Assembly (NCBI GenBank): GCA_937902985.1
Contig: CALFNG010000338.1
Location: 1-44,884 of the forward strand
From: an uncultured Myxococcales bacterium
GTDB lineage: Bacteria > Myxococcota_A > Polyangia > Polyangiales > Polyangiaceae
DNA length: 44,884 nucleotides
Reading direction: 5' to 3'
Part shown: positions 1 to 44,884 of the stretch, piece after piece
Layout of the letters: every line of letters begins with the position of its first letter
Numbering within the stretch: the first letter of the stretch is position 1
Notes under the pieces: generated by a model
Databases searched by the model: none
What the model saw: the letters and a program-made list of their open reading frames with translations, nothing else
What the model was told of the DNA's origin: nothing
Made by a program: the position numbers and the translations under genes

Positions 1-1409
1 CCTCGCGGTCGATCGCGACCCGCGACGAGATCGAACGCCACGCCGCCGCCCTCGTCCGGCGGCAGATCGCGCACCGTGACTCGCGTGCGAAGACCCAGCG
101 CCGACGCCAGCACCGCGGCCGACAGCTCCGCGGCCGCCACGGCGGTCTCCCGGTGCGCGCAGATCCCACGCATGACGAAGGCGCCCGCCGCCGTTCGCGT
201 GGCCGGTGGCGTCCAGAGGGAATGCGCCTCGTCGCCACCGAGCACGAACGTGCGCTTGCCGCGCTCGTTGGCGAGCACGTTGTGCAAGATGGCATCGAGG
301 TCGGTCGAATCGACCTCGCGGCCGGGCGCAACGAGGCCGGAGACGATGCGCGGGATGCGTCCGATGCCGGGGTAATCGGGCGCCCAGGTCAACGCGTCCG
401 AGAAGGCGGCCTTGAGCTGGATCGCGAGCGGTGCGCTGCTGGCGAGCGGTTGATCGACGCGTTCGAGCACCGTCACCGCGAGGGCGCGCCCGAGCGCGCG
501 AACGAGCCGCGGCGCCGGGAAGGGCCGCCACGAGACGACGCGTACGGCGACCACATCGTCGCCGCTGGCGCGGAGGCGCTCGACGTCGGCGATCAGCGAG
601 TCGCCGAGCGCTCCGGCCCCGACCAGCCCGACGGGTGCGTCGAGCGCCGGCGCGCGCTCGATCACGTCGTGGTGGCGCCCGGTCAAGGCTTCGAGCTCCC
701 GCATCGCGCTGCCGAGAGCAAAAGGCACGCGCTCGGCAAACGCGCGATCGCCCGCGATGGGATCGCCGGCATCGGCGGGCTGGCTGGCGCGACGGGCCCC
801 GCCGTGCGCCGGCCCGAGGAACGCGTCGCACAGCTCGCGCGACGGCGACGCGATGGGCTCGATGTCGTGCGCATGGGAGGCCTCGTGCACCACGAAGAAC
901 GGGCACCCGCTGTCTTCGGCGGCTCGCCGCGCGATGAGGGCGAGGTCGATCGCGTCCGACACGCCCGCGCCGAGCAGCATGCCCCAGAACAGATCGTCGA
1001 GGGCGAGCGCCGGAGCCAGCCCGGTGATCGACGGCGACGCGCCGGCGCGCGCCGGCTCGGCGATGACGTGCACCACCAGACCCAGGCGCCTCGACGCGAC
1101 GGCGGCCAACTCGTTGCGAGCCGCCGGCAGATCCGCCGCCCGGGCGATGAGCGCCACGCGCTGCCCTTCGCCGGCTGCGCTCGCCGCGCGTCGCACCAGC
1201 TCGGCCACGTCGCCGCCGCGCTCGACCGCCACCGGCTCGCCGAAGGCGTTGTGCTCGGGCACCTCGAAGCCATCGATCGCGACGAGAACGCGCTGCGCAA
1301 CGGCGCCCTCGACGAGAGCGATCGCGCCCGACAGATCCCTGGCCCACGCGCGCATCGCGCCCCTTGTCGAGTCCATCGCCGCGTCCTTCGAGTCCGCCGA
1401 GCCGCTCAT
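1..1409 (-). CDS. 2-oxoacid:ferredoxin oxidoreductase (PFOR/NifJ-like), partial, runs off the left edge
   Basis: I translated this frame by hand from an ATG at 1409; it stays open for 469 codons to the window edge. About residues 120-200 match the PFOR pyrimidine-domain pattern (stretch with SDAIDLALIARRAAEDSGC followed by PFFVVHEASHAHDIEPI). A domain II-like part follows, with VVSWRPFPAPRLVRAL and VLERVDQPLASSAPLAIQ corresponding to the RPF...AVLDRTKEPG region of PFOR. PGIGRIPRIVSGL and the start of a gamma-type domain come next. The 4Fe-4S and TPP domains would lie to the left, outside the window. The canonical N-terminal YPITPSST-type substrate motif is not visible; the first 100 residues are divergent (DGFEVPEHNAFGEPV). 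The family oxidises 2-oxoacids to acyl-CoA and CO2 with reduction of ferredoxin. It sits 19 bp downstream of the kinase gene on the same strand, so co-transcription is likely. Family assignment is fairly sure; catalytic competence is not. Confidence 0.75.
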   Translation of the reverse strand, partial: MSGSADSKDAAMDSTRGAMRAWARDLSGAIALVEGAVAQRVLVAIDGFEVPEHNAFGEPVAVERGGDVAELVRRAASAAGEGQRVALIARAADLPAARNELAAVASRRLGLVVHVIAEPARAGASPSITGLAPALALDDLFWGMLLGAGVSDAIDLALIARRAAEDSGCPFFVVHEASHAHDIEPIASPSRELCDAFLGPAHGGARRASQPADAGDPIAGDRAFAERVPFALGSAMRELEALTGRHHDVIERAPALDAPVGLVGAGALGDSLIADVERLRASGDDVVAVRVVSWRPFPAPRLVRALGRALAVTVLERVDQPLASSAPLAIQLKAAFSDALTWAPDYPGIGRIPRIVSGLVAPGREVDSTDLDAILHNVLANERGKRTFVLGGDEAHSLWTPPATRTAAGAFVMRGICAHRETAVAAAELSAAVLASALGLRTRVTVRDLPPDEGGGVAFDLVAGRDRPR

Positions 1410-1428
1410 CGTCGCGGCGCAATTTAGC

Positions 1429-5334
<3,906 letters not shown>

Positions 5335-5551
5335 GCTCGCTTCGGTGGCGCGATCGGGGGGATCAGGAGAGCTCACGCGATAGTAATGTCCGGACGTTGT
5401 GAAGCCATACGAGAACTTGCCAATGAGGCTGTCGATTTCTCCGGATTCCTGCGACACCTGCGCACCGCTGACCTCACCGACGACCTGGCGTGCTCGAGCT
5501 CAGGCATGAGCGGTTCCCCGGGCCGCCCGCGTCACGGCGCGGGCACGCTTC

Positions 5552-6862
5552 TCACAAGAGGTTCGCGGCCAGCTCGGCGAGATCGCTCCGCTCGCCTTTC
5601 GCGAGAACGATGTGCGCCGCGAGCTTCTCGCCTCCGAAGCGCTCGGCCGCGATGGTGAGGCCGTTCGACGCGCTGTCGACGTAGGGATTGTCGATCTGCC
5701 CGGGGTCGCCGGTGAGGACGATCTTGGTTCCGTCACCCGAGCGCGTGATGATCGTCTTCACTTCGTGAGGCGTCAGGTTCTGCGCCTCGTCGACGACGAT
5801 GAACTGCTGCGGGATCGAACGCCCGCGGATGTACGTGAGCGGCTCGACCTGGATCTGCCCGCTCTCGAGCAGCTCCGCGTAGGCGCGGGGGCCTTTGCGC
5901 GAGCCGGTGGAGAACAGAAACTCGAGGTTGTCGAAGATCGGCTGCATCCACGGGTTGAGCTTCTCGTCGACGTCGCCGGGCAAGAAGCCAATGTCGCGCC
6001 CGAGCGGCATGACGGGGCGCGAGACGAGGATCCGCGAGTACGCTCCGTCTTCGACCGTGCGCTTCAAGCCCGCTGCGAGCGCGAGCAGCGTCTTGCCCGT
6101 GCCCGCCTTGCCGACGAGAGTCACGAGACGGATCGACTCGTCGAGCAGGAGATCGAGCGCGAACGACTGCTCCTTGTTGCGCGGGCGCACGGCCATCACG
6201 CCCTCGCGGGGCACGCGGAGCGCCAGAATGGCGCGCTTGGCCGCGTCGTAGCGTCCGAGCGCCGTATGCGACGGGTTCGTACGATCCCGCATCAGGATGC
6301 AGCTATTCGGCGCCGGCATCGGCTCGCGCGGCGTAAGCTTTCCCTCGCGGAAGAACGTGTCGATCTCTTCGCTGTCGAGCTCGAGGTCGGTGATTCCGCT
6401 ATCCAGTCGGTCGAACTCGACCCGCTGGTTCTCGTACGTCTGCGAGACCATCCCGAGGGCGTCGGCGCGGATCCGGAGGTTCGTGTCCATCGTGACGAAC
6501 ACGGTGACGTGACCGCCGTCGTTCTCGCGCACGTCGAACGCGGTCTGCAAGATGGCCTGGTCCATCGCCGTGTGATCGATCGCGCTCGGCAGGGTGAGGC
6601 GCTTCGTCGGCACGGCGACGCGGAGCGTTCCACCCGAGTCGAGCCCGACCCCCTTGGCGAGGGAACCCCCGCGTTCGCGAAGCTCGTCGAGCAGGCGCGC
6701 GATCGATCGAGCGTTCCGTCCGCGCTCCGACCCTTCGCGCTTGAACTGATCGACTTCTTCGATCACGTAAATGGGGATGATGACGTTGTTGTCCTCGAAC
6801 CGGAAGATGGCGTGCGGGTCGTGAAGCAGGACGTTGGTGTCGAGGACGTAGTTTTTCTTCAT
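5552..6862 (-). CDS. PhoH family protein (PIN domain + PhoH ATPase)
   Basis: 436 residues from ATG 6862; the frame is open further upstream but homology begins exactly at MKKNYVLDTNVLLHDP. The N-terminal PIN nuclease-like domain (1-150) shows the acidic residues D8 (LDTN), E35/E36 (EEVDQF) and D126 (MDTN). The C-terminal PhoH ATPase domain (about 215-430) has Walker A GKAGTGKT (251-258), the PhoH signature SRPVMPLGRDIGFLPG (281-296) and Walker B FIVVDEAQN (354-362). This is the YlaK/PhoH2 architecture, known in other bacteria as RNA helicase/RNase-type proteins; the role here is inferred. It is divergent from the metallopeptidase gene, with about 140 bp between them. The upstream gap holds a GA-rich run but no clear sigma-70 promoter. 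Confidence 0.93.
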   Translation of the reverse strand: MKKNYVLDTNVLLHDPHAIFRFEDNNVIIPIYVIEEVDQFKREGSERGRNARSIARLLDELRERGGSLAKGVGLDSGGTLRVAVPTKRLTLPSAIDHTAMDQAILQTAFDVRENDGGHVTVFVTMDTNLRIRADALGMVSQTYENQRVEFDRLDSGITDLELDSEEIDTFFREGKLTPREPMPAPNSCILMRDRTNPSHTALGRYDAAKRAILALRVPREGVMAVRPRNKEQSFALDLLLDESIRLVTLVGKAGTGKTLLALAAGLKRTVEDGAYSRILVSRPVMPLGRDIGFLPGDVDEKLNPWMQPIFDNLEFLFSTGSRKGPRAYAELLESGQIQVEPLTYIRGRSIPQQFIVVDEAQNLTPHEVKTIITRSGDGTKIVLTGDPGQIDNPYVDSASNGLTIAAERFGGEKLAAHIVLAKGERSDLAELAANLL

Positions 6863-7002
6863 CGTTGTCCGAGCGAGCCAGTTGCGTGCGCGGCGCGATG
6901 CGAGCGGCGCGCGAAGAGAGAGAGAGCAGGGAGAGGCGCGCTTAGCCGCGTGACGTTGCCAGCGCAAGACACAAGGGCAGTCTATGCTGTTCCCGGACGC
7001 TC

Positions 7003-8130
7003 GTGACCTCCGCAGCACACGATTTATCTCGCCGCTCGCCGCCTCCCTCGGCCTGGTGCGCGCCGATCGAGCGCCTGCTCACCCGCGCCGCGCACGAGGT
7101 ACGGGTGCTTTCGGCCCTCACGCCCACGAACGCGCAAGCCGAGCGCGCGCGCCTGATTGGCGAGCTCCGCGCTGGAAGGCGCTCGTCGCCGCGATGGGCC
7201 TACGTACCGCGACCGCACGAAGAGCTCCGTCGCGCGCTCGACGCCGCCGAACGCATCCTGGAGCAGGGCGATCGCAGCCCGGTCGAGACGCTCTTTCTCG
7301 ACCGAACCCGGGAGCTCGCGCTCGAAGCCGCGATGTGCGCCTCCGCCGGCCGACCGGAGCTGGCTCGACTGGCCCGCGCTCGCTTCGAGCCGCACGTTCC
7401 CCGTGTCGCGCGCGATGCGTCCGAGCTGTGCTCGGCGTGGCTCGCCGAGCCTCCAGTCCGCGAACCCCGCGCCCGGCGCGCGAGCAACGATCCCGATGCG
7501 CGCTCGCTCCTGTCGCTCATGCGTGCCGCGGTGGGCCGCCTGCGCCTCCCCTTCACGGTCGTCGAGAGCCCTTGGCTCGCGCCCCTCTCGGCGACCGGCG
7601 AGCGTGTCATCCTCGTCGCGACCGATCGGCTGGTGCCCGACGAAGACGCGCGTCGCACCGTCCTGCACGAGGTCGAGGGGCACGCCTGCCCGCGGGCGCG
7701 GTCCGTTCACGCGCCTTCGCCGCTCTTCCGCATCGGGACGGCGCGCGGCACCGACGACCAAGAAGGGCGCGCGGTGCTCCTCGAAGAGCGAGCCGGTCTC
7801 CTCGGCCCCCGCCGCACGCGGCAGCTCGCCGCGCGGCATCGCGCGGTCGAGGCCATGCTCGAAGGCGCGTCGTTCGCCGACGTGGCCGGCGCGCTGGTCA
7901 GCCGCTGCGCACTCGGGCCAGCCGATGCGATCATCGTCGCCGAGCGCGCCTTCCGCGGCAGCGACGGCACCCATCCTGGGCTCGGTCGAGAGCGCGTCTA
8001 TCTCGAGTCGCTCGTGCGCGTTCGCGAGCACCTGACCGCCCGCCCTCAAGACGACGCGATCATGGCCAGCGGCCAGATCGCCGTCGGGTCCCTCGACACG
8101 TTGCGAGCTCACCTCGCAGCCGACCGCTGA
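7003..8130 (+). CDS. DUF1704-type (MATCAP/QEGLA motif) putative metallopeptidase
   Basis: 375 residues from GTG 7003. The middle of the protein carries HEVEGH (H222, E223, H227), an HExxxH zinc motif, followed about 25 residues on by DDQEGRAVLLEE (251-262), the position of the QEGLA/TEEGLA motif of the DUF1704 family. That family includes the 'flavohemoglobin expression-modulating QEGLA' proteins and the eukaryotic tyrosine carboxypeptidase MATCAP. The first 170 residues are helical and Ala/Arg/Glu-rich, as in other DUF1704 proteins. No signal peptide is visible, so it is probably cytoplasmic. It transcribes toward the lipoprotein gene at 8357, with a repeat element between them. The motif pair makes a zinc peptidase fold likely; substrate unknown. 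The start rests only on being the first GTG with sensible downstream coding. Confidence 0.75.
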   Translation: MTSAAHDLSRRSPPPSAWCAPIERLLTRAAHEVRVLSALTPTNAQAERARLIGELRAGRRSSPRWAYVPRPHEELRRALDAAERILEQGDRSPVETLFLDRTRELALEAAMCASAGRPELARLARARFEPHVPRVARDASELCSAWLAEPPVREPRARRASNDPDARSLLSLMRAAVGRLRLPFTVVESPWLAPLSATGERVILVATDRLVPDEDARRTVLHEVEGHACPRARSVHAPSPLFRIGTARGTDDQEGRAVLLEERAGLLGPRRTRQLAARHRAVEAMLEGASFADVAGALVSRCALGPADAIIVAERAFRGSDGTHPGLGRERVYLESLVRVREHLTARPQDDAIMASGQIAVGSLDTLRAHLAADR

Positions 8131-8160
8131 CTGGCTCCAGAGCGAATGCCGCTCACGTAG

Positions 8161-8360
8161 GAGGAGAAGGAAATTGGCCGCAGAGGCGCAGAGGGCGCAG
8201 TGCAGGAATTGGGGTCGAAGGCTGGCGACCTGCGCGGCGGATCCGATCCGCGCGAGCTAGACTGGCGCGCTTTTAGCGCGCGCAAAACCCTCGGTCCTCT
8301 GCGCCCTCTGCGCCCTCTGCGCCCTCTGCGGCTCTTCGGCTCTGCGGCTAATCTCCTTAG
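8161..8360. repeat. Small element with imperfect inverted termini (CGCAGAGGG repeats)
   Basis: The gap between two convergent genes holds a left arm (8176-8200, GCCGCAGAGG then CGCAGAGGGCGCAG). A right arm (8296-8350) reads, as reverse complement, GCCGCAGAGC then CCGCAGAGGGCGCAG repeated three times. The purine-rich outer ends are also similar (AGGAGAAGGAAATT against AAGGAGATTA). The right end overlaps the stop codon of the lipoprotein gene. Inside is a perfect 6-bp hairpin, GCGCGC-TTTTA-GCGCGC at 8265-8281. It could act as a bidirectional terminator or be a dispersed MITE/REP-like repeat; no T-run and no clear target duplication is seen. Confidence 0.6.
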
Positions 8361-9424
8361 TCGCGCGACGAGGCGTCGGGGAGGCCCGTGGGGGTGATCT
8401 GGAGGGGCACCGTCACCCAGTCGGCCCCGCCCTGGTCGTCGTGGACGACGATCCACACGAAGTTCTTGGCCGGCCTCTTCGTGTCGCTGCCCGGCGGAAT
8501 GTACTCGTTGTCGGTGCCGCTCGGGATCGTGAGCGTCTGCATCGGGTCGTAGAGGAGGCGCGCCGTCGACTTGAACGTCCCCGCCGTTGCGTAGTAGTCG
8601 GCCCAGACTTGCTTGCTGTCCGGCGGCGACCGGGGAACGACGGGGCCGATCGACTGATGCCCGCACGTGTCGGCGTCGCCTTCGCACGCGGAGGTCGTGA
8701 GCGCGGTCGTCGTCGTGCCACCGTCGATGGCGAGTTGCTTGCCCCCGCCGAGGTCGACCTGCGTGATGACGGGGTTCACTTCTTTCGGATCGTCTTCGGC
8801 GTAGACGCGCGTGAAGCCGAACACGAAGTCGTCGGCCCCCAGACGATTGTGTTGCGAGTCGAAGCAGCCGATGGGAATCTGCTGCGGGTCCTGGCTGTTC
8901 GGGTCGAACGGCACGAGCTCGAGGTGCCCCGCGCACGCGAAGTTGAAGAGGATGACGAGCCCGTAAGGCGACGCCCCGCTGCGCGCAATGACCACCTCGG
9001 AGGGCACCTTGAAGCTGAAGCTCGGGCCCTCCGCGAGCGCGCCGGTGAGATCGACGCCGGGCTCGAGGTGGCCGAGCATCCCGCCTGCGTCGCCGGCCGC
9101 GCCTGCGTCCGCCGACGGGCCGGAGCCGAACTGCGCGAAGCACGCGAAGTAGGCGTCGTTCTTTGGGTTGATGCAGGGGATGGGCAGCCAGAAGAGGTTC
9201 ATCTTGGCGGCGGGGTCGACGCGGCCGTCGTAGGCGAGGAGATCGACGGTGACGGTATCGCCGGGCTTGGCGCGCGGTTCGCTGGCTCGCGACGCGAGGA
9301 TCCGCACCGTGTCGATGACCGTCTCGCTCTGGAACCCCGCCGGCGAGCACGACGCGACCGCCCAGGCTCCGAGGACGACGAGCACGGTGCAAGAGAGGGT
9401 GAAGGCGGCTCCCCATCGCTTCAT
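8357..9424 (-). CDS. Lipoprotein, partner of TonB receptor cassette 1
   Basis: 355 residues from ATG 9424, which starts 2 bp after the receptor stop codon, so translation is probably coupled; the longer upstream open frame only reads through the receptor gene. The N-terminus is a lipoprotein signal (MKRWGAAFTLSCTV, hydrophobic stretch, lipobox AVASC). The mature part is a secreted beta-type protein with several Cys (PCINPKNDAYFACF, ACEGDADTCGH). It ends in NFVWIVVHDDQGGADW, closely matching the end of the other cassette's lipoprotein (HLWVVLRDDRGGVGW). I know no named family. From position and paralogy it is probably an outer-membrane or periplasmic accessory protein of the receptor, for example in substrate capture; this is inference. 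Confidence 0.85.
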   Translation of the reverse strand: MKRWGAAFTLSCTVLVVLGAWAVASCSPAGFQSETVIDTVRILASRASEPRAKPGDTVTVDLLAYDGRVDPAAKMNLFWLPIPCINPKNDAYFACFAQFGSGPSADAGAAGDAGGMLGHLEPGVDLTGALAEGPSFSFKVPSEVVIARSGASPYGLVILFNFACAGHLELVPFDPNSQDPQQIPIGCFDSQHNRLGADDFVFGFTRVYAEDDPKEVNPVITQVDLGGGKQLAIDGGTTTTALTTSACEGDADTCGHQSIGPVVPRSPPDSKQVWADYYATAGTFKSTARLLYDPMQTLTIPSGTDNEYIPPGSDTKRPAKNFVWIVVHDDQGGADWVTVPLQITPTGLPDASSRD

Positions 9425-9426
9425 GG

Positions 9427-12063
9427 TCACATCTCCACGCGGAGCCCGAGGCTCGGCAAGAACGGCAAGTCGTCGACGAACGACGTGCGCGTGGAATTGA
9501 AGTTGTAGCCGATGCCGTCGACGTTCCCGTTGTTGTAGACGTTGAGGACGTCGAGGTACGCGCCGATCTGACCCCAGCCGTATTTCCACGTCTTGTCGAC
9601 GCGGAGATCGAGCGAGTGAAAGAGCGGCAAGCGGGAGCCGAACGCCGGGAACGCCTGCTGCGCCAGGTACGTCCCGATGTTCTCGTCGTAGAACCCGTAG
9701 GTCTCGGGAGTGTACATGTATCCGCTGGTCAGCCGGTAGCGGGCGCCGAGCTCCCAGCCGCGCCCCAGGCGATAGCTCCCGAGCACCGTCAAGATGTGCG
9801 TCTCGTCGAACCGCGACAGCAAGAGCGGCGTCCCCGGCGCGTCGCGCCTCAGGCTCCGCGAGAGCGTGTAGGAGAGCCACCCGAAGAAGTGAGCGTCGGG
9901 CTTGTACCGGATCAAGGTCTCGGCCCCATAGATGACGCCGGTGCCCGTGCTGCCGATCCCCTGTGTCACGAGGTGGTCGAGCTGCTTGTAGAAGCCTTCG
10001 AGCGACGCCTCGATGTTGCGCGTGAACTCGCGCTCGACGCCGAGGTCATAGTGGATCGCGCGGTTGTCGGTCAGCCCGGGAGTTCCGAAGACGGAGTTCG
10101 TCTCCTGCGCCTGCGGCGGCTGCGAGAAGAGCCCGACGCCGCCTTTGAGCGTCGTGCGCGGCGACGTGGTCACGTCCTGACGGACGACGATGCGGGGGTC
10201 CACGTCCCACGCGCCGGTGTCCTTCGTGTAGTCGAGCCGGATGCCGGGAACGATCCGCGCGCCGCGCCAGGGCGTCGCTTCCCACTCCATGTACATCGCG
10301 GGCTGCACGACGCTGGCGCTCACCGACGTCGTGAGCGCCTGCTGGCCCGAGAACGGCCCCGACGGCGGCTGCCCGGGCTTGGGAAATGGCGGCAAGTGCG
10401 CGGTGGCGGTGTAGGGCGCGTCGATGAGGTCGAGCCCGACGTTCATCGTCAGCTGGGGGCCGAGCTTCTGCGAGAGCTCGACGCGCGAGGTGATGGGATA
10501 GTCGACGAGGTTGAAGAAGAGGTTGCCCGCCGTGAACGAGAACGAGTCGCGCCCGATCGACCCCACGATCTTGAAGTCGGTGTTCTCGCTGAAGCGGTTC
10601 TTGTAGATCGCCTGGCCGCGCCAGAACCCGGTGTGCGTGGTCAGGCTTCCGGCGAGCTCGGGCTCGCTCGACGACGTGTTCTGGTTCAGGAAAACGAGCG
10701 CGTCGTCGGACCCGAAGAACGCGAAGCGAAGGCTCGAGCGCTTGGTGAGGTCGCGCTGCAGGATCGCCTGGTAGTCGTAGTAAACGGGGCTGATGCTGAC
10801 GCTCGAGTTCACCGCCTTGAGGAACGGCCCGAGCCAGAGGTCGACGTACGAGCGGCGCGCCGCGACGGCGAATCGCCATCCCCAGTCGAAGATGGGGCCC
10901 TGGGCGAGCACGCGCGAGTCGAGGAGATCGACCTCGGCCATGCCGTGGAGCCGGTCTTTCGCGGGGTCGATGAGGCCGATATCGACGATGCCGCCCATCG
11001 CGCGCCCGTACTGAGCGCTGAAATTGCCTGGATAGAAGTCGAGGCGGTTGATGACCTCCGTGGGCACGACCGACGAGAGGCCGCCGAAGTGGTAAACGAC
11101 CGGTACGGGCGTCCCGTCGACGAAGTACGCCGAGTCTTGCGGGGCCGAGCCGCGCACGATGAGCAAACCCGCGAGGCCGGGCGGGCGTCCGACGCCGGGC
11201 AGGTTCTGGAGCGATCGGAGCGCGTCGCCGTTGGTGCCGGGAATCCGGCTGATCTCGCGCTGCTCGAGGGTGCGCTTGGTCACTTCGCGGGGCGGCTTTT
11301 CGCCGCGCACTTCGACCTCTTCGACGTCCCCCGCCCCCGCCGGCAAGGGCGGTGGAGCGACCGGCGCCTCGGGCGCGAGTCGGTCCACCGAGATGACCTC
11401 TTCGGCCAGTTCCACGGGCTCGTCCGCCTCGTGGAGGGCGCGCCCCAAGGCGCGGATCATCACGTGGTAGGAACCCGCGGGGAGCCCGTCGACGCGCCAG
11501 GCTCCGTCCGCGCTCGTCGTGGCCGTGTGCTCCGTGCCGGCCGCGTCGCGCACCGTCACCGTCGCTCCCGCGATCGGCCGGTCGCTCGCCATCGTGAGGA
11601 CCCGCCCCACGAGCGCCGCCGGGGGCGGCGTGAGCGTGTAGACGAACCGGAGGTTTCGCACCGGGACCGGCCTGCCGCCGCGCAGCGCCGGGTCGAACTC
11701 GAGCTTCTGGGCGGCGGCCACTGCGGCCTCGTCGATCCCGTGACCGATCGGCTTCTCGACCGCCGCATGGGTGACCGTGCCCGTTGCGTCGATGTCGAGG
11801 AGAACCGCGACTTCGACCGGCTCCCGGAAGCCCTCGTCGATGGCCTGCTTCGGGTAGGCCACGCCCTCGTTCTTCTTCACGACGGGCATCGTGATGGTGG
11901 CCGAAGGCGTCGGCGTCTCGGGCGGCGTCTGCTCGGGACGGAGCGGAACGCCCGGAATGGGCGCCGGTACGGGCGGGCCGGGCGTCTGGGCGCTCGCCGG
12001 CAGGGCGGTCGCTCCGGCAAGAACGAGCACGCACCAAAATAAGGAAGAGTTTCGCCGCTGCAT
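9427..12063 (-). CDS. TonB-dependent receptor with N-terminal TonB_C and carboxypeptidase-regulatory domains
   Basis: 878 residues, ATG at 12063, with a signal peptide ending ALPASAQ. Domains in order: a Pro-rich linker; a TonB C-terminal-like domain (about 60-150; VEVAVLLDIDATGTVTHA and AAQKLEFDPALRGGRPVPV); a carboxypeptidase-regulatory/Ig-like domain (150-220; PIAGATVTVRDAAG, GLPAGSYHVMIR); a plug (about 255-375; LQNLPGVGRPPGLAGLLIV, RGSAPQDSAYFVDG, QYGRAMGGIVDIG); then a beta-barrel to the C-terminus (SLGLRVEM). It should sit in the outer membrane and import a substrate using Ton energy. Having a TonB_C domain on the receptor itself is the unusual feature. A lipoprotein gene follows after 2 bp. 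A paralogue with the same architecture lies at 41781-44447. Substrate unknown. Confidence 0.93.
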   Translation of the reverse strand: MQRRNSSLFWCVLVLAGATALPASAQTPGPPVPAPIPGVPLRPEQTPPETPTPSATITMPVVKKNEGVAYPKQAIDEGFREPVEVAVLLDIDATGTVTHAAVEKPIGHGIDEAAVAAAQKLEFDPALRGGRPVPVRNLRFVYTLTPPPAALVGRVLTMASDRPIAGATVTVRDAAGTEHTATTSADGAWRVDGLPAGSYHVMIRALGRALHEADEPVELAEEVISVDRLAPEAPVAPPPLPAGAGDVEEVEVRGEKPPREVTKRTLEQREISRIPGTNGDALRSLQNLPGVGRPPGLAGLLIVRGSAPQDSAYFVDGTPVPVVYHFGGLSSVVPTEVINRLDFYPGNFSAQYGRAMGGIVDIGLIDPAKDRLHGMAEVDLLDSRVLAQGPIFDWGWRFAVAARRSYVDLWLGPFLKAVNSSVSISPVYYDYQAILQRDLTKRSSLRFAFFGSDDALVFLNQNTSSSEPELAGSLTTHTGFWRGQAIYKNRFSENTDFKIVGSIGRDSFSFTAGNLFFNLVDYPITSRVELSQKLGPQLTMNVGLDLIDAPYTATAHLPPFPKPGQPPSGPFSGQQALTTSVSASVVQPAMYMEWEATPWRGARIVPGIRLDYTKDTGAWDVDPRIVVRQDVTTSPRTTLKGGVGLFSQPPQAQETNSVFGTPGLTDNRAIHYDLGVEREFTRNIEASLEGFYKQLDHLVTQGIGSTGTGVIYGAETLIRYKPDAHFFGWLSYTLSRSLRRDAPGTPLLLSRFDETHILTVLGSYRLGRGWELGARYRLTSGYMYTPETYGFYDENIGTYLAQQAFPAFGSRLPLFHSLDLRVDKTWKYGWGQIGAYLDVLNVYNNGNVDGIGYNFNSTRTSFVDDLPFLPSLGLRVEM

Positions 12064-12111
12064 CGGCCGCGTCGCTTCGTAGCCGAGGCTCGCTTCCGGC
12101 TCAACCGCGGC

Positions 12112-13494
12112 ATGCGTGCGGTGGCCCGCGCGGGCCCCTCGGATGAGTCAGTTGGTCACACGCCGGGGCGCTTTGCGCCAGGCGGCAACCCCGTGGACGG
12201 GGTCGGGCGCGAGCGGACAGGGTCGGCTCGACCTTTGCGAAGGAGGTCCTCGAGGCTTGCCGGCATCTTGAAGAAGCTCCACGAATCGGGCCCAACGCTC
12301 CGCATCGAACTGACGGCGAGCACCCTGTTTCGGGTGGTCTTTGCCTGCGCCGTGGTCTGGCTGCTCGTCACCATCTGGCCGATCCTGCTCGTGATCGTCG
12401 TGGCCCTCATGATCGCCGGCGCACTCGCCCCGCCGGCGGCGTGGCTGGAGCGGCGAGGCATGCGTCGAGAGCTGTCGATCGCGGCCGTCTTCGGCGCGGC
12501 GTTCCTCGGGTTCGCAGCGCTCGCGGCCGTCAGCCTGCCGAGCCTGGCCGCCCAGCTCTCCGATCTGGTCGATCGGCTGCCTCGAGCGCAGTGGCAATTC
12601 GCCGACCTCCTGCAGAAGAGCCACCTGACGGCTCCCCTGGCGGCGTCGGTGCGCGGCGCGCAGTCGACGCAGCTCACCACGCGGGCCGCCCAGCAGCTGA
12701 TGGCCTATTCGGGGCAGATCGTGGAGATCGTCGCCTACGGGGGGGCGAGCGTCTTTCTCGCCCTCTACGTCGTCGTCGACCGCGATCGTATGCGAGGGTC
12801 GCTCTTCGCCCTCATCCCGCGCACCTACCACGTGCGCACCTCGCGCGTGCTCTTGAACCTCGAGACGATCGTCGGCGGGTACGTCCGCGGGCAGGTGGTC
12901 ACGTCGGTCGCGATGGGCGCCTTCACGTTCACCGTCCTGACGGCGGCCCGGGCTCCCCACGCTCTGACGATCTCCGTCTTCGCGGGATTGACCGACGTGC
13001 TGCCCTACATCGGCGGCCTCCTGGCGCTGGCCCCGGCGGTCTTCGCGGCGTCGATCCAGGGTCTGCCGACCGCGATCGCCGTCCTCATCGCCCTCGTCAT
13101 TTACCAGGAGCTCGAGAGCCGGGTCATCGTGCCGCGGGTCTACGGGCATGTCCTGCGTTTGCCGGCGGCGATGGTGATGGTGGCCCTCCTCATCGGCGGC
13201 GCGGTGCTCGGCATCCTGGGCGCCCTTCTTGCGCTGCCGATCGCGGCGGCAATCCGGATGATGGCCGAAGAGCTGCGCGTCGAGCTCCCCGGCCAGCGAC
13301 CGGAGAACTCGCAGGTGCGCAAGCTCGACGCCCGCGAAGAGCGGATCTTCGAGCGGCTCGCCGCCGGCGCTTCCGCCGAGGAAGCCGCGACGATCGCGGC
13401 GAAGATCGCCGAAGCCCGCTTCGAGCTCGACGCGGCGCGCGGCGTCGAACCGACCGACGTGCCGCTCAACGGCGATCGGCCCTCGATCGAGTGA
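12112..13494 (+). CDS. AI-2E family transporter (PerM/YdiK/TqsA-like permease)
   Basis: Integral membrane protein of the AI-2E/UPF0118 family, up to 460 residues. Hydrophobic segments start at LFRVVFACAVVWLLVTIWPI, then VIVVALMIAGALAPPAAWL, AAVFGAAFLGFAALAAVSL, a soluble loop, a segment at about 205-220 and four near 265-390. Family hallmarks are GLTDVLPYIGGLLALAPAV, QELESRVIVPRVYGHVL and GAVLGILGALLALPIAAAI. Members export small molecules or autoinducers, or act as Na+/H+ antiporters; which applies here cannot be told. The first about 50 residues are Arg/Pro-rich and look non-coding; the true start may be GTG 12193 or TTG 12268 (an AGGAGG lies at 12241, but 21 bp from that TTG). It is divergent from the receptor gene, with 48 bp between. 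A putative gene on the opposite strand overlaps its 3' end. Confidence 0.88.
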   Translation: MRAVARAGPSDESVGHTPGRFAPGGNPVDGVGRERTGSARPLRRRSSRLAGILKKLHESGPTLRIELTASTLFRVVFACAVVWLLVTIWPILLVIVVALMIAGALAPPAAWLERRGMRRELSIAAVFGAAFLGFAALAAVSLPSLAAQLSDLVDRLPRAQWQFADLLQKSHLTAPLAASVRGAQSTQLTTRAAQQLMAYSGQIVEIVAYGGASVFLALYVVVDRDRMRGSLFALIPRTYHVRTSRVLLNLETIVGGYVRGQVVTSVAMGAFTFTVLTAARAPHALTISVFAGLTDVLPYIGGLLALAPAVFAASIQGLPTAIAVLIALVIYQELESRVIVPRVYGHVLRLPAAMVMVALLIGGAVLGILGALLALPIAAAIRMMAEELRVELPGQRPENSQVRKLDAREERIFERLAAGASAEEAATIAAKIAEARFELDAARGVEPTDVPLNGDRPSIE

Positions 13495-13778
13495 AACGGC
13501 GTCCATGACTTCGAAGGCTTGGCGCGCGTCGCCTCGCTCGCTGGTTCGTCTTCGAGAGGGAGCGGCACCGCCATGAGCAGACGGCGGGCTGATTCGATCA
13601 AGCTCGGCGGAGCCTCTGGGCTGCCTTCGGTCTGCAATGTGATCCAGCGTAAGCCGGCGCTTTGCCCGATGAAGACGAACACCGGGACGCGCTCGTGGCT
13701 CGCATGCTGGTCGATGGTCTTCAGGATGGCCGGGAAGACCTCGGCCTCGGCGTGCTTCTCGCGTTGGCTGAGTGCCAT
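13140..13778 (-). CDS. Unknown small protein, 3' part antisense to the permease gene
   Basis: From ATG 13778 the minus frame encodes a plausible soluble protein: MALSQREKHAEAEVFPAILK, then TIDQHASHERVPVFVFIGQ and LRWITLQTEGSPEAPPSLI. Codon use is good (high GC3) and residue use balanced for about 90 residues, up to about 13500. After that the frame stays open only as a shadow of the permease gene and becomes Ser/Ala/Arg-rich, so the real protein may be shorter, or the gene may have lost its native 3' end. An AAGG lies 5 bp before the ATG. I recognise no family. The plus-strand frame over the same stretch looks like a shadow. Confidence 0.4.
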   Translation of the reverse strand: MALSQREKHAEAEVFPAILKTIDQHASHERVPVFVFIGQSAGLRWITLQTEGSPEAPPSLIESARRLLMAVPLPLEDEPASEATRAKPSKSWTPFHSIEGRSPLSGTSVGSTPRAASSSKRASAIFAAIVAASSAEAPAASRSKIRSSRASSLRTCEFSGRWPGSSTRSSSAIIRIAAAIGSARRAPRMPSTAPPMRRATITIAAGKRRTCP

Positions 13779-14058
13779 GTGTGCCTTGCGCCGGGTATGG
13801 CGAACTAAGTCGCCGGCGGGATCGGAGGTGCAGGGCCTTCGGGCGGCGCGGCGAGAGGCGCGAACGGGATGGGCTTCGGCGACGTCCGGGGGACCGTGGG
13901 GCGCGCGAGCGGCATCTGCGGCAGCCCTCACGGAATGAGCGATCCTGCTGGTCGAGGCCTATTGACGACCCGGTGATGGCGAAATGCTGCCTGATAAAGC
14001 CTTCGACGCGGCACCACCCGCCGGACGCGTAGTGGGTTCATTCCTGCGGAGGTCTCCG

Positions 14059-14613
14059 ATGCGGCTCGTAAAGGTCTCCCCGGCGGCGGGCGTGCTCGTG
14101 TACGCGGTCACCGTCGCGGTCTGTGCGTGCGGGGGCTTGGGCACGACGGGCTTCTTGGTCGTCGGCGACGACGGGGGCCCTTCCCAAAGCGGAAGCCAAG
14201 GTGTTGACGGATCGGTTCGCTCCGGCGGGTCGTCGTCCGGTACCGGGAGTAGTAGCGGCAGCTCGAACGGCGGCACCGGATCCGCTGGCGACGACGGGGG
14301 CGCGTCCAACGCGGGAGACTGTCCGTCAATCTGCGGCGGCTGCTGCGACGCGAATGGCAACTGTGAGCTCGGCACGGACGACAGCGCATGCGGCCTTCAA
14401 GGGGCGGTCTGCGTCGATTGCACAGGGACCAGCCAAACCTGCCAGAGCGGGACGTGCGCCGGCCGATCCGCGTCATCGAGCGGAGGCTCGTCGGGCGCGA
14501 GCTCGGGCCTCGGTGGGCGGGACGGAGGTCGCACTGGAAGTTCGGGGTCTTCGGGGGGAAGCTCGGGCTCCGGCGGGCGTGATGGCGGCCGCCGCGGGAG
14601 CTCTGGGCACTAG
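14059..14613 (+). CDS. Ser/Gly-rich Cys-rich lipoprotein or secreted protein
   Basis: 184 residues from ATG 14059, which has a good ribosome site (GGAGG at 14048-14052, 6 bp spacing); the frame is open 75 bp further up but without such a site. The N-terminus is a signal sequence (MRLVKVSPAAGVLVYAVTVA) ending in CAC, so lipid attachment is possible though the lipobox is poor. Low-complexity Ser/Gly/Asp tracts flank a compact Cys cluster: CPSICGGCCDANGNCELG, then ACGLQGAVCVDC, then CQSGTC. The same spacing (CCDxxGxCxxG, ACGxxGxxCxxC) recurs in the lipoprotein at 27064-27624. Such proteins are common in myxobacteria as presumed cell-surface or secreted proteins. Function unknown. Confidence 0.72.
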   Translation: MRLVKVSPAAGVLVYAVTVAVCACGGLGTTGFLVVGDDGGPSQSGSQGVDGSVRSGGSSSGTGSSSGSSNGGTGSAGDDGGASNAGDCPSICGGCCDANGNCELGTDDSACGLQGAVCVDCTGTSQTCQSGTCAGRSASSSGGSSGASSGLGGRDGGRTGSSGSSGGSSGSGGRDGGRRGSSGH

Positions 14614-15126
14614 CGGGACGCGCGCCCGCTTCGGGGGCCGCCATCGCCGCTCGAGCCCGGGCCGCCATTGTCCGTTGGGGCGGCTTGATTCACGTTCCAG
14701 AATCGAAGGCGTGCAGCGGGAAGCTGCGCAAGAAGACGCAAGCGGCGTGGCGAGGCCGGCATCCCGAGTACGGGATCGCGCAGCGGATCGCGAAGCGCGC
14801 GGAGGATTCGCCTCGCGAGCGTCGAAGCTCTGCTCCTTTGCTGCGGCTCGAACGTGGCGCCTCCAGCTCCCGCGCCTGCCCCCCTCGACGCGTGGGCGGC
14901 GCGATCGCTCGACGGGGCAAGCCCGCATGTCGCTCCGCACGCCTGGCAAGGGCGACATGCACACGACCGCATGTCGCTCCGCACGCCTGGCAAGGGCGAC
15001 ATCGAGCCGTGGGTGACCTCGCCATACCGCTCGAGCAAGGCGACATGCACCATCTTGCTTGCTTGTCGCGCCGCGCGCGTGGGCCGTGCGACATGCCGCG
15101 GCCACACGGGCGGCGAGCCCGGACCC
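14614..15126. other. Gene-free stretch of about 510 bp between the Cys-rich gene and kdpE
   Basis: Neither strand shows an open frame with convincing protein character here; the longer frames are Arg/Ser/Ala-rich and overlap kdpE or each other. The right half carries the GCATGTCGC hairpin repeats described separately. The left half (14614-14920) shows no feature I recognise. Confidence 0.55.
14925..15002. repeat. Tandem hairpin repeat, two 36-bp units with GCATGTCGC / GCGACATGC ends
   Basis: Unit 1 is 14925-14960: 9-bp perfect inverted ends GCATGTCGC and GCGACATGC around an 18-base centre (TCCGCACGCCTGGCAAGG). Unit 2 starts at 14969 and is identical for 34 bases, so the period is 44 bp. Further half-sites GCGACATG occur at 15040 and 15088, and an inverted TGTCGC at 15064. 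The array lies just 3' of kdpE, where transcription from the kdp operon would end. It could be a REP-type palindrome, an RNA stabiliser/terminator or a protein-binding array. Confidence 0.75.
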
Positions 15127-15828
15127 TCACGTCTCGCTCTTCAGCCGATACCCGACGCCGGGCTCCGTGACGAGATACCGCGGGTGCGCCGGGTTCTCCT
15201 CGAGCTTCTGGCGTAGCTGCGCCATGTACACGCGAAGGTACTGCATCTGCGTCGCGTGACCTGGCCCCCAGACCTGATCGAGCAGCTGCTTGTGCGTCAG
15301 CACCATGCCCGCGTGCTTCGAGAGGGTGACGAGCAGCTTGTACTCGATGGGCGTCAGGTGGACCTCCTTGTCGCCGACGGACACGAGGCGCCTGGCGATA
15401 TCGATCCGCAGCTCGCCGATCAAGACCACGGACGTCAGGGGGTCTTGCGCGGTGCGTGCGGCACGACGCAGGGCCACGCGGACGCGCGCCATGAGCTCGG
15501 CGGAGCCGAATGGCTTGGTCAGGTAGTCGTCGGCGCCGGCGTCGAGGGCTTCGACCTTTTGCCGCTCGTGGCCTCGAGCGGAGATGACGATCACCGGCGT
15601 CGCGGTCCACTCGCGGAGGCGGCGGGTCACGTCGAGCCCGTCCATGTCCGGCAGACCGAGATCGAGGAGCACGAGGTCGGGGGTGTGCGCGGCGGCCTGC
15701 TGGAGCGCCTCGCGTCCCGTCTCGACCTCGAGGACGCGGAAACCGTGGGACGCGAGAGCAAGACGCAGCAGCGTCCTCATCTGGTGCTCGTCCTCGACGA
15801 CGAGGACCAGGGGCTTCGTGTCGGTCAT
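15127..15828 (-). CDS. kdpE: KdpE response regulator of potassium uptake
   Basis: 233-residue OmpR/PhoB-type regulator. The receiver domain (1-120) has acidic VEDE (11-14), phospho-acceptor D56 in LLDLGLPDMDGLD and K105 in DDYLTKPFG. The C-terminal winged helix (about 140-230) has LTPIEYKLLVTLSKHAGMVL and ends YLVTEPGVGYRL, typical of KdpE. ATG 15828 overlaps the kdpD stop by ATGA, so the two are translationally coupled. As the partner of KdpD it should activate kdp transcription at low potassium. It is the last gene of the operon; hairpin repeats follow its stop. Confidence 0.96.
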   Translation of the reverse strand: MTDTKPLVLVVEDEHQMRTLLRLALASHGFRVLEVETGREALQQAAAHTPDLVLLDLGLPDMDGLDVTRRLREWTATPVIVISARGHERQKVEALDAGADDYLTKPFGSAELMARVRVALRRAARTAQDPLTSVVLIGELRIDIARRLVSVGDKEVHLTPIEYKLLVTLSKHAGMVLTHKQLLDQVWGPGHATQMQYLRVYMAQLRQKLEENPAHPRYLVTEPGVGYRLKSET

Positions 15829-18563
15829 GGCTCTTGGCGCTCGACCTCGCCGTCCACCTCGCCCTGCACCGAGTGCGCCGCGGCCTCGACGGCCGCGTCC
15901 CGGGGGAGCGTGAACCGGAAGGCCGCGCCCCCGCCCGGCCGCTCGTCGACCCAGATGCGCCCGCCGTGCGCGCTCACGATGCCGCGGCAGATCGTGAGCC
16001 CGAGACCGACGCCGCCGCCTTCGCCCTCGCGGACACGAAAGAACTTGTCGAACACCCGCTCGGCGTCTTCGCGAGCGACGCCCCGTCCGCGATCCGCCAC
16101 CTCCACCTCGATCTCCTTCTCGCGCGCGATCGCGCCCACGTCGATGGGCGAGCCGGGCGGAGAGTACTTCGTGGCGTTCTCGAGCAAGTTGATGAGCACC
16201 TGTTCGATGAGAATCGCGTCGAACGGCACGAGAGGCAAATCGGGCGGGACCGACGTCACGACCGGGCGCCCTTTCAGGCGGTCTTCCACGCGGTTGAGGG
16301 CCGAGCCGACGATCTCCTCGAGCGGCTGGAGGTCGCGCTGCACCTTCAAGGCGCCGGCCTCGAGCCGGGTCATGTCGAGGAGGTTGCTCACGAGTCGGTT
16401 CAGGCGGAGGGCCTCTTCGTGCGCCGTGACGAGCAGTTCGCGCCGCACCGCCGCGTCCTTCGGGACGTCGTCTTCGAGGAGCGCGCTCGTCGCGCCCGTC
16501 ACGACGCCGAGGGGCGTACGCAGATCGTGCGAGACCGAGCTCAGAAGCGCGTTGCGGAGCTGCTCGGTCTCGATGCGCAGGCTGGCCCGTCGCGCCTCCT
16601 CGGCGAGCTGCGTTCGCTCGATCGCCGAGCCGATGAGGCCCGCGATCGTCGAGACGAGCTGCCGCTCGTCGGGATCGTCGAGGTGCGACGCATGCGACGG
16701 ATAGAGGCCCAGAACGCCGACGCGTCCCCGCGACCCCACGAGCTGAACGAAGAGCCCTCGCGCAAGCGGCAGCGTGTCGGTTCCGAGACCGGCCGGGCGC
16801 TGGTGGTTCCAGACCCAGTCGGCGACGCCCATGTCCTTGTCGTCGGTCGCGAGCGTGCCCGGGTCGGCGTGGGCGATCTCCAGCTCTTCGGGCCGCGATC
16901 CGGGCAGCAAGACGGCGACCCGGGCGTCGAACACCTCCTGCACGTGCCGCGTCGCCGCCTGGAGGATGACAGCGCGCGACGTGGCCGTGCCGAGCTCGCG
17001 GCTGATGGCGTAGAGGCTCGCGGTTCGGCGCTCCCGCCCGCGCGCGCTGTCGGCCTGATCGCGGATGCGATTGGTGAGCTGACTGATGACGACCGCCACG
17101 AGGAGCATCACCCCGAACGTGACGATGTGGCTGAAGTCGGTGACGGCGAAGCTCAGGTACGGTGGGATGAAGAAGAAGTCGAAGGCGAGGACGCTCAAGA
17201 CCGCCGCGAGCATCGACGGGCCGTACCCCAGGCGCATCGATACGAGGACGACGCCCAGCAAGAACACCATCACGATGTCCGCCAGCTGCGCGCGGCCGAA
17301 CAGCCACCACGCGACCATCGCCGACGTGACGACGACGCCCAGCGCCGCGACGTACCCGCGGGGCTCCCCGTAGGGCGCCCGGCGGCCGGGCGTCGAGACC
17401 GCAGGCGCTTTCGCCCCGGGGATGCCGGAGATCACGTAGATGTCGATCTCGCGGCTCTTGCGCACAAGATTGTCGAGGAACGACGGACGGATGACGTCGC
17501 GCCAGCGTGGATGGGTGGGCTTGCCGACGACGATCTTGGTGACGTTTCGCTTGCGCGCGTAGCGAACGGTCTCTATGGCGCCGTCCTCTGCGCGGAGCGT
17601 CACGGCCTCCCCGCCCAGCGATTCGACGAGGCGCATGTTCTGCGCGAGGCGCTCGCGATCCGGCGCGAGCATCCGGATCGACGCCGGCGTCTCGACGTAG
17701 CAACCCACGAGCTCGGCGTGGAGGCTCGTGGCCATGCGCCGCGAGGCGCGGATGAGCGTCGCCGAGTTGGGGCTGGCGGAGATGCAGACGAGCACCCGTT
17801 CGCCGGTGTGCCACGTCTCTTCGATGCCGTGCGCGGCCTTGTAGCCGCGCATCTTCGCTTCGACTCGCTCGGCGGTCCGCCGGAGCGCCAGCTCCCTCAG
17901 GGCGATGAGGTTCCCCTCGCGAAAGAAGTTCTCGACCGCCCGGGACGCCGCCTGGTCCGCGACGTAGACCTTCCCCTCCTGCAGGCGATCGAGCAGCTGG
18001 TCGACGGGCAGGTCGACCACGCGAACTTCGTAGGCCTTGTCGAACACAGCGTCGGGGACGGTCTCGCGGACGACGACCCCGGTGATCTGCGCGACGACGT
18101 CGTTCAGGCTCTCGAGGTGCTGGACGTTCAGCGTCGAGAAGACGTCGATGCCCGCATCGAGGAGCTCTTCCACGTCTTGCCATCGCTTCGGGTGGCGAGA
18201 ACCGGGCGAGTTCGTGTGCGCCAGCTCGTCGACGAGGACCACCTGCGGATGCCGCCGCAGGGTCGCGTCGAGGTCGAACTCTTCGAGCTTGATCCCGCGG
18301 TGCTCGAGCGCCCGGCGCGGGAGCATCTCGAGGCCGATGAGGAGCGCGCCCGTGTCGTACCGACCGTGGGTCTCGACGATTCCGAGCGCCACATCGCGCT
18401 TCTGGTCCTCGGCCTCGGTGCGGGCCGCCTCGAGCATCGTGTACGTCTTGCCGACTCCCGGCGCCGCGCCAAAGAAGATGGTCAGACGGCCGCGCTTGGA
18501 CAGGGCCTCCTGGTCCTGCACGCGGGCGAGAAGCTCATCGGGATCGGGGCGGCGGGCGGCCAT
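15825..18563 (-). CDS. kdpD: KdpD potassium/osmosensing histidine kinase
   Basis: 912 residues, full length. The N-terminal KdpD domain has Walker A GAAPGVGKT (32-40), LVDELAHTNSPGSRHPKRW (110-128) and STLNVQHLESLND (143-155). A Usp-like domain (about 253-380; VLVCISASPNSATLIRASRR) follows, then a four-helix DUF4118 membrane region (about 404-495, including FDFFFIPPYLSFAV), a GAF-like region (510-650), a HisKA domain with H679 in SSVSHDLRTPLG and an ATPase domain (LLENATKYSPPGSPI, GVGLGLTICRGIV). It autophosphorylates in response to potassium limitation and signals to KdpE. It starts 51 bp after kdpC and overlaps kdpE by 4 bp. Confidence 0.97.
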   Translation of the reverse strand: MAARRPDPDELLARVQDQEALSKRGRLTIFFGAAPGVGKTYTMLEAARTEAEDQKRDVALGIVETHGRYDTGALLIGLEMLPRRALEHRGIKLEEFDLDATLRRHPQVVLVDELAHTNSPGSRHPKRWQDVEELLDAGIDVFSTLNVQHLESLNDVVAQITGVVVRETVPDAVFDKAYEVRVVDLPVDQLLDRLQEGKVYVADQAASRAVENFFREGNLIALRELALRRTAERVEAKMRGYKAAHGIEETWHTGERVLVCISASPNSATLIRASRRMATSLHAELVGCYVETPASIRMLAPDRERLAQNMRLVESLGGEAVTLRAEDGAIETVRYARKRNVTKIVVGKPTHPRWRDVIRPSFLDNLVRKSREIDIYVISGIPGAKAPAVSTPGRRAPYGEPRGYVAALGVVVTSAMVAWWLFGRAQLADIVMVFLLGVVLVSMRLGYGPSMLAAVLSVLAFDFFFIPPYLSFAVTDFSHIVTFGVMLLVAVVISQLTNRIRDQADSARGRERRTASLYAISRELGTATSRAVILQAATRHVQEVFDARVAVLLPGSRPEELEIAHADPGTLATDDKDMGVADWVWNHQRPAGLGTDTLPLARGLFVQLVGSRGRVGVLGLYPSHASHLDDPDERQLVSTIAGLIGSAIERTQLAEEARRASLRIETEQLRNALLSSVSHDLRTPLGVVTGATSALLEDDVPKDAAVRRELLVTAHEEALRLNRLVSNLLDMTRLEAGALKVQRDLQPLEEIVGSALNRVEDRLKGRPVVTSVPPDLPLVPFDAILIEQVLINLLENATKYSPPGSPIDVGAIAREKEIEVEVADRGRGVAREDAERVFDKFFRVREGEGGGVGLGLTICRGIVSAHGGRIWVDERPGGGAAFRFTLPRDAAVEAAAHSVQGEVDGEVERQEP

Positions 18564-18614
18564 TCGGCTTCACGACGATACACGGATCACGTGGGCGTCA
18601 CGCGGCTCCGTCGG

Positions 18615-19202
18615 TCACTCGAGCGCGTCGAGGGCGAGGTTCAGCTCCAGGACATTGACGCCGACTTCGCCCAGCACGCCGAGCGTCCGCCCCGCCGTGT
18701 GCGCCTGAACGACCTCGCGGACTCGCGCGTCGTCGAGCCCCCGAGCCTTGGCGACCCGGTGTACCTGGTACTCGGCGGCCGCGGGACTGATCTCGGGATC
18801 GAGTCCGCTCCCGGACGACGTCACGAGGTCGACGGGGATGGGCGCGTCGTTCGCCGGGTCCGCGGCGTGAAGCGCGTCGACGCGCCCTTTCACCTCGTCG
18901 AGGAGGGCGGGGTTGGTCGGCCCGAGGTTCGACGCGACCGAGTTTCCCGCGTTGTAGGGGAGGGCCTTGCCGTTGCTGTCCGCGGTCGCCGACAGGCGTC
19001 CCCAGAAGTACTTCGGGTCGTCGAACGACTGGCCGATCAAGTGCGAGCCGACCGTCTTTCCGTTCTGGACGATGAGGCTCCCGTTGGCCTGGTGTGGAAA
19101 CGCGGCCTGCGCGACGCCCGTGACGAAGAGCGGGTACGCGAGACCCGTCACCACGGTGAGGGCAGCGAGAGAGACGAGTGCAGGTCGAAGCTGGGAGAAC
19201 AT
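18615..19202 (-). CDS. kdpC: KdpC subunit of the potassium-transporting ATPase
   Basis: 195 residues with a single N-terminal membrane helix ([20 protein letters not shown]) and a periplasmic domain. KdpC hallmarks are visible: [56 protein letters not shown] and [19 protein letters not shown]. KdpC stabilises the KdpAB complex and raises its potassium affinity. It starts 14 bp after kdpB and precedes kdpD by 51 bp. Confidence 0.97.
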
Positions 19203-19216
19203 GATGGGCTCCGCGT

Positions 19217-21448
19217 TCAGGCGAGGTGGCAGACGACGAGAAGGAGATCGATGGCCTTGATGCCGACGAACGGCACGACGATGCCCCCGAGACCGTAGAT
19301 GAGCAGGTGATCCCGCAGGAGGCGCGACGCGCCGACTGCGCGGTACTTGATGCCGCGGAGCGCGAGCGGAATCAGCGCGATGATGACGAGCGCGTTGAAG
19401 ATGACCGCGCTCAAGATCGCGCTCTGGGGCGTGGCCAGGTGCATGACGTTGAGGGCGCTGAGGGCCGGGTACGTCACGGCGAAGGCCGCGGGGATGATCG
19501 CGAAGTACTTCGCGATGTCGTTCGCGATGCTGAACGTGGTGAGCGCGCCGCGCGTCATCAGCAGCTGCTTGCCGATCTCGACCACCTCGATGAGCTTCGT
19601 CGGGTTCGAGTCGAGGTCGACCATGTTCCCCGCCTCCTTGGCCGCCTGCGTCCCGGTGTTCATCGCGACGGCGACATCGGCCTGCGCGAGGGCGGGCGCA
19701 TCGTTGGTGCCGTCGCCGGTCATGGCGACGAGCCGCCCGCCCTTCTGGTGGTCGCGAATCAACGCGAGCTTGGTCTCCGGGGTCGCCTGCGCGAGGTAGT
19801 CGTCGACCCCGGCTTCGGCCGCGATGGCCGCGGCCGTCAGCGGGTTGTCGCCCGTGATCATGATGGTCTTGATTCCCATGCGCCGGAGCTCGGCGAAGCG
19901 CTCCTTGATGCCGCCCTTGACGATGTCCTTGAGCTGCACGACCCCGAGCACCTTGCTGCCCTCGGCGACGACCAGCGGCGTGCCGCCCTGCTTGGCGACG
20001 GTGTCGACGTTCGCCCGCACTTCAGCGGGGAACGAGCCTCCCTTGCCGCGTACGTAGGCCTCGATGGCGTCGGCCGCGCCCTTGCGAATCTCGCGACCGC
20101 CGAGATCGACGCCGCTCATGCGCGTCTGCGCCGAGAAGGCCACGAACGTCGCCTTGAGGGCCTGCACGTCCCGTTCGCGGATGGAGTATAGCTCCTTCGC
20201 GAGGACGACGATACTCCGACCTTCGGGCGTCTCGTCGGCGAGCGAGCTCAGTTGCGCGGCGTCGGCCAGGGCCTCGTTGGTGATGCCCGGCGCCGCCAGC
20301 AGCGCGGTCGCCTGGCGGTTGCCGAGGGTGATCGTCCCCGTCTTGTCGAGCAAGAGGACGTCGACGTCGCCCGCGGCTTCCACCGCGCGCCCGCTCGTCG
20401 CGATGATGTTCGCCTGGATCATGCGGTCCATGCCGGCGATGCCGATCGCCGAGAGCAGCCCGCCGATCGTAGTCGGGATGAGGCACACGAGGAGCGCGAC
20501 GAGGACGGTGATCGTGACCGGCAACCCCTGCTTCGCGGCCTCGACGCTGAAGAGCGAGAAGGGCAAGAGCGTGACCGTCGCCAGGAGGAAGATGATCGTC
20601 AGCGCCGCGAGCAAGATGTCGAGCGCGATCTCGTTGGGGGTCTTCTGCCGCTTGGCGCCCTCGACCATCGCGATCATGCGATCGAGGAAGGTCTCGCCGG
20701 GGTTGGCGGTGATGCGGATCACGAGCCAGTCCGACAAGACACGCGTGCCGCCGGTGACGGCGCTGCGGTCGCCGCCGCTCTCGCGGATGACCGGCGCGCT
20801 CTCGCCGGTGATCGCGCTCTCGTCGACCGACGCGACGCCCTCGACGATCTCCCCGTCAACCGGGACGTATTCGCCGGCTTCGACGAGCACGTGGTCTCCT
20901 TTCCGGAGGTCCGAAGCGACGACCGATTGCGCTTCGGCGTCGCGGCGCGCCTCGACGAGGCGTTTGGCGTGGATGTCCTTGCGGGCCTTCCGGAGCGAAT
21001 CGGCCTGCGCCTTGCCACGCCCTTCGGCCATGGCCTCGGCGAAGTTGGCGAAGAGAACCGTGAACCATAGCCACACCGAGATGGCCAGGATGAATGTCGG
21101 CGGCGCCTCGCCATGGCCCACGACCGACTGGACGAAGAGTCCCGTGGTCATGACGCTCCCGACCTCGACCACGAACATGACCGGGTTTCGGATCTGGTGG
21201 CGCGGGTCGAGCTTCTTGAACGAGTCGACCACGGCCCGGCGAACGATCGCGGCGTCGAAGAGGGGGCGAGCCTGGCCCCGCGGTCGATGGCCGCCGAGGC
21301 CCGGGCCGCCGGCGCCGGGGGTGACGTCGACCGAATCGATCGACGTGGGCGCCTCTCCGGCGAGGCGCGAGACGCCGGGCGTGGCGGCGCGAGGCGCAAC
21401 AGTGGCGCCCGCGGCGTCGGTCTTCATGGCGATCTTGTTCGTGTTCAT
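19217..21448 (-). CDS. kdpB: KdpB P-type ATPase subunit
   Basis: 743 residues, catalytic subunit of the Kdp pump. Visible motifs: TGES (214-217, actuator), the transmembrane [20 protein letters not shown] (320-339), phosphorylation site DKTGT with D368, [21 protein letters not shown] and [20 protein letters not shown]. The Ser of TGES is the residue known to be inhibited by phosphorylation in E. coli KdpB. It carries an N-terminal extension of about 60 Ala/Gly/Pro-rich residues before the usual start near [15 protein letters not shown]; the true start could be internal. It lies 15 bp after kdpA and 14 bp before kdpC. Confidence 0.97.
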
Positions 21449-21463
21449 GACGATTTCAGAGCC

Positions 21464-23215
21464 TCATGTCTTGGCGAGGAGCTGTTCCACGATCGGGCCC
21501 AGCGCGAGTGACGGGATGAACGTGAGGGCCCCCACGACGACGATGACGCCCACGAGCATCGCGACGAAGAGGGGCGTGTGCGTCGGAAGCGTGCCGGCCC
21601 CCGGCGGGACGAGCTTCTTTCCGGCGATCGAACCCGCGAGCGCCAGGACCACCACCTTGACCCAGAAGCGCCCGAAGAACATCGAGAGGCCGAGCGTCGT
21701 GTTGTAGAACGGCGTGTTCGCGCTCAGGCCGGCGAAGGCGCTGCCGTTGTTGTTCGCGGCCGACGAGTAGGCATAGAGCACCTCGCTGAACCCGTGAGGC
21801 CCGGGGTTGAACACACCCTTCTTGCCTGCATCGCAGACGACCGCGATCGCAGTGAATATGAGCACGGTCGCTGCCGGAAACAGGATGGCGAGCGACGCCA
21901 TCTTCATCTCGTAGGCCTCGATCTTCTTGCCGATGTACTCGGGCGTACGCCCGACCATGAGCCCGGCCACGAAGACGGCCACGACCGCGAACATCAACAC
22001 GCCGTACATGCCGGAGCCGACGCCGCCGAAGATGACCTCACCGAGCTGGATGAGCCAGAGCGGCACGAGACCGGCGAGCGGCATGAACGAGTCGTGGAAG
22101 CTGTTGACCGCGCCGCACGAGGCGCCCGTGGTCGCCGCCGCGAAGAGACCGGACGCCGAGATGCCGAAGCGCAGCTCCTTGCCTTCCATGTTGCCGCCCG
22201 ACTGCAGCGCGCTCGCGACCTGGTCGACGTGAAGCGACGTGAAGGCCGGGTTCCCCGCCTGCTCCTGGGAGACGCAGAGCCAGAGCATCGGCAGGAAGAC
22301 CACCGCCATCGCGCCGAGGATCGCCCACCCCTGCCGGGTGTCCTTGACCATGCGGCCGAACGTGTACGTGAGCGCGAACGGGATGAGCAGGAGGGCGTAG
22401 ATCTCGAGTGCGTTCGAGAGCGCGGTCGGGTTCTCGAACGGGTGCGCGGAGTTGACGTTGAAGAACCCGCCGCCGTTGGTGCCGAGCTGCTTGATGGCGA
22501 GCTGCGACGCGACGGGGCCGAGCGCGAGGAGCTGGTCGGTGACCGCGTTGCCATCGGCGTCTTTCGTCGCCTGGAGGAGCGTGACGGGGTGATACGCGCC
22601 GAAGGTCTGCACCACGCCCTGCGAGACGAAGACGAGCGCGAAGACGACGGAGAGCGGGAGCAGCACGTAGAGCGTGCAGCGCGTGAGGTCGACCCAGAAG
22701 TTGCCGATCCCGGTCGCTTGCTTGCGCGCGATGCCGCGCACGAGCGCCGCCATGACGGCGATGCCCGACGCCGCGCAGACGAAGTTCTGCACGGCGAGCC
22801 CCGACATCTGCGTCAGGTAGCTCATCGTGGTCTCGCCGCCGTAGCTCTGCCAGTTCGTGTTCGTGGCGAAGCTGACCGCCGTGTTCCAAGAGAGATCGGG
22901 CGTCAACGCGCCGAAGCCCTGCGGGTTCAGCGGCAGCATCCCCTGCAAGCGCTGGAGCACGTAGAGCACGGCGATGCCGGCCCCGTTGAAGAGGAGCATC
23001 GCGCCCGCGTACGTGGTCCACTTCATCTCGCGCTTGGCGGGATCCAGCGACACGCCGGCGAGACGGTAGATGAGCCGCTCGAGCCAGCCGAACGGGGCGT
23101 CGAGGAACGTGGGCTCGCCCTCGAAGACGCGCGCCATGAACGCGCCGAGCGGCTTGGCCGACGCGACGAGCGCGCCGAGCACGAGCACGATCTGCGCGTA
23201 GCCTTGCCAGTTCAT
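21464..23215 (-). CDS. kdpA: KdpA potassium-binding channel subunit
   Basis: 583-residue polytopic membrane protein starting MNWQGYAQIVLVLGA. The pore loops of the KdpA family are present: ATNTNWQSYGGETTMSY (117-133), GTNGGGFFNVNSAHPFENP (245-263), TTGASCGAVNSFHDSFMPLA and a fourth loop with NNNGSAFAGLS. It forms the selectivity filter of the KdpFABC complex. ATG 23215 overlaps the kdpF stop by ATGA. Confidence 0.98.
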   Translation of the reverse strand: MNWQGYAQIVLVLGALVASAKPLGAFMARVFEGEPTFLDAPFGWLERLIYRLAGVSLDPAKREMKWTTYAGAMLLFNGAGIAVLYVLQRLQGMLPLNPQGFGALTPDLSWNTAVSFATNTNWQSYGGETTMSYLTQMSGLAVQNFVCAASGIAVMAALVRGIARKQATGIGNFWVDLTRCTLYVLLPLSVVFALVFVSQGVVQTFGAYHPVTLLQATKDADGNAVTDQLLALGPVASQLAIKQLGTNGGGFFNVNSAHPFENPTALSNALEIYALLLIPFALTYTFGRMVKDTRQGWAILGAMAVVFLPMLWLCVSQEQAGNPAFTSLHVDQVASALQSGGNMEGKELRFGISASGLFAAATTGASCGAVNSFHDSFMPLAGLVPLWLIQLGEVIFGGVGSGMYGVLMFAVVAVFVAGLMVGRTPEYIGKKIEAYEMKMASLAILFPAATVLIFTAIAVVCDAGKKGVFNPGPHGFSEVLYAYSSAANNNGSAFAGLSANTPFYNTTLGLSMFFGRFWVKVVVLALAGSIAGKKLVPPGAGTLPTHTPLFVAMLVGVIVVVGALTFIPSLALGPIVEQLLAKT

Positions 23216-23304
23216 GAGAACGCCTCCGGCTTGAGCAGCGCGACGAAAAGGTAAACGAGCAGGGCGAGCGAGACGCCGCCCCCGATCACGTAGAGAACGG
23301 GCAT
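23212..23304 (-). CDS. kdpF: KdpF small membrane subunit
   Basis: 30-residue single-helix protein, MPVLYVIGGGVSLALLVYL then FVALLKPEAFS, the classical KdpF form. ATG 23304 has a strong ribosome site (GAGGAGA, 5 bp away) and its stop overlaps the kdpA start. KdpF stabilises the KdpABC complex. It starts 10 bp after the small upstream ORF. Confidence 0.95.
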   Translation of the reverse strand: MPVLYVIGGGVSLALLVYLFVALLKPEAFS

Positions 23305-23314
23305 GGAAGTCTCC

Positions 23315-23401
23315 TCAGGCGACCCGCTCGCACAGGCGAACGAGGCCCCACGTCAGGGCAAGCAGGCCGGCGGTCAGCGCCGTGTAGACGATATCCATCA
23401 T
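23315..23401 (-). CDS. Small single-helix membrane protein, first gene of the kdp operon
   Basis: 28 residues from ATG 23401 (or 27 from the adjacent ATG 23398): MMDIVYTALTAGLLALTWG followed by LVRLCERVA. One hydrophobic helix with a C-terminal LVRLCE motif and positive residue, 10 bp before kdpF. From memory, similar unannotated micro-ORFs with a W-x-LV-[RK]-LC-[ED] ending sit ahead of kdpF in other bacteria; I could not check this. It may be an accessory Kdp subunit or a regulatory leader peptide. Confidence 0.7.
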   Translation of the reverse strand: MMDIVYTALTAGLLALTWGLVRLCERVA

Positions 23402-23548
23402 GCGATTGTTGACTCCGGGCAGTGGACGGCGCGCGTCCTGGTCCTCGTCCTCGTTTAGCCGCTTGCGAATGGTTCGCCACGGGCTGACGTCTTGCCGAGA
23501 ACCTAAGCCCACGGTCCATCAAGCCGCCGTCAGGATTCGGCGACTCGA

Positions 23549-23567
23549 GATAAAGAACGCGTAAAGA
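23549..23567 (-). promoter_or_regulatory. Candidate KdpE-binding box upstream of the kdp operon
   Basis: Read on the minus strand: TCTTTACGCGTTCTTTATC, a direct repeat of TCTTTA with 11-bp period. The spacing and AT-rich TTTA half-sites resemble the KdpE site of E. coli (TTTATAC...TTTACAC), in DNA that is otherwise strongly GC-rich. It lies about 150 bp upstream of the first operon ORF on the same strand. No clear -35/-10 pair was found downstream of it. Confidence 0.6.
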
Positions 23568-23598
23568 TCGGCGCTCTGCGGCCGATCTCGTTCTCGAC

Positions 23599-23849
23599 TC
23601 AGGCAGAGCGACGCTCGGCCCGGCTCTCGTCCGATTCGCGGCGGAGCGGGCCGGTGATGAGCCGCGCGCCGCGGTCGAAGGAGATGAACGACCACGCCCA
23701 CCGGAAGAGGACGATCACCCGATTGCGGAAGCCGACGCGAAAGAGCAGGTGATGAGGGTAATCTGCACGGAGGCCCGAGCGAGCGCGCGAGCGGCGTTCA
23801 GCCCTCCGAAGCCGCCGCCGACGATCACCACGCGAGGCGAAGCGCTCAT
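23599..23849 (-). pseudogene. Type II NADH dehydrogenase (NDH-2) remnant with internal deletion
   Basis: From ATG 23849 the frame reads MSASP then RVVIVGGGFGGLNAARALAR, the start of the FAD-binding Rossmann fold of NDH-2, and then stops. One frame over, from about 23757 to the stop at 23599, the product is HHLLFRVGFRNRVIVLF, RWAWSFISFDRGARLITG, which is the membrane-anchoring C-terminal end of the same family. Roughly 300 or more central residues are missing and the join is out of frame, near 23741-23757. It is therefore a non-functional scar, or a misassembly. It lies upstream of the kdp operon on the same strand, close to the KdpE box. Confidence 0.75.
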
Positions 23850-23946
23850 CATAGGAGCGCGACGATGACACGGGGACGATTGCGAGGCCGCGTCGGAGGC
23901 GTTTCGCCGCCGGTCGCCGGCGCCGGCCGTGACCGCCAGGGGGCCG

Positions 23947-24000
23947 TCAGAAGAGATGGCTGAACGCGTAGAAGAGGCTGCCCCAACGTACCGGGCTCGT
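23947..24000 (-). pseudogene. Possible C-terminal tail of a lost outer-membrane protein
   Basis: Directly after the carboxylase stop codon, in the same frame, the sequence continues as TSPVRWGSLFYAFSHLF and stops. Alternating hydrophobic residues and a final Phe are typical of the last strand of an outer-membrane beta-barrel. It has no start of its own. It may be the scar of a deletion that joined two genes, or chance. Confidence 0.25.
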
Positions 24001-25587
24001 TCAGAACATACGCGGCCAGCTGGCGAGACGGCGTTCGCTGCGCCCGCGGTCGCCCCGCGGCCCGAGGGCCCGGCGAAGTGCTTCGACGAGCACGCGACGC
24101 GTATCGCGCGGATCGATCACATCGTGAAAGAGGCCGATGCCAGCCGCGTCCCAGGGCGCGTTCATTCGCTTCATGTTCTCGATGAGCTCCGCGCGAGGCC
24201 CGTCGGGATCGTCGAAGTCGTCGACCTTGCGGCCGAAGACGACGTTGGCAGCCGCTTCGGGCGCCATGAACGAGACGTCGGCCGTGGGCCATGCGACGAG
24301 GTAGTCGCTGCGCATATTTCCGCCGCTCATGTTGCAGTGGGCCATTCCGTACGACTTGCGGACCACGACCGAGAGGCGCGGTACGGTGCTGTGGTGCAGG
24401 GCGTCGATGAACGTCATGATTTTCAGCGGCATCTTCTTCTCTTCGGCCGCCTTGCTGACGAAGAAGCCGGGGGTGTCGTGGAAGAAGACGAGCGGGATGT
24501 GAAACGAGTCGCAGAGGCAGATGAACGCGGTCGCCTTTTCGCACGCGCCGGGCCCCATCGCTCCGGCCCGCTGCATGGGGTTATTCGCAAGAACGCCCAC
24601 GGGGTGCCCGTCGAGCCGCGCGAGCGCGGTGATGAGGCTCGGGTCGTAAAGCGCCTTGGTCTCGAGCACGCTGCCGGCGTCGAACACGCGCGTAAGGATC
24701 TTGTGCATGTCGTAAGCGACCTTGGCGCGCGCGGGCAGCACGGCGAGAATGTCGTCGAGGCGGCGGTCGGCCGGGTCCCCGCTTCGAGCCACGGGGGGCA
24801 GCTCGTCGGCGTTGTTCGGCAGGTAGGAGAGCACCCGGCGAACCAGGTTCATGCAATCACGCTCGTCGTCGGCAAAGAGGTCGACCTGGCCGGTCACCTT
24901 GGCGTGAAGCTCCCACCCGCCGATCTCTTCGCTCGTGACGATCTCGCCCGTAGCGGCGGCGAGAACCGGTGGGCCCGACACGGCCATGATCGTGCCCTTG
25001 ACCTGAATGACGACATCGGCCACCGCGGCCTTCCACGTCGGGCCGCCGTAGCACTCGCCGAGGATCGTGGCGATGAAGGGCACCCGGCGATCCCTCGGCG
25101 ATCCGTCAATCGGGTAGACCATATTCATCATGCCGGTCGCCCCCATGATGTCGGGAATGCGTGCACCGCCGCCGTCGCCCAGCGAGACGAGGGGAAAGCC
25201 CTTGAGCGCGGCGTACGCCATCGCGTCGTGGTCCTTCTTCACGCCCACGCGCCCGCCAGAGCCCGCGAGCACGGTCGCGTCTTCTCCAGACACGTAGATC
25301 GCGCGCCCTTCGATGGCCCCGTAACCGCAGACCTTGCCATCCGCCGGCGTCTTTTCCCGCGCATCCGGGAGATCGCTGTGCGACAGGAGCCCCGTCTCCC
25401 GAAAGGTGCCGGGGTCGACGAGGAGCTCGATGCGCTCCCGAACCGTGAGCTTGTTCGAGGCGTGAACCTTCGCGACCTTCGCCGGCCCTCCCATTCCGAG
25501 CGCTCTCTCGCGGCGCGTGGCCAGGTCTTCAATGCGGTGGGGGTCGCTCGGCTCGTCGGGCTGGCGGGGTCGGTGCTCGGGGGGCAT
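24001..25587 (-). CDS. Acyl-CoA carboxylase carboxyltransferase (beta) subunit
   Basis: 528 residues of the propionyl/methylmalonyl/methylcrotonyl-CoA carboxyltransferase family. Motifs: LTVRERIELLVDPGTFRE (48-65), VSGEDATVLAGSGGRVGVKK, SLGDGGGARIPDIMGATGMM, GPPVLAAATGEIVTSEEIGG, GVLANNPMQRAGAMGPGACE, FFHDTPGFFVS and MSGGNMRSDYLVAWPTADVS. It transfers a carboxyl group from carboxybiotin to an acyl-CoA. No biotin carboxylase or carrier-protein gene is in the window, so its partners must be elsewhere. The last 20 residues (Arg-rich, ending PRMF) look unlike the family and may result from a 3' rearrangement. It is divergent from the GGDEF gene, with about 120 bp between. Confidence 0.93.
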   Translation of the reverse strand: MPPEHRPRQPDEPSDPHRIEDLATRRERALGMGGPAKVAKVHASNKLTVRERIELLVDPGTFRETGLLSHSDLPDAREKTPADGKVCGYGAIEGRAIYVSGEDATVLAGSGGRVGVKKDHDAMAYAALKGFPLVSLGDGGGARIPDIMGATGMMNMVYPIDGSPRDRRVPFIATILGECYGGPTWKAAVADVVIQVKGTIMAVSGPPVLAAATGEIVTSEEIGGWELHAKVTGQVDLFADDERDCMNLVRRVLSYLPNNADELPPVARSGDPADRRLDDILAVLPARAKVAYDMHKILTRVFDAGSVLETKALYDPSLITALARLDGHPVGVLANNPMQRAGAMGPGACEKATAFICLCDSFHIPLVFFHDTPGFFVSKAAEEKKMPLKIMTFIDALHHSTVPRLSVVVRKSYGMAHCNMSGGNMRSDYLVAWPTADVSFMAPEAAANVVFGRKVDDFDDPDGPRAELIENMKRMNAPWDAAGIGLFHDVIDPRDTRRVLVEALRRALGPRGDRGRSERRLASWPRMF

Positions 25588-25706
25588 CTGCCCGTCTTAC
25601 TCCGGCAAGCGGCCTAAAGCGTATCGGTTGGAAGGGAGCTCACCGAGAAATGGGACCGCTCCCGGGCGAGAGTAACGGGTAGACTGCACTGTTGGGGGTA
25701 TTCGGC

Positions 25707-27047
25707 ATGTCCGAGTCACGCAGCGAAACGCTAGACGATGAAACCATGCGTCTACGTCTCCTGGTCGACGCGCTCGATGACTGTGCGATCCTCGCCCTCG
25801 ACAATCGGGGATGCGTAGCCCGCTGGAACCGGGGCCCCCGCGCCGAGCCTCGCGACGAAGTCGCCCTGATGGGGCGACACGTCTCGACGTTCTATCCGGA
25901 GCCCGACAGGTCCGCCGGCAAGCCCGAGCGTGACCTGCAGGCCGCCGAGATCGATGGCCGCTTCGAAGAAGAGGGCTGGCGCGTCCGGAGCGACGGGACC
26001 CCATTCTGGGCCGACGTGACGATCTCGCCCCTGCGCGACTCGGGCACGCTCGTCGGTTTCGCGTACGTCATCCGCGACTGCACGCGGAGGCACGACTCCG
26101 AGGCCCGGCTCGCGATCACCACGGCCTTGCTCCGCGCGACGATCGACTGCCTCGAAGACGGAGTCCTCGCGGCCGACATCGACGGCGAAATCCTGGTTTG
26201 CAACGACGCCGGGGTGCGGAACATCGCGCTCACGGGCGACGACGAGGGACCCGAGGGCTGGGGCCTCTTCCTGGCGGATCAGCTCACCCCTTGCCTGGCC
26301 GAGGCCACGCCGCTCGCGCGCGCACGCCATGGCGAGAAGGTTCGCCAGGTGGAGCTCTTCGCGCGGACGAAGGCGGACGTCGAAGGGCGCTGGTACTCGG
26401 TGAACGGCGCGCCGCTCCGCGACGGAATGGGCGCGATCCTCGGGAGCGTCGCCGTCGCGCGAGACATGACGGCGATGAAGACCCGTGAATCGGAGCTCAA
26501 ACAGTTGTCGCTCGTCGACGAGCTGACCGGTCTCTGCAATCGCCGCGCGTTTCTGTCGCTGGCGTCGCATCAGCTGGCCGTCGCCCGGCGGACCGGCCGC
26601 CCCGTCGCGCTCTTCTTCGTCGACCTCGATGGCCTGAAGGAGATCAACGACGCGTTCGGGCACGACCGGGGCGACGCGGTCCTGCGAGAAGCCGGCGGCA
26701 TCCTGCGCGCTTCGTTCCGCGGCTCGGACATCATCGCGCGGCTCGGGGGCGACGAGTTCGCCGTGCTCGCTCTCGACACGGACACGCACCGCGTCGAGGC
26801 GGCCCGCGCTCGCTTGCTCGCTCACGTCGATGAACTGAACTCGGCCTCCGAGCGGGCCTACTACCTCTCGATGAGCGTCGGCGCGAGCGTCCCCTCGCCG
26901 ATCGATTCCGACTCGCTCGAGGCATTGCTCGTTCGTGCCGACGGCGCCATGTACGAAGAGAAGCGAAGGCGCCGTGCGTCGCGGCCGCCGCGCGCGGAGA
27001 GCGATCACTTCAACGTCGCTGGCGCTCGAAGCCGGCGTAGGGCTTAG
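25707..27047 (+). CDS. Diguanylate cyclase with two PAS domains (PAS-PAS-GGDEF)
   Basis: 446 residues from ATG 25707 (a TTG 15 bp earlier is also possible; a GGGGG run lies 8 bp before the ATG). PAS domain 1 (about 13-125) starts LLVDALDDCAILALDNRG and ends with the PAC-like FWADVTISPLRD, FAYVIRDCTRR. PAS 2 (about 135-255) contains DGVLAADIDGEILVCNDAG. The GGDEF domain (about 268-430) has the intact active-site motif GGDEF (347-351), FFVDLDGLKEINDAFGHDRG and an inhibitory-site RGSD (338-341) exactly five residues before GGDEF, so cyclic-di-GMP synthesis with product inhibition is expected. No membrane segment is seen; probably a cytosolic sensor. Confidence 0.93.
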   Translation: MSESRSETLDDETMRLRLLVDALDDCAILALDNRGCVARWNRGPRAEPRDEVALMGRHVSTFYPEPDRSAGKPERDLQAAEIDGRFEEEGWRVRSDGTPFWADVTISPLRDSGTLVGFAYVIRDCTRRHDSEARLAITTALLRATIDCLEDGVLAADIDGEILVCNDAGVRNIALTGDDEGPEGWGLFLADQLTPCLAEATPLARARHGEKVRQVELFARTKADVEGRWYSVNGAPLRDGMGAILGSVAVARDMTAMKTRESELKQLSLVDELTGLCNRRAFLSLASHQLAVARRTGRPVALFFVDLDGLKEINDAFGHDRGDAVLREAGGILRASFRGSDIIARLGGDEFAVLALDTDTHRVEAARARLLAHVDELNSASERAYYLSMSVGASVPSPIDSDSLEALLVRADGAMYEEKRRRRASRPPRAESDHFNVAGARSRRRA

Positions 27048-27063
27048 AGCGCGACGTCGCGCG

Positions 27064-27624
27064 TCACATGCAGGCCGTGATCCCTGCTGTCGTGCAACCG
27101 CACGCGATGCTGCTCGTGCAGCAGCTCGACATGAGCCCGTTGCACTTCTTCGCGACAGGACAGTTGAGGCACGCGCTCCCTCCGGTCCCGCACGCCGACA
27201 CCGCGGTCCCCCCCTGGCACACGCCCTGAGAGTCGCAGCAGCCCGCGCAGGCCATGCACCGCGCCATCGTCGCGCCGTCGTCGGCGTCCGGGTCGGAGGC
27301 GGCGTCGTTCGACGCTCCCGCGTCTCGCCCGTCTCCGCCGTCGCCAGCGCTCGCGTCCACCCGCGCGTCTGCTGCGTCGGAGGGGCTCGAGTCGAGCGCG
27401 GCGTCGGTCTGCGACGAGCCGTCGGGAGGCGCATCGGCTTCCGCGGCGTCGAGCATGCTTCCGCCCTCGGTCGTGGGAGCCGGCGAGGCGCTGTCCGGGC
27501 CCCTCGTGAGGTCGTCGAAGCCCCAGATGTCCGCGCAGCCGACCAGGCTCGAGACGAGCGCGAATGCGAAACCGATGGCGAAGGCCCTGCGCGGAGCCGT
27601 GGCCTTCGAGGCGCGCGTCTTCAT
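27064..27624 (-). CDS. Cys-rich, Asp/Ala-rich lipoprotein
   Basis: 186 residues. Signal peptide with a clear lipobox, ALVSSLVGC, giving mature CADIWGFDDLTRGP; a C-x-x-x-(G)-F/L-D-D-L start is frequent in myxobacterial surface lipoproteins (from memory). A long acidic low-complexity linker (about 40-120) leads to a Cys cluster: CMACAGCCDSQGVCQGG, ACGTGGSACLNC, SSCCTSSIACGCTTAG. The first half of the cluster matches the lipoprotein at 14059-14613. It is the last gene of the kinase cluster, 25 bp after the periplasmic protein. Function unknown. Confidence 0.82.
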   Translation of the reverse strand: MKTRASKATAPRRAFAIGFAFALVSSLVGCADIWGFDDLTRGPDSASPAPTTEGGSMLDAAEADAPPDGSSQTDAALDSSPSDAADARVDASAGDGGDGRDAGASNDAASDPDADDGATMARCMACAGCCDSQGVCQGGTAVSACGTGGSACLNCPVAKKCNGLMSSCCTSSIACGCTTAGITACM

Positions 27625-27649
27625 CGTCTCCTCAGTTGCACGCCCATGC

Positions 27650-28552
27650 TCACCATCTTCCGTCGACGGCCACCCCCGCGGACTGCATTCCGACCGACGG
27701 AGTGATCGTCACGCCCGATCTCGGCGCGGTGAAGTAGAGCAGCGCGCCCCCCCCGACGAACGCGGCGGACACGACGAAGACCACGGTGGACGCGGCCGCC
27801 TCGGAGTGCGCGGACTTGCCGTCCGCTACGCCCTGCGCGTTGCACATGTCCGGCTGACCCCCGGTACACCCGCCGAGCGCGGTCTCGTACTTCGAGTGCG
27901 CTCCGAACCCGAGGACGCTGCCGACCACGAGGCCGACGACGCCGGCGCCGCCGACGGCGATGCCTGCGATGCGCTGCCCCTTGCCGTCCCGCGCGGGAGC
28001 CTCGGGAGCGCTCGCCGAGGCGTCGGGCGGAGCGGGCGTCGGTACCGGCGTCGCGACCGGGGCCGCCGCGCTGGACAGGAGCACGACGCGCTCGTGACGG
28101 TCCTTCTCGCCTTCGCGGATGACGAAGGACCGCTCCTCGTTCGTCTTTCCGGCAGCCCCGAACGTGAAGTGGTGCGAGCCGGGATCGATGGGGAGCGCTA
28201 CCCCTTCGAGCTTGTCGGTCAGCGGCTGGCCGTCCATCGTCACGTGCACGTCGGTGAGATCCTGGTCCGCGTCGTCCTTCACGACGAAGACGACCGTCGG
28301 CGTCGCGGCGCGCAGCTCGGTCAGACGCTGAGCGCAGTCGTCACGGACGGGGCCCGGGCAGCTCGCCGAGACGCATACGAGGAGGCGCTGCTCGGCGTCG
28401 CGCAGCTTCTCGGCCTTTCGCATCGCCTGCGAGGTCTCGTTCGCGTCGATGCACTGGTCCTTCGTGGGGTCCGCAGCGAGGGCGGGCGCGGCGAGAAAGA
28501 GCGAGGCACAACCGAGGGTCGCCGCGAGTGCGTTGCGAACGGTCACAGGCAT
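27650..28552 (-). CDS. Periplasmic/membrane protein linked to the Ser/Thr kinase
   Basis: 300 residues from ATG 28552; a signal peptide ends LAAPALAAD. Residues 30-90 form a Cys-containing helical segment (CIDANETSQAMRKAEKLRD, VCVSASCPGPVRDDC). About 90-165 resembles a PEGA/Ig-like beta-domain (TVVFVVKDDADQDLTDVHV, LPIDPGSHHFTFGAAGK). A Pro/Ala linker follows, then two hydrophobic segments (IAGIAVGGAGVVGLVVGSVL; TVVFVVSAAFVGGGALLYF). The ATG lies inside the 3' end of the kinase gene (10 bp overlap), implying translational coupling. Such proteins recur next to myxobacterial kinases (from memory). Role unknown. Confidence 0.82.
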   Translation of the reverse strand: MPVTVRNALAATLGCASLFLAAPALAADPTKDQCIDANETSQAMRKAEKLRDAEQRLLVCVSASCPGPVRDDCAQRLTELRAATPTVVFVVKDDADQDLTDVHVTMDGQPLTDKLEGVALPIDPGSHHFTFGAAGKTNEERSFVIREGEKDRHERVVLLSSAAAPVATPVPTPAPPDASASAPEAPARDGKGQRIAGIAVGGAGVVGLVVGSVLGFGAHSKYETALGGCTGGQPDMCNAQGVADGKSAHSEAAASTVVFVVSAAFVGGGALLYFTAPRSGVTITPSVGMQSAGVAVDGRW

Positions 28553-30156
28553 TCACGCTTCCATCGCTTGTTGCCGTTCTCGTCGAACTCGTAAGGCGGG
28601 TTGCAGCTGGGCTTGTTCGGCGCCGGGGTCACTGCGGCGGCTGGAGTCACAGGCGGCGGGGTCGTCGCGGCGGCCGCGGGCGCGATGGGACGCGGCGGCG
28701 GCCGAGGAGGCGCGAGAGCGCTCACCGGCACCGAAGGGGCGCGCGATTCGCTTTCGGGGTGCGGCGCGGCGACGGCCGTCCATGCCGCGGGGGGAGAACC
28801 GATGGGGACGCCGGACGGCGAGCTCGCGGATGACGGCGTCGTCGTTGCGGTCGAGTGGGCGGCGGACCCCGGCGTAGCCGCGCCTTTCGACTGAGGTCCG
28901 CGCGCGGCCACGAGGAGGACGACGCCGATGGCGAGCGAGCCGAGGGCGACCGCACCGGCCATCACGCCTCGCGACTTCGGCGCGGGACGGCGCGTGAGCG
29001 AGTCCGTCGCCACGGCGCCGGCGGTGATGAGGCCCACGGCGAGCGGCGCCGCCCGCGACTCGACGGTCGGCGGCGCCGTGCCACCCAGCGTGCCGACGCC
29101 GCTCCGGACCGGAGTCTTGTCGACGCTTTCGACCGGATCGTCGACCTCGAGCAAGAGCGCCCGTGACGGCGGGTGGTCGATGACGCCCGCCGGAGGCGGC
29201 ACGGTCTCGCCGAAGGCCGACCTCTTCTCGTGCGCGCCCAGCTCGTCGAGCAACTCCGAGAGCACCGGCGCGGTCGGCACGACGCCATAGGCCTCCCGCG
29301 CGGCCTCGCGCAGCGCCTTCTGCATCTCCGTAGCGTTGACCCAGCGGTTGGATTTGTCGAAGGCGAGCGCCTTGTCGATCACCGCGGCCACGACCTCGGG
29401 GGCGGTCGGCATCACGCCGACGAACCGCCTCGCCGCGACCGTGGCCGCCTTGACCAGGATCTGCTGCGTGTTCGCGGCCTCGTGAACGAGCAGGCCGGTG
29501 GCGAGCGTGAACATCGTCGCTCCGACCGCCCAGAGGTCGGTCTGCGCGTCGATCTCGTCGGTCTTGGCGAGCGCGTGCTCGGGCGCCATGAACGCGGGCG
29601 TGCCCATCACCATGCCCGTCTGCGTGGCGTTGGCGTTGGTCATGTCGCGCAGGCGCGCGATCCCGAAGTCGAGGACCTTCACCTGGCCGTCCTGGGTCAG
29701 CATCAGATTGCCGGGCTTGATGTCGCGGTGAACGAGCCCGCGCGTGTGGGCCGCCGCCAGAACGTCGAGGAGCTGCAGCCCGACGCCCACGACGAGCGGC
29801 AGCGGCAGCTTGAACCCGTGGCTCTCCCAGATGGCCTCGAGCGTCTGCCCGTGGAGGAGCTCCATGACGAGAAAAGCTCCCCCGTCGTCGTCGACGTCGT
29901 CGTCGAGGACGGCGACGGCACCCGGGTGGTTCACGCGGTTCGCCAGGTATCCCTCGCGCAAGAACCGCGTCCGTGTGTCCGTCCGGAGCGAGAGGTCCGC
30001 GTGCAGGACCTTCACGGCGAACTCTTTACCGTTCCGATGGGTCGCCGCGTAGACGGTCGCCATGCCGCCAATTCCGAGGACGCGGTTGAGCGTGTACTTG
30101 CCCCTCAGGAGCGTGCCCAGACGGGCATTGGAGCGTTCGACTAGGTCCTCGTCCAC
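28543..30156 (-). CDS. Membrane-anchored Ser/Thr protein kinase
   Basis: 537 residues from GTG 30156. Kinase domain 20-290: GIGGMATVYAATH glycine loop, K49 in AVKVL, HRDIKPGN (143-150), DFG (163-165), GTPAFMAPE (185-193). A Pro-rich juxtamembrane linker leads to one membrane helix (397-418, GVMAGAVALGSLAIGVVLLV), then a Pro/Ala/Ser/Thr-rich extracytoplasmic stretch. The last 20 residues, CNPPYEFDENGNKRWKRECL, form a compact tail framed by two Cys that I recall from other myxobacterial kinases. Its stop overlaps the next gene by 10 bp. Probably a transmembrane signalling kinase acting with the two downstream envelope proteins; ligand and targets unknown. Confidence 0.93.
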   Translation of the reverse strand: MDEDLVERSNARLGTLLRGKYTLNRVLGIGGMATVYAATHRNGKEFAVKVLHADLSLRTDTRTRFLREGYLANRVNHPGAVAVLDDDVDDDGGAFLVMELLHGQTLEAIWESHGFKLPLPLVVGVGLQLLDVLAAAHTRGLVHRDIKPGNLMLTQDGQVKVLDFGIARLRDMTNANATQTGMVMGTPAFMAPEHALAKTDEIDAQTDLWAVGATMFTLATGLLVHEAANTQQILVKAATVAARRFVGVMPTAPEVVAAVIDKALAFDKSNRWVNATEMQKALREAAREAYGVVPTAPVLSELLDELGAHEKRSAFGETVPPPAGVIDHPPSRALLLEVDDPVESVDKTPVRSGVGTLGGTAPPTVESRAAPLAVGLITAGAVATDSLTRRPAPKSRGVMAGAVALGSLAIGVVLLVAARGPQSKGAATPGSAAHSTATTTPSSASSPSGVPIGSPPAAWTAVAAPHPESESRAPSVPVSALAPPRPPPRPIAPAAAATTPPPVTPAAAVTPAPNKPSCNPPYEFDENGNKRWKRECL

Positions 30157-30223
30157 AGGTGGCTCAGTGCAGGCTAATCCGGCTGCGTGCCGCCCGGGGG
30201 CGCAACAGACGCTCTCCGCTATC

Positions 30224-30742
30224 TTACCTGATCGCGGAGGATGCAGGTAGAGGCCGCTCTTTCCACGCAGGATCGCGCACTCGAACCTGCTCTTCCCTTC
30301 TCGCGCATCTCGCGCAGGCGTCTCGCCAGAGGACCAGGGGTATGAACGACATGCCGATGAAAAGACTGTAGCTCCGGGTACTTGGGAACCAGCCGATGTC
30401 TCCCCCGATGTCGAAGATGAGCCACGGCCGAGGGGAGTGCGTGAACGCGAAGAGGAAACCGCCGTCCCGGCTGGAGACGGGGCTCGCGTCGGACTGATCG
30501 GGTCCCGTGGCTCGCGTGGCGGAACTCGCAGCGTCGCCGAGCTGGCGAAAGAGGGCGCCCGTCTCGACGTCGAGCGTGCCGGGCGGGACGAGATCGGCCG
30601 TGCACGCGATCGTAGGCCGGCAAGGGAGCGCCTTGTCGCGCTCGTCGGGCGTCTCGGCAGCGTGCGCGGGTCGCGCGTTCGAGAAGGAGAACCACGCGTA
30701 TGCGAGCGCCGTCAGCCACGCGAGCTGCGGGCGCGCGCGCAC
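30224..30742 (-). CDS. Outer-membrane-type protein, probably internally shortened
   Basis: From GTG 30742 the product has a signal peptide (LAWLTALAYAWFSFSNARPA then HAAE) and a mature start with CRPTIACTADLVPPGTLDVE and TGALFRQLGD. After a polar stretch follow FAFTHSPRPWLIFDIGGDIG and WFPSTRSYSLFIGMSFIPL. The first part resembles the N-terminus and the second the final strands of a transporter-type outer-membrane beta-barrel, which is normally about twice as long; the middle seems missing. The last 35 residues are Arg-rich and may be read-through past a lost stop. The open frame extends to 30853, overlapping the SPFH start. It precedes the kinase by 67 bp on the same strand. Confidence 0.5.
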   Translation of the reverse strand: MRARPQLAWLTALAYAWFSFSNARPAHAAETPDERDKALPCRPTIACTADLVPPGTLDVETGALFRQLGDAASSATRATGPDQSDASPVSSRDGGFLFAFTHSPRPWLIFDIGGDIGWFPSTRSYSLFIGMSFIPLVLWRDACARCARREEQVRVRDPAWKERPLPASSAIR

Positions 30743-30830
30743 GCACGCAGTCCGCGCGGAGCGCGGGCGCGGCCGTTGGAGCCTCACGCGAGCACGGATA
30801 CGCTCGAGTTTTCCCGATCCGGAGGTGCGC

Positions 30831-31853
30831 GTGGTCGAAATCCCGCTCGGCATGCTGTTCGGCTTCCTCTTCTGGTTCTTCCTGCGATACGGATTCGGAG
30901 GTTTCTACACCGTCGGGCCGAGCGAGCGGGCCGTGCTGACCACCTTCGGGCGCGCCGCGCGAATCGACGGTCAAACCACGCTCAACGATCCCGTGTCGGC
31001 GTCGCTCCGCGCCGACGAGCGAGAACGCTACGCGTACCCGCAGGTCCGCGTCGTCGGTCCGGGGTTCTACTGGAAGCTCCCCTGGCAGCGCGTGCACAAG
31101 GTCTCGGTGGCGACGCGCACGGTCTCGATCGCGTACGACCCCGAGGTCCCCGACGCGAACAACGGCGGGCAGGTGCTCGAGGCGGTCACGAAGGATCAGC
31201 TGAACATCGGCCTGAGCGGGCAGCTTCGATATGCCGTCTCCGAGCGCAACCTCTACGCGTACCTCTTCGGCGTGAAGAACTCGCTGGCGCACGTGATGGG
31301 GTATTTCATGTCGATCCTCCGCGACCGGATCGCGAACTTCACCGCTCCCCCCGCGCTGCTCGCGGCCGGCGTGCCCGCCGAGGCCGTCGCGCCCGGCGCC
31401 GACGTCATCCAGACGATCTCGATCAACGATCTGCGCCGGCACCTGCGCGACTTGAACGAGAACATGAACCTCGAGTGCGCGTCGGCGGCCGCCCGCTACG
31501 GGATGACGTTCGACGCAGCGCTCATCACGTCGATCGATCCGCCGGCCGACGTCGAATCGGCGCTCGCGGCGATCAACACGGCGCACAACCAGGTCTCGAG
31601 CGAGATCAGCCTGGCGCAGGCGACCGCCGACCAGAAGCTCGTCATGTCGCGGCGAGCGGTCGAGATCGAGACCTTGAACGCCCAGGCCGAGGTCGAGCCT
31701 TTGCTCACGCTCGCGGCGCAGCTGACCGAGCTCGCCAACGAAGGCCCCGAAGCCCTGCGCGCGTATCTGCGCAACGCGGGCCTGGGGCTCCTGCGAAAGA
31801 CTCGCCAGCTCGTTCTGGCCCGGGACCTCCAGCACCCGAAGGAGGCGAAGTGA
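30831..31853 (+). CDS. SPFH/band 7 domain membrane protein (HflK-like)
   Basis: 340 residues from GTG 30831, which has GGAGG 5 bp upstream; the much longer open frame before it is non-coding in character. An N-terminal helix (IPLGMLFGFLFWFFLRYGFG) is followed directly by the SPFH domain (GPSERAVLTTFGRAARI, VRVVGPGFYWKLPWQRVHKV, TKDQLNIGLSGQLRYAV), then helical, coiled-coil-like sequence to the end. HflK/HflC- and stomatin-type proteins form ring assemblies on membranes and often control membrane proteases. It overlaps the next SPFH gene by GTGA. Confidence 0.85.
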   Translation: MVEIPLGMLFGFLFWFFLRYGFGGFYTVGPSERAVLTTFGRAARIDGQTTLNDPVSASLRADERERYAYPQVRVVGPGFYWKLPWQRVHKVSVATRTVSIAYDPEVPDANNGGQVLEAVTKDQLNIGLSGQLRYAVSERNLYAYLFGVKNSLAHVMGYFMSILRDRIANFTAPPALLAAGVPAEAVAPGADVIQTISINDLRRHLRDLNENMNLECASAAARYGMTFDAALITSIDPPADVESALAAINTAHNQVSSEISLAQATADQKLVMSRRAVEIETLNAQAEVEPLLTLAAQLTELANEGPEALRAYLRNAGLGLLRKTRQLVLARDLQHPKEAK

Positions 31854-32752
31854 ACTTCCTCACCGCCTTCGGCGTCACGACCGTGGCGTCGTTCCTGCTC
31901 GTCCCCGTCTTCCTCGTCTTCGCTCGGGTCTTCGGCCTCTACCTCGTCGTCGAAGAGCGGCGCTGCGTCGTGTTCGAGCTCTTCGGAAAGGTGCGCGCGG
32001 TCGTCGACAAGCCGGGGCTGCACTGCCCGTGGCTCTTTCTCGGGCCGTTCGCCGCCATCGTGCCGCTCGTCGGAAAGAAGTACGTCGTCGACTTGCGCCT
32101 CGACCAGATGTACCTCCGGAGCCAGGGGGTGAACTCCGAAGAGGGCGCGCCGATGGGCGTCGGCGTCTGGAGCGAGATGTTCGTTCACGACCCGGTGGCG
32201 TACCTCTACAAGAACGCCGATCCGCGCGGTTCGCTGCTGGCCAACGTGTCGAACGCGACCGTCCGGTGCCTCAGCAACATGAAGCTCGATCGGATGCTCG
32301 AAGAGCGGCACGAGATGAGCCGCGTCGTTCGCGACGAGGTGTCGGCGCAATCGCAGCAGTGGGGGTACGACGTCGGCAGCGTCTACGTGCGCAAGGTGCA
32401 CTTTCGCGACCTGGGCATGATCGCGCAGATCGAGCAGAAGGTCGTGAACCGCCTGCGGCAGGTGACGGCCGCGATCCAGCAAGACGGCTCGAACCGCGTG
32501 AACATCATCCGCTCCGCGGCAGACCGTCAGGCCGCCATCGAGCTCGCCAAGGCCAGCGCCATGCGACCACGGATCGTCGGCAGCGCCATCGCGCAGATCG
32601 CCCGCCGCCCCGACGTGTGCGAGGCCCTCTTCGACGTCCTCGAGATCCAGCAGCTCACCTGGGCCGAGGGCCTCATCGTGCAGGTCATCCCCACCGGCGC
32701 CGAGCTCCTCGCGCAGATGTCGGCTGCGGGCATCACGAGGCCGGCGCGCTAG
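31850..32752 (+). CDS. Second SPFH/band 7 domain membrane protein (HflC-like)
   Basis: 300 residues from GTG 31850, with GGAGG 4 bp upstream and a 4-bp overlap with the preceding stop. N-terminal helix TAFGVTTVASFLLVPVFLV, then an SPFH domain (VVEERRCVVFELFGKVRAVV, KPGLHCPWLFLGPFAAIVPL, VGVWSEMFVHDPVAYLYKNA, VNRLRQVTAAIQQDGSNRVN). The tail ends LTWAEGLIVQVIPTGAELLA. Together with the upstream gene it forms a coupled pair that probably makes a hetero-oligomer. No FtsH-type protease is adjacent. Confidence 0.85.
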   Translation: MNFLTAFGVTTVASFLLVPVFLVFARVFGLYLVVEERRCVVFELFGKVRAVVDKPGLHCPWLFLGPFAAIVPLVGKKYVVDLRLDQMYLRSQGVNSEEGAPMGVGVWSEMFVHDPVAYLYKNADPRGSLLANVSNATVRCLSNMKLDRMLEERHEMSRVVRDEVSAQSQQWGYDVGSVYVRKVHFRDLGMIAQIEQKVVNRLRQVTAAIQQDGSNRVNIIRSAADRQAAIELAKASAMRPRIVGSAIAQIARRPDVCEALFDVLEIQQLTWAEGLIVQVIPTGAELLAQMSAAGITRPAR

Positions 32753-32779
32753 AACCTGAGCTGGTGAGCCGGTGAACTC

Positions 32780-32995
32780 GTGAAGAAGCGAAAGAAGCGG
32801 CGCGTCGCGAGACACGCGCCGGCCCTTGCCTGCCCGTTCTGCGGCGAGGCCGAAGAGCTCTTCGTCGACGCGGGCGGCGGCGACGCGCAGGTCTACACCG
32901 AAGACTGCGCGGTCTGCTGCCGCCCGCGCGTCGTGCACGTCGAGCCGGGCGACGAGCCCGGCGAAGTGCGCGTCTGGCTCGAGCGCGGGGAGTGA
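32780..32995 (+). CDS. CPXCG motif-containing Cys-rich protein
   Basis: 71 residues from GTG 32780. A basic start (MKKRKKRR) is followed by ACPFCGEAEELFVDAGGGDA, then CAVCCRPRVVHVE. This is the small zinc-ribbon CPXCG family: paired CPxCG and CxxCC(R/C)P with an acidic C-terminus. Function unknown. It follows the second SPFH gene by 27 bp and could be co-transcribed. Confidence 0.88.
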   Translation: MKKRKKRRVARHAPALACPFCGEAEELFVDAGGGDAQVYTEDCAVCCRPRVVHVEPGDEPGEVRVWLERGE

Positions 32996-33010
32996 GGAGC
33001 CGCGTCGCGG

Positions 33011-33103
33011 CTACTTCGCGATGATCTGCGTGCAAAAGCCTCCGATGCACTGAAGGGTCGCGTCGCAGCACTTTTGCGTCGCGCTGCGGCTCTCCCGACG
33101 CCA
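33011..33103 (-). pseudogene. Orphan Cys-rich C-terminal tail, possible gene remnant
   Basis: Between CPXCG and ligD the minus strand encodes, in a frame bounded by stops, RSATQKCCDATLQCIGGFC then TQIIAK and a TAG at 33011-33013. The Cys spacing is like the ends of myxobacterial Cys-rich secreted proteins, but no start codon or upstream protein remains. It could be the 3' scrap of a deleted gene or chance. Confidence 0.25.
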
Positions 33104-33185
33104 AATTCAAATCATTGGAGGCCAACGAGCCATCCCAACGCGCCACCTATGCGCCACGAACGGAAATAACTGCCGCCAGGAGAGA

Positions 33186-35912
33186 TCACACGCGGGGGAG
33201 CTTCTGCGAGCCGTGGAGGACGCCCGCGTAGAGGTCCCCCTTCTTTGCCACCCGCTCGAGCACACTCCTGATCGTGAACCGCCTCGGGTCGAGCGACTCG
33301 TCGAGCTCGTCCCACTCGATGGGCGTCGAGACGACGGCGCCGTCGCGCGCGCGGATCGTGTAGGCGGCGACGACCGTTTTGCCCTCGCCGTTCTGGCCGT
33401 AGTCGACGTAGAGCTTCCCGCTGCGCCTGTCTTTCATGCGCTCGACCGTCGCGATCTTTGGCAGCACCTTGGCGACGGCGCGCGCGATCTGCTCGGCGAA
33501 CGCGGTGGCCTGCTCGTGCGTTGGGCCGGGCGCGATGGGCACCAGCACGTGGACGCCGCGCTTCCCGCTGGTCTTGACGATGCTCTCGAGCTTGAGCGCG
33601 TCGAGCAGCGCGCGCACCGCGCGAGCCACCTCGACGAGGTGATCCCAGGGCCCGTCTCCCGGATCGAGGTCGAGGACGACGTAGTCGGGTAGCGCGATCG
33701 TGGGCTCGTGGGCGGACCACCCGTGCAGCGTGAGGGCTGCGAGGTTCGCGAGCCACTGGAGGGTCTCGACGTTGTCGCAGACGATCCTTCTCTTGTTGTC
33801 GTGACGCTCGCCCACGTCCACGAGGCGAACGAAGTCGGGGGTCTTGTCGGGCGCGTTCTGCTGGTACCACTCGGGCGCGTCGATGCCGTTGGGGTATCGC
33901 TGAAGCGTCAACGGGCGGCCCGCGAGGTGCGGGAGCATCACCGGGGCGATGGCCGTGTAGTAGTCCCAGATCTCGCGCTTGGTGATGCCGTCGCGCGGGA
34001 AGAGCACCTTGTCGGGGTTCGAGAGCTTGGGCGCGTCGCGCCACGCGGCTCCGGCCGGCCTCTTCGAAACGGGGGCGTCCTGCCCGCCGGGCTCCTTCGC
34101 CGGCTTCGTCGGCTGCGTCGCCTGCGTGGATTTTGCAACCCGCGCAGGCGCGGAGGGAGCGTCTTGCTTCGTCATCGAGCGCGCTCCTTGGGCCTTTGCG
34201 ACCTTCGCGGTCGCGGTGACGGCGGCGATGCTCTCGAGAGCCGTAGCCGGTGCTTCGCGCACGCAGTCGCCGGGGGTCTTGTCTGCGCGGAGGCCGAGAA
34301 ACCGCGGGTGCCGCATCGAGCCTTCACGGGTCCACTCGGTGAACGCGCACTCGCACACGAGCGACGGCGTGACCCAGCGCGCGTCTTTGATCTTCGGCGC
34401 GCCCTCGATCGGCGGTTCGTTGACGCGCGCTGCGTTCAGCCGCGCGCCGAGCGCCTGTCGCGTCCGCGCGTCGAAGCCCGTGCCCACGCGGCCGGCGAAG
34501 ACGAGGGCCCCGGGTCGCGACGGCTCGACGACGCCGAGCAGGAGCGCGCCCACGTCGTCGTGTGTCCCCGCCATGGGGATGTACCCGGCGATCGCGCACT
34601 CTTGCCGCTTGTCGAACCGAAGCTTGATCCATTGCCCCGAGCGACCCGCCGTGTACGCCGAGCCCCGCTTCTTCGCGATCAGGCCCTCGAGTCCGTTCGC
34701 CTTGGCCGCCGCGAGCAGGCCTTCGACCTCGCCCTCGACCGCGCGTGACAGCACGATGGGCGGCCTCGGGTTGCGCACGAGCGCCTCGAGCAGCTCGCGC
34801 CTCCTCTCGATCGGCTCGCGTCGGAGATCGCGTCCGTCGAGCCAGAGGAGATCGAACACCGCGAAGACGATCGCCGCGGCGTCTGGCTTTCCCACGGCGG
34901 CCTTCGCCAGCCAGTCCTGCAGGGCGCCGAACGACGGGCGCCCCTTCGCGTCGACGACGCAAGCTTCGCCGTCGACGACGCACTCGCGCGCTCCGATCGC
35001 GCCGACGGCGTCGGCGATGGGACGGAAGCGATCGGTCCAGTCGTTCGCCCGGCGCGTATAGAGCCGCACTTCGGGGCCCGCCTTGCACGCGAGCAGCCGG
35101 TACCCATCGTACTTGATCTCGTAGAGCCACTCGTCGGGGTTCCCGATCTTCGCGTCCGCCGTTGCCAGCGCGAGCTCGCCCACGGTGTCTTTGAGGGCGC
35201 GGGCGCTCTGGCCCTGCTCCGACGCGCCCACGCGACGTGGCCCTCGCGTCGCCTCTTTCCCGCTCACCACGGACTCGGGGCGCTCCGTGATCACGTCGAG
35301 CGCGGGGTTGGCCTGGGCGTCCTTTGCCTTGAAGAAGAGCCACTGGGACTTGCCAGGCTGACCCGCGCCGTCGTCCAGCCGGCCGCCGCCGCGGTTGGTG
35401 CGAACGAAGTGCCAGTCCCCGACGAGCTTCTCGCCGGCGATGCGCACGTGCAGGTGCCCCTTGGCCATCATCGCCTGCTGCTGTCCCGGCGGCACGGTGT
35501 CGTACGTCCCGCGGTCCCAGAGGAGGACATCTCCCGCGCCGTACTCGCCGTCGGGGATGCGCCCCTCGAACTTGTTGTAGGCCATCGGGTGGTCTTCGGT
35601 CTGGACGGCCAGGCGCTTGACCGCGGGATCGAAGCTCGGCCCCTTGGGGACGGCCCAGCTGGCCATCGCGCCGTCGATCTCGAGGCGCAAGTCGTAGTGC
35701 AGTCTTCGCGCGTCGTGTTTCTGAACGACGAACTCGAGGGCGCGCGGATCCGCCGTTTTCTTTCCCTTCCAGGCTTCGTCTTGCGACGATCCAGGCTCGG
35801 GCGTCACCTCGAAGTCGCGCTTCGCCCGGTACGTGGCGAGACGATCGGGGCTGCTCGTCTTTTCAGTATCGGCCTTGTTTGCCTCGTTTGCCTTGTTCGC
35901 CTTGCGCTTCAT
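33186..35912 (-). CDS. ligD: ATP-dependent DNA ligase D (phosphoesterase-ligase-polymerase)
   Basis: About 910 residues; start ATG 35912 or GTG 35918. Numbering from the GTG: 3'-phosphoesterase domain (about 25-200) with HDARRLHYDLRLE (68-80) and H110; ATP ligase domain (about 240-560) with nucleotidyl lysine K269 in YEIKYDGYR, EGLIAKKRGSAYTAGRSGQW and WIKLRFDKRQECAIAGY; a Lys/Ala/Pro-rich linker (about 560-640); primase-polymerase domain (about 640-905) with the catalytic VLDLDPGDGPWDH and TSGKRGVHVLVPI. Domain order is that of Pseudomonas LigD. It works with Ku in non-homologous end joining, trimming, filling and sealing breaks. The N-terminus has a short KANKANEANKAD repeat. It is divergent from ku, with about 20 bp between. 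Confidence 0.97.
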   Translation of the reverse strand: MKRKANKANEANKADTEKTSSPDRLATYRAKRDFEVTPEPGSSQDEAWKGKKTADPRALEFVVQKHDARRLHYDLRLEIDGAMASWAVPKGPSFDPAVKRLAVQTEDHPMAYNKFEGRIPDGEYGAGDVLLWDRGTYDTVPPGQQQAMMAKGHLHVRIAGEKLVGDWHFVRTNRGGGRLDDGAGQPGKSQWLFFKAKDAQANPALDVITERPESVVSGKEATRGPRRVGASEQGQSARALKDTVGELALATADAKIGNPDEWLYEIKYDGYRLLACKAGPEVRLYTRRANDWTDRFRPIADAVGAIGARECVVDGEACVVDAKGRPSFGALQDWLAKAAVGKPDAAAIVFAVFDLLWLDGRDLRREPIERRRELLEALVRNPRPPIVLSRAVEGEVEGLLAAAKANGLEGLIAKKRGSAYTAGRSGQWIKLRFDKRQECAIAGYIPMAGTHDDVGALLLGVVEPSRPGALVFAGRVGTGFDARTRQALGARLNAARVNEPPIEGAPKIKDARWVTPSLVCECAFTEWTREGSMRHPRFLGLRADKTPGDCVREAPATALESIAAVTATAKVAKAQGARSMTKQDAPSAPARVAKSTQATQPTKPAKEPGGQDAPVSKRPAGAAWRDAPKLSNPDKVLFPRDGITKREIWDYYTAIAPVMLPHLAGRPLTLQRYPNGIDAPEWYQQNAPDKTPDFVRLVDVGERHDNKRRIVCDNVETLQWLANLAALTLHGWSAHEPTIALPDYVVLDLDPGDGPWDHLVEVARAVRALLDALKLESIVKTSGKRGVHVLVPIAPGPTHEQATAFAEQIARAVAKVLPKIATVERMKDRRSGKLYVDYGQNGEGKTVVAAYTIRARDGAVVSTPIEWDELDESLDPRRFTIRSVLERVAKKGDLYAGVLHGSQKLPRV

Positions 35913-35937
35913 CCACACCCGCTAGAGAGTTTTCGAG

Positions 35938-36855
35938 ATGCGCGCCTTCTGGTCCGGTGAAATCGCGTTCGGCCTGGTCACCATACCGGCCAAACTCTAC
36001 ACGGCTACGAAAGACCTCACGCCCCAGTTCCACCAGCTCCACAAGGAGTGCGGGACACGGATCAACCTGGTGCGGAGGTGCCCGAAGTGCAATCGGGATC
36101 TGCCCTGGGACGAGATCGGCAAGGGCTACGAGGTCGCCAAGGGCGAGTACGCCCTCTTCACCAAAGAGGAGCTCGCGAAGCTCGACGGCGACGACTCGAC
36201 CGGCACGATCGAGATCGTCGAGTTCGTCGACCCGCTCGAGGTCGACCTCGCGTACGTGGAGAAGAGTTACTGGGTCGGGCCGGGCAGCAAGAACGTTCGC
36301 GGGTACTCGCTCTTGCGAACGGTGCTCGACGACGTGAAGAAGGTCGCCCTCGCCAAGGTGAAGATCCGCACGCGAACGCGCCTCGCCCTCTTGCGCCCGC
36401 GGGGGCGGCTCTTCTCGCTCGACATGATGCGCTTCGCCGAGGAGCTCGTGGCCGGCGACGAGATCGCACCGGCGGAGGGCAAAGAGTCGAGCGACCGCGA
36501 GAAGCAGCTCGCGCTTCACCTCGTCGACGAGCTCACCGGTCCGTTCGATCCGGCCAGGCACCCCGACGAGTACCGGAGCGCCGTCCTCGCCGCCGTCGAC
36601 GAGAAGGTCGAGGCGGGAGAGGTCGCGCGCGACAGCACCGCGGGCGAGGCCCCCGTCGAGGCCTCCGAGAGCAAGGGAGGCGGCGCCCAGGTGATCGATC
36701 TCGCCGAGCTCCTGTCGCGGTCCATCAAGAGCGCGTCCAAGCCCGGTCCGGCGAAGGCGAAGAGCGCCGAGGAGGCCAGCGAGGCCGAGGCGAGCGGCCA
36801 GTCGGAAAAGAAGCCCGAGAAGGGCAAGGGCCGGAAGAAGCACGCAACGGGGTAG
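35938..36855 (+). CDS. ku: Ku, DNA end-binding protein
   Basis: 305 residues from ATG 35938. Typical bacterial Ku: MRAFWSGEIAFGLVTIPAKL, CGTRINLVRRCPKCNRDLPW, YEVAKGEYALFTKEELAKLD, PLEVDLAYVEKSYWVGPGSK and RLFSLDMMRFAEEL. The conserved ring domain covers about 1-250. A C-terminal Lys/Ala/Glu-rich tail (about 255-305) follows, as in Ku proteins that use a basic tail for DNA threading. It binds broken ends and recruits LigD. It is divergently arranged with ligD and the two must share a very short promoter region. Confidence 0.97.
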   Translation: MRAFWSGEIAFGLVTIPAKLYTATKDLTPQFHQLHKECGTRINLVRRCPKCNRDLPWDEIGKGYEVAKGEYALFTKEELAKLDGDDSTGTIEIVEFVDPLEVDLAYVEKSYWVGPGSKNVRGYSLLRTVLDDVKKVALAKVKIRTRTRLALLRPRGRLFSLDMMRFAEELVAGDEIAPAEGKESSDREKQLALHLVDELTGPFDPARHPDEYRSAVLAAVDEKVEAGEVARDSTAGEAPVEASESKGGGAQVIDLAELLSRSIKSASKPGPAKAKSAEEASEAEASGQSEKKPEKGKGRKKHATG

Positions 36856-37156
36856 GTCGCGGGGTCGCGACGACGCCTTTGCGGTTTCTCACTTTGCCGC
36901 TGCGGCTTCCTCGTGGCTGAAGTCGACGGACAGCCCGTGGGTACCCTGAGCGGCTACGCGCCGAAGGTGAAGAAGCTGGGCACTTCGTCGGCGCAATGAA
37001 CGGGGTGCTCGAGCGTCACGGCTGGAGCGAAGCCCATCGCCGCCTCATCGGATTTCGCGTCGCACCGGCCATGGCGTGCTTCAGCGACGCGCCCGACGCG
37101 AGGCCGTCTTCGGCGCTCCCGGCACCGTGAGGATGTGGACCGAGCTCTGAGACGGC
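36856..37156. other. Intergenic stretch after ku, no convincing gene
   Basis: About 300 bp. A 28-codon plus-strand frame (GTG 36913 to TGA 36999; VAEVDGQPVGTLSGYAPKVK then KLGTSSAQ) has protein-like composition but no ribosome site and may be a remnant. Part of 36875-36915 is a T/GC-rich CTTTGCGG-type sequence. Nothing else recognisable. Confidence 0.4.
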
Positions 37157-37185
37157 TTGACAATGCGTATCCATTCGGTTACCTA
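37157..37185 (+). promoter_or_regulatory. Putative sigma-70 promoter for the ArsR operon
   Basis: A perfect -35 TTGACA at 37157-37162 is followed after 17 bp by TACCTA (37180-37185) as a weak -10, in locally AT-richer DNA about 90 bp before the arsR-type gene. Nearby near-repeated GTATCC / GTATCGG could be operator half-sites for autoregulation; this is inference. Confidence 0.45.
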
Positions 37186-37274
37186 TCGTATCGGCTGACG
37201 GCGGTCGAACGCGGTCTGCAGCAGACATCCCCGTTCGCATCGTCAGCGAAAGCGTAACCGTGAGGGTTCAACCG

Positions 37275-37604
37275 ATGCGCCACGCCCACGCCCATGCGCA
37301 GGTCGATGTGTATCGAGCCATCGCCGACCCGACACGGCGCGCGATCCTCGATCGGCTACGCGCGGGCCCTGCGCCCGTCAACGCGCTCGCGGCCGAGTTC
37401 GAGCAGAGCCGCCCCGCCATCTCGAAGCACTTGCGCGTGCTTCGAGACGCGCGGCTCGTCTCGGAGCAGCGCGCCGGCCGCGAGCGCGTCTACGACCTTT
37501 GCCCGGTGCCCCTCCAGCAGGTCGCAGGCTGGGTCGAGGGTTACCGCGGCTTCTGGCACGTCAGCCTCACGAACCTCAAACGACACCTGGAGAAGAACCC
37601 ATGA
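37275..37604 (+). CDS. ArsR-family transcriptional regulator
   Basis: 109 residues from ATG 37275 (GAGG 9 bp upstream); GTG 37260 is an alternative. Winged helix: VYRAIADPTRRAILDRLRAG, PAPVNALAAEFEQSRPAISK, HLRVLRDARLVSEQRAGRE, then YDLCPVPLQQVAGWVEGYR. This is the metal-independent ArsR subgroup that typically precedes an AHSA1/SRPBCC gene; no Cys metal site is visible in the recognition helix. Its stop overlaps the next start (ATGA). It probably represses its own operon. Confidence 0.92.
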   Translation: MRHAHAHAQVDVYRAIADPTRRAILDRLRAGPAPVNALAAEFEQSRPAISKHLRVLRDARLVSEQRAGRERVYDLCPVPLQQVAGWVEGYRGFWHVSLTNLKRHLEKNP

Positions 37605-38377
37605 CCATCTCGAAGAGTGGCGCCCGCGCCGTTGCGGCCCTCGGCGAAGGAAAGATCGTAGGCATGGTGGAGATCGCCGCCCCCGTCGAGCGCGTCTTTC
37701 GCGCCCTGACGGACGGCGACGAGATCACCAAGTGGTGGGGCTCCCCCGATCTCTATCGGACCACCGGGTGGGTCGCCGACTTGCGACCCGGCGGTCGCTG
37801 GCGTGCGTCCGGCGTGGGCGCCGACGGCGCGGCCTTCCACGTCGAGGGAGAGTACCGGGAGATCGACCCGCCGCACCGGCTCGTGCACACCTGGAAAGCC
37901 GCGTGGGACGGCAACAACGAGACGACCGTCTCGTACAAGCTCGAAGCGATCGACGGCGGCACGCGCGTGACCCTCCGTCACGAAGGCTTCGCGGACCGCG
38001 TCGAGTCGTGCCGCGGGCACGCCGCCGGCTGGGAGCGCGTGCTCGACTGGCTCGTGGCGTTCGTCGCGCCCGTCGAGCCACTGCGGTACTACTTCTGTCG
38101 CCTGGTTCCCCCGCGCCCCACGTTCGCCGCGGACCTCGACGCCGCCGAGATGGAGTTGATGCGCCAGCACGCGCAGTACTGGAGGGGGATGCTGGCGGAG
38201 GGCAACGCGATCGTCTTCGGCCCGGTCGCCGACCCGGTCGGGGCCTGGGGCCTCGGCGTCCTTCGCGCCGCGAACGACGAGGCGCTGCACGCTCTGCGCG
38301 ACGGCGACCCGGTCATCAAGTCCGGGCGCGGATTTCGCTACGAGATCCTTCCGATGATTCGCGCCGTCGCTCGATAG
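37601..38377 (+). CDS. AHSA1/SRPBCC domain fused to a YCII domain
   Basis: 258 residues from ATG 37601, overlapping the ArsR stop. Residues about 20-155 form an AHSA1/START-like domain (VEIAAPVERVFRALTDGDEI, TKWWGSPDLY, DLRPGGRWRASGVGADG, GWERVLDWL). Residues about 165-258 form a YCII-like domain (YYFCRLVPPRPTF, QHAQYWRGMLAEGNAIVFG, PVADPVGAWGLGVL, GDPVIKSGRGFRYEILPM). Each domain binds small hydrophobic or unknown ligands in other proteins. The coupling to ArsR suggests ligand-linked regulation or detoxification; substrate unknown. Confidence 0.88.
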   Translation: MTISKSGARAVAALGEGKIVGMVEIAAPVERVFRALTDGDEITKWWGSPDLYRTTGWVADLRPGGRWRASGVGADGAAFHVEGEYREIDPPHRLVHTWKAAWDGNNETTVSYKLEAIDGGTRVTLRHEGFADRVESCRGHAAGWERVLDWLVAFVAPVEPLRYYFCRLVPPRPTFAADLDAAEMELMRQHAQYWRGMLAEGNAIVFGPVADPVGAWGLGVLRAANDEALHALRDGDPVIKSGRGFRYEILPMIRAVAR

Positions 38378-38516
38378 CTCGGGCTCTCGTGGTTTCCGTC
38401 GTCACCCGTGACTCCTGACGGGCCTTCATGGCATCGGAACGAGGCGCGCGGGAACTTCGGGGCAACCGCGCGGTCCGAAACGAATGCACCTCGAAGCGAG
38501 ACCACGGAGCGACACC

Positions 38517-39878
38517 ATGGGCGGATCGAGCAGATTGGGCCGCGAGGCCCTCGTCGTCGGCGGTGGAATCGGGGGCCTAGCGGCCGCCTGCGCGCTGTCG
38601 AACCACTTCGAGCGCGTCACCATCCTCGAGCGCGACGAGGCTCCCGATTCGCCCGCCGTGCCACGGCCGGGCGTGCCCCAGGGCAAGCAACTGCACGCGC
38701 TCCTTGCCGGCGGACATCGCGCGCTCGACGAGCTGTTTCCCGGAGTGGTCGACGACCTCGACGAGGCAGGCGCCCCTCGACTGACGCAGGGGCTCGACCT
38801 CCGGATCGAGCGGCCCGGCTTCGATCCCTTCGTCCAGCGAGATCTCGGCTTCTACTCGTACGGAGTCACGCGCCCGCAGCTCGAGTTCTGCGTGCGCCGC
38901 CGCGTCGAGGCCCTCGGCAACGTCCGCTTCGAGGCCGGCTGCCGCGTCCTCGGGCCGGTGAGCACAACCGACGAAAGGGCGATCGGCGGAGTCCGGTGCC
39001 AGCGCGCGGGCCGGTCGGAGACGCGGAGCGCCGAGCTCGTCGTCGACGCGTCGGGCACCGGGGAGCTCACGCTCGCGGCGCTGCGCGCGACGGGCCACAC
39101 GGGGACGGCCGGCGTGCCCGAGACGACGATAGGCGTCGACATTGGGTACTCGAGCGCCGTCTTCGATATTCCGGCCGATGCCTCCCGCGGCTGGAAGGGG
39201 GTCATGCACCTACCGGACGCCCCCAGGACCAGCCGCAACGGGCTGCTGTTCCCCGTCGAGGGCCACCGGTGGATGCTCGCCCTCGGTGGCCGGCACGATG
39301 ATCATCCACCGGGCGACGAGGCAGGCTTCCGCGAGTACGCCGCGACCTTGAGGACGAGGACGATCGCCGACGCGATCGGCCCCGCGAAGATGATCTCGCG
39401 CGTCGATCGGTTTCGCTTCCTGGAGAGCCGCTTGCGGCACTTCGAGCGCGTCCCCTCGTTCCCGGGCGGTCTCTTGCCCATCGGCGACGCGATCTGCCGG
39501 TTCAATCCTGTGTTCGGTCAGGGAATGACCGTCGCGGCCCTCCAGGCGCTCGCGCTGGCTCACGTGCTCGCGGCGGCGGCGAACGCCGGCGAGACCGTCG
39601 AGTCGGTCCGGCGACCCTTCTTCGAAGAGGTGGCCGCGATCGTCGACACGCCCTGGGCGCTCGCAGCGGTGCCCGACTTCGTCTATGCGCGAACCGTGGG
39701 CGAACGGCCGGCCGACTTCGCGGCCAGTCTTCGCTTCGGCGCCGCCCTCACGCGCGCCACCGCGCGGCACGCCGACCTCCACAAGCTCGTGGCCGAGATC
39801 CAGAACCTGATGAGACCGCGCTCGGCTCTGAGGGAGCCGCAGTTCCTCGAGCGAATCATGGCGGAAATGGCGAGCTGA
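38517..39878 (+). CDS. FAD-dependent oxidoreductase/monooxygenase-like protein
   Basis: 453 residues from ATG 38517 (GGAGCG just upstream; an ATG at 38484 is in frame). The Rossmann FAD site is ALVVGGGIGGLAAACAL near the N-terminus, followed by VTILERDEAP. A second FAD motif, GGLLPIGDAICRFNPVFGQG then MTVAALQALALA, lies at about 310-340. VVDASGTGELTLAALRATG covers the middle. This is the p-hydroxybenzoate-hydroxylase-like group (epoxidase/halogenase-type relatives). No Trp-halogenase motif (WxWxIP) is seen. It follows the AHSA1 gene by 139 bp and converges on the response regulator gene. Substrate unknown. Confidence 0.87.
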   Translation: MGGSSRLGREALVVGGGIGGLAAACALSNHFERVTILERDEAPDSPAVPRPGVPQGKQLHALLAGGHRALDELFPGVVDDLDEAGAPRLTQGLDLRIERPGFDPFVQRDLGFYSYGVTRPQLEFCVRRRVEALGNVRFEAGCRVLGPVSTTDERAIGGVRCQRAGRSETRSAELVVDASGTGELTLAALRATGHTGTAGVPETTIGVDIGYSSAVFDIPADASRGWKGVMHLPDAPRTSRNGLLFPVEGHRWMLALGGRHDDHPPGDEAGFREYAATLRTRTIADAIGPAKMISRVDRFRFLESRLRHFERVPSFPGGLLPIGDAICRFNPVFGQGMTVAALQALALAHVLAAAANAGETVESVRRPFFEEVAAIVDTPWALAAVPDFVYARTVGERPADFAASLRFGAALTRATARHADLHKLVAEIQNLMRPRSALREPQFLERIMAEMAS

Positions 39879-39931
39879 CAGCCGGACGAGAGCGCGACGA
39901 TGCTGAAGGTCGCGAAGCAGGCTCTCAGGAG

Positions 39932-40627
39932 CTATTCCCCTTGCGAACCCGACGGCGTCTCGCTGAAGCGATACCCGACTCCGCGCACGGTCTCGATGAA
40001 GCGCCCCGCGGTCCCGAGCTTGTCGCGGAGGCGCTTCACGTGGGTGTCGACGGTGCGTGACGCGATCTCCGAGTCCATGGCCCACACGTCGCTCAGCAGC
40101 GTGCCGCGGGCCTGCACGCGATCGCGCCGCTCGGTCAGGGTCACGAGCAGCTTGAACTCGAGGGCGGTGAGCGCGATCTCTTCGCCTCCGACGGTCACCC
40201 GGTGCGCCTCGCGATCGATGTGGAGCTCCGCCACCTCGATCACGCGCTGCTCCGACGACTTGCCGCGCCGGAGAACGGCGTCGATGCGGAGCATGAGCTC
40301 GCGCACGCTGAACGGCTTGACCACGTAGTCATCCGCACCGAGCTCGAACCCCACGATGCGATCGATCTCTTCGGCCTTCGCCGTGACCATGATGATCGGC
40401 ACGAACTGCGTGAGGGGCTCGCGGCGCAACGCCTTGGCGACCGCGGTCCCCGGGACGTCGGGCAGCATGAGGTCGAGCAGCACGATGTCCGGCTTCACTT
40501 CGAGCGCGAGCTTGAGCCCCTCTTCGCCCGTCGCGGCCGCGAAGGCGCGGTGCCCGGCCTGCGTGAGGTTGTATTGCAGCACCTCGCGCAGGTCGGCTTC
40601 GTCCTCGATCACGAGCACCCGAGCCAT
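39932..40627 (-). CDS. OmpR/PhoB-type response regulator (orphan)
   Basis: 231 residues from ATG 40627; the upstream open frame is short and not conserved-looking. Receiver: VIEDEADLREVLQYNLTQAG, phospho-acceptor D52 in LLDLMLPDVPG, K104 in DDYVVKPFSVREL. DNA-binding winged helix: ALTALEFKLLVTLTERRDRV, SRTVDTHVKRLRDKLG, FIETVRGVGYRFSE, most like PhoB. No histidine kinase is next to it. It lies 74 bp downstream of the lipoprotein of receptor cassette 2 on the same strand, so read-through transcription is possible. Confidence 0.93.
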   Translation of the reverse strand: MARVLVIEDEADLREVLQYNLTQAGHRAFAAATGEEGLKLALEVKPDIVLLDLMLPDVPGTAVAKALRREPLTQFVPIIMVTAKAEEIDRIVGFELGADDYVVKPFSVRELMLRIDAVLRRGKSSEQRVIEVAELHIDREAHRVTVGGEEIALTALEFKLLVTLTERRDRVQARGTLLSDVWAMDSEIASRTVDTHVKRLRDKLGTAGRFIETVRGVGYRFSETPSGSQGE

Positions 40628-40701
40628 GGGCGGGAGCGTCTTCTGACTGCGCGACCGGTCTGCGCCGGGCACGTGACGTTTTCGTCACGCACGCGCCGCG
40701 C

Positions 40702-41787
40702 TCAGCGCACGTCGAACACGTATTCCGCCCAGCCCACCCCGCCGCGGTCGTCGCGCAACACGACCCACAGGTGCACGTTGCCCGCGACGGTCGGCGCGGT
40801 CCACCCGTTGTCGCTCGTCGTGGCCAGGTCGGTCGCGTCGCGCCCGGTGCGGTCGGCGTCGAACGAACCGCCGGTCGTGTACCACGCGACCGCCATCGAC
40901 TCGCGATCGACGACGATGGCCTGGACGTTCAGGTCGAAGACCACGAAGCGCTCCGCGCCGCTGCACCCCCCCGCGATCGTGCAATCGGCTTCGCACGTCG
41001 TGCTGGTCTCGTCGGGGCCGCACACGCCGTCGCCGCACGCATCCGTGGTCGGGCACGACGCCCAGGCGAGTTCGAGGGTAACGTGCGCGCCCGCCGGCAC
41101 CGGGTTCGTTCCCTGGTCGGAGGCGACGAGCGGCGCTCGAGCCCCGGCCACGGCGAGCCAGGCCACCACGGGGTTCGTGTTCGCGTGATAGCGGTGCTGG
41201 TACTCGACGCCGACTTCCGCGGGAATGACGCCCGCACCACACGACAGCCGCGTCTCATCGATGGTGATCGGGGTCGGCGAGCTCGGGGCCAGGATCCGGA
41301 TCGGGTCGTAGTAACCCCCCGTCGTGTCGGGATCGACCGGCCGGCCCTGCGGCTGTCCGGGGACCGGAGGCGGGACGTCGGGCCCGAAGAGCTTGCACGC
41401 GTCGGGCGGGATCGTGCCGGCCACCTGCTCGCCGTCGCCGAGGGACACGAACCAGTCTCCCGCGGTCTGTTCGCACTTGGCATTGACCGGGCCGAGGTCC
41501 GCGAGCGGCTTGCGCGCCTCGCAGAAGTCCCAGCGAAGGCCTCCGTTCGGGATCGTTCCGGAGCGATCGACGTAGAGCGCGCGGTACTTGACGCTCGTGG
41601 TCGGCGCCGCCTCGGCGGGGTCCGACTGGATGGCGAGCACGCTCGGGTCGGTGACGAGCGAAATGGTTTGATCGAGGTCGGGCTTGCAGGCCGACGCGAG
41701 CGCCAGGCACGTCGCGCCCGCGACCAGGCCCGGCACGACGCGGGCGACGCGAACGAGGCGGACGAGGCGCGAGCCGACAGCTACCAC
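40702..41787 (-). CDS. Lipoprotein, partner of TonB receptor cassette 2
   Basis: 361 residues from GTG 41787, overlapping the receptor stop by 7 bp. A basic start, hydrophobic segment and lipobox LALASAC give mature CKPDLDQTISLVTDPSVLAI. The mature protein has Ig-like beta features and a Cys-rich knot (CPTTDACGDGVCGPDETSTT, then CEADC). It ends HLWVVLRDDRGGVGWAEYVF, matching the end of the cassette 1 lipoprotein. No named family is recognised. It is inferred to be an envelope accessory of the upstream receptor. Confidence 0.85.
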   Translation of the reverse strand: MVAVGSRLVRLVRVARVVPGLVAGATCLALASACKPDLDQTISLVTDPSVLAIQSDPAEAAPTTSVKYRALYVDRSGTIPNGGLRWDFCEARKPLADLGPVNAKCEQTAGDWFVSLGDGEQVAGTIPPDACKLFGPDVPPPVPGQPQGRPVDPDTTGGYYDPIRILAPSSPTPITIDETRLSCGAGVIPAEVGVEYQHRYHANTNPVVAWLAVAGARAPLVASDQGTNPVPAGAHVTLELAWASCPTTDACGDGVCGPDETSTTCEADCTIAGGCSGAERFVVFDLNVQAIVVDRESMAVAWYTTGGSFDADRTGRDATDLATTSDNGWTAPTVAGNVHLWVVLRDDRGGVGWAEYVFDVR

Positions 41788-44447
41788 GTGACCCTCGCGC
41801 CGATCACGGGCAGCACCGGGAACCCCGTGATGTACCCGCGCTGCTTGTAGCTGGGATTGTACACGATCTCCTCGGGGTTCGAGTGGTCGGTCACGTTCTG
41901 CACGTCGAGGTACACCTCGCCGTCGATGCGTCCGTATTTGAAATGCTTGGCCACGCGCGCGTCGAGCGAGACGAACGACGGGATTCGAATCGAGTTGTGC
42001 TCTCCGAAGATCGGCTCGAACGTGTGCCGCGTCGAGTCGTAGAACGAGCCCAGAACCGGCGTGCGCGGATAGCCCGTCGCAAAGCGGAACCGGAGGCCGA
42101 CCTCGAAGCCCGCGCCGAGGTCGTAGGACCCGAGCGCCGTGAAGACGTGCGACTGGTCGTAGTCGAAGAGACGCCAGTCGAGGGTGGGCGCGTCCTTCCG
42201 TTCGCTGCGGAGGATGCTGTAGCTGACCCAGCCGAAGAAGCGGCCGACCTGCTGCTGACGCAGGAGAAACTGCGTGCCATAGGCGCGGCCGATCCCGGTC
42301 TGTTCGAGCGCCTGCGCCAGCAGCGGGCTCTCGGCCAGACTGCGCGCGACGAGCTCCTGCTGCTCCGAGAGGAAGCCGGTCATCTCGATCGACAGAGACG
42401 GGGTCAGCTGGAACGAAGCCCCCGCCAGGTAGTGCTGGGCCGACGAGAGACCGAGCGGCGGCGTGCCGAAGGCGGCCGAGATGTCTTCCGGCTGCGGGGC
42501 CTGATGGTAGATGCCGAAGGCCGCCTTGGCCGCGATCTCCGGCGTGAAGGCGTAGCGCACGGCCAGCCGGGGCTCGATCTCGGCGGACTCGCTCGTGAGG
42601 CCTTCGTTCGGCGAGGGCGCGGTCACGGGGACGGCCTTGGTGGTCGAGGTGATGTACGGCTCGAAGCGCGCGCCCGGGATGACGTGCAGCCGATCGTCGA
42701 GGAGCGAGATATCGGCCTCGGCGTAGGGCGCGAGCGAGCCGATCACGGTCTTCCAGTCGTCGGCAGCGACGCCCGCGGGGGGAGGCTCGCCGAAGACGTA
42801 CTCGTCGCCTTCGCGGGGCGGCGCTCCGATGGAGCCGTTACGGTGGAGCGACGAGGCGACCATCTCGATGTCGACGCCGACGGCGCCGCGAATGTGGTCG
42901 GCGAGCGGCCCGTGCCAGTCGGCGCGCAGCCCGAAGAGCGTCGAATCGTTCTTCGCGTCGGTGACGATCGAGCCGTACGCGTTCGCGAGCGTCGTCCTGG
43001 TGACGCCGAAGGAGGGCACGACGGTGACGACGCTGCTGTCGGGCTGGTGCTTCTCGTACCGGAGGTAAATCCGCTCGAAGTCGGTGCCCGTCGTCTGCTG
43101 CGTCGTGAGGCTCGGATCGGGGTTTACCAGCGTGTTCGCGATGCGGTCCGACGAGGCGAGCACGCCGAACTCGAGGGTCTCGTGGGGCGCGAGTTCGTAG
43201 ACGATCCGCGCCTGCGCGTCCCAGTATCGCGGGATCGGCACGATGTTGCCGACGTCTTCCGAGGTGACGGCGTTGACGGACGTATCGAGGTAACTCTTCC
43301 GGATGCCGGCCGCGACGTGGACCCGGTCGGCGACCTTGGCGCGCACGTCAGCCGAGGCGTCGATGACGTCGGCGCCCGCGCTCCCGTGGATGCCGTCTTC
43401 GTCGAGCGGACGCATGGCGACGGTGACCAGGCCGCCCAGGCCGCGGCCGTAGCTCGGACCGTAACCGCCCGGCACGAGCTCGACCGACTTGACGAAGTTC
43501 GACGGCAAGATCGAGCGGTAGCCCCCGCCGTGGTAGAGGAGCGGCACGTGGACGCCGTCGACGTAGACGCGCGTGTCCTGCGGAGCCGAGCCCCAGACCA
43601 CGAGCGACGACGAACCCGCGGCCGCGCGCGCCACGCCGGGCAGGTTCTCGACGACCTTGAGCACGTCGCCCTGGGTCCCCGGCACCTTCGCGGCTTGCGT
43701 CGCCTGGACCTCCGTCGACACGACCTGTTTCTTGAGCCGCGGCGCGGTGACCACGATCTCGTCGTCTTCGTCGGCGGAGCCGGTCTTCTCCTTCTTCCTG
43801 TCGACCTCGTAGGTCGCGTCGATCTTCTTGCTCGCCTCGAACGTCTCGGTGGTGCCCACGGTCGCGAGGCTCTCGCCGGAGATCGTGACGAGGTGGTCGC
43901 CCGGCGCGATGTCGAGAATGCGAAATTTGCCTTGCGCGTCGGTCAGCGCCTCCTGGCCGGTGTCGACCGCGACGCGCACGTTGGCCATCGGTTGCTTGCC
44001 GTGGCGATCGCGGACGACGCCTTCGAAGTCGGCCGTCTGCTTTTTGACGAGCGTCTCGGTGAACGTGAACTGATACCGGTAGGCGATCTTCACCGGGATG
44101 GGCGTCCCGTTGATCGTCGCGGGCGTGAAGGTGAACTGCTTCGCGGCGCCGACAGCCGCCGCGTCGAAGTCCGGCCCCGCGGACTCGACGACGGACACCG
44201 CGGCCACCTTGCCGGTCGCGTCGATGGCGATCTGCAGGAGCACCGCCGCGCCCTTGCCGGCGGCCACCTGCGAGGGCGGGAACTGCGCGTCGACGAACGT
44301 CACGAGCTTCGGAGGGACGATCACGCGCCGGCTCGAGGGCGCGGCTTGCCCCGTTTGCCCCGCCGACTGGGCGCGCGCCGTAGGGGCGACCGACAGGCTC
44401 ATCGCCAGCGCGGTCGCGGCGGCGAAGCGATCGGCGCGCGCTCTCAT
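41781..44447 (-). CDS. TonB-dependent receptor with N-terminal TonB_C and carboxypeptidase-regulatory domains
   Basis: 888 residues from ATG 44447, which overlaps the upstream TonB stop (ATGA); longer frames to the right read through that gene. Signal peptide MRARADRFAAATALAMSLSV then APTARAQ. TonB_C-like domain (about 40-130: AVLLQIAIDATGKVAAVSVV, AAKQFTFTPATINGTPIPVK), regulatory beta-domain (about 140-215: FRILDIAPGDHLVTISGE), plug (about 250-370: VVENLPGVARAAAGSSSLVV, WGSAPQDTRVYVDGVHVPLL, SYGRGLGGLVTVAMRP) and barrel ending VLPVIGARVTW. It is a paralogue of the receptor at 9427-12063 with the same domain order and the same downstream lipoprotein. Transported substrate unknown. Confidence 0.93.
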   Translation of the reverse strand: MRARADRFAAATALAMSLSVAPTARAQSAGQTGQAAPSSRRVIVPPKLVTFVDAQFPPSQVAAGKGAAVLLQIAIDATGKVAAVSVVESAGPDFDAAAVGAAKQFTFTPATINGTPIPVKIAYRYQFTFTETLVKKQTADFEGVVRDRHGKQPMANVRVAVDTGQEALTDAQGKFRILDIAPGDHLVTISGESLATVGTTETFEASKKIDATYEVDRKKEKTGSADEDDEIVVTAPRLKKQVVSTEVQATQAAKVPGTQGDVLKVVENLPGVARAAAGSSSLVVWGSAPQDTRVYVDGVHVPLLYHGGGYRSILPSNFVKSVELVPGGYGPSYGRGLGGLVTVAMRPLDEDGIHGSAGADVIDASADVRAKVADRVHVAAGIRKSYLDTSVNAVTSEDVGNIVPIPRYWDAQARIVYELAPHETLEFGVLASSDRIANTLVNPDPSLTTQQTTGTDFERIYLRYEKHQPDSSVVTVVPSFGVTRTTLANAYGSIVTDAKNDSTLFGLRADWHGPLADHIRGAVGVDIEMVASSLHRNGSIGAPPREGDEYVFGEPPPAGVAADDWKTVIGSLAPYAEADISLLDDRLHVIPGARFEPYITSTTKAVPVTAPSPNEGLTSESAEIEPRLAVRYAFTPEIAAKAAFGIYHQAPQPEDISAAFGTPPLGLSSAQHYLAGASFQLTPSLSIEMTGFLSEQQELVARSLAESPLLAQALEQTGIGRAYGTQFLLRQQQVGRFFGWVSYSILRSERKDAPTLDWRLFDYDQSHVFTALGSYDLGAGFEVGLRFRFATGYPRTPVLGSFYDSTRHTFEPIFGEHNSIRIPSFVSLDARVAKHFKYGRIDGEVYLDVQNVTDHSNPEEIVYNPSYKQRGYITGFPVLPVIGARVTW

Positions 44448-44840
44448 TCCAGTTCGAACCGTTGAGTCACCATGGCGGTCGCGACGACCGGCCGGCCGCA
44501 CAGGGTCGCGGGCTCGTAGACGCACTTCTTCGCCGCCTCGAGGGCCGCCTCGTCGAGGCCGTAGCCCAGGCCGCTCACCACGCGCGCCGCGATCACGCGG
44601 CCCGTCTCGCCGACCGTCACCTCGACTTTGACGAGGCCCTCGATCTCGGCCTGCTTGGCCTGCATCGTGTACTTGCCCTGCACGCCCACGGTGCGCCTGG
44701 GCCGAACGACGGCCTGGGTGCACTGATCGGGGCCCGCGGCGGCGAGCTGCTGCACGGCCTTCTTCGTGACGGCCTTCGGCGCCGCCGCCGCGCCGGCCCC
44801 ACCGGCCGCGGCGCGCGCACCGAGCCCCGCCGGGATGGCC
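44444..44840 (-). CDS. TonB-family energy transducer, partial, cut by the contig end
   Basis: C-terminal 131 residues or so of a TonB-family protein; the frame remains open to 44840, where adapter sequence begins, so the start and membrane anchor are missing. The TonB C-terminal domain is clear: GLVKVEVTVGETGRVIAARV, VSGLGYGLDEAALEAAKKC, VYEPATLCGRPVVATAMVT, ending QRFELE. An Ala/Lys-rich linker precedes it. It overlaps the receptor start by 4 bp and presumably energises that receptor. Confidence 0.85.
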
Positions 44841-44884
44841 AGATCGGAAGAGCGTCGTGTAGGGAAAGAGTGTAGATCTCGGTG
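44841..44884 (+). other. Illumina TruSeq adapter sequence (artefact)
   Basis: The last 44 bases begin AGATCGGAAGAGCGTCGTGT and end GTGTAGATCTCGGTG, the reverse complement of the TruSeq universal adapter as I know it, uninterrupted to the contig end. Its plus-strand translation yields the familiar contaminant peptide IGRASCRERV. It is not genomic. Confidence 0.97.

Follow-up and report, generated by a model that had tools for sequence, protein, structure and literature searches.

A conserved micro-gene beside kdpF probably encodes an additional single-span subunit of the bacterial Kdp potassium pump

We describe a micro-gene, here called Z, that lies beside kdpF in the kdp operons of many bacteria. 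We consider it probable that Z is translated and that its product is an additional single-span subunit of the Kdp pump, packing on KdpA (KdpZFABC). Judged from its sequence, Z is a real, conserved gene for a predicted single-span membrane protein tied to Kdp. A preliminary description of the window (the whole stretch of DNA analyzed here, 44,884 nucleotides) had reported a 28-residue open reading frame (ORF) at 23315-23401, lying 10 bp ahead of kdpF. The coordinates, the peptide sequence and the spacing are all correct, and the identity of kdpF is backed by curated profiles (Table 1). The same description raised the idea of a small subunit or regulator of the pump. Our analysis supports this idea, and the covariation of Z with KdpA favors a subunit over a leader peptide.

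Read from the upstream ATG at 23401, the Z frame on the minus strand reaches a TGA ending at 23315 and gives 28 residues (MMDIVYTALTAGLLALTWGLVRLCERVA); the start conserved in the family usually corresponds to the second ATG (23398), giving 27 residues. "MMD" is seen again in Z of several relatives, and either ATG is possible. The preliminary description took the first methionine as the start: the ORF is a real gene, but that methionine is probably not the conserved start, and we favor the second ATG. The candidate Shine-Dalgarno sequence of Z is 11 nt from the first ATG and 14 nt from the second, a long and weak spacing. The GGAG that opens the gap between Z and kdpF is likely the Shine-Dalgarno sequence of kdpF, which in turn overlaps kdpA by 4 nt in the window.

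Table 1. Z, the kdp genes and the predicted contact sites on KdpA in the window.
Feature	Positions	Strand	Description
Micro-gene Z	23315..23398	-	27 codons + stop from the conserved ATG, MDIVYTALTAGLLALTWGLVRLCERVA
GGAG, candidate Z Shine-Dalgarno	23413..23416	-	from the sequence only
Gap from Z stop to kdpF ATG	23305..23314	-	10 nt, GGAGACTTCC
kdpF	23212..23304	-	30 aa; PF09604 3.4e-08, TIGR02115 1.6e-08; ATG at 23304
kdpA	21464..23215	-	583 aa; PF03814 2.2e-240, also TIGR00680
kdpB	19217..21448	-	PF00122, PF00702
kdpC	18615..19202	-	PF02669 2.1e-76
kdpD	15825..18563	-	KdpD sensor, Usp, DUF4118, GAF, HisKA and HATPase domains
KdpA codons 506-518 (T506, F513, W518)	21662..21700	-	predicted Z contact face, helix 502-531
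KdpA codon I81	22973..22975	-	helix 66-89; covaries with Z T9

Z is under selection as a protein. Over 22 pairs of copies at 70-98.5% DNA identity, the pooled dN/dS of Z was 0.33, and the other two frames gave 0.91 and 2.21; with duplicate loci left in, the values were 0.32, 0.93 and 2.17. Merging duplicate ids reduced the Z copies from 169 to 157 and the Z-kdpF gaps from 167 to 155, with 22 pairs both times. The 157 distinct copies start with ATG (146), GTG (7) or TTG (3), and one has none of these there; the start chooser that we used favored ATG. The consensus reads M-D-L-L-[YF]-L-x-L-T-x-x-F-F-x-x-T-x-G-[LF]-V-R-x-C-[DE]-[RK]-L, with Asp at position 2 in 95% and the C-terminal motif C-[DE]-[RK]-L. 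Helical periodicity of the conservation, taken by itself, gave p 0.055.

The preliminary description had made its case depend on the peptide recurring upstream of kdpF in related species, and it does recur, in the window's phylum and in many others. Within a set of 58 genomes, KdpA was found in 18 (the window's own counted), and Z was present at 15 of the 17 loci with sequence upstream of KdpA, the exceptions being L003 and L006. Sampling beyond this set covered 80 named genome loci and annotated plasmid regions. We left out 12 of 434 loci that gave no KdpA by tblastn and, among later loci, 2 with too little upstream sequence and 7 with a KdpA shorter than 450 aa; counting identical KdpA segments once reduced 405 rows to 387. 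A Z profile scored at least 10 bits upstream of kdpA at 270 of these 387 distinct loci (245 at 15 bits, 224 at 20), where the loci sampled are the better KdpA matches per group and the counts are not rates for all bacteria. At 10 bits, control matches numbered 0 of 387 on the antisense strand, 1 of 387 inside kdpA and 0 of 387 in shuffled upstream sequence. The profile was trained on 108 loci, and 105 of the 387 distinct loci have the KdpA of a training locus; among the other 282, it matches 165 at the 10-bit level, 140 at 15 bits and 122 at 20. Z matches that score 8-15 bits carry less certainty. The profile also includes seven distant copies chosen by eye, from Parabacteroides, Bacteroides, Listeria, Bacillus, Subdoligranulum, Arthrobacter and Rhodococcus. 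Copies of Z occur in the window's phylum, Pseudomonadota, Planctomycetota, Chloroflexota, Nitrospirota, Acidobacteriota, Deinococcota, Actinomycetota, Bacillota, Bacteroidota and others, those of Bacillota and of Bacteroides-like plasmids having initially been picked by eye.

The association with kdp is specific. In 16 whole genomes, all 19 profile hits at E<=1e-3 fall within about 250 nt upstream of a kdpA, and the next-best hit has E 0.1; most of these genomes contributed a profile row, so that the search tests specificity more than sensitivity. The 16 genomes carry 21 kdpA, of which the third copy in the window's genome and the Methylomonas copy are without a Z hit. The genome G062, with at most one profile row, has four kdpA and a divergent Z ahead of each.

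Z and kdpF occur together at 266 of the 387 distinct loci. Of the 387, 117 are without a Z profile match, and kdpF is present in 103 of these. No Z was found at the loci of E. coli (L199), Klebsiella (L116) or Moraxella (L105); enterobacteria are among the lineages without Z. The E. coli pump is functional all the same, so Z is dispensable for a working Kdp pump. A KdpA tree of 177 distinct rows has 154 with Z and needs 13 state changes; its absences are scattered, which shows that a mature pump can do without Z. This would also be expected of a chaperone that assists the assembly of KdpA or its insertion into the membrane and then departs from the completed pump, and KdpF and KdpC are themselves called structural chaperones in an excerpt of PMC12629597. 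We regard such a chaperone as unlikely; covariation between Z and KdpA would be expected of a chaperone and of a subunit alike.

Several other small frames were seen in these surveys. Many loci without a strong Z match have a small hydrophobic ORF whose end coincides with the kdpF start or comes close to it, and such alternative ORFs are notable in the phylum of L058 (a Bacteroidetes record). L329-L347 and L411-L426 have divergent small hydrophobic ORFs, e.g., MITFLLLALAVMLFAICFLSVEFFEKI (L341) and MNVYHHLYFGILIFLILAGAAGLIGFIFHIGG (L413), which are possibly fast-evolving Z or replacements of it. The window's genome has three kdpA, the third of which (contig C382, L003) has neither a recognizable Z nor a recognizable kdpF upstream. 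In L144, KdpA lies inside a 1231-codon open frame with a Z-like ORF and no recognizable kdpF upstream. On plasmid pRL11 of Rhizobium johnstonii 3841, the annotation places a hypothetical protein of 51 residues between kdpA and kdpB (L108 3214-3369). No natural fusion of Z to KdpF or KdpA came to notice along the way.

The position of Z bears on whether its product matters at all. Z commonly precedes kdpF, and 71 of 155 distinct copies end in a 4-nt overlap with the start of kdpF, as might be expected of a leader peptide or translational coupler that acts by opening the kdpF start or by attenuation and whose product is irrelevant. On Deinococcus plasmids (L107, L117), however, the order is kdpB-Z-kdpF-kdpA-kdpC, and in L169 it is kdpF-Z-kdpA. 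Judged from gene order, Z is therefore internal in the former and follows kdpF in the latter, rather than marking the 5' end of a transcript, and a 5' leader reading is insufficient. In D. radiodurans, kdpBAC corresponds to DR_B0083, 0086 and 0087, which leaves tags over between B and A (PMC5716572, in excerpt). The selection on amino acids, the conserved membrane helix with its end motif and the covariation with KdpA also speak against a leader. No sigma-70 promoter, intrinsic terminator or other terminator-like site was found, and the single Rfam match has E 0.12 and 16.9 bits against a cut-off of 45. Taken together, a leader or coupler appears very improbable.

Further evidence for a subunit comes from covariation. 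We aligned Z, KdpF and KdpA per operon, together with the N-terminal 490 residues of KdpB, and calculated mutual information with average-product correction. Among Z-KdpA pairs, the first 152 loci (Meff 117) put Z16-A518 (9.5-9.8 sd) and Z12-A513 (7.4 sd) at the top, and Z5-A506 (5.2 sd) lies in the same register. These three pairs were fixed as predictions before new loci were fetched. Their ranks are 9, 6 and 41 of 14,275 in the 118 new loci (Meff 83) and 1, 2 and 3 of 14,300 in all 271 loci (10.8, 9.3 and 7.4 sd). The fourth pair in all 271 loci, Z9-A81 (6.8 sd), is outside the prior predictions. Z positions 5, 9, 12 and 16 make up one helix face, and the best parallel offsets between Z and KdpA are 502 and 501. 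As comparison, the best KdpA-KdpB pair in the 271 loci reaches 8.6 sd, which both Z16-A518 and Z12-A513 exceed; in the first set, the best KdpA-KdpB pair equals Z16-A518 (both 9.8 sd). In the new loci alone, the top Z-KdpA pair is Z21-A71 (7.2 sd), several Z19 pairs likewise outrank the three predictions, which the best KdpA-KdpB pair (8.2 sd) also exceeds.

At the level of residues, Z12 and A513 show a size swap (F/L 113, L/F 34, F/F 7, L/L 7), and Z16 is T or S in 103 of the 109 loci whose KdpA has W518. Once the Z in every row had been replaced by that of a close relative (averaged over 12 draws), the four top pairs fell from 10.5, 9.9, 7.8 and 6.8 to 3.7, 1.4, 1.5 and 0.9, and these falls are the four largest of all pairs. 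Shared ancestry can inflate such a signal, and heavy thinning weakens it. With one row per 70% KdpA cluster (118 rows), Z16-A518, Z12-A513, Z5-A506 and Z9-A81 rank 3, 1, 2 and 14, respectively; with one row per 65% cluster (64 rows), they rank 103, 2, 213 and 1; and with thinning to 34 rows, they rank 955, 6, 32 and 307. Tree-based sign tests on independent pairs gave median p values of 0.06 for T/S at Z16 with W518, 0.125 for F at Z12 versus F513 and 0.02 for F at Z5 with T506; three further codings gave 0.18, 0.23 and 0.58 (six contrasts reported among nine). The effect is in the expected direction for the best codings and of modest size. We regard the parallel register between Z and KdpA as well supported, though short of proof. 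A gene encoded with kdpFABC and selected as a protein, whose product covaries with one of the core subunits in a register that makes steric sense, if more weakly when heavily thinned, is what would be expected of a subunit.

Against KdpB (the first ~490 residues) and KdpF, the maxima for Z in the 271 loci are 5.6 and 4.8 sd, with no consistent register. Among the partners compared (KdpA, KdpB and KdpF), the strongest covariation of Z is therefore with KdpA and in one helix register, which argues against Z being a regulator of the sensor kinase KdpD or of expression that touches KdpA transiently or never; that Z remains beside kdpF despite the changed operon order in Deinococcus and L169 argues likewise. 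Such a regulator would fit with kdpD lying in the same cluster, and KdpF has been discussed, in an excerpted source, as a regulatory membrane peptide in mycobacteria. We consider a regulatory role improbable, though less so than a leader.

We next place the covarying residues on the structure of KdpA. Modeled with AlphaFold2 (50 sequences; pLDDT 88.7, pTM 0.91), the KdpA of the window matches the solved KdpA 7nnp_A, its best structural match, with Z 57.0 and 1.5 Å over 557 residues, and it has predicted helices 66-89 and 502-531 at the covarying positions. In the E. coli locus L199, the counterparts of residues 506, 513, 518 and 81 of this KdpA are Cys483, Phe490, Gly495 and Leu74. By alignment, its residues 516 and 519 correspond to Arg493 and Val496 of the solved KdpA, which sit along the K+ path according to an excerpt of PMC12629597. 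Position 518, between these two, should face elsewhere by helix geometry. Of the 271 rows with Z, 109 have Trp at position 518, 31 have Gly and 31 have Ala; the 21 loci without Z that were shown have Gly there in nine cases, Ala in four, Trp in one (L042) and another residue in seven.

From these findings, we propose a mechanism for the subunit. Z would be produced together with KdpF and would insert so that Asp2 faces out and C-[DE]-[RK]-L faces in, an orientation that we infer from the parallel register. Its face of residues 5, 9, 12 and 16 may then fit, from the lipid side, into a KdpA groove bordered on one side by the helix that follows the fourth pore loop (506, 513, 518) and on the other by the first helix of repeat 1 (81). 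The former helix, which Z is predicted to contact, also bears Arg516 and Val519, the counterparts of the E. coli residues on the ion path. By bracing this helix from the lipid side, Z may stabilize the complex, and it may set the shape of the vestibule and the apparent K+ affinity; both of these effects are less certain than the packing.

A wider possibility, which we put forward tentatively and rate at slightly under even chances, is that the ancestral bacterial Kdp was a five-subunit KdpZFABC with KdpZ bracing the helix, and that the E. coli complex of the solved structures is secondarily reduced. KdpZ may then gate or tune the helix that it braces in KdpA, which makes up the back of the K+ vestibule and a section of the tunnel; in E. 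coli, changes in KdpA could have taken the place of Z, e.g., Gly495 versus the Trp of many Z-bearing pumps.

The Kdp pump is textbook material, and many structures of it have been solved. The solved KdpA found at E<=1e-20 comprise three distinct sequences, which are E. coli's according to their papers, and the E. coli locus L199 is without Z; the structures found are thus of the Z-less type. If our proposal is true, an extra conserved subunit would alter the known make-up of the pump in many bacteria, and the covarying pairs give testable predictions at the level of residues. Published kdp 5'-UTRs may also be partly coding: as given in excerpts, they measure 120 nt in Mycobacterium smegmatis (PMC5401905) and ~100 nt in Caulobacter (PMC8552747), and 143 nt separate a terminator from kdpF in Bacillus thuringiensis (PMC6488665), which, judged by length alone, is long enough for Z.

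Pfam and NCBIfam hold no family for Z, as searched with the window peptide and 95 of the 105 distinct members then known. A known-family reading was dropped: the hits were scattered, each to one or two members, and the best, to BcsF, had E 0.002 and 0.00095 in one member. Searching solved structures with the profile found nothing better than E 0.057, the matches being to PetL-like and other single helices. We also rejected Z as a form of KdpF: the window peptide matches neither PF09604 nor TIGR02115, while the neighboring kdpF matches both, and KdpF is absent from the families matched by the 95 members scanned.

The preliminary description had called the peptide unrecognized, which holds for most copies, but some stand in RefSeq under a wrong or empty name, and a kdpZ is listed in the C. 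acetobutylicum operon. WP_191287747.1 (Mycetohabitans; L101 1308-1412), of 34 residues with one membrane helix, is a Z member misleadingly named "potassium ABC transporter ATPase"; recognition of the Z family would correct the name. WP_281280356.1 (Azospirillum), a "hypothetical protein," is a Z member with its annotated start 14 codons upstream. Our searches of open-access literature turned up no paper on a function of the Z peptide, which does not exclude a description elsewhere.

The closest known counterpart by position is kdpZ. An orfZ/kdpZ of Clostridium acetobutylicum was reportedly described by Treuner-Lange in 1997, in a paper whose abstract is said to mention small hydrophobic peptides, and a kdpZ of Alicyclobacillus reportedly by Schleussinger in 2006. 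To our knowledge, neither has been assigned a function or a wider family. Like Z, these are small ORFs directly ahead of a kdpF-like ORF, and our survey found a clostridial Z member (L124). Z is probably the same as kdpZ of C. acetobutylicum, the two being likened by gene order; the transcript there is written kdpZYABCXDE, as quoted in an excerpt of PMC5401905.

Within the pump itself, Z resembles KdpF in being a single-span protein of ~30 residues encoded in the same operon, and KdpF is thought to stabilize the complex. The two differ in their C-termini, C[DE][RK]L in Z and PE[RKA]F-type (PExF-like) in KdpF, and in the KdpA positions with which they covary. We take the PE[RKA]F-type C-terminus to be a hallmark of KdpF; it is also seen in the KdpF rows here. 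Beyond Kdp, FXYD proteins, phospholamban and MgtR are single-span peptides that tune P-type ATPases. Z differs from them in covarying more with the channel-like KdpA than with the ATPase KdpB (first 490 residues).

Follow-up and report, generated by a model that had tools for sequence, protein, structure and literature searches.

The last 44 bases of the window, which is the whole stretch of DNA analysed here and comprises 44884 bases, are with practical certainty an untrimmed Illumina TruSeq adapter. On this reading the sequencing read would have run through into the adapter, the contig edge was extended along it, and the break fell inside a minus-strand tonB gene, an ordinary gene of nutrient uptake which is probably intact in the organism.

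Adapter at the contig end

Contig C338 (44884 bases) and the window are coextensive, and the adapter match therefore extends outward to the final base of the contig. Positions 44841-44884 on the plus strand read AGATCGGAAGAGCGTCGTGTAGGGAAAGAGTGTAGATCTCGGTG and are identical, at 44/44 bases and without a mismatch, to positions 1-44 of the TruSeq universal-adapter read-through sequence, which we take to be 58 bases long in full. The preliminary description had assigned these bases to the Illumina TruSeq universal adapter and placed the end of the window at an assembly break. The comparison with the adapter sequence confirmed the first statement, and the second is upheld as well. The read-2 adapter printed in PMC10038132 corresponds to the first 33 bases of AGATCGGAAGAGCGTCGTGTAGGGAAAGAGTGTAGATCTCGGTG, and the same paper also gives a 37-base form ending in TGTAGAT. 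At equal base frequencies, the chance of a specific 44-mer is about 3e-27 per position. One exact copy of the 13-base adapter core was present in the window, and the matches with two mismatches elsewhere in the window were within the range expected by chance. No adapter was found at the window start. The 44 bases are annotated as an artefact to be trimmed, on the basis of their 44/44 identity and the occurrence of both adapter arms at other contig ends of the draft.

The draft genome consists of 8,306,811 bases in 563 contigs, giving 1126 contig edges. Exact searches returned 10 matches for the universal arm and 31 for the index arm, while a reversed control pattern searched in the same draft gave 0 matches. 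The exact 13-mer core common to both arms occurred in 67 copies, 66 of which were at contig edges and pointed outward. On the minus strand, all copies but one lay at most 51 bases from the contig start; all of the plus-strand copies (n = 36) started at most 51 bases before the last base of the contig, as checked in the fetched contig ends. The single internal copy (C446:19887) continues into non-adapter bases and, as judged from its sequence, is a chance genomic 13-mer. The number of adapter-bearing edges is thus at least 66 of 1126, a count over all contigs that covers adapters with the exact 13-mer. The barcode TTAGGC, presumably TruSeq index 3, was found in all 16 readable copies of the index arm, indicating one library, and the genomic flanks of the adapter copies varied between contigs of the draft. 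Some of these adapter-bearing edges might be joined if the contigs were trimmed and reassembled.

These observations bear on the reading of the 44 bases as genuine genomic DNA that resembles the adapter by chance. The internal 13-mer on C446 demonstrates that a short core can arise in this way, but the identity over all 44 bases, the location of every core copy but one at a contig edge and the presence of both arms with a single barcode leave that reading a vanishingly small probability. No evidence was found against the adapter reading, for which the following sequence of events is proposed. Some library fragments would have been shorter than the read length, so that the read passed the insert and entered the adapter, a short-insert read-through that would account for the first step. 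The reads would then have been left untrimmed, or not fully trimmed, and the assembler would have carried the contig edge on into the adapter for as long as it had support. The adapter may have caused the break or may simply mark the point at which coverage ended. The contig would consequently end inside the minus-strand tonB, with the missing half probably represented by a piece at the end of another contig, C125.

The tonB gene at the break and its probable other half

The 131 residues encoded by the minus-strand interval 44444-44840 include a TonB_C domain (Pfam PF03544, E = 1.2e-15), and the interval was annotated as a 5'-truncated tonB, the energy transducer, which retains TonB_C and part of the linker. 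As a minus-strand gene, tonB loses its beginning to the break, namely the transmembrane and proline-rich portion at the N-terminus. The start codon and N-terminus lie beyond the contig end. Close homologues from the same family are 240-246 amino acids long and carry an N-terminal membrane segment followed by a proline-rich linker. In the alignment, the first genomic residues of tonB in the window (AIP...) correspond to the (A/S)VP motif that follows the linker in these homologues. By this alignment and the homologue lengths, about 105-120 N-terminal residues are missing from tonB in the window. Upstream of tonB, the homologous loci carry exbB- and exbD-like genes, as seen from the translations and an ExbD search. 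The earlier view that tonB was truncated by the assembly break and not by biology is supported by these longer homologues, with their upstream exbB and exbD genes and tonB N-terminus.

To the contig that lacks the membrane anchor and proline-rich linker present in the homologues, a fitting piece was found at the end of C125. Searching the N-terminal part of a homologue against the genome of the window returned two places, on C407 and on C125. The place on C407 is an apparently intact tonB. At C125:12946-13619, exbD is followed by the start of a tonB, and the contig stops in the linker, at base 13619. C125 thus holds an N-terminal piece and C338 a C-terminal piece, and the two are complementary. 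The end of C125 is probably the other half of tonB in the window, and the homologue alignment would place about 10-20 codons in the gap between the two contigs. The 26 bases preceding the adapter were searched in the genome, which contained no second copy of them and no direct overlap joining C338 to another contig; with no overlap shared by C125 and C338, the link is likely but unproven. C125 terminates in AGATC, which equals the first five bases of the adapter. These bases were not counted as adapter, because the D they also encode agrees with the (A/P)D(F/L/Y)G motif of the homologues.

It is extremely unlikely that tonB really ends here, for example through a deletion or at the end of a linear replicon, with the adapter ligated to that end. 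The lack of a sequence overlap joining C338 to another contig would agree with such a biological truncation, for which there is no direct evidence. However, many contigs of the draft end in adapter at unrelated places, and the exbD-tonB N-terminal piece in which C125 breaks off would complete the gene. A break that reflects a real structural variant of tonB, carried by some of the sampled population, and not simply low coverage, is slightly less improbable, though still very unlikely. The GC-rich stretch of proline codons may be a plausible spot for a drop in coverage. We retain the reading of an assembly break in a tonB gene that is otherwise probably whole.

Downstream of tonB, a TonB-dependent outer-membrane receptor was annotated at 41781-44450 on the minus strand, with its true start inside this interval (Pfam PF00593, PF07715, PF03544 and PF13620). 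In the energy transducer TonB, the TonB_C domain normally stands at the C-terminus. In this receptor-like protein and in a second one at 9427-12063, also on the minus strand, a TonB_C domain is N-terminal and is followed by CarboxypepD_reg and Plug domains. A search for relatives returned many frames of 850-1100 amino acids in the same family and order, which seem to share this TonB_C-receptor architecture. Elsewhere on the minus strand, 15127-23215 holds a cluster for potassium uptake by Kdp, with KdpA and a P-type ATPase that is presumably KdpB; downstream of it, a frame of 1018 amino acids with C-terminal response-regulator and DNA-binding domains is possibly a fused KdpD-KdpE. A LigD-type multidomain DNA ligase of bacterial end joining, with phosphoesterase, ligase and primase-polymerase domains, is encoded at 33186-35918 (minus strand).

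Peptides read from the adapter

In the chimeric frame of tonB, the adapter is read as HRDLHSFPTRRSSDL at the N-terminus, a peptide found in none of the aligned tonB homologues. On the plus strand, the list of open reading frames contains a spurious antisense frame at 44462-44875, opposite tonB, whose tail IGRASCRERV is encoded by the adapter and which is not a gene. The preliminary description had called a protein ending in IGRASCRERV false, which holds, but this is not the TonB protein, the frame being antisense to tonB. Searched for in the literature, the false peptides led to one paper on a yeast two-hybrid method. Both HRDLHSFPTRRSSDL and IGRASCRERV should be kept out of protein databases. 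The consequences are a matter of quality control only: 44841-44884 should be trimmed and tonB marked as partial.

Comparison with other assemblies and known systems

Exact scans for the 44-mer gave at least 120 matches in viral contigs and at least 120 in species genomes. Among the matches listed, the 44-mer continued into the full 58-mer in 39 viral and 70 genome places, and it stood at the ends of contigs, both viral ones and those of unrelated metagenome bins, with a flank that differed each time. The species genomes bearing it come from unrelated phyla, which speaks against a biological element with a shared origin. Contamination of microbial genome assemblies by adapter sequence at the ends of contigs has been systematically described (Moeller et al. 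2024, PMC11536531). The adapter core is the same in that study, with forward copies where contigs end and reverse complements where they start, and the core is followed by two arm-specific sequences, as in the present draft. An exact 13-mer was used here and a 12-mer there; otherwise nothing of substance differs. The adapter at the end of contig C338 is thus confirmed as an ordinary, already known database artefact with nothing biologically novel about it.

The gene at the break can in turn be compared with the ExbB-ExbD-TonB operon with a TonB-dependent receptor. The TonB_C domain is shared, and in the homologues exbB, exbD, tonB and the receptor follow one another, whereas contig C338, because of the break, holds the C-terminal half of tonB alone.
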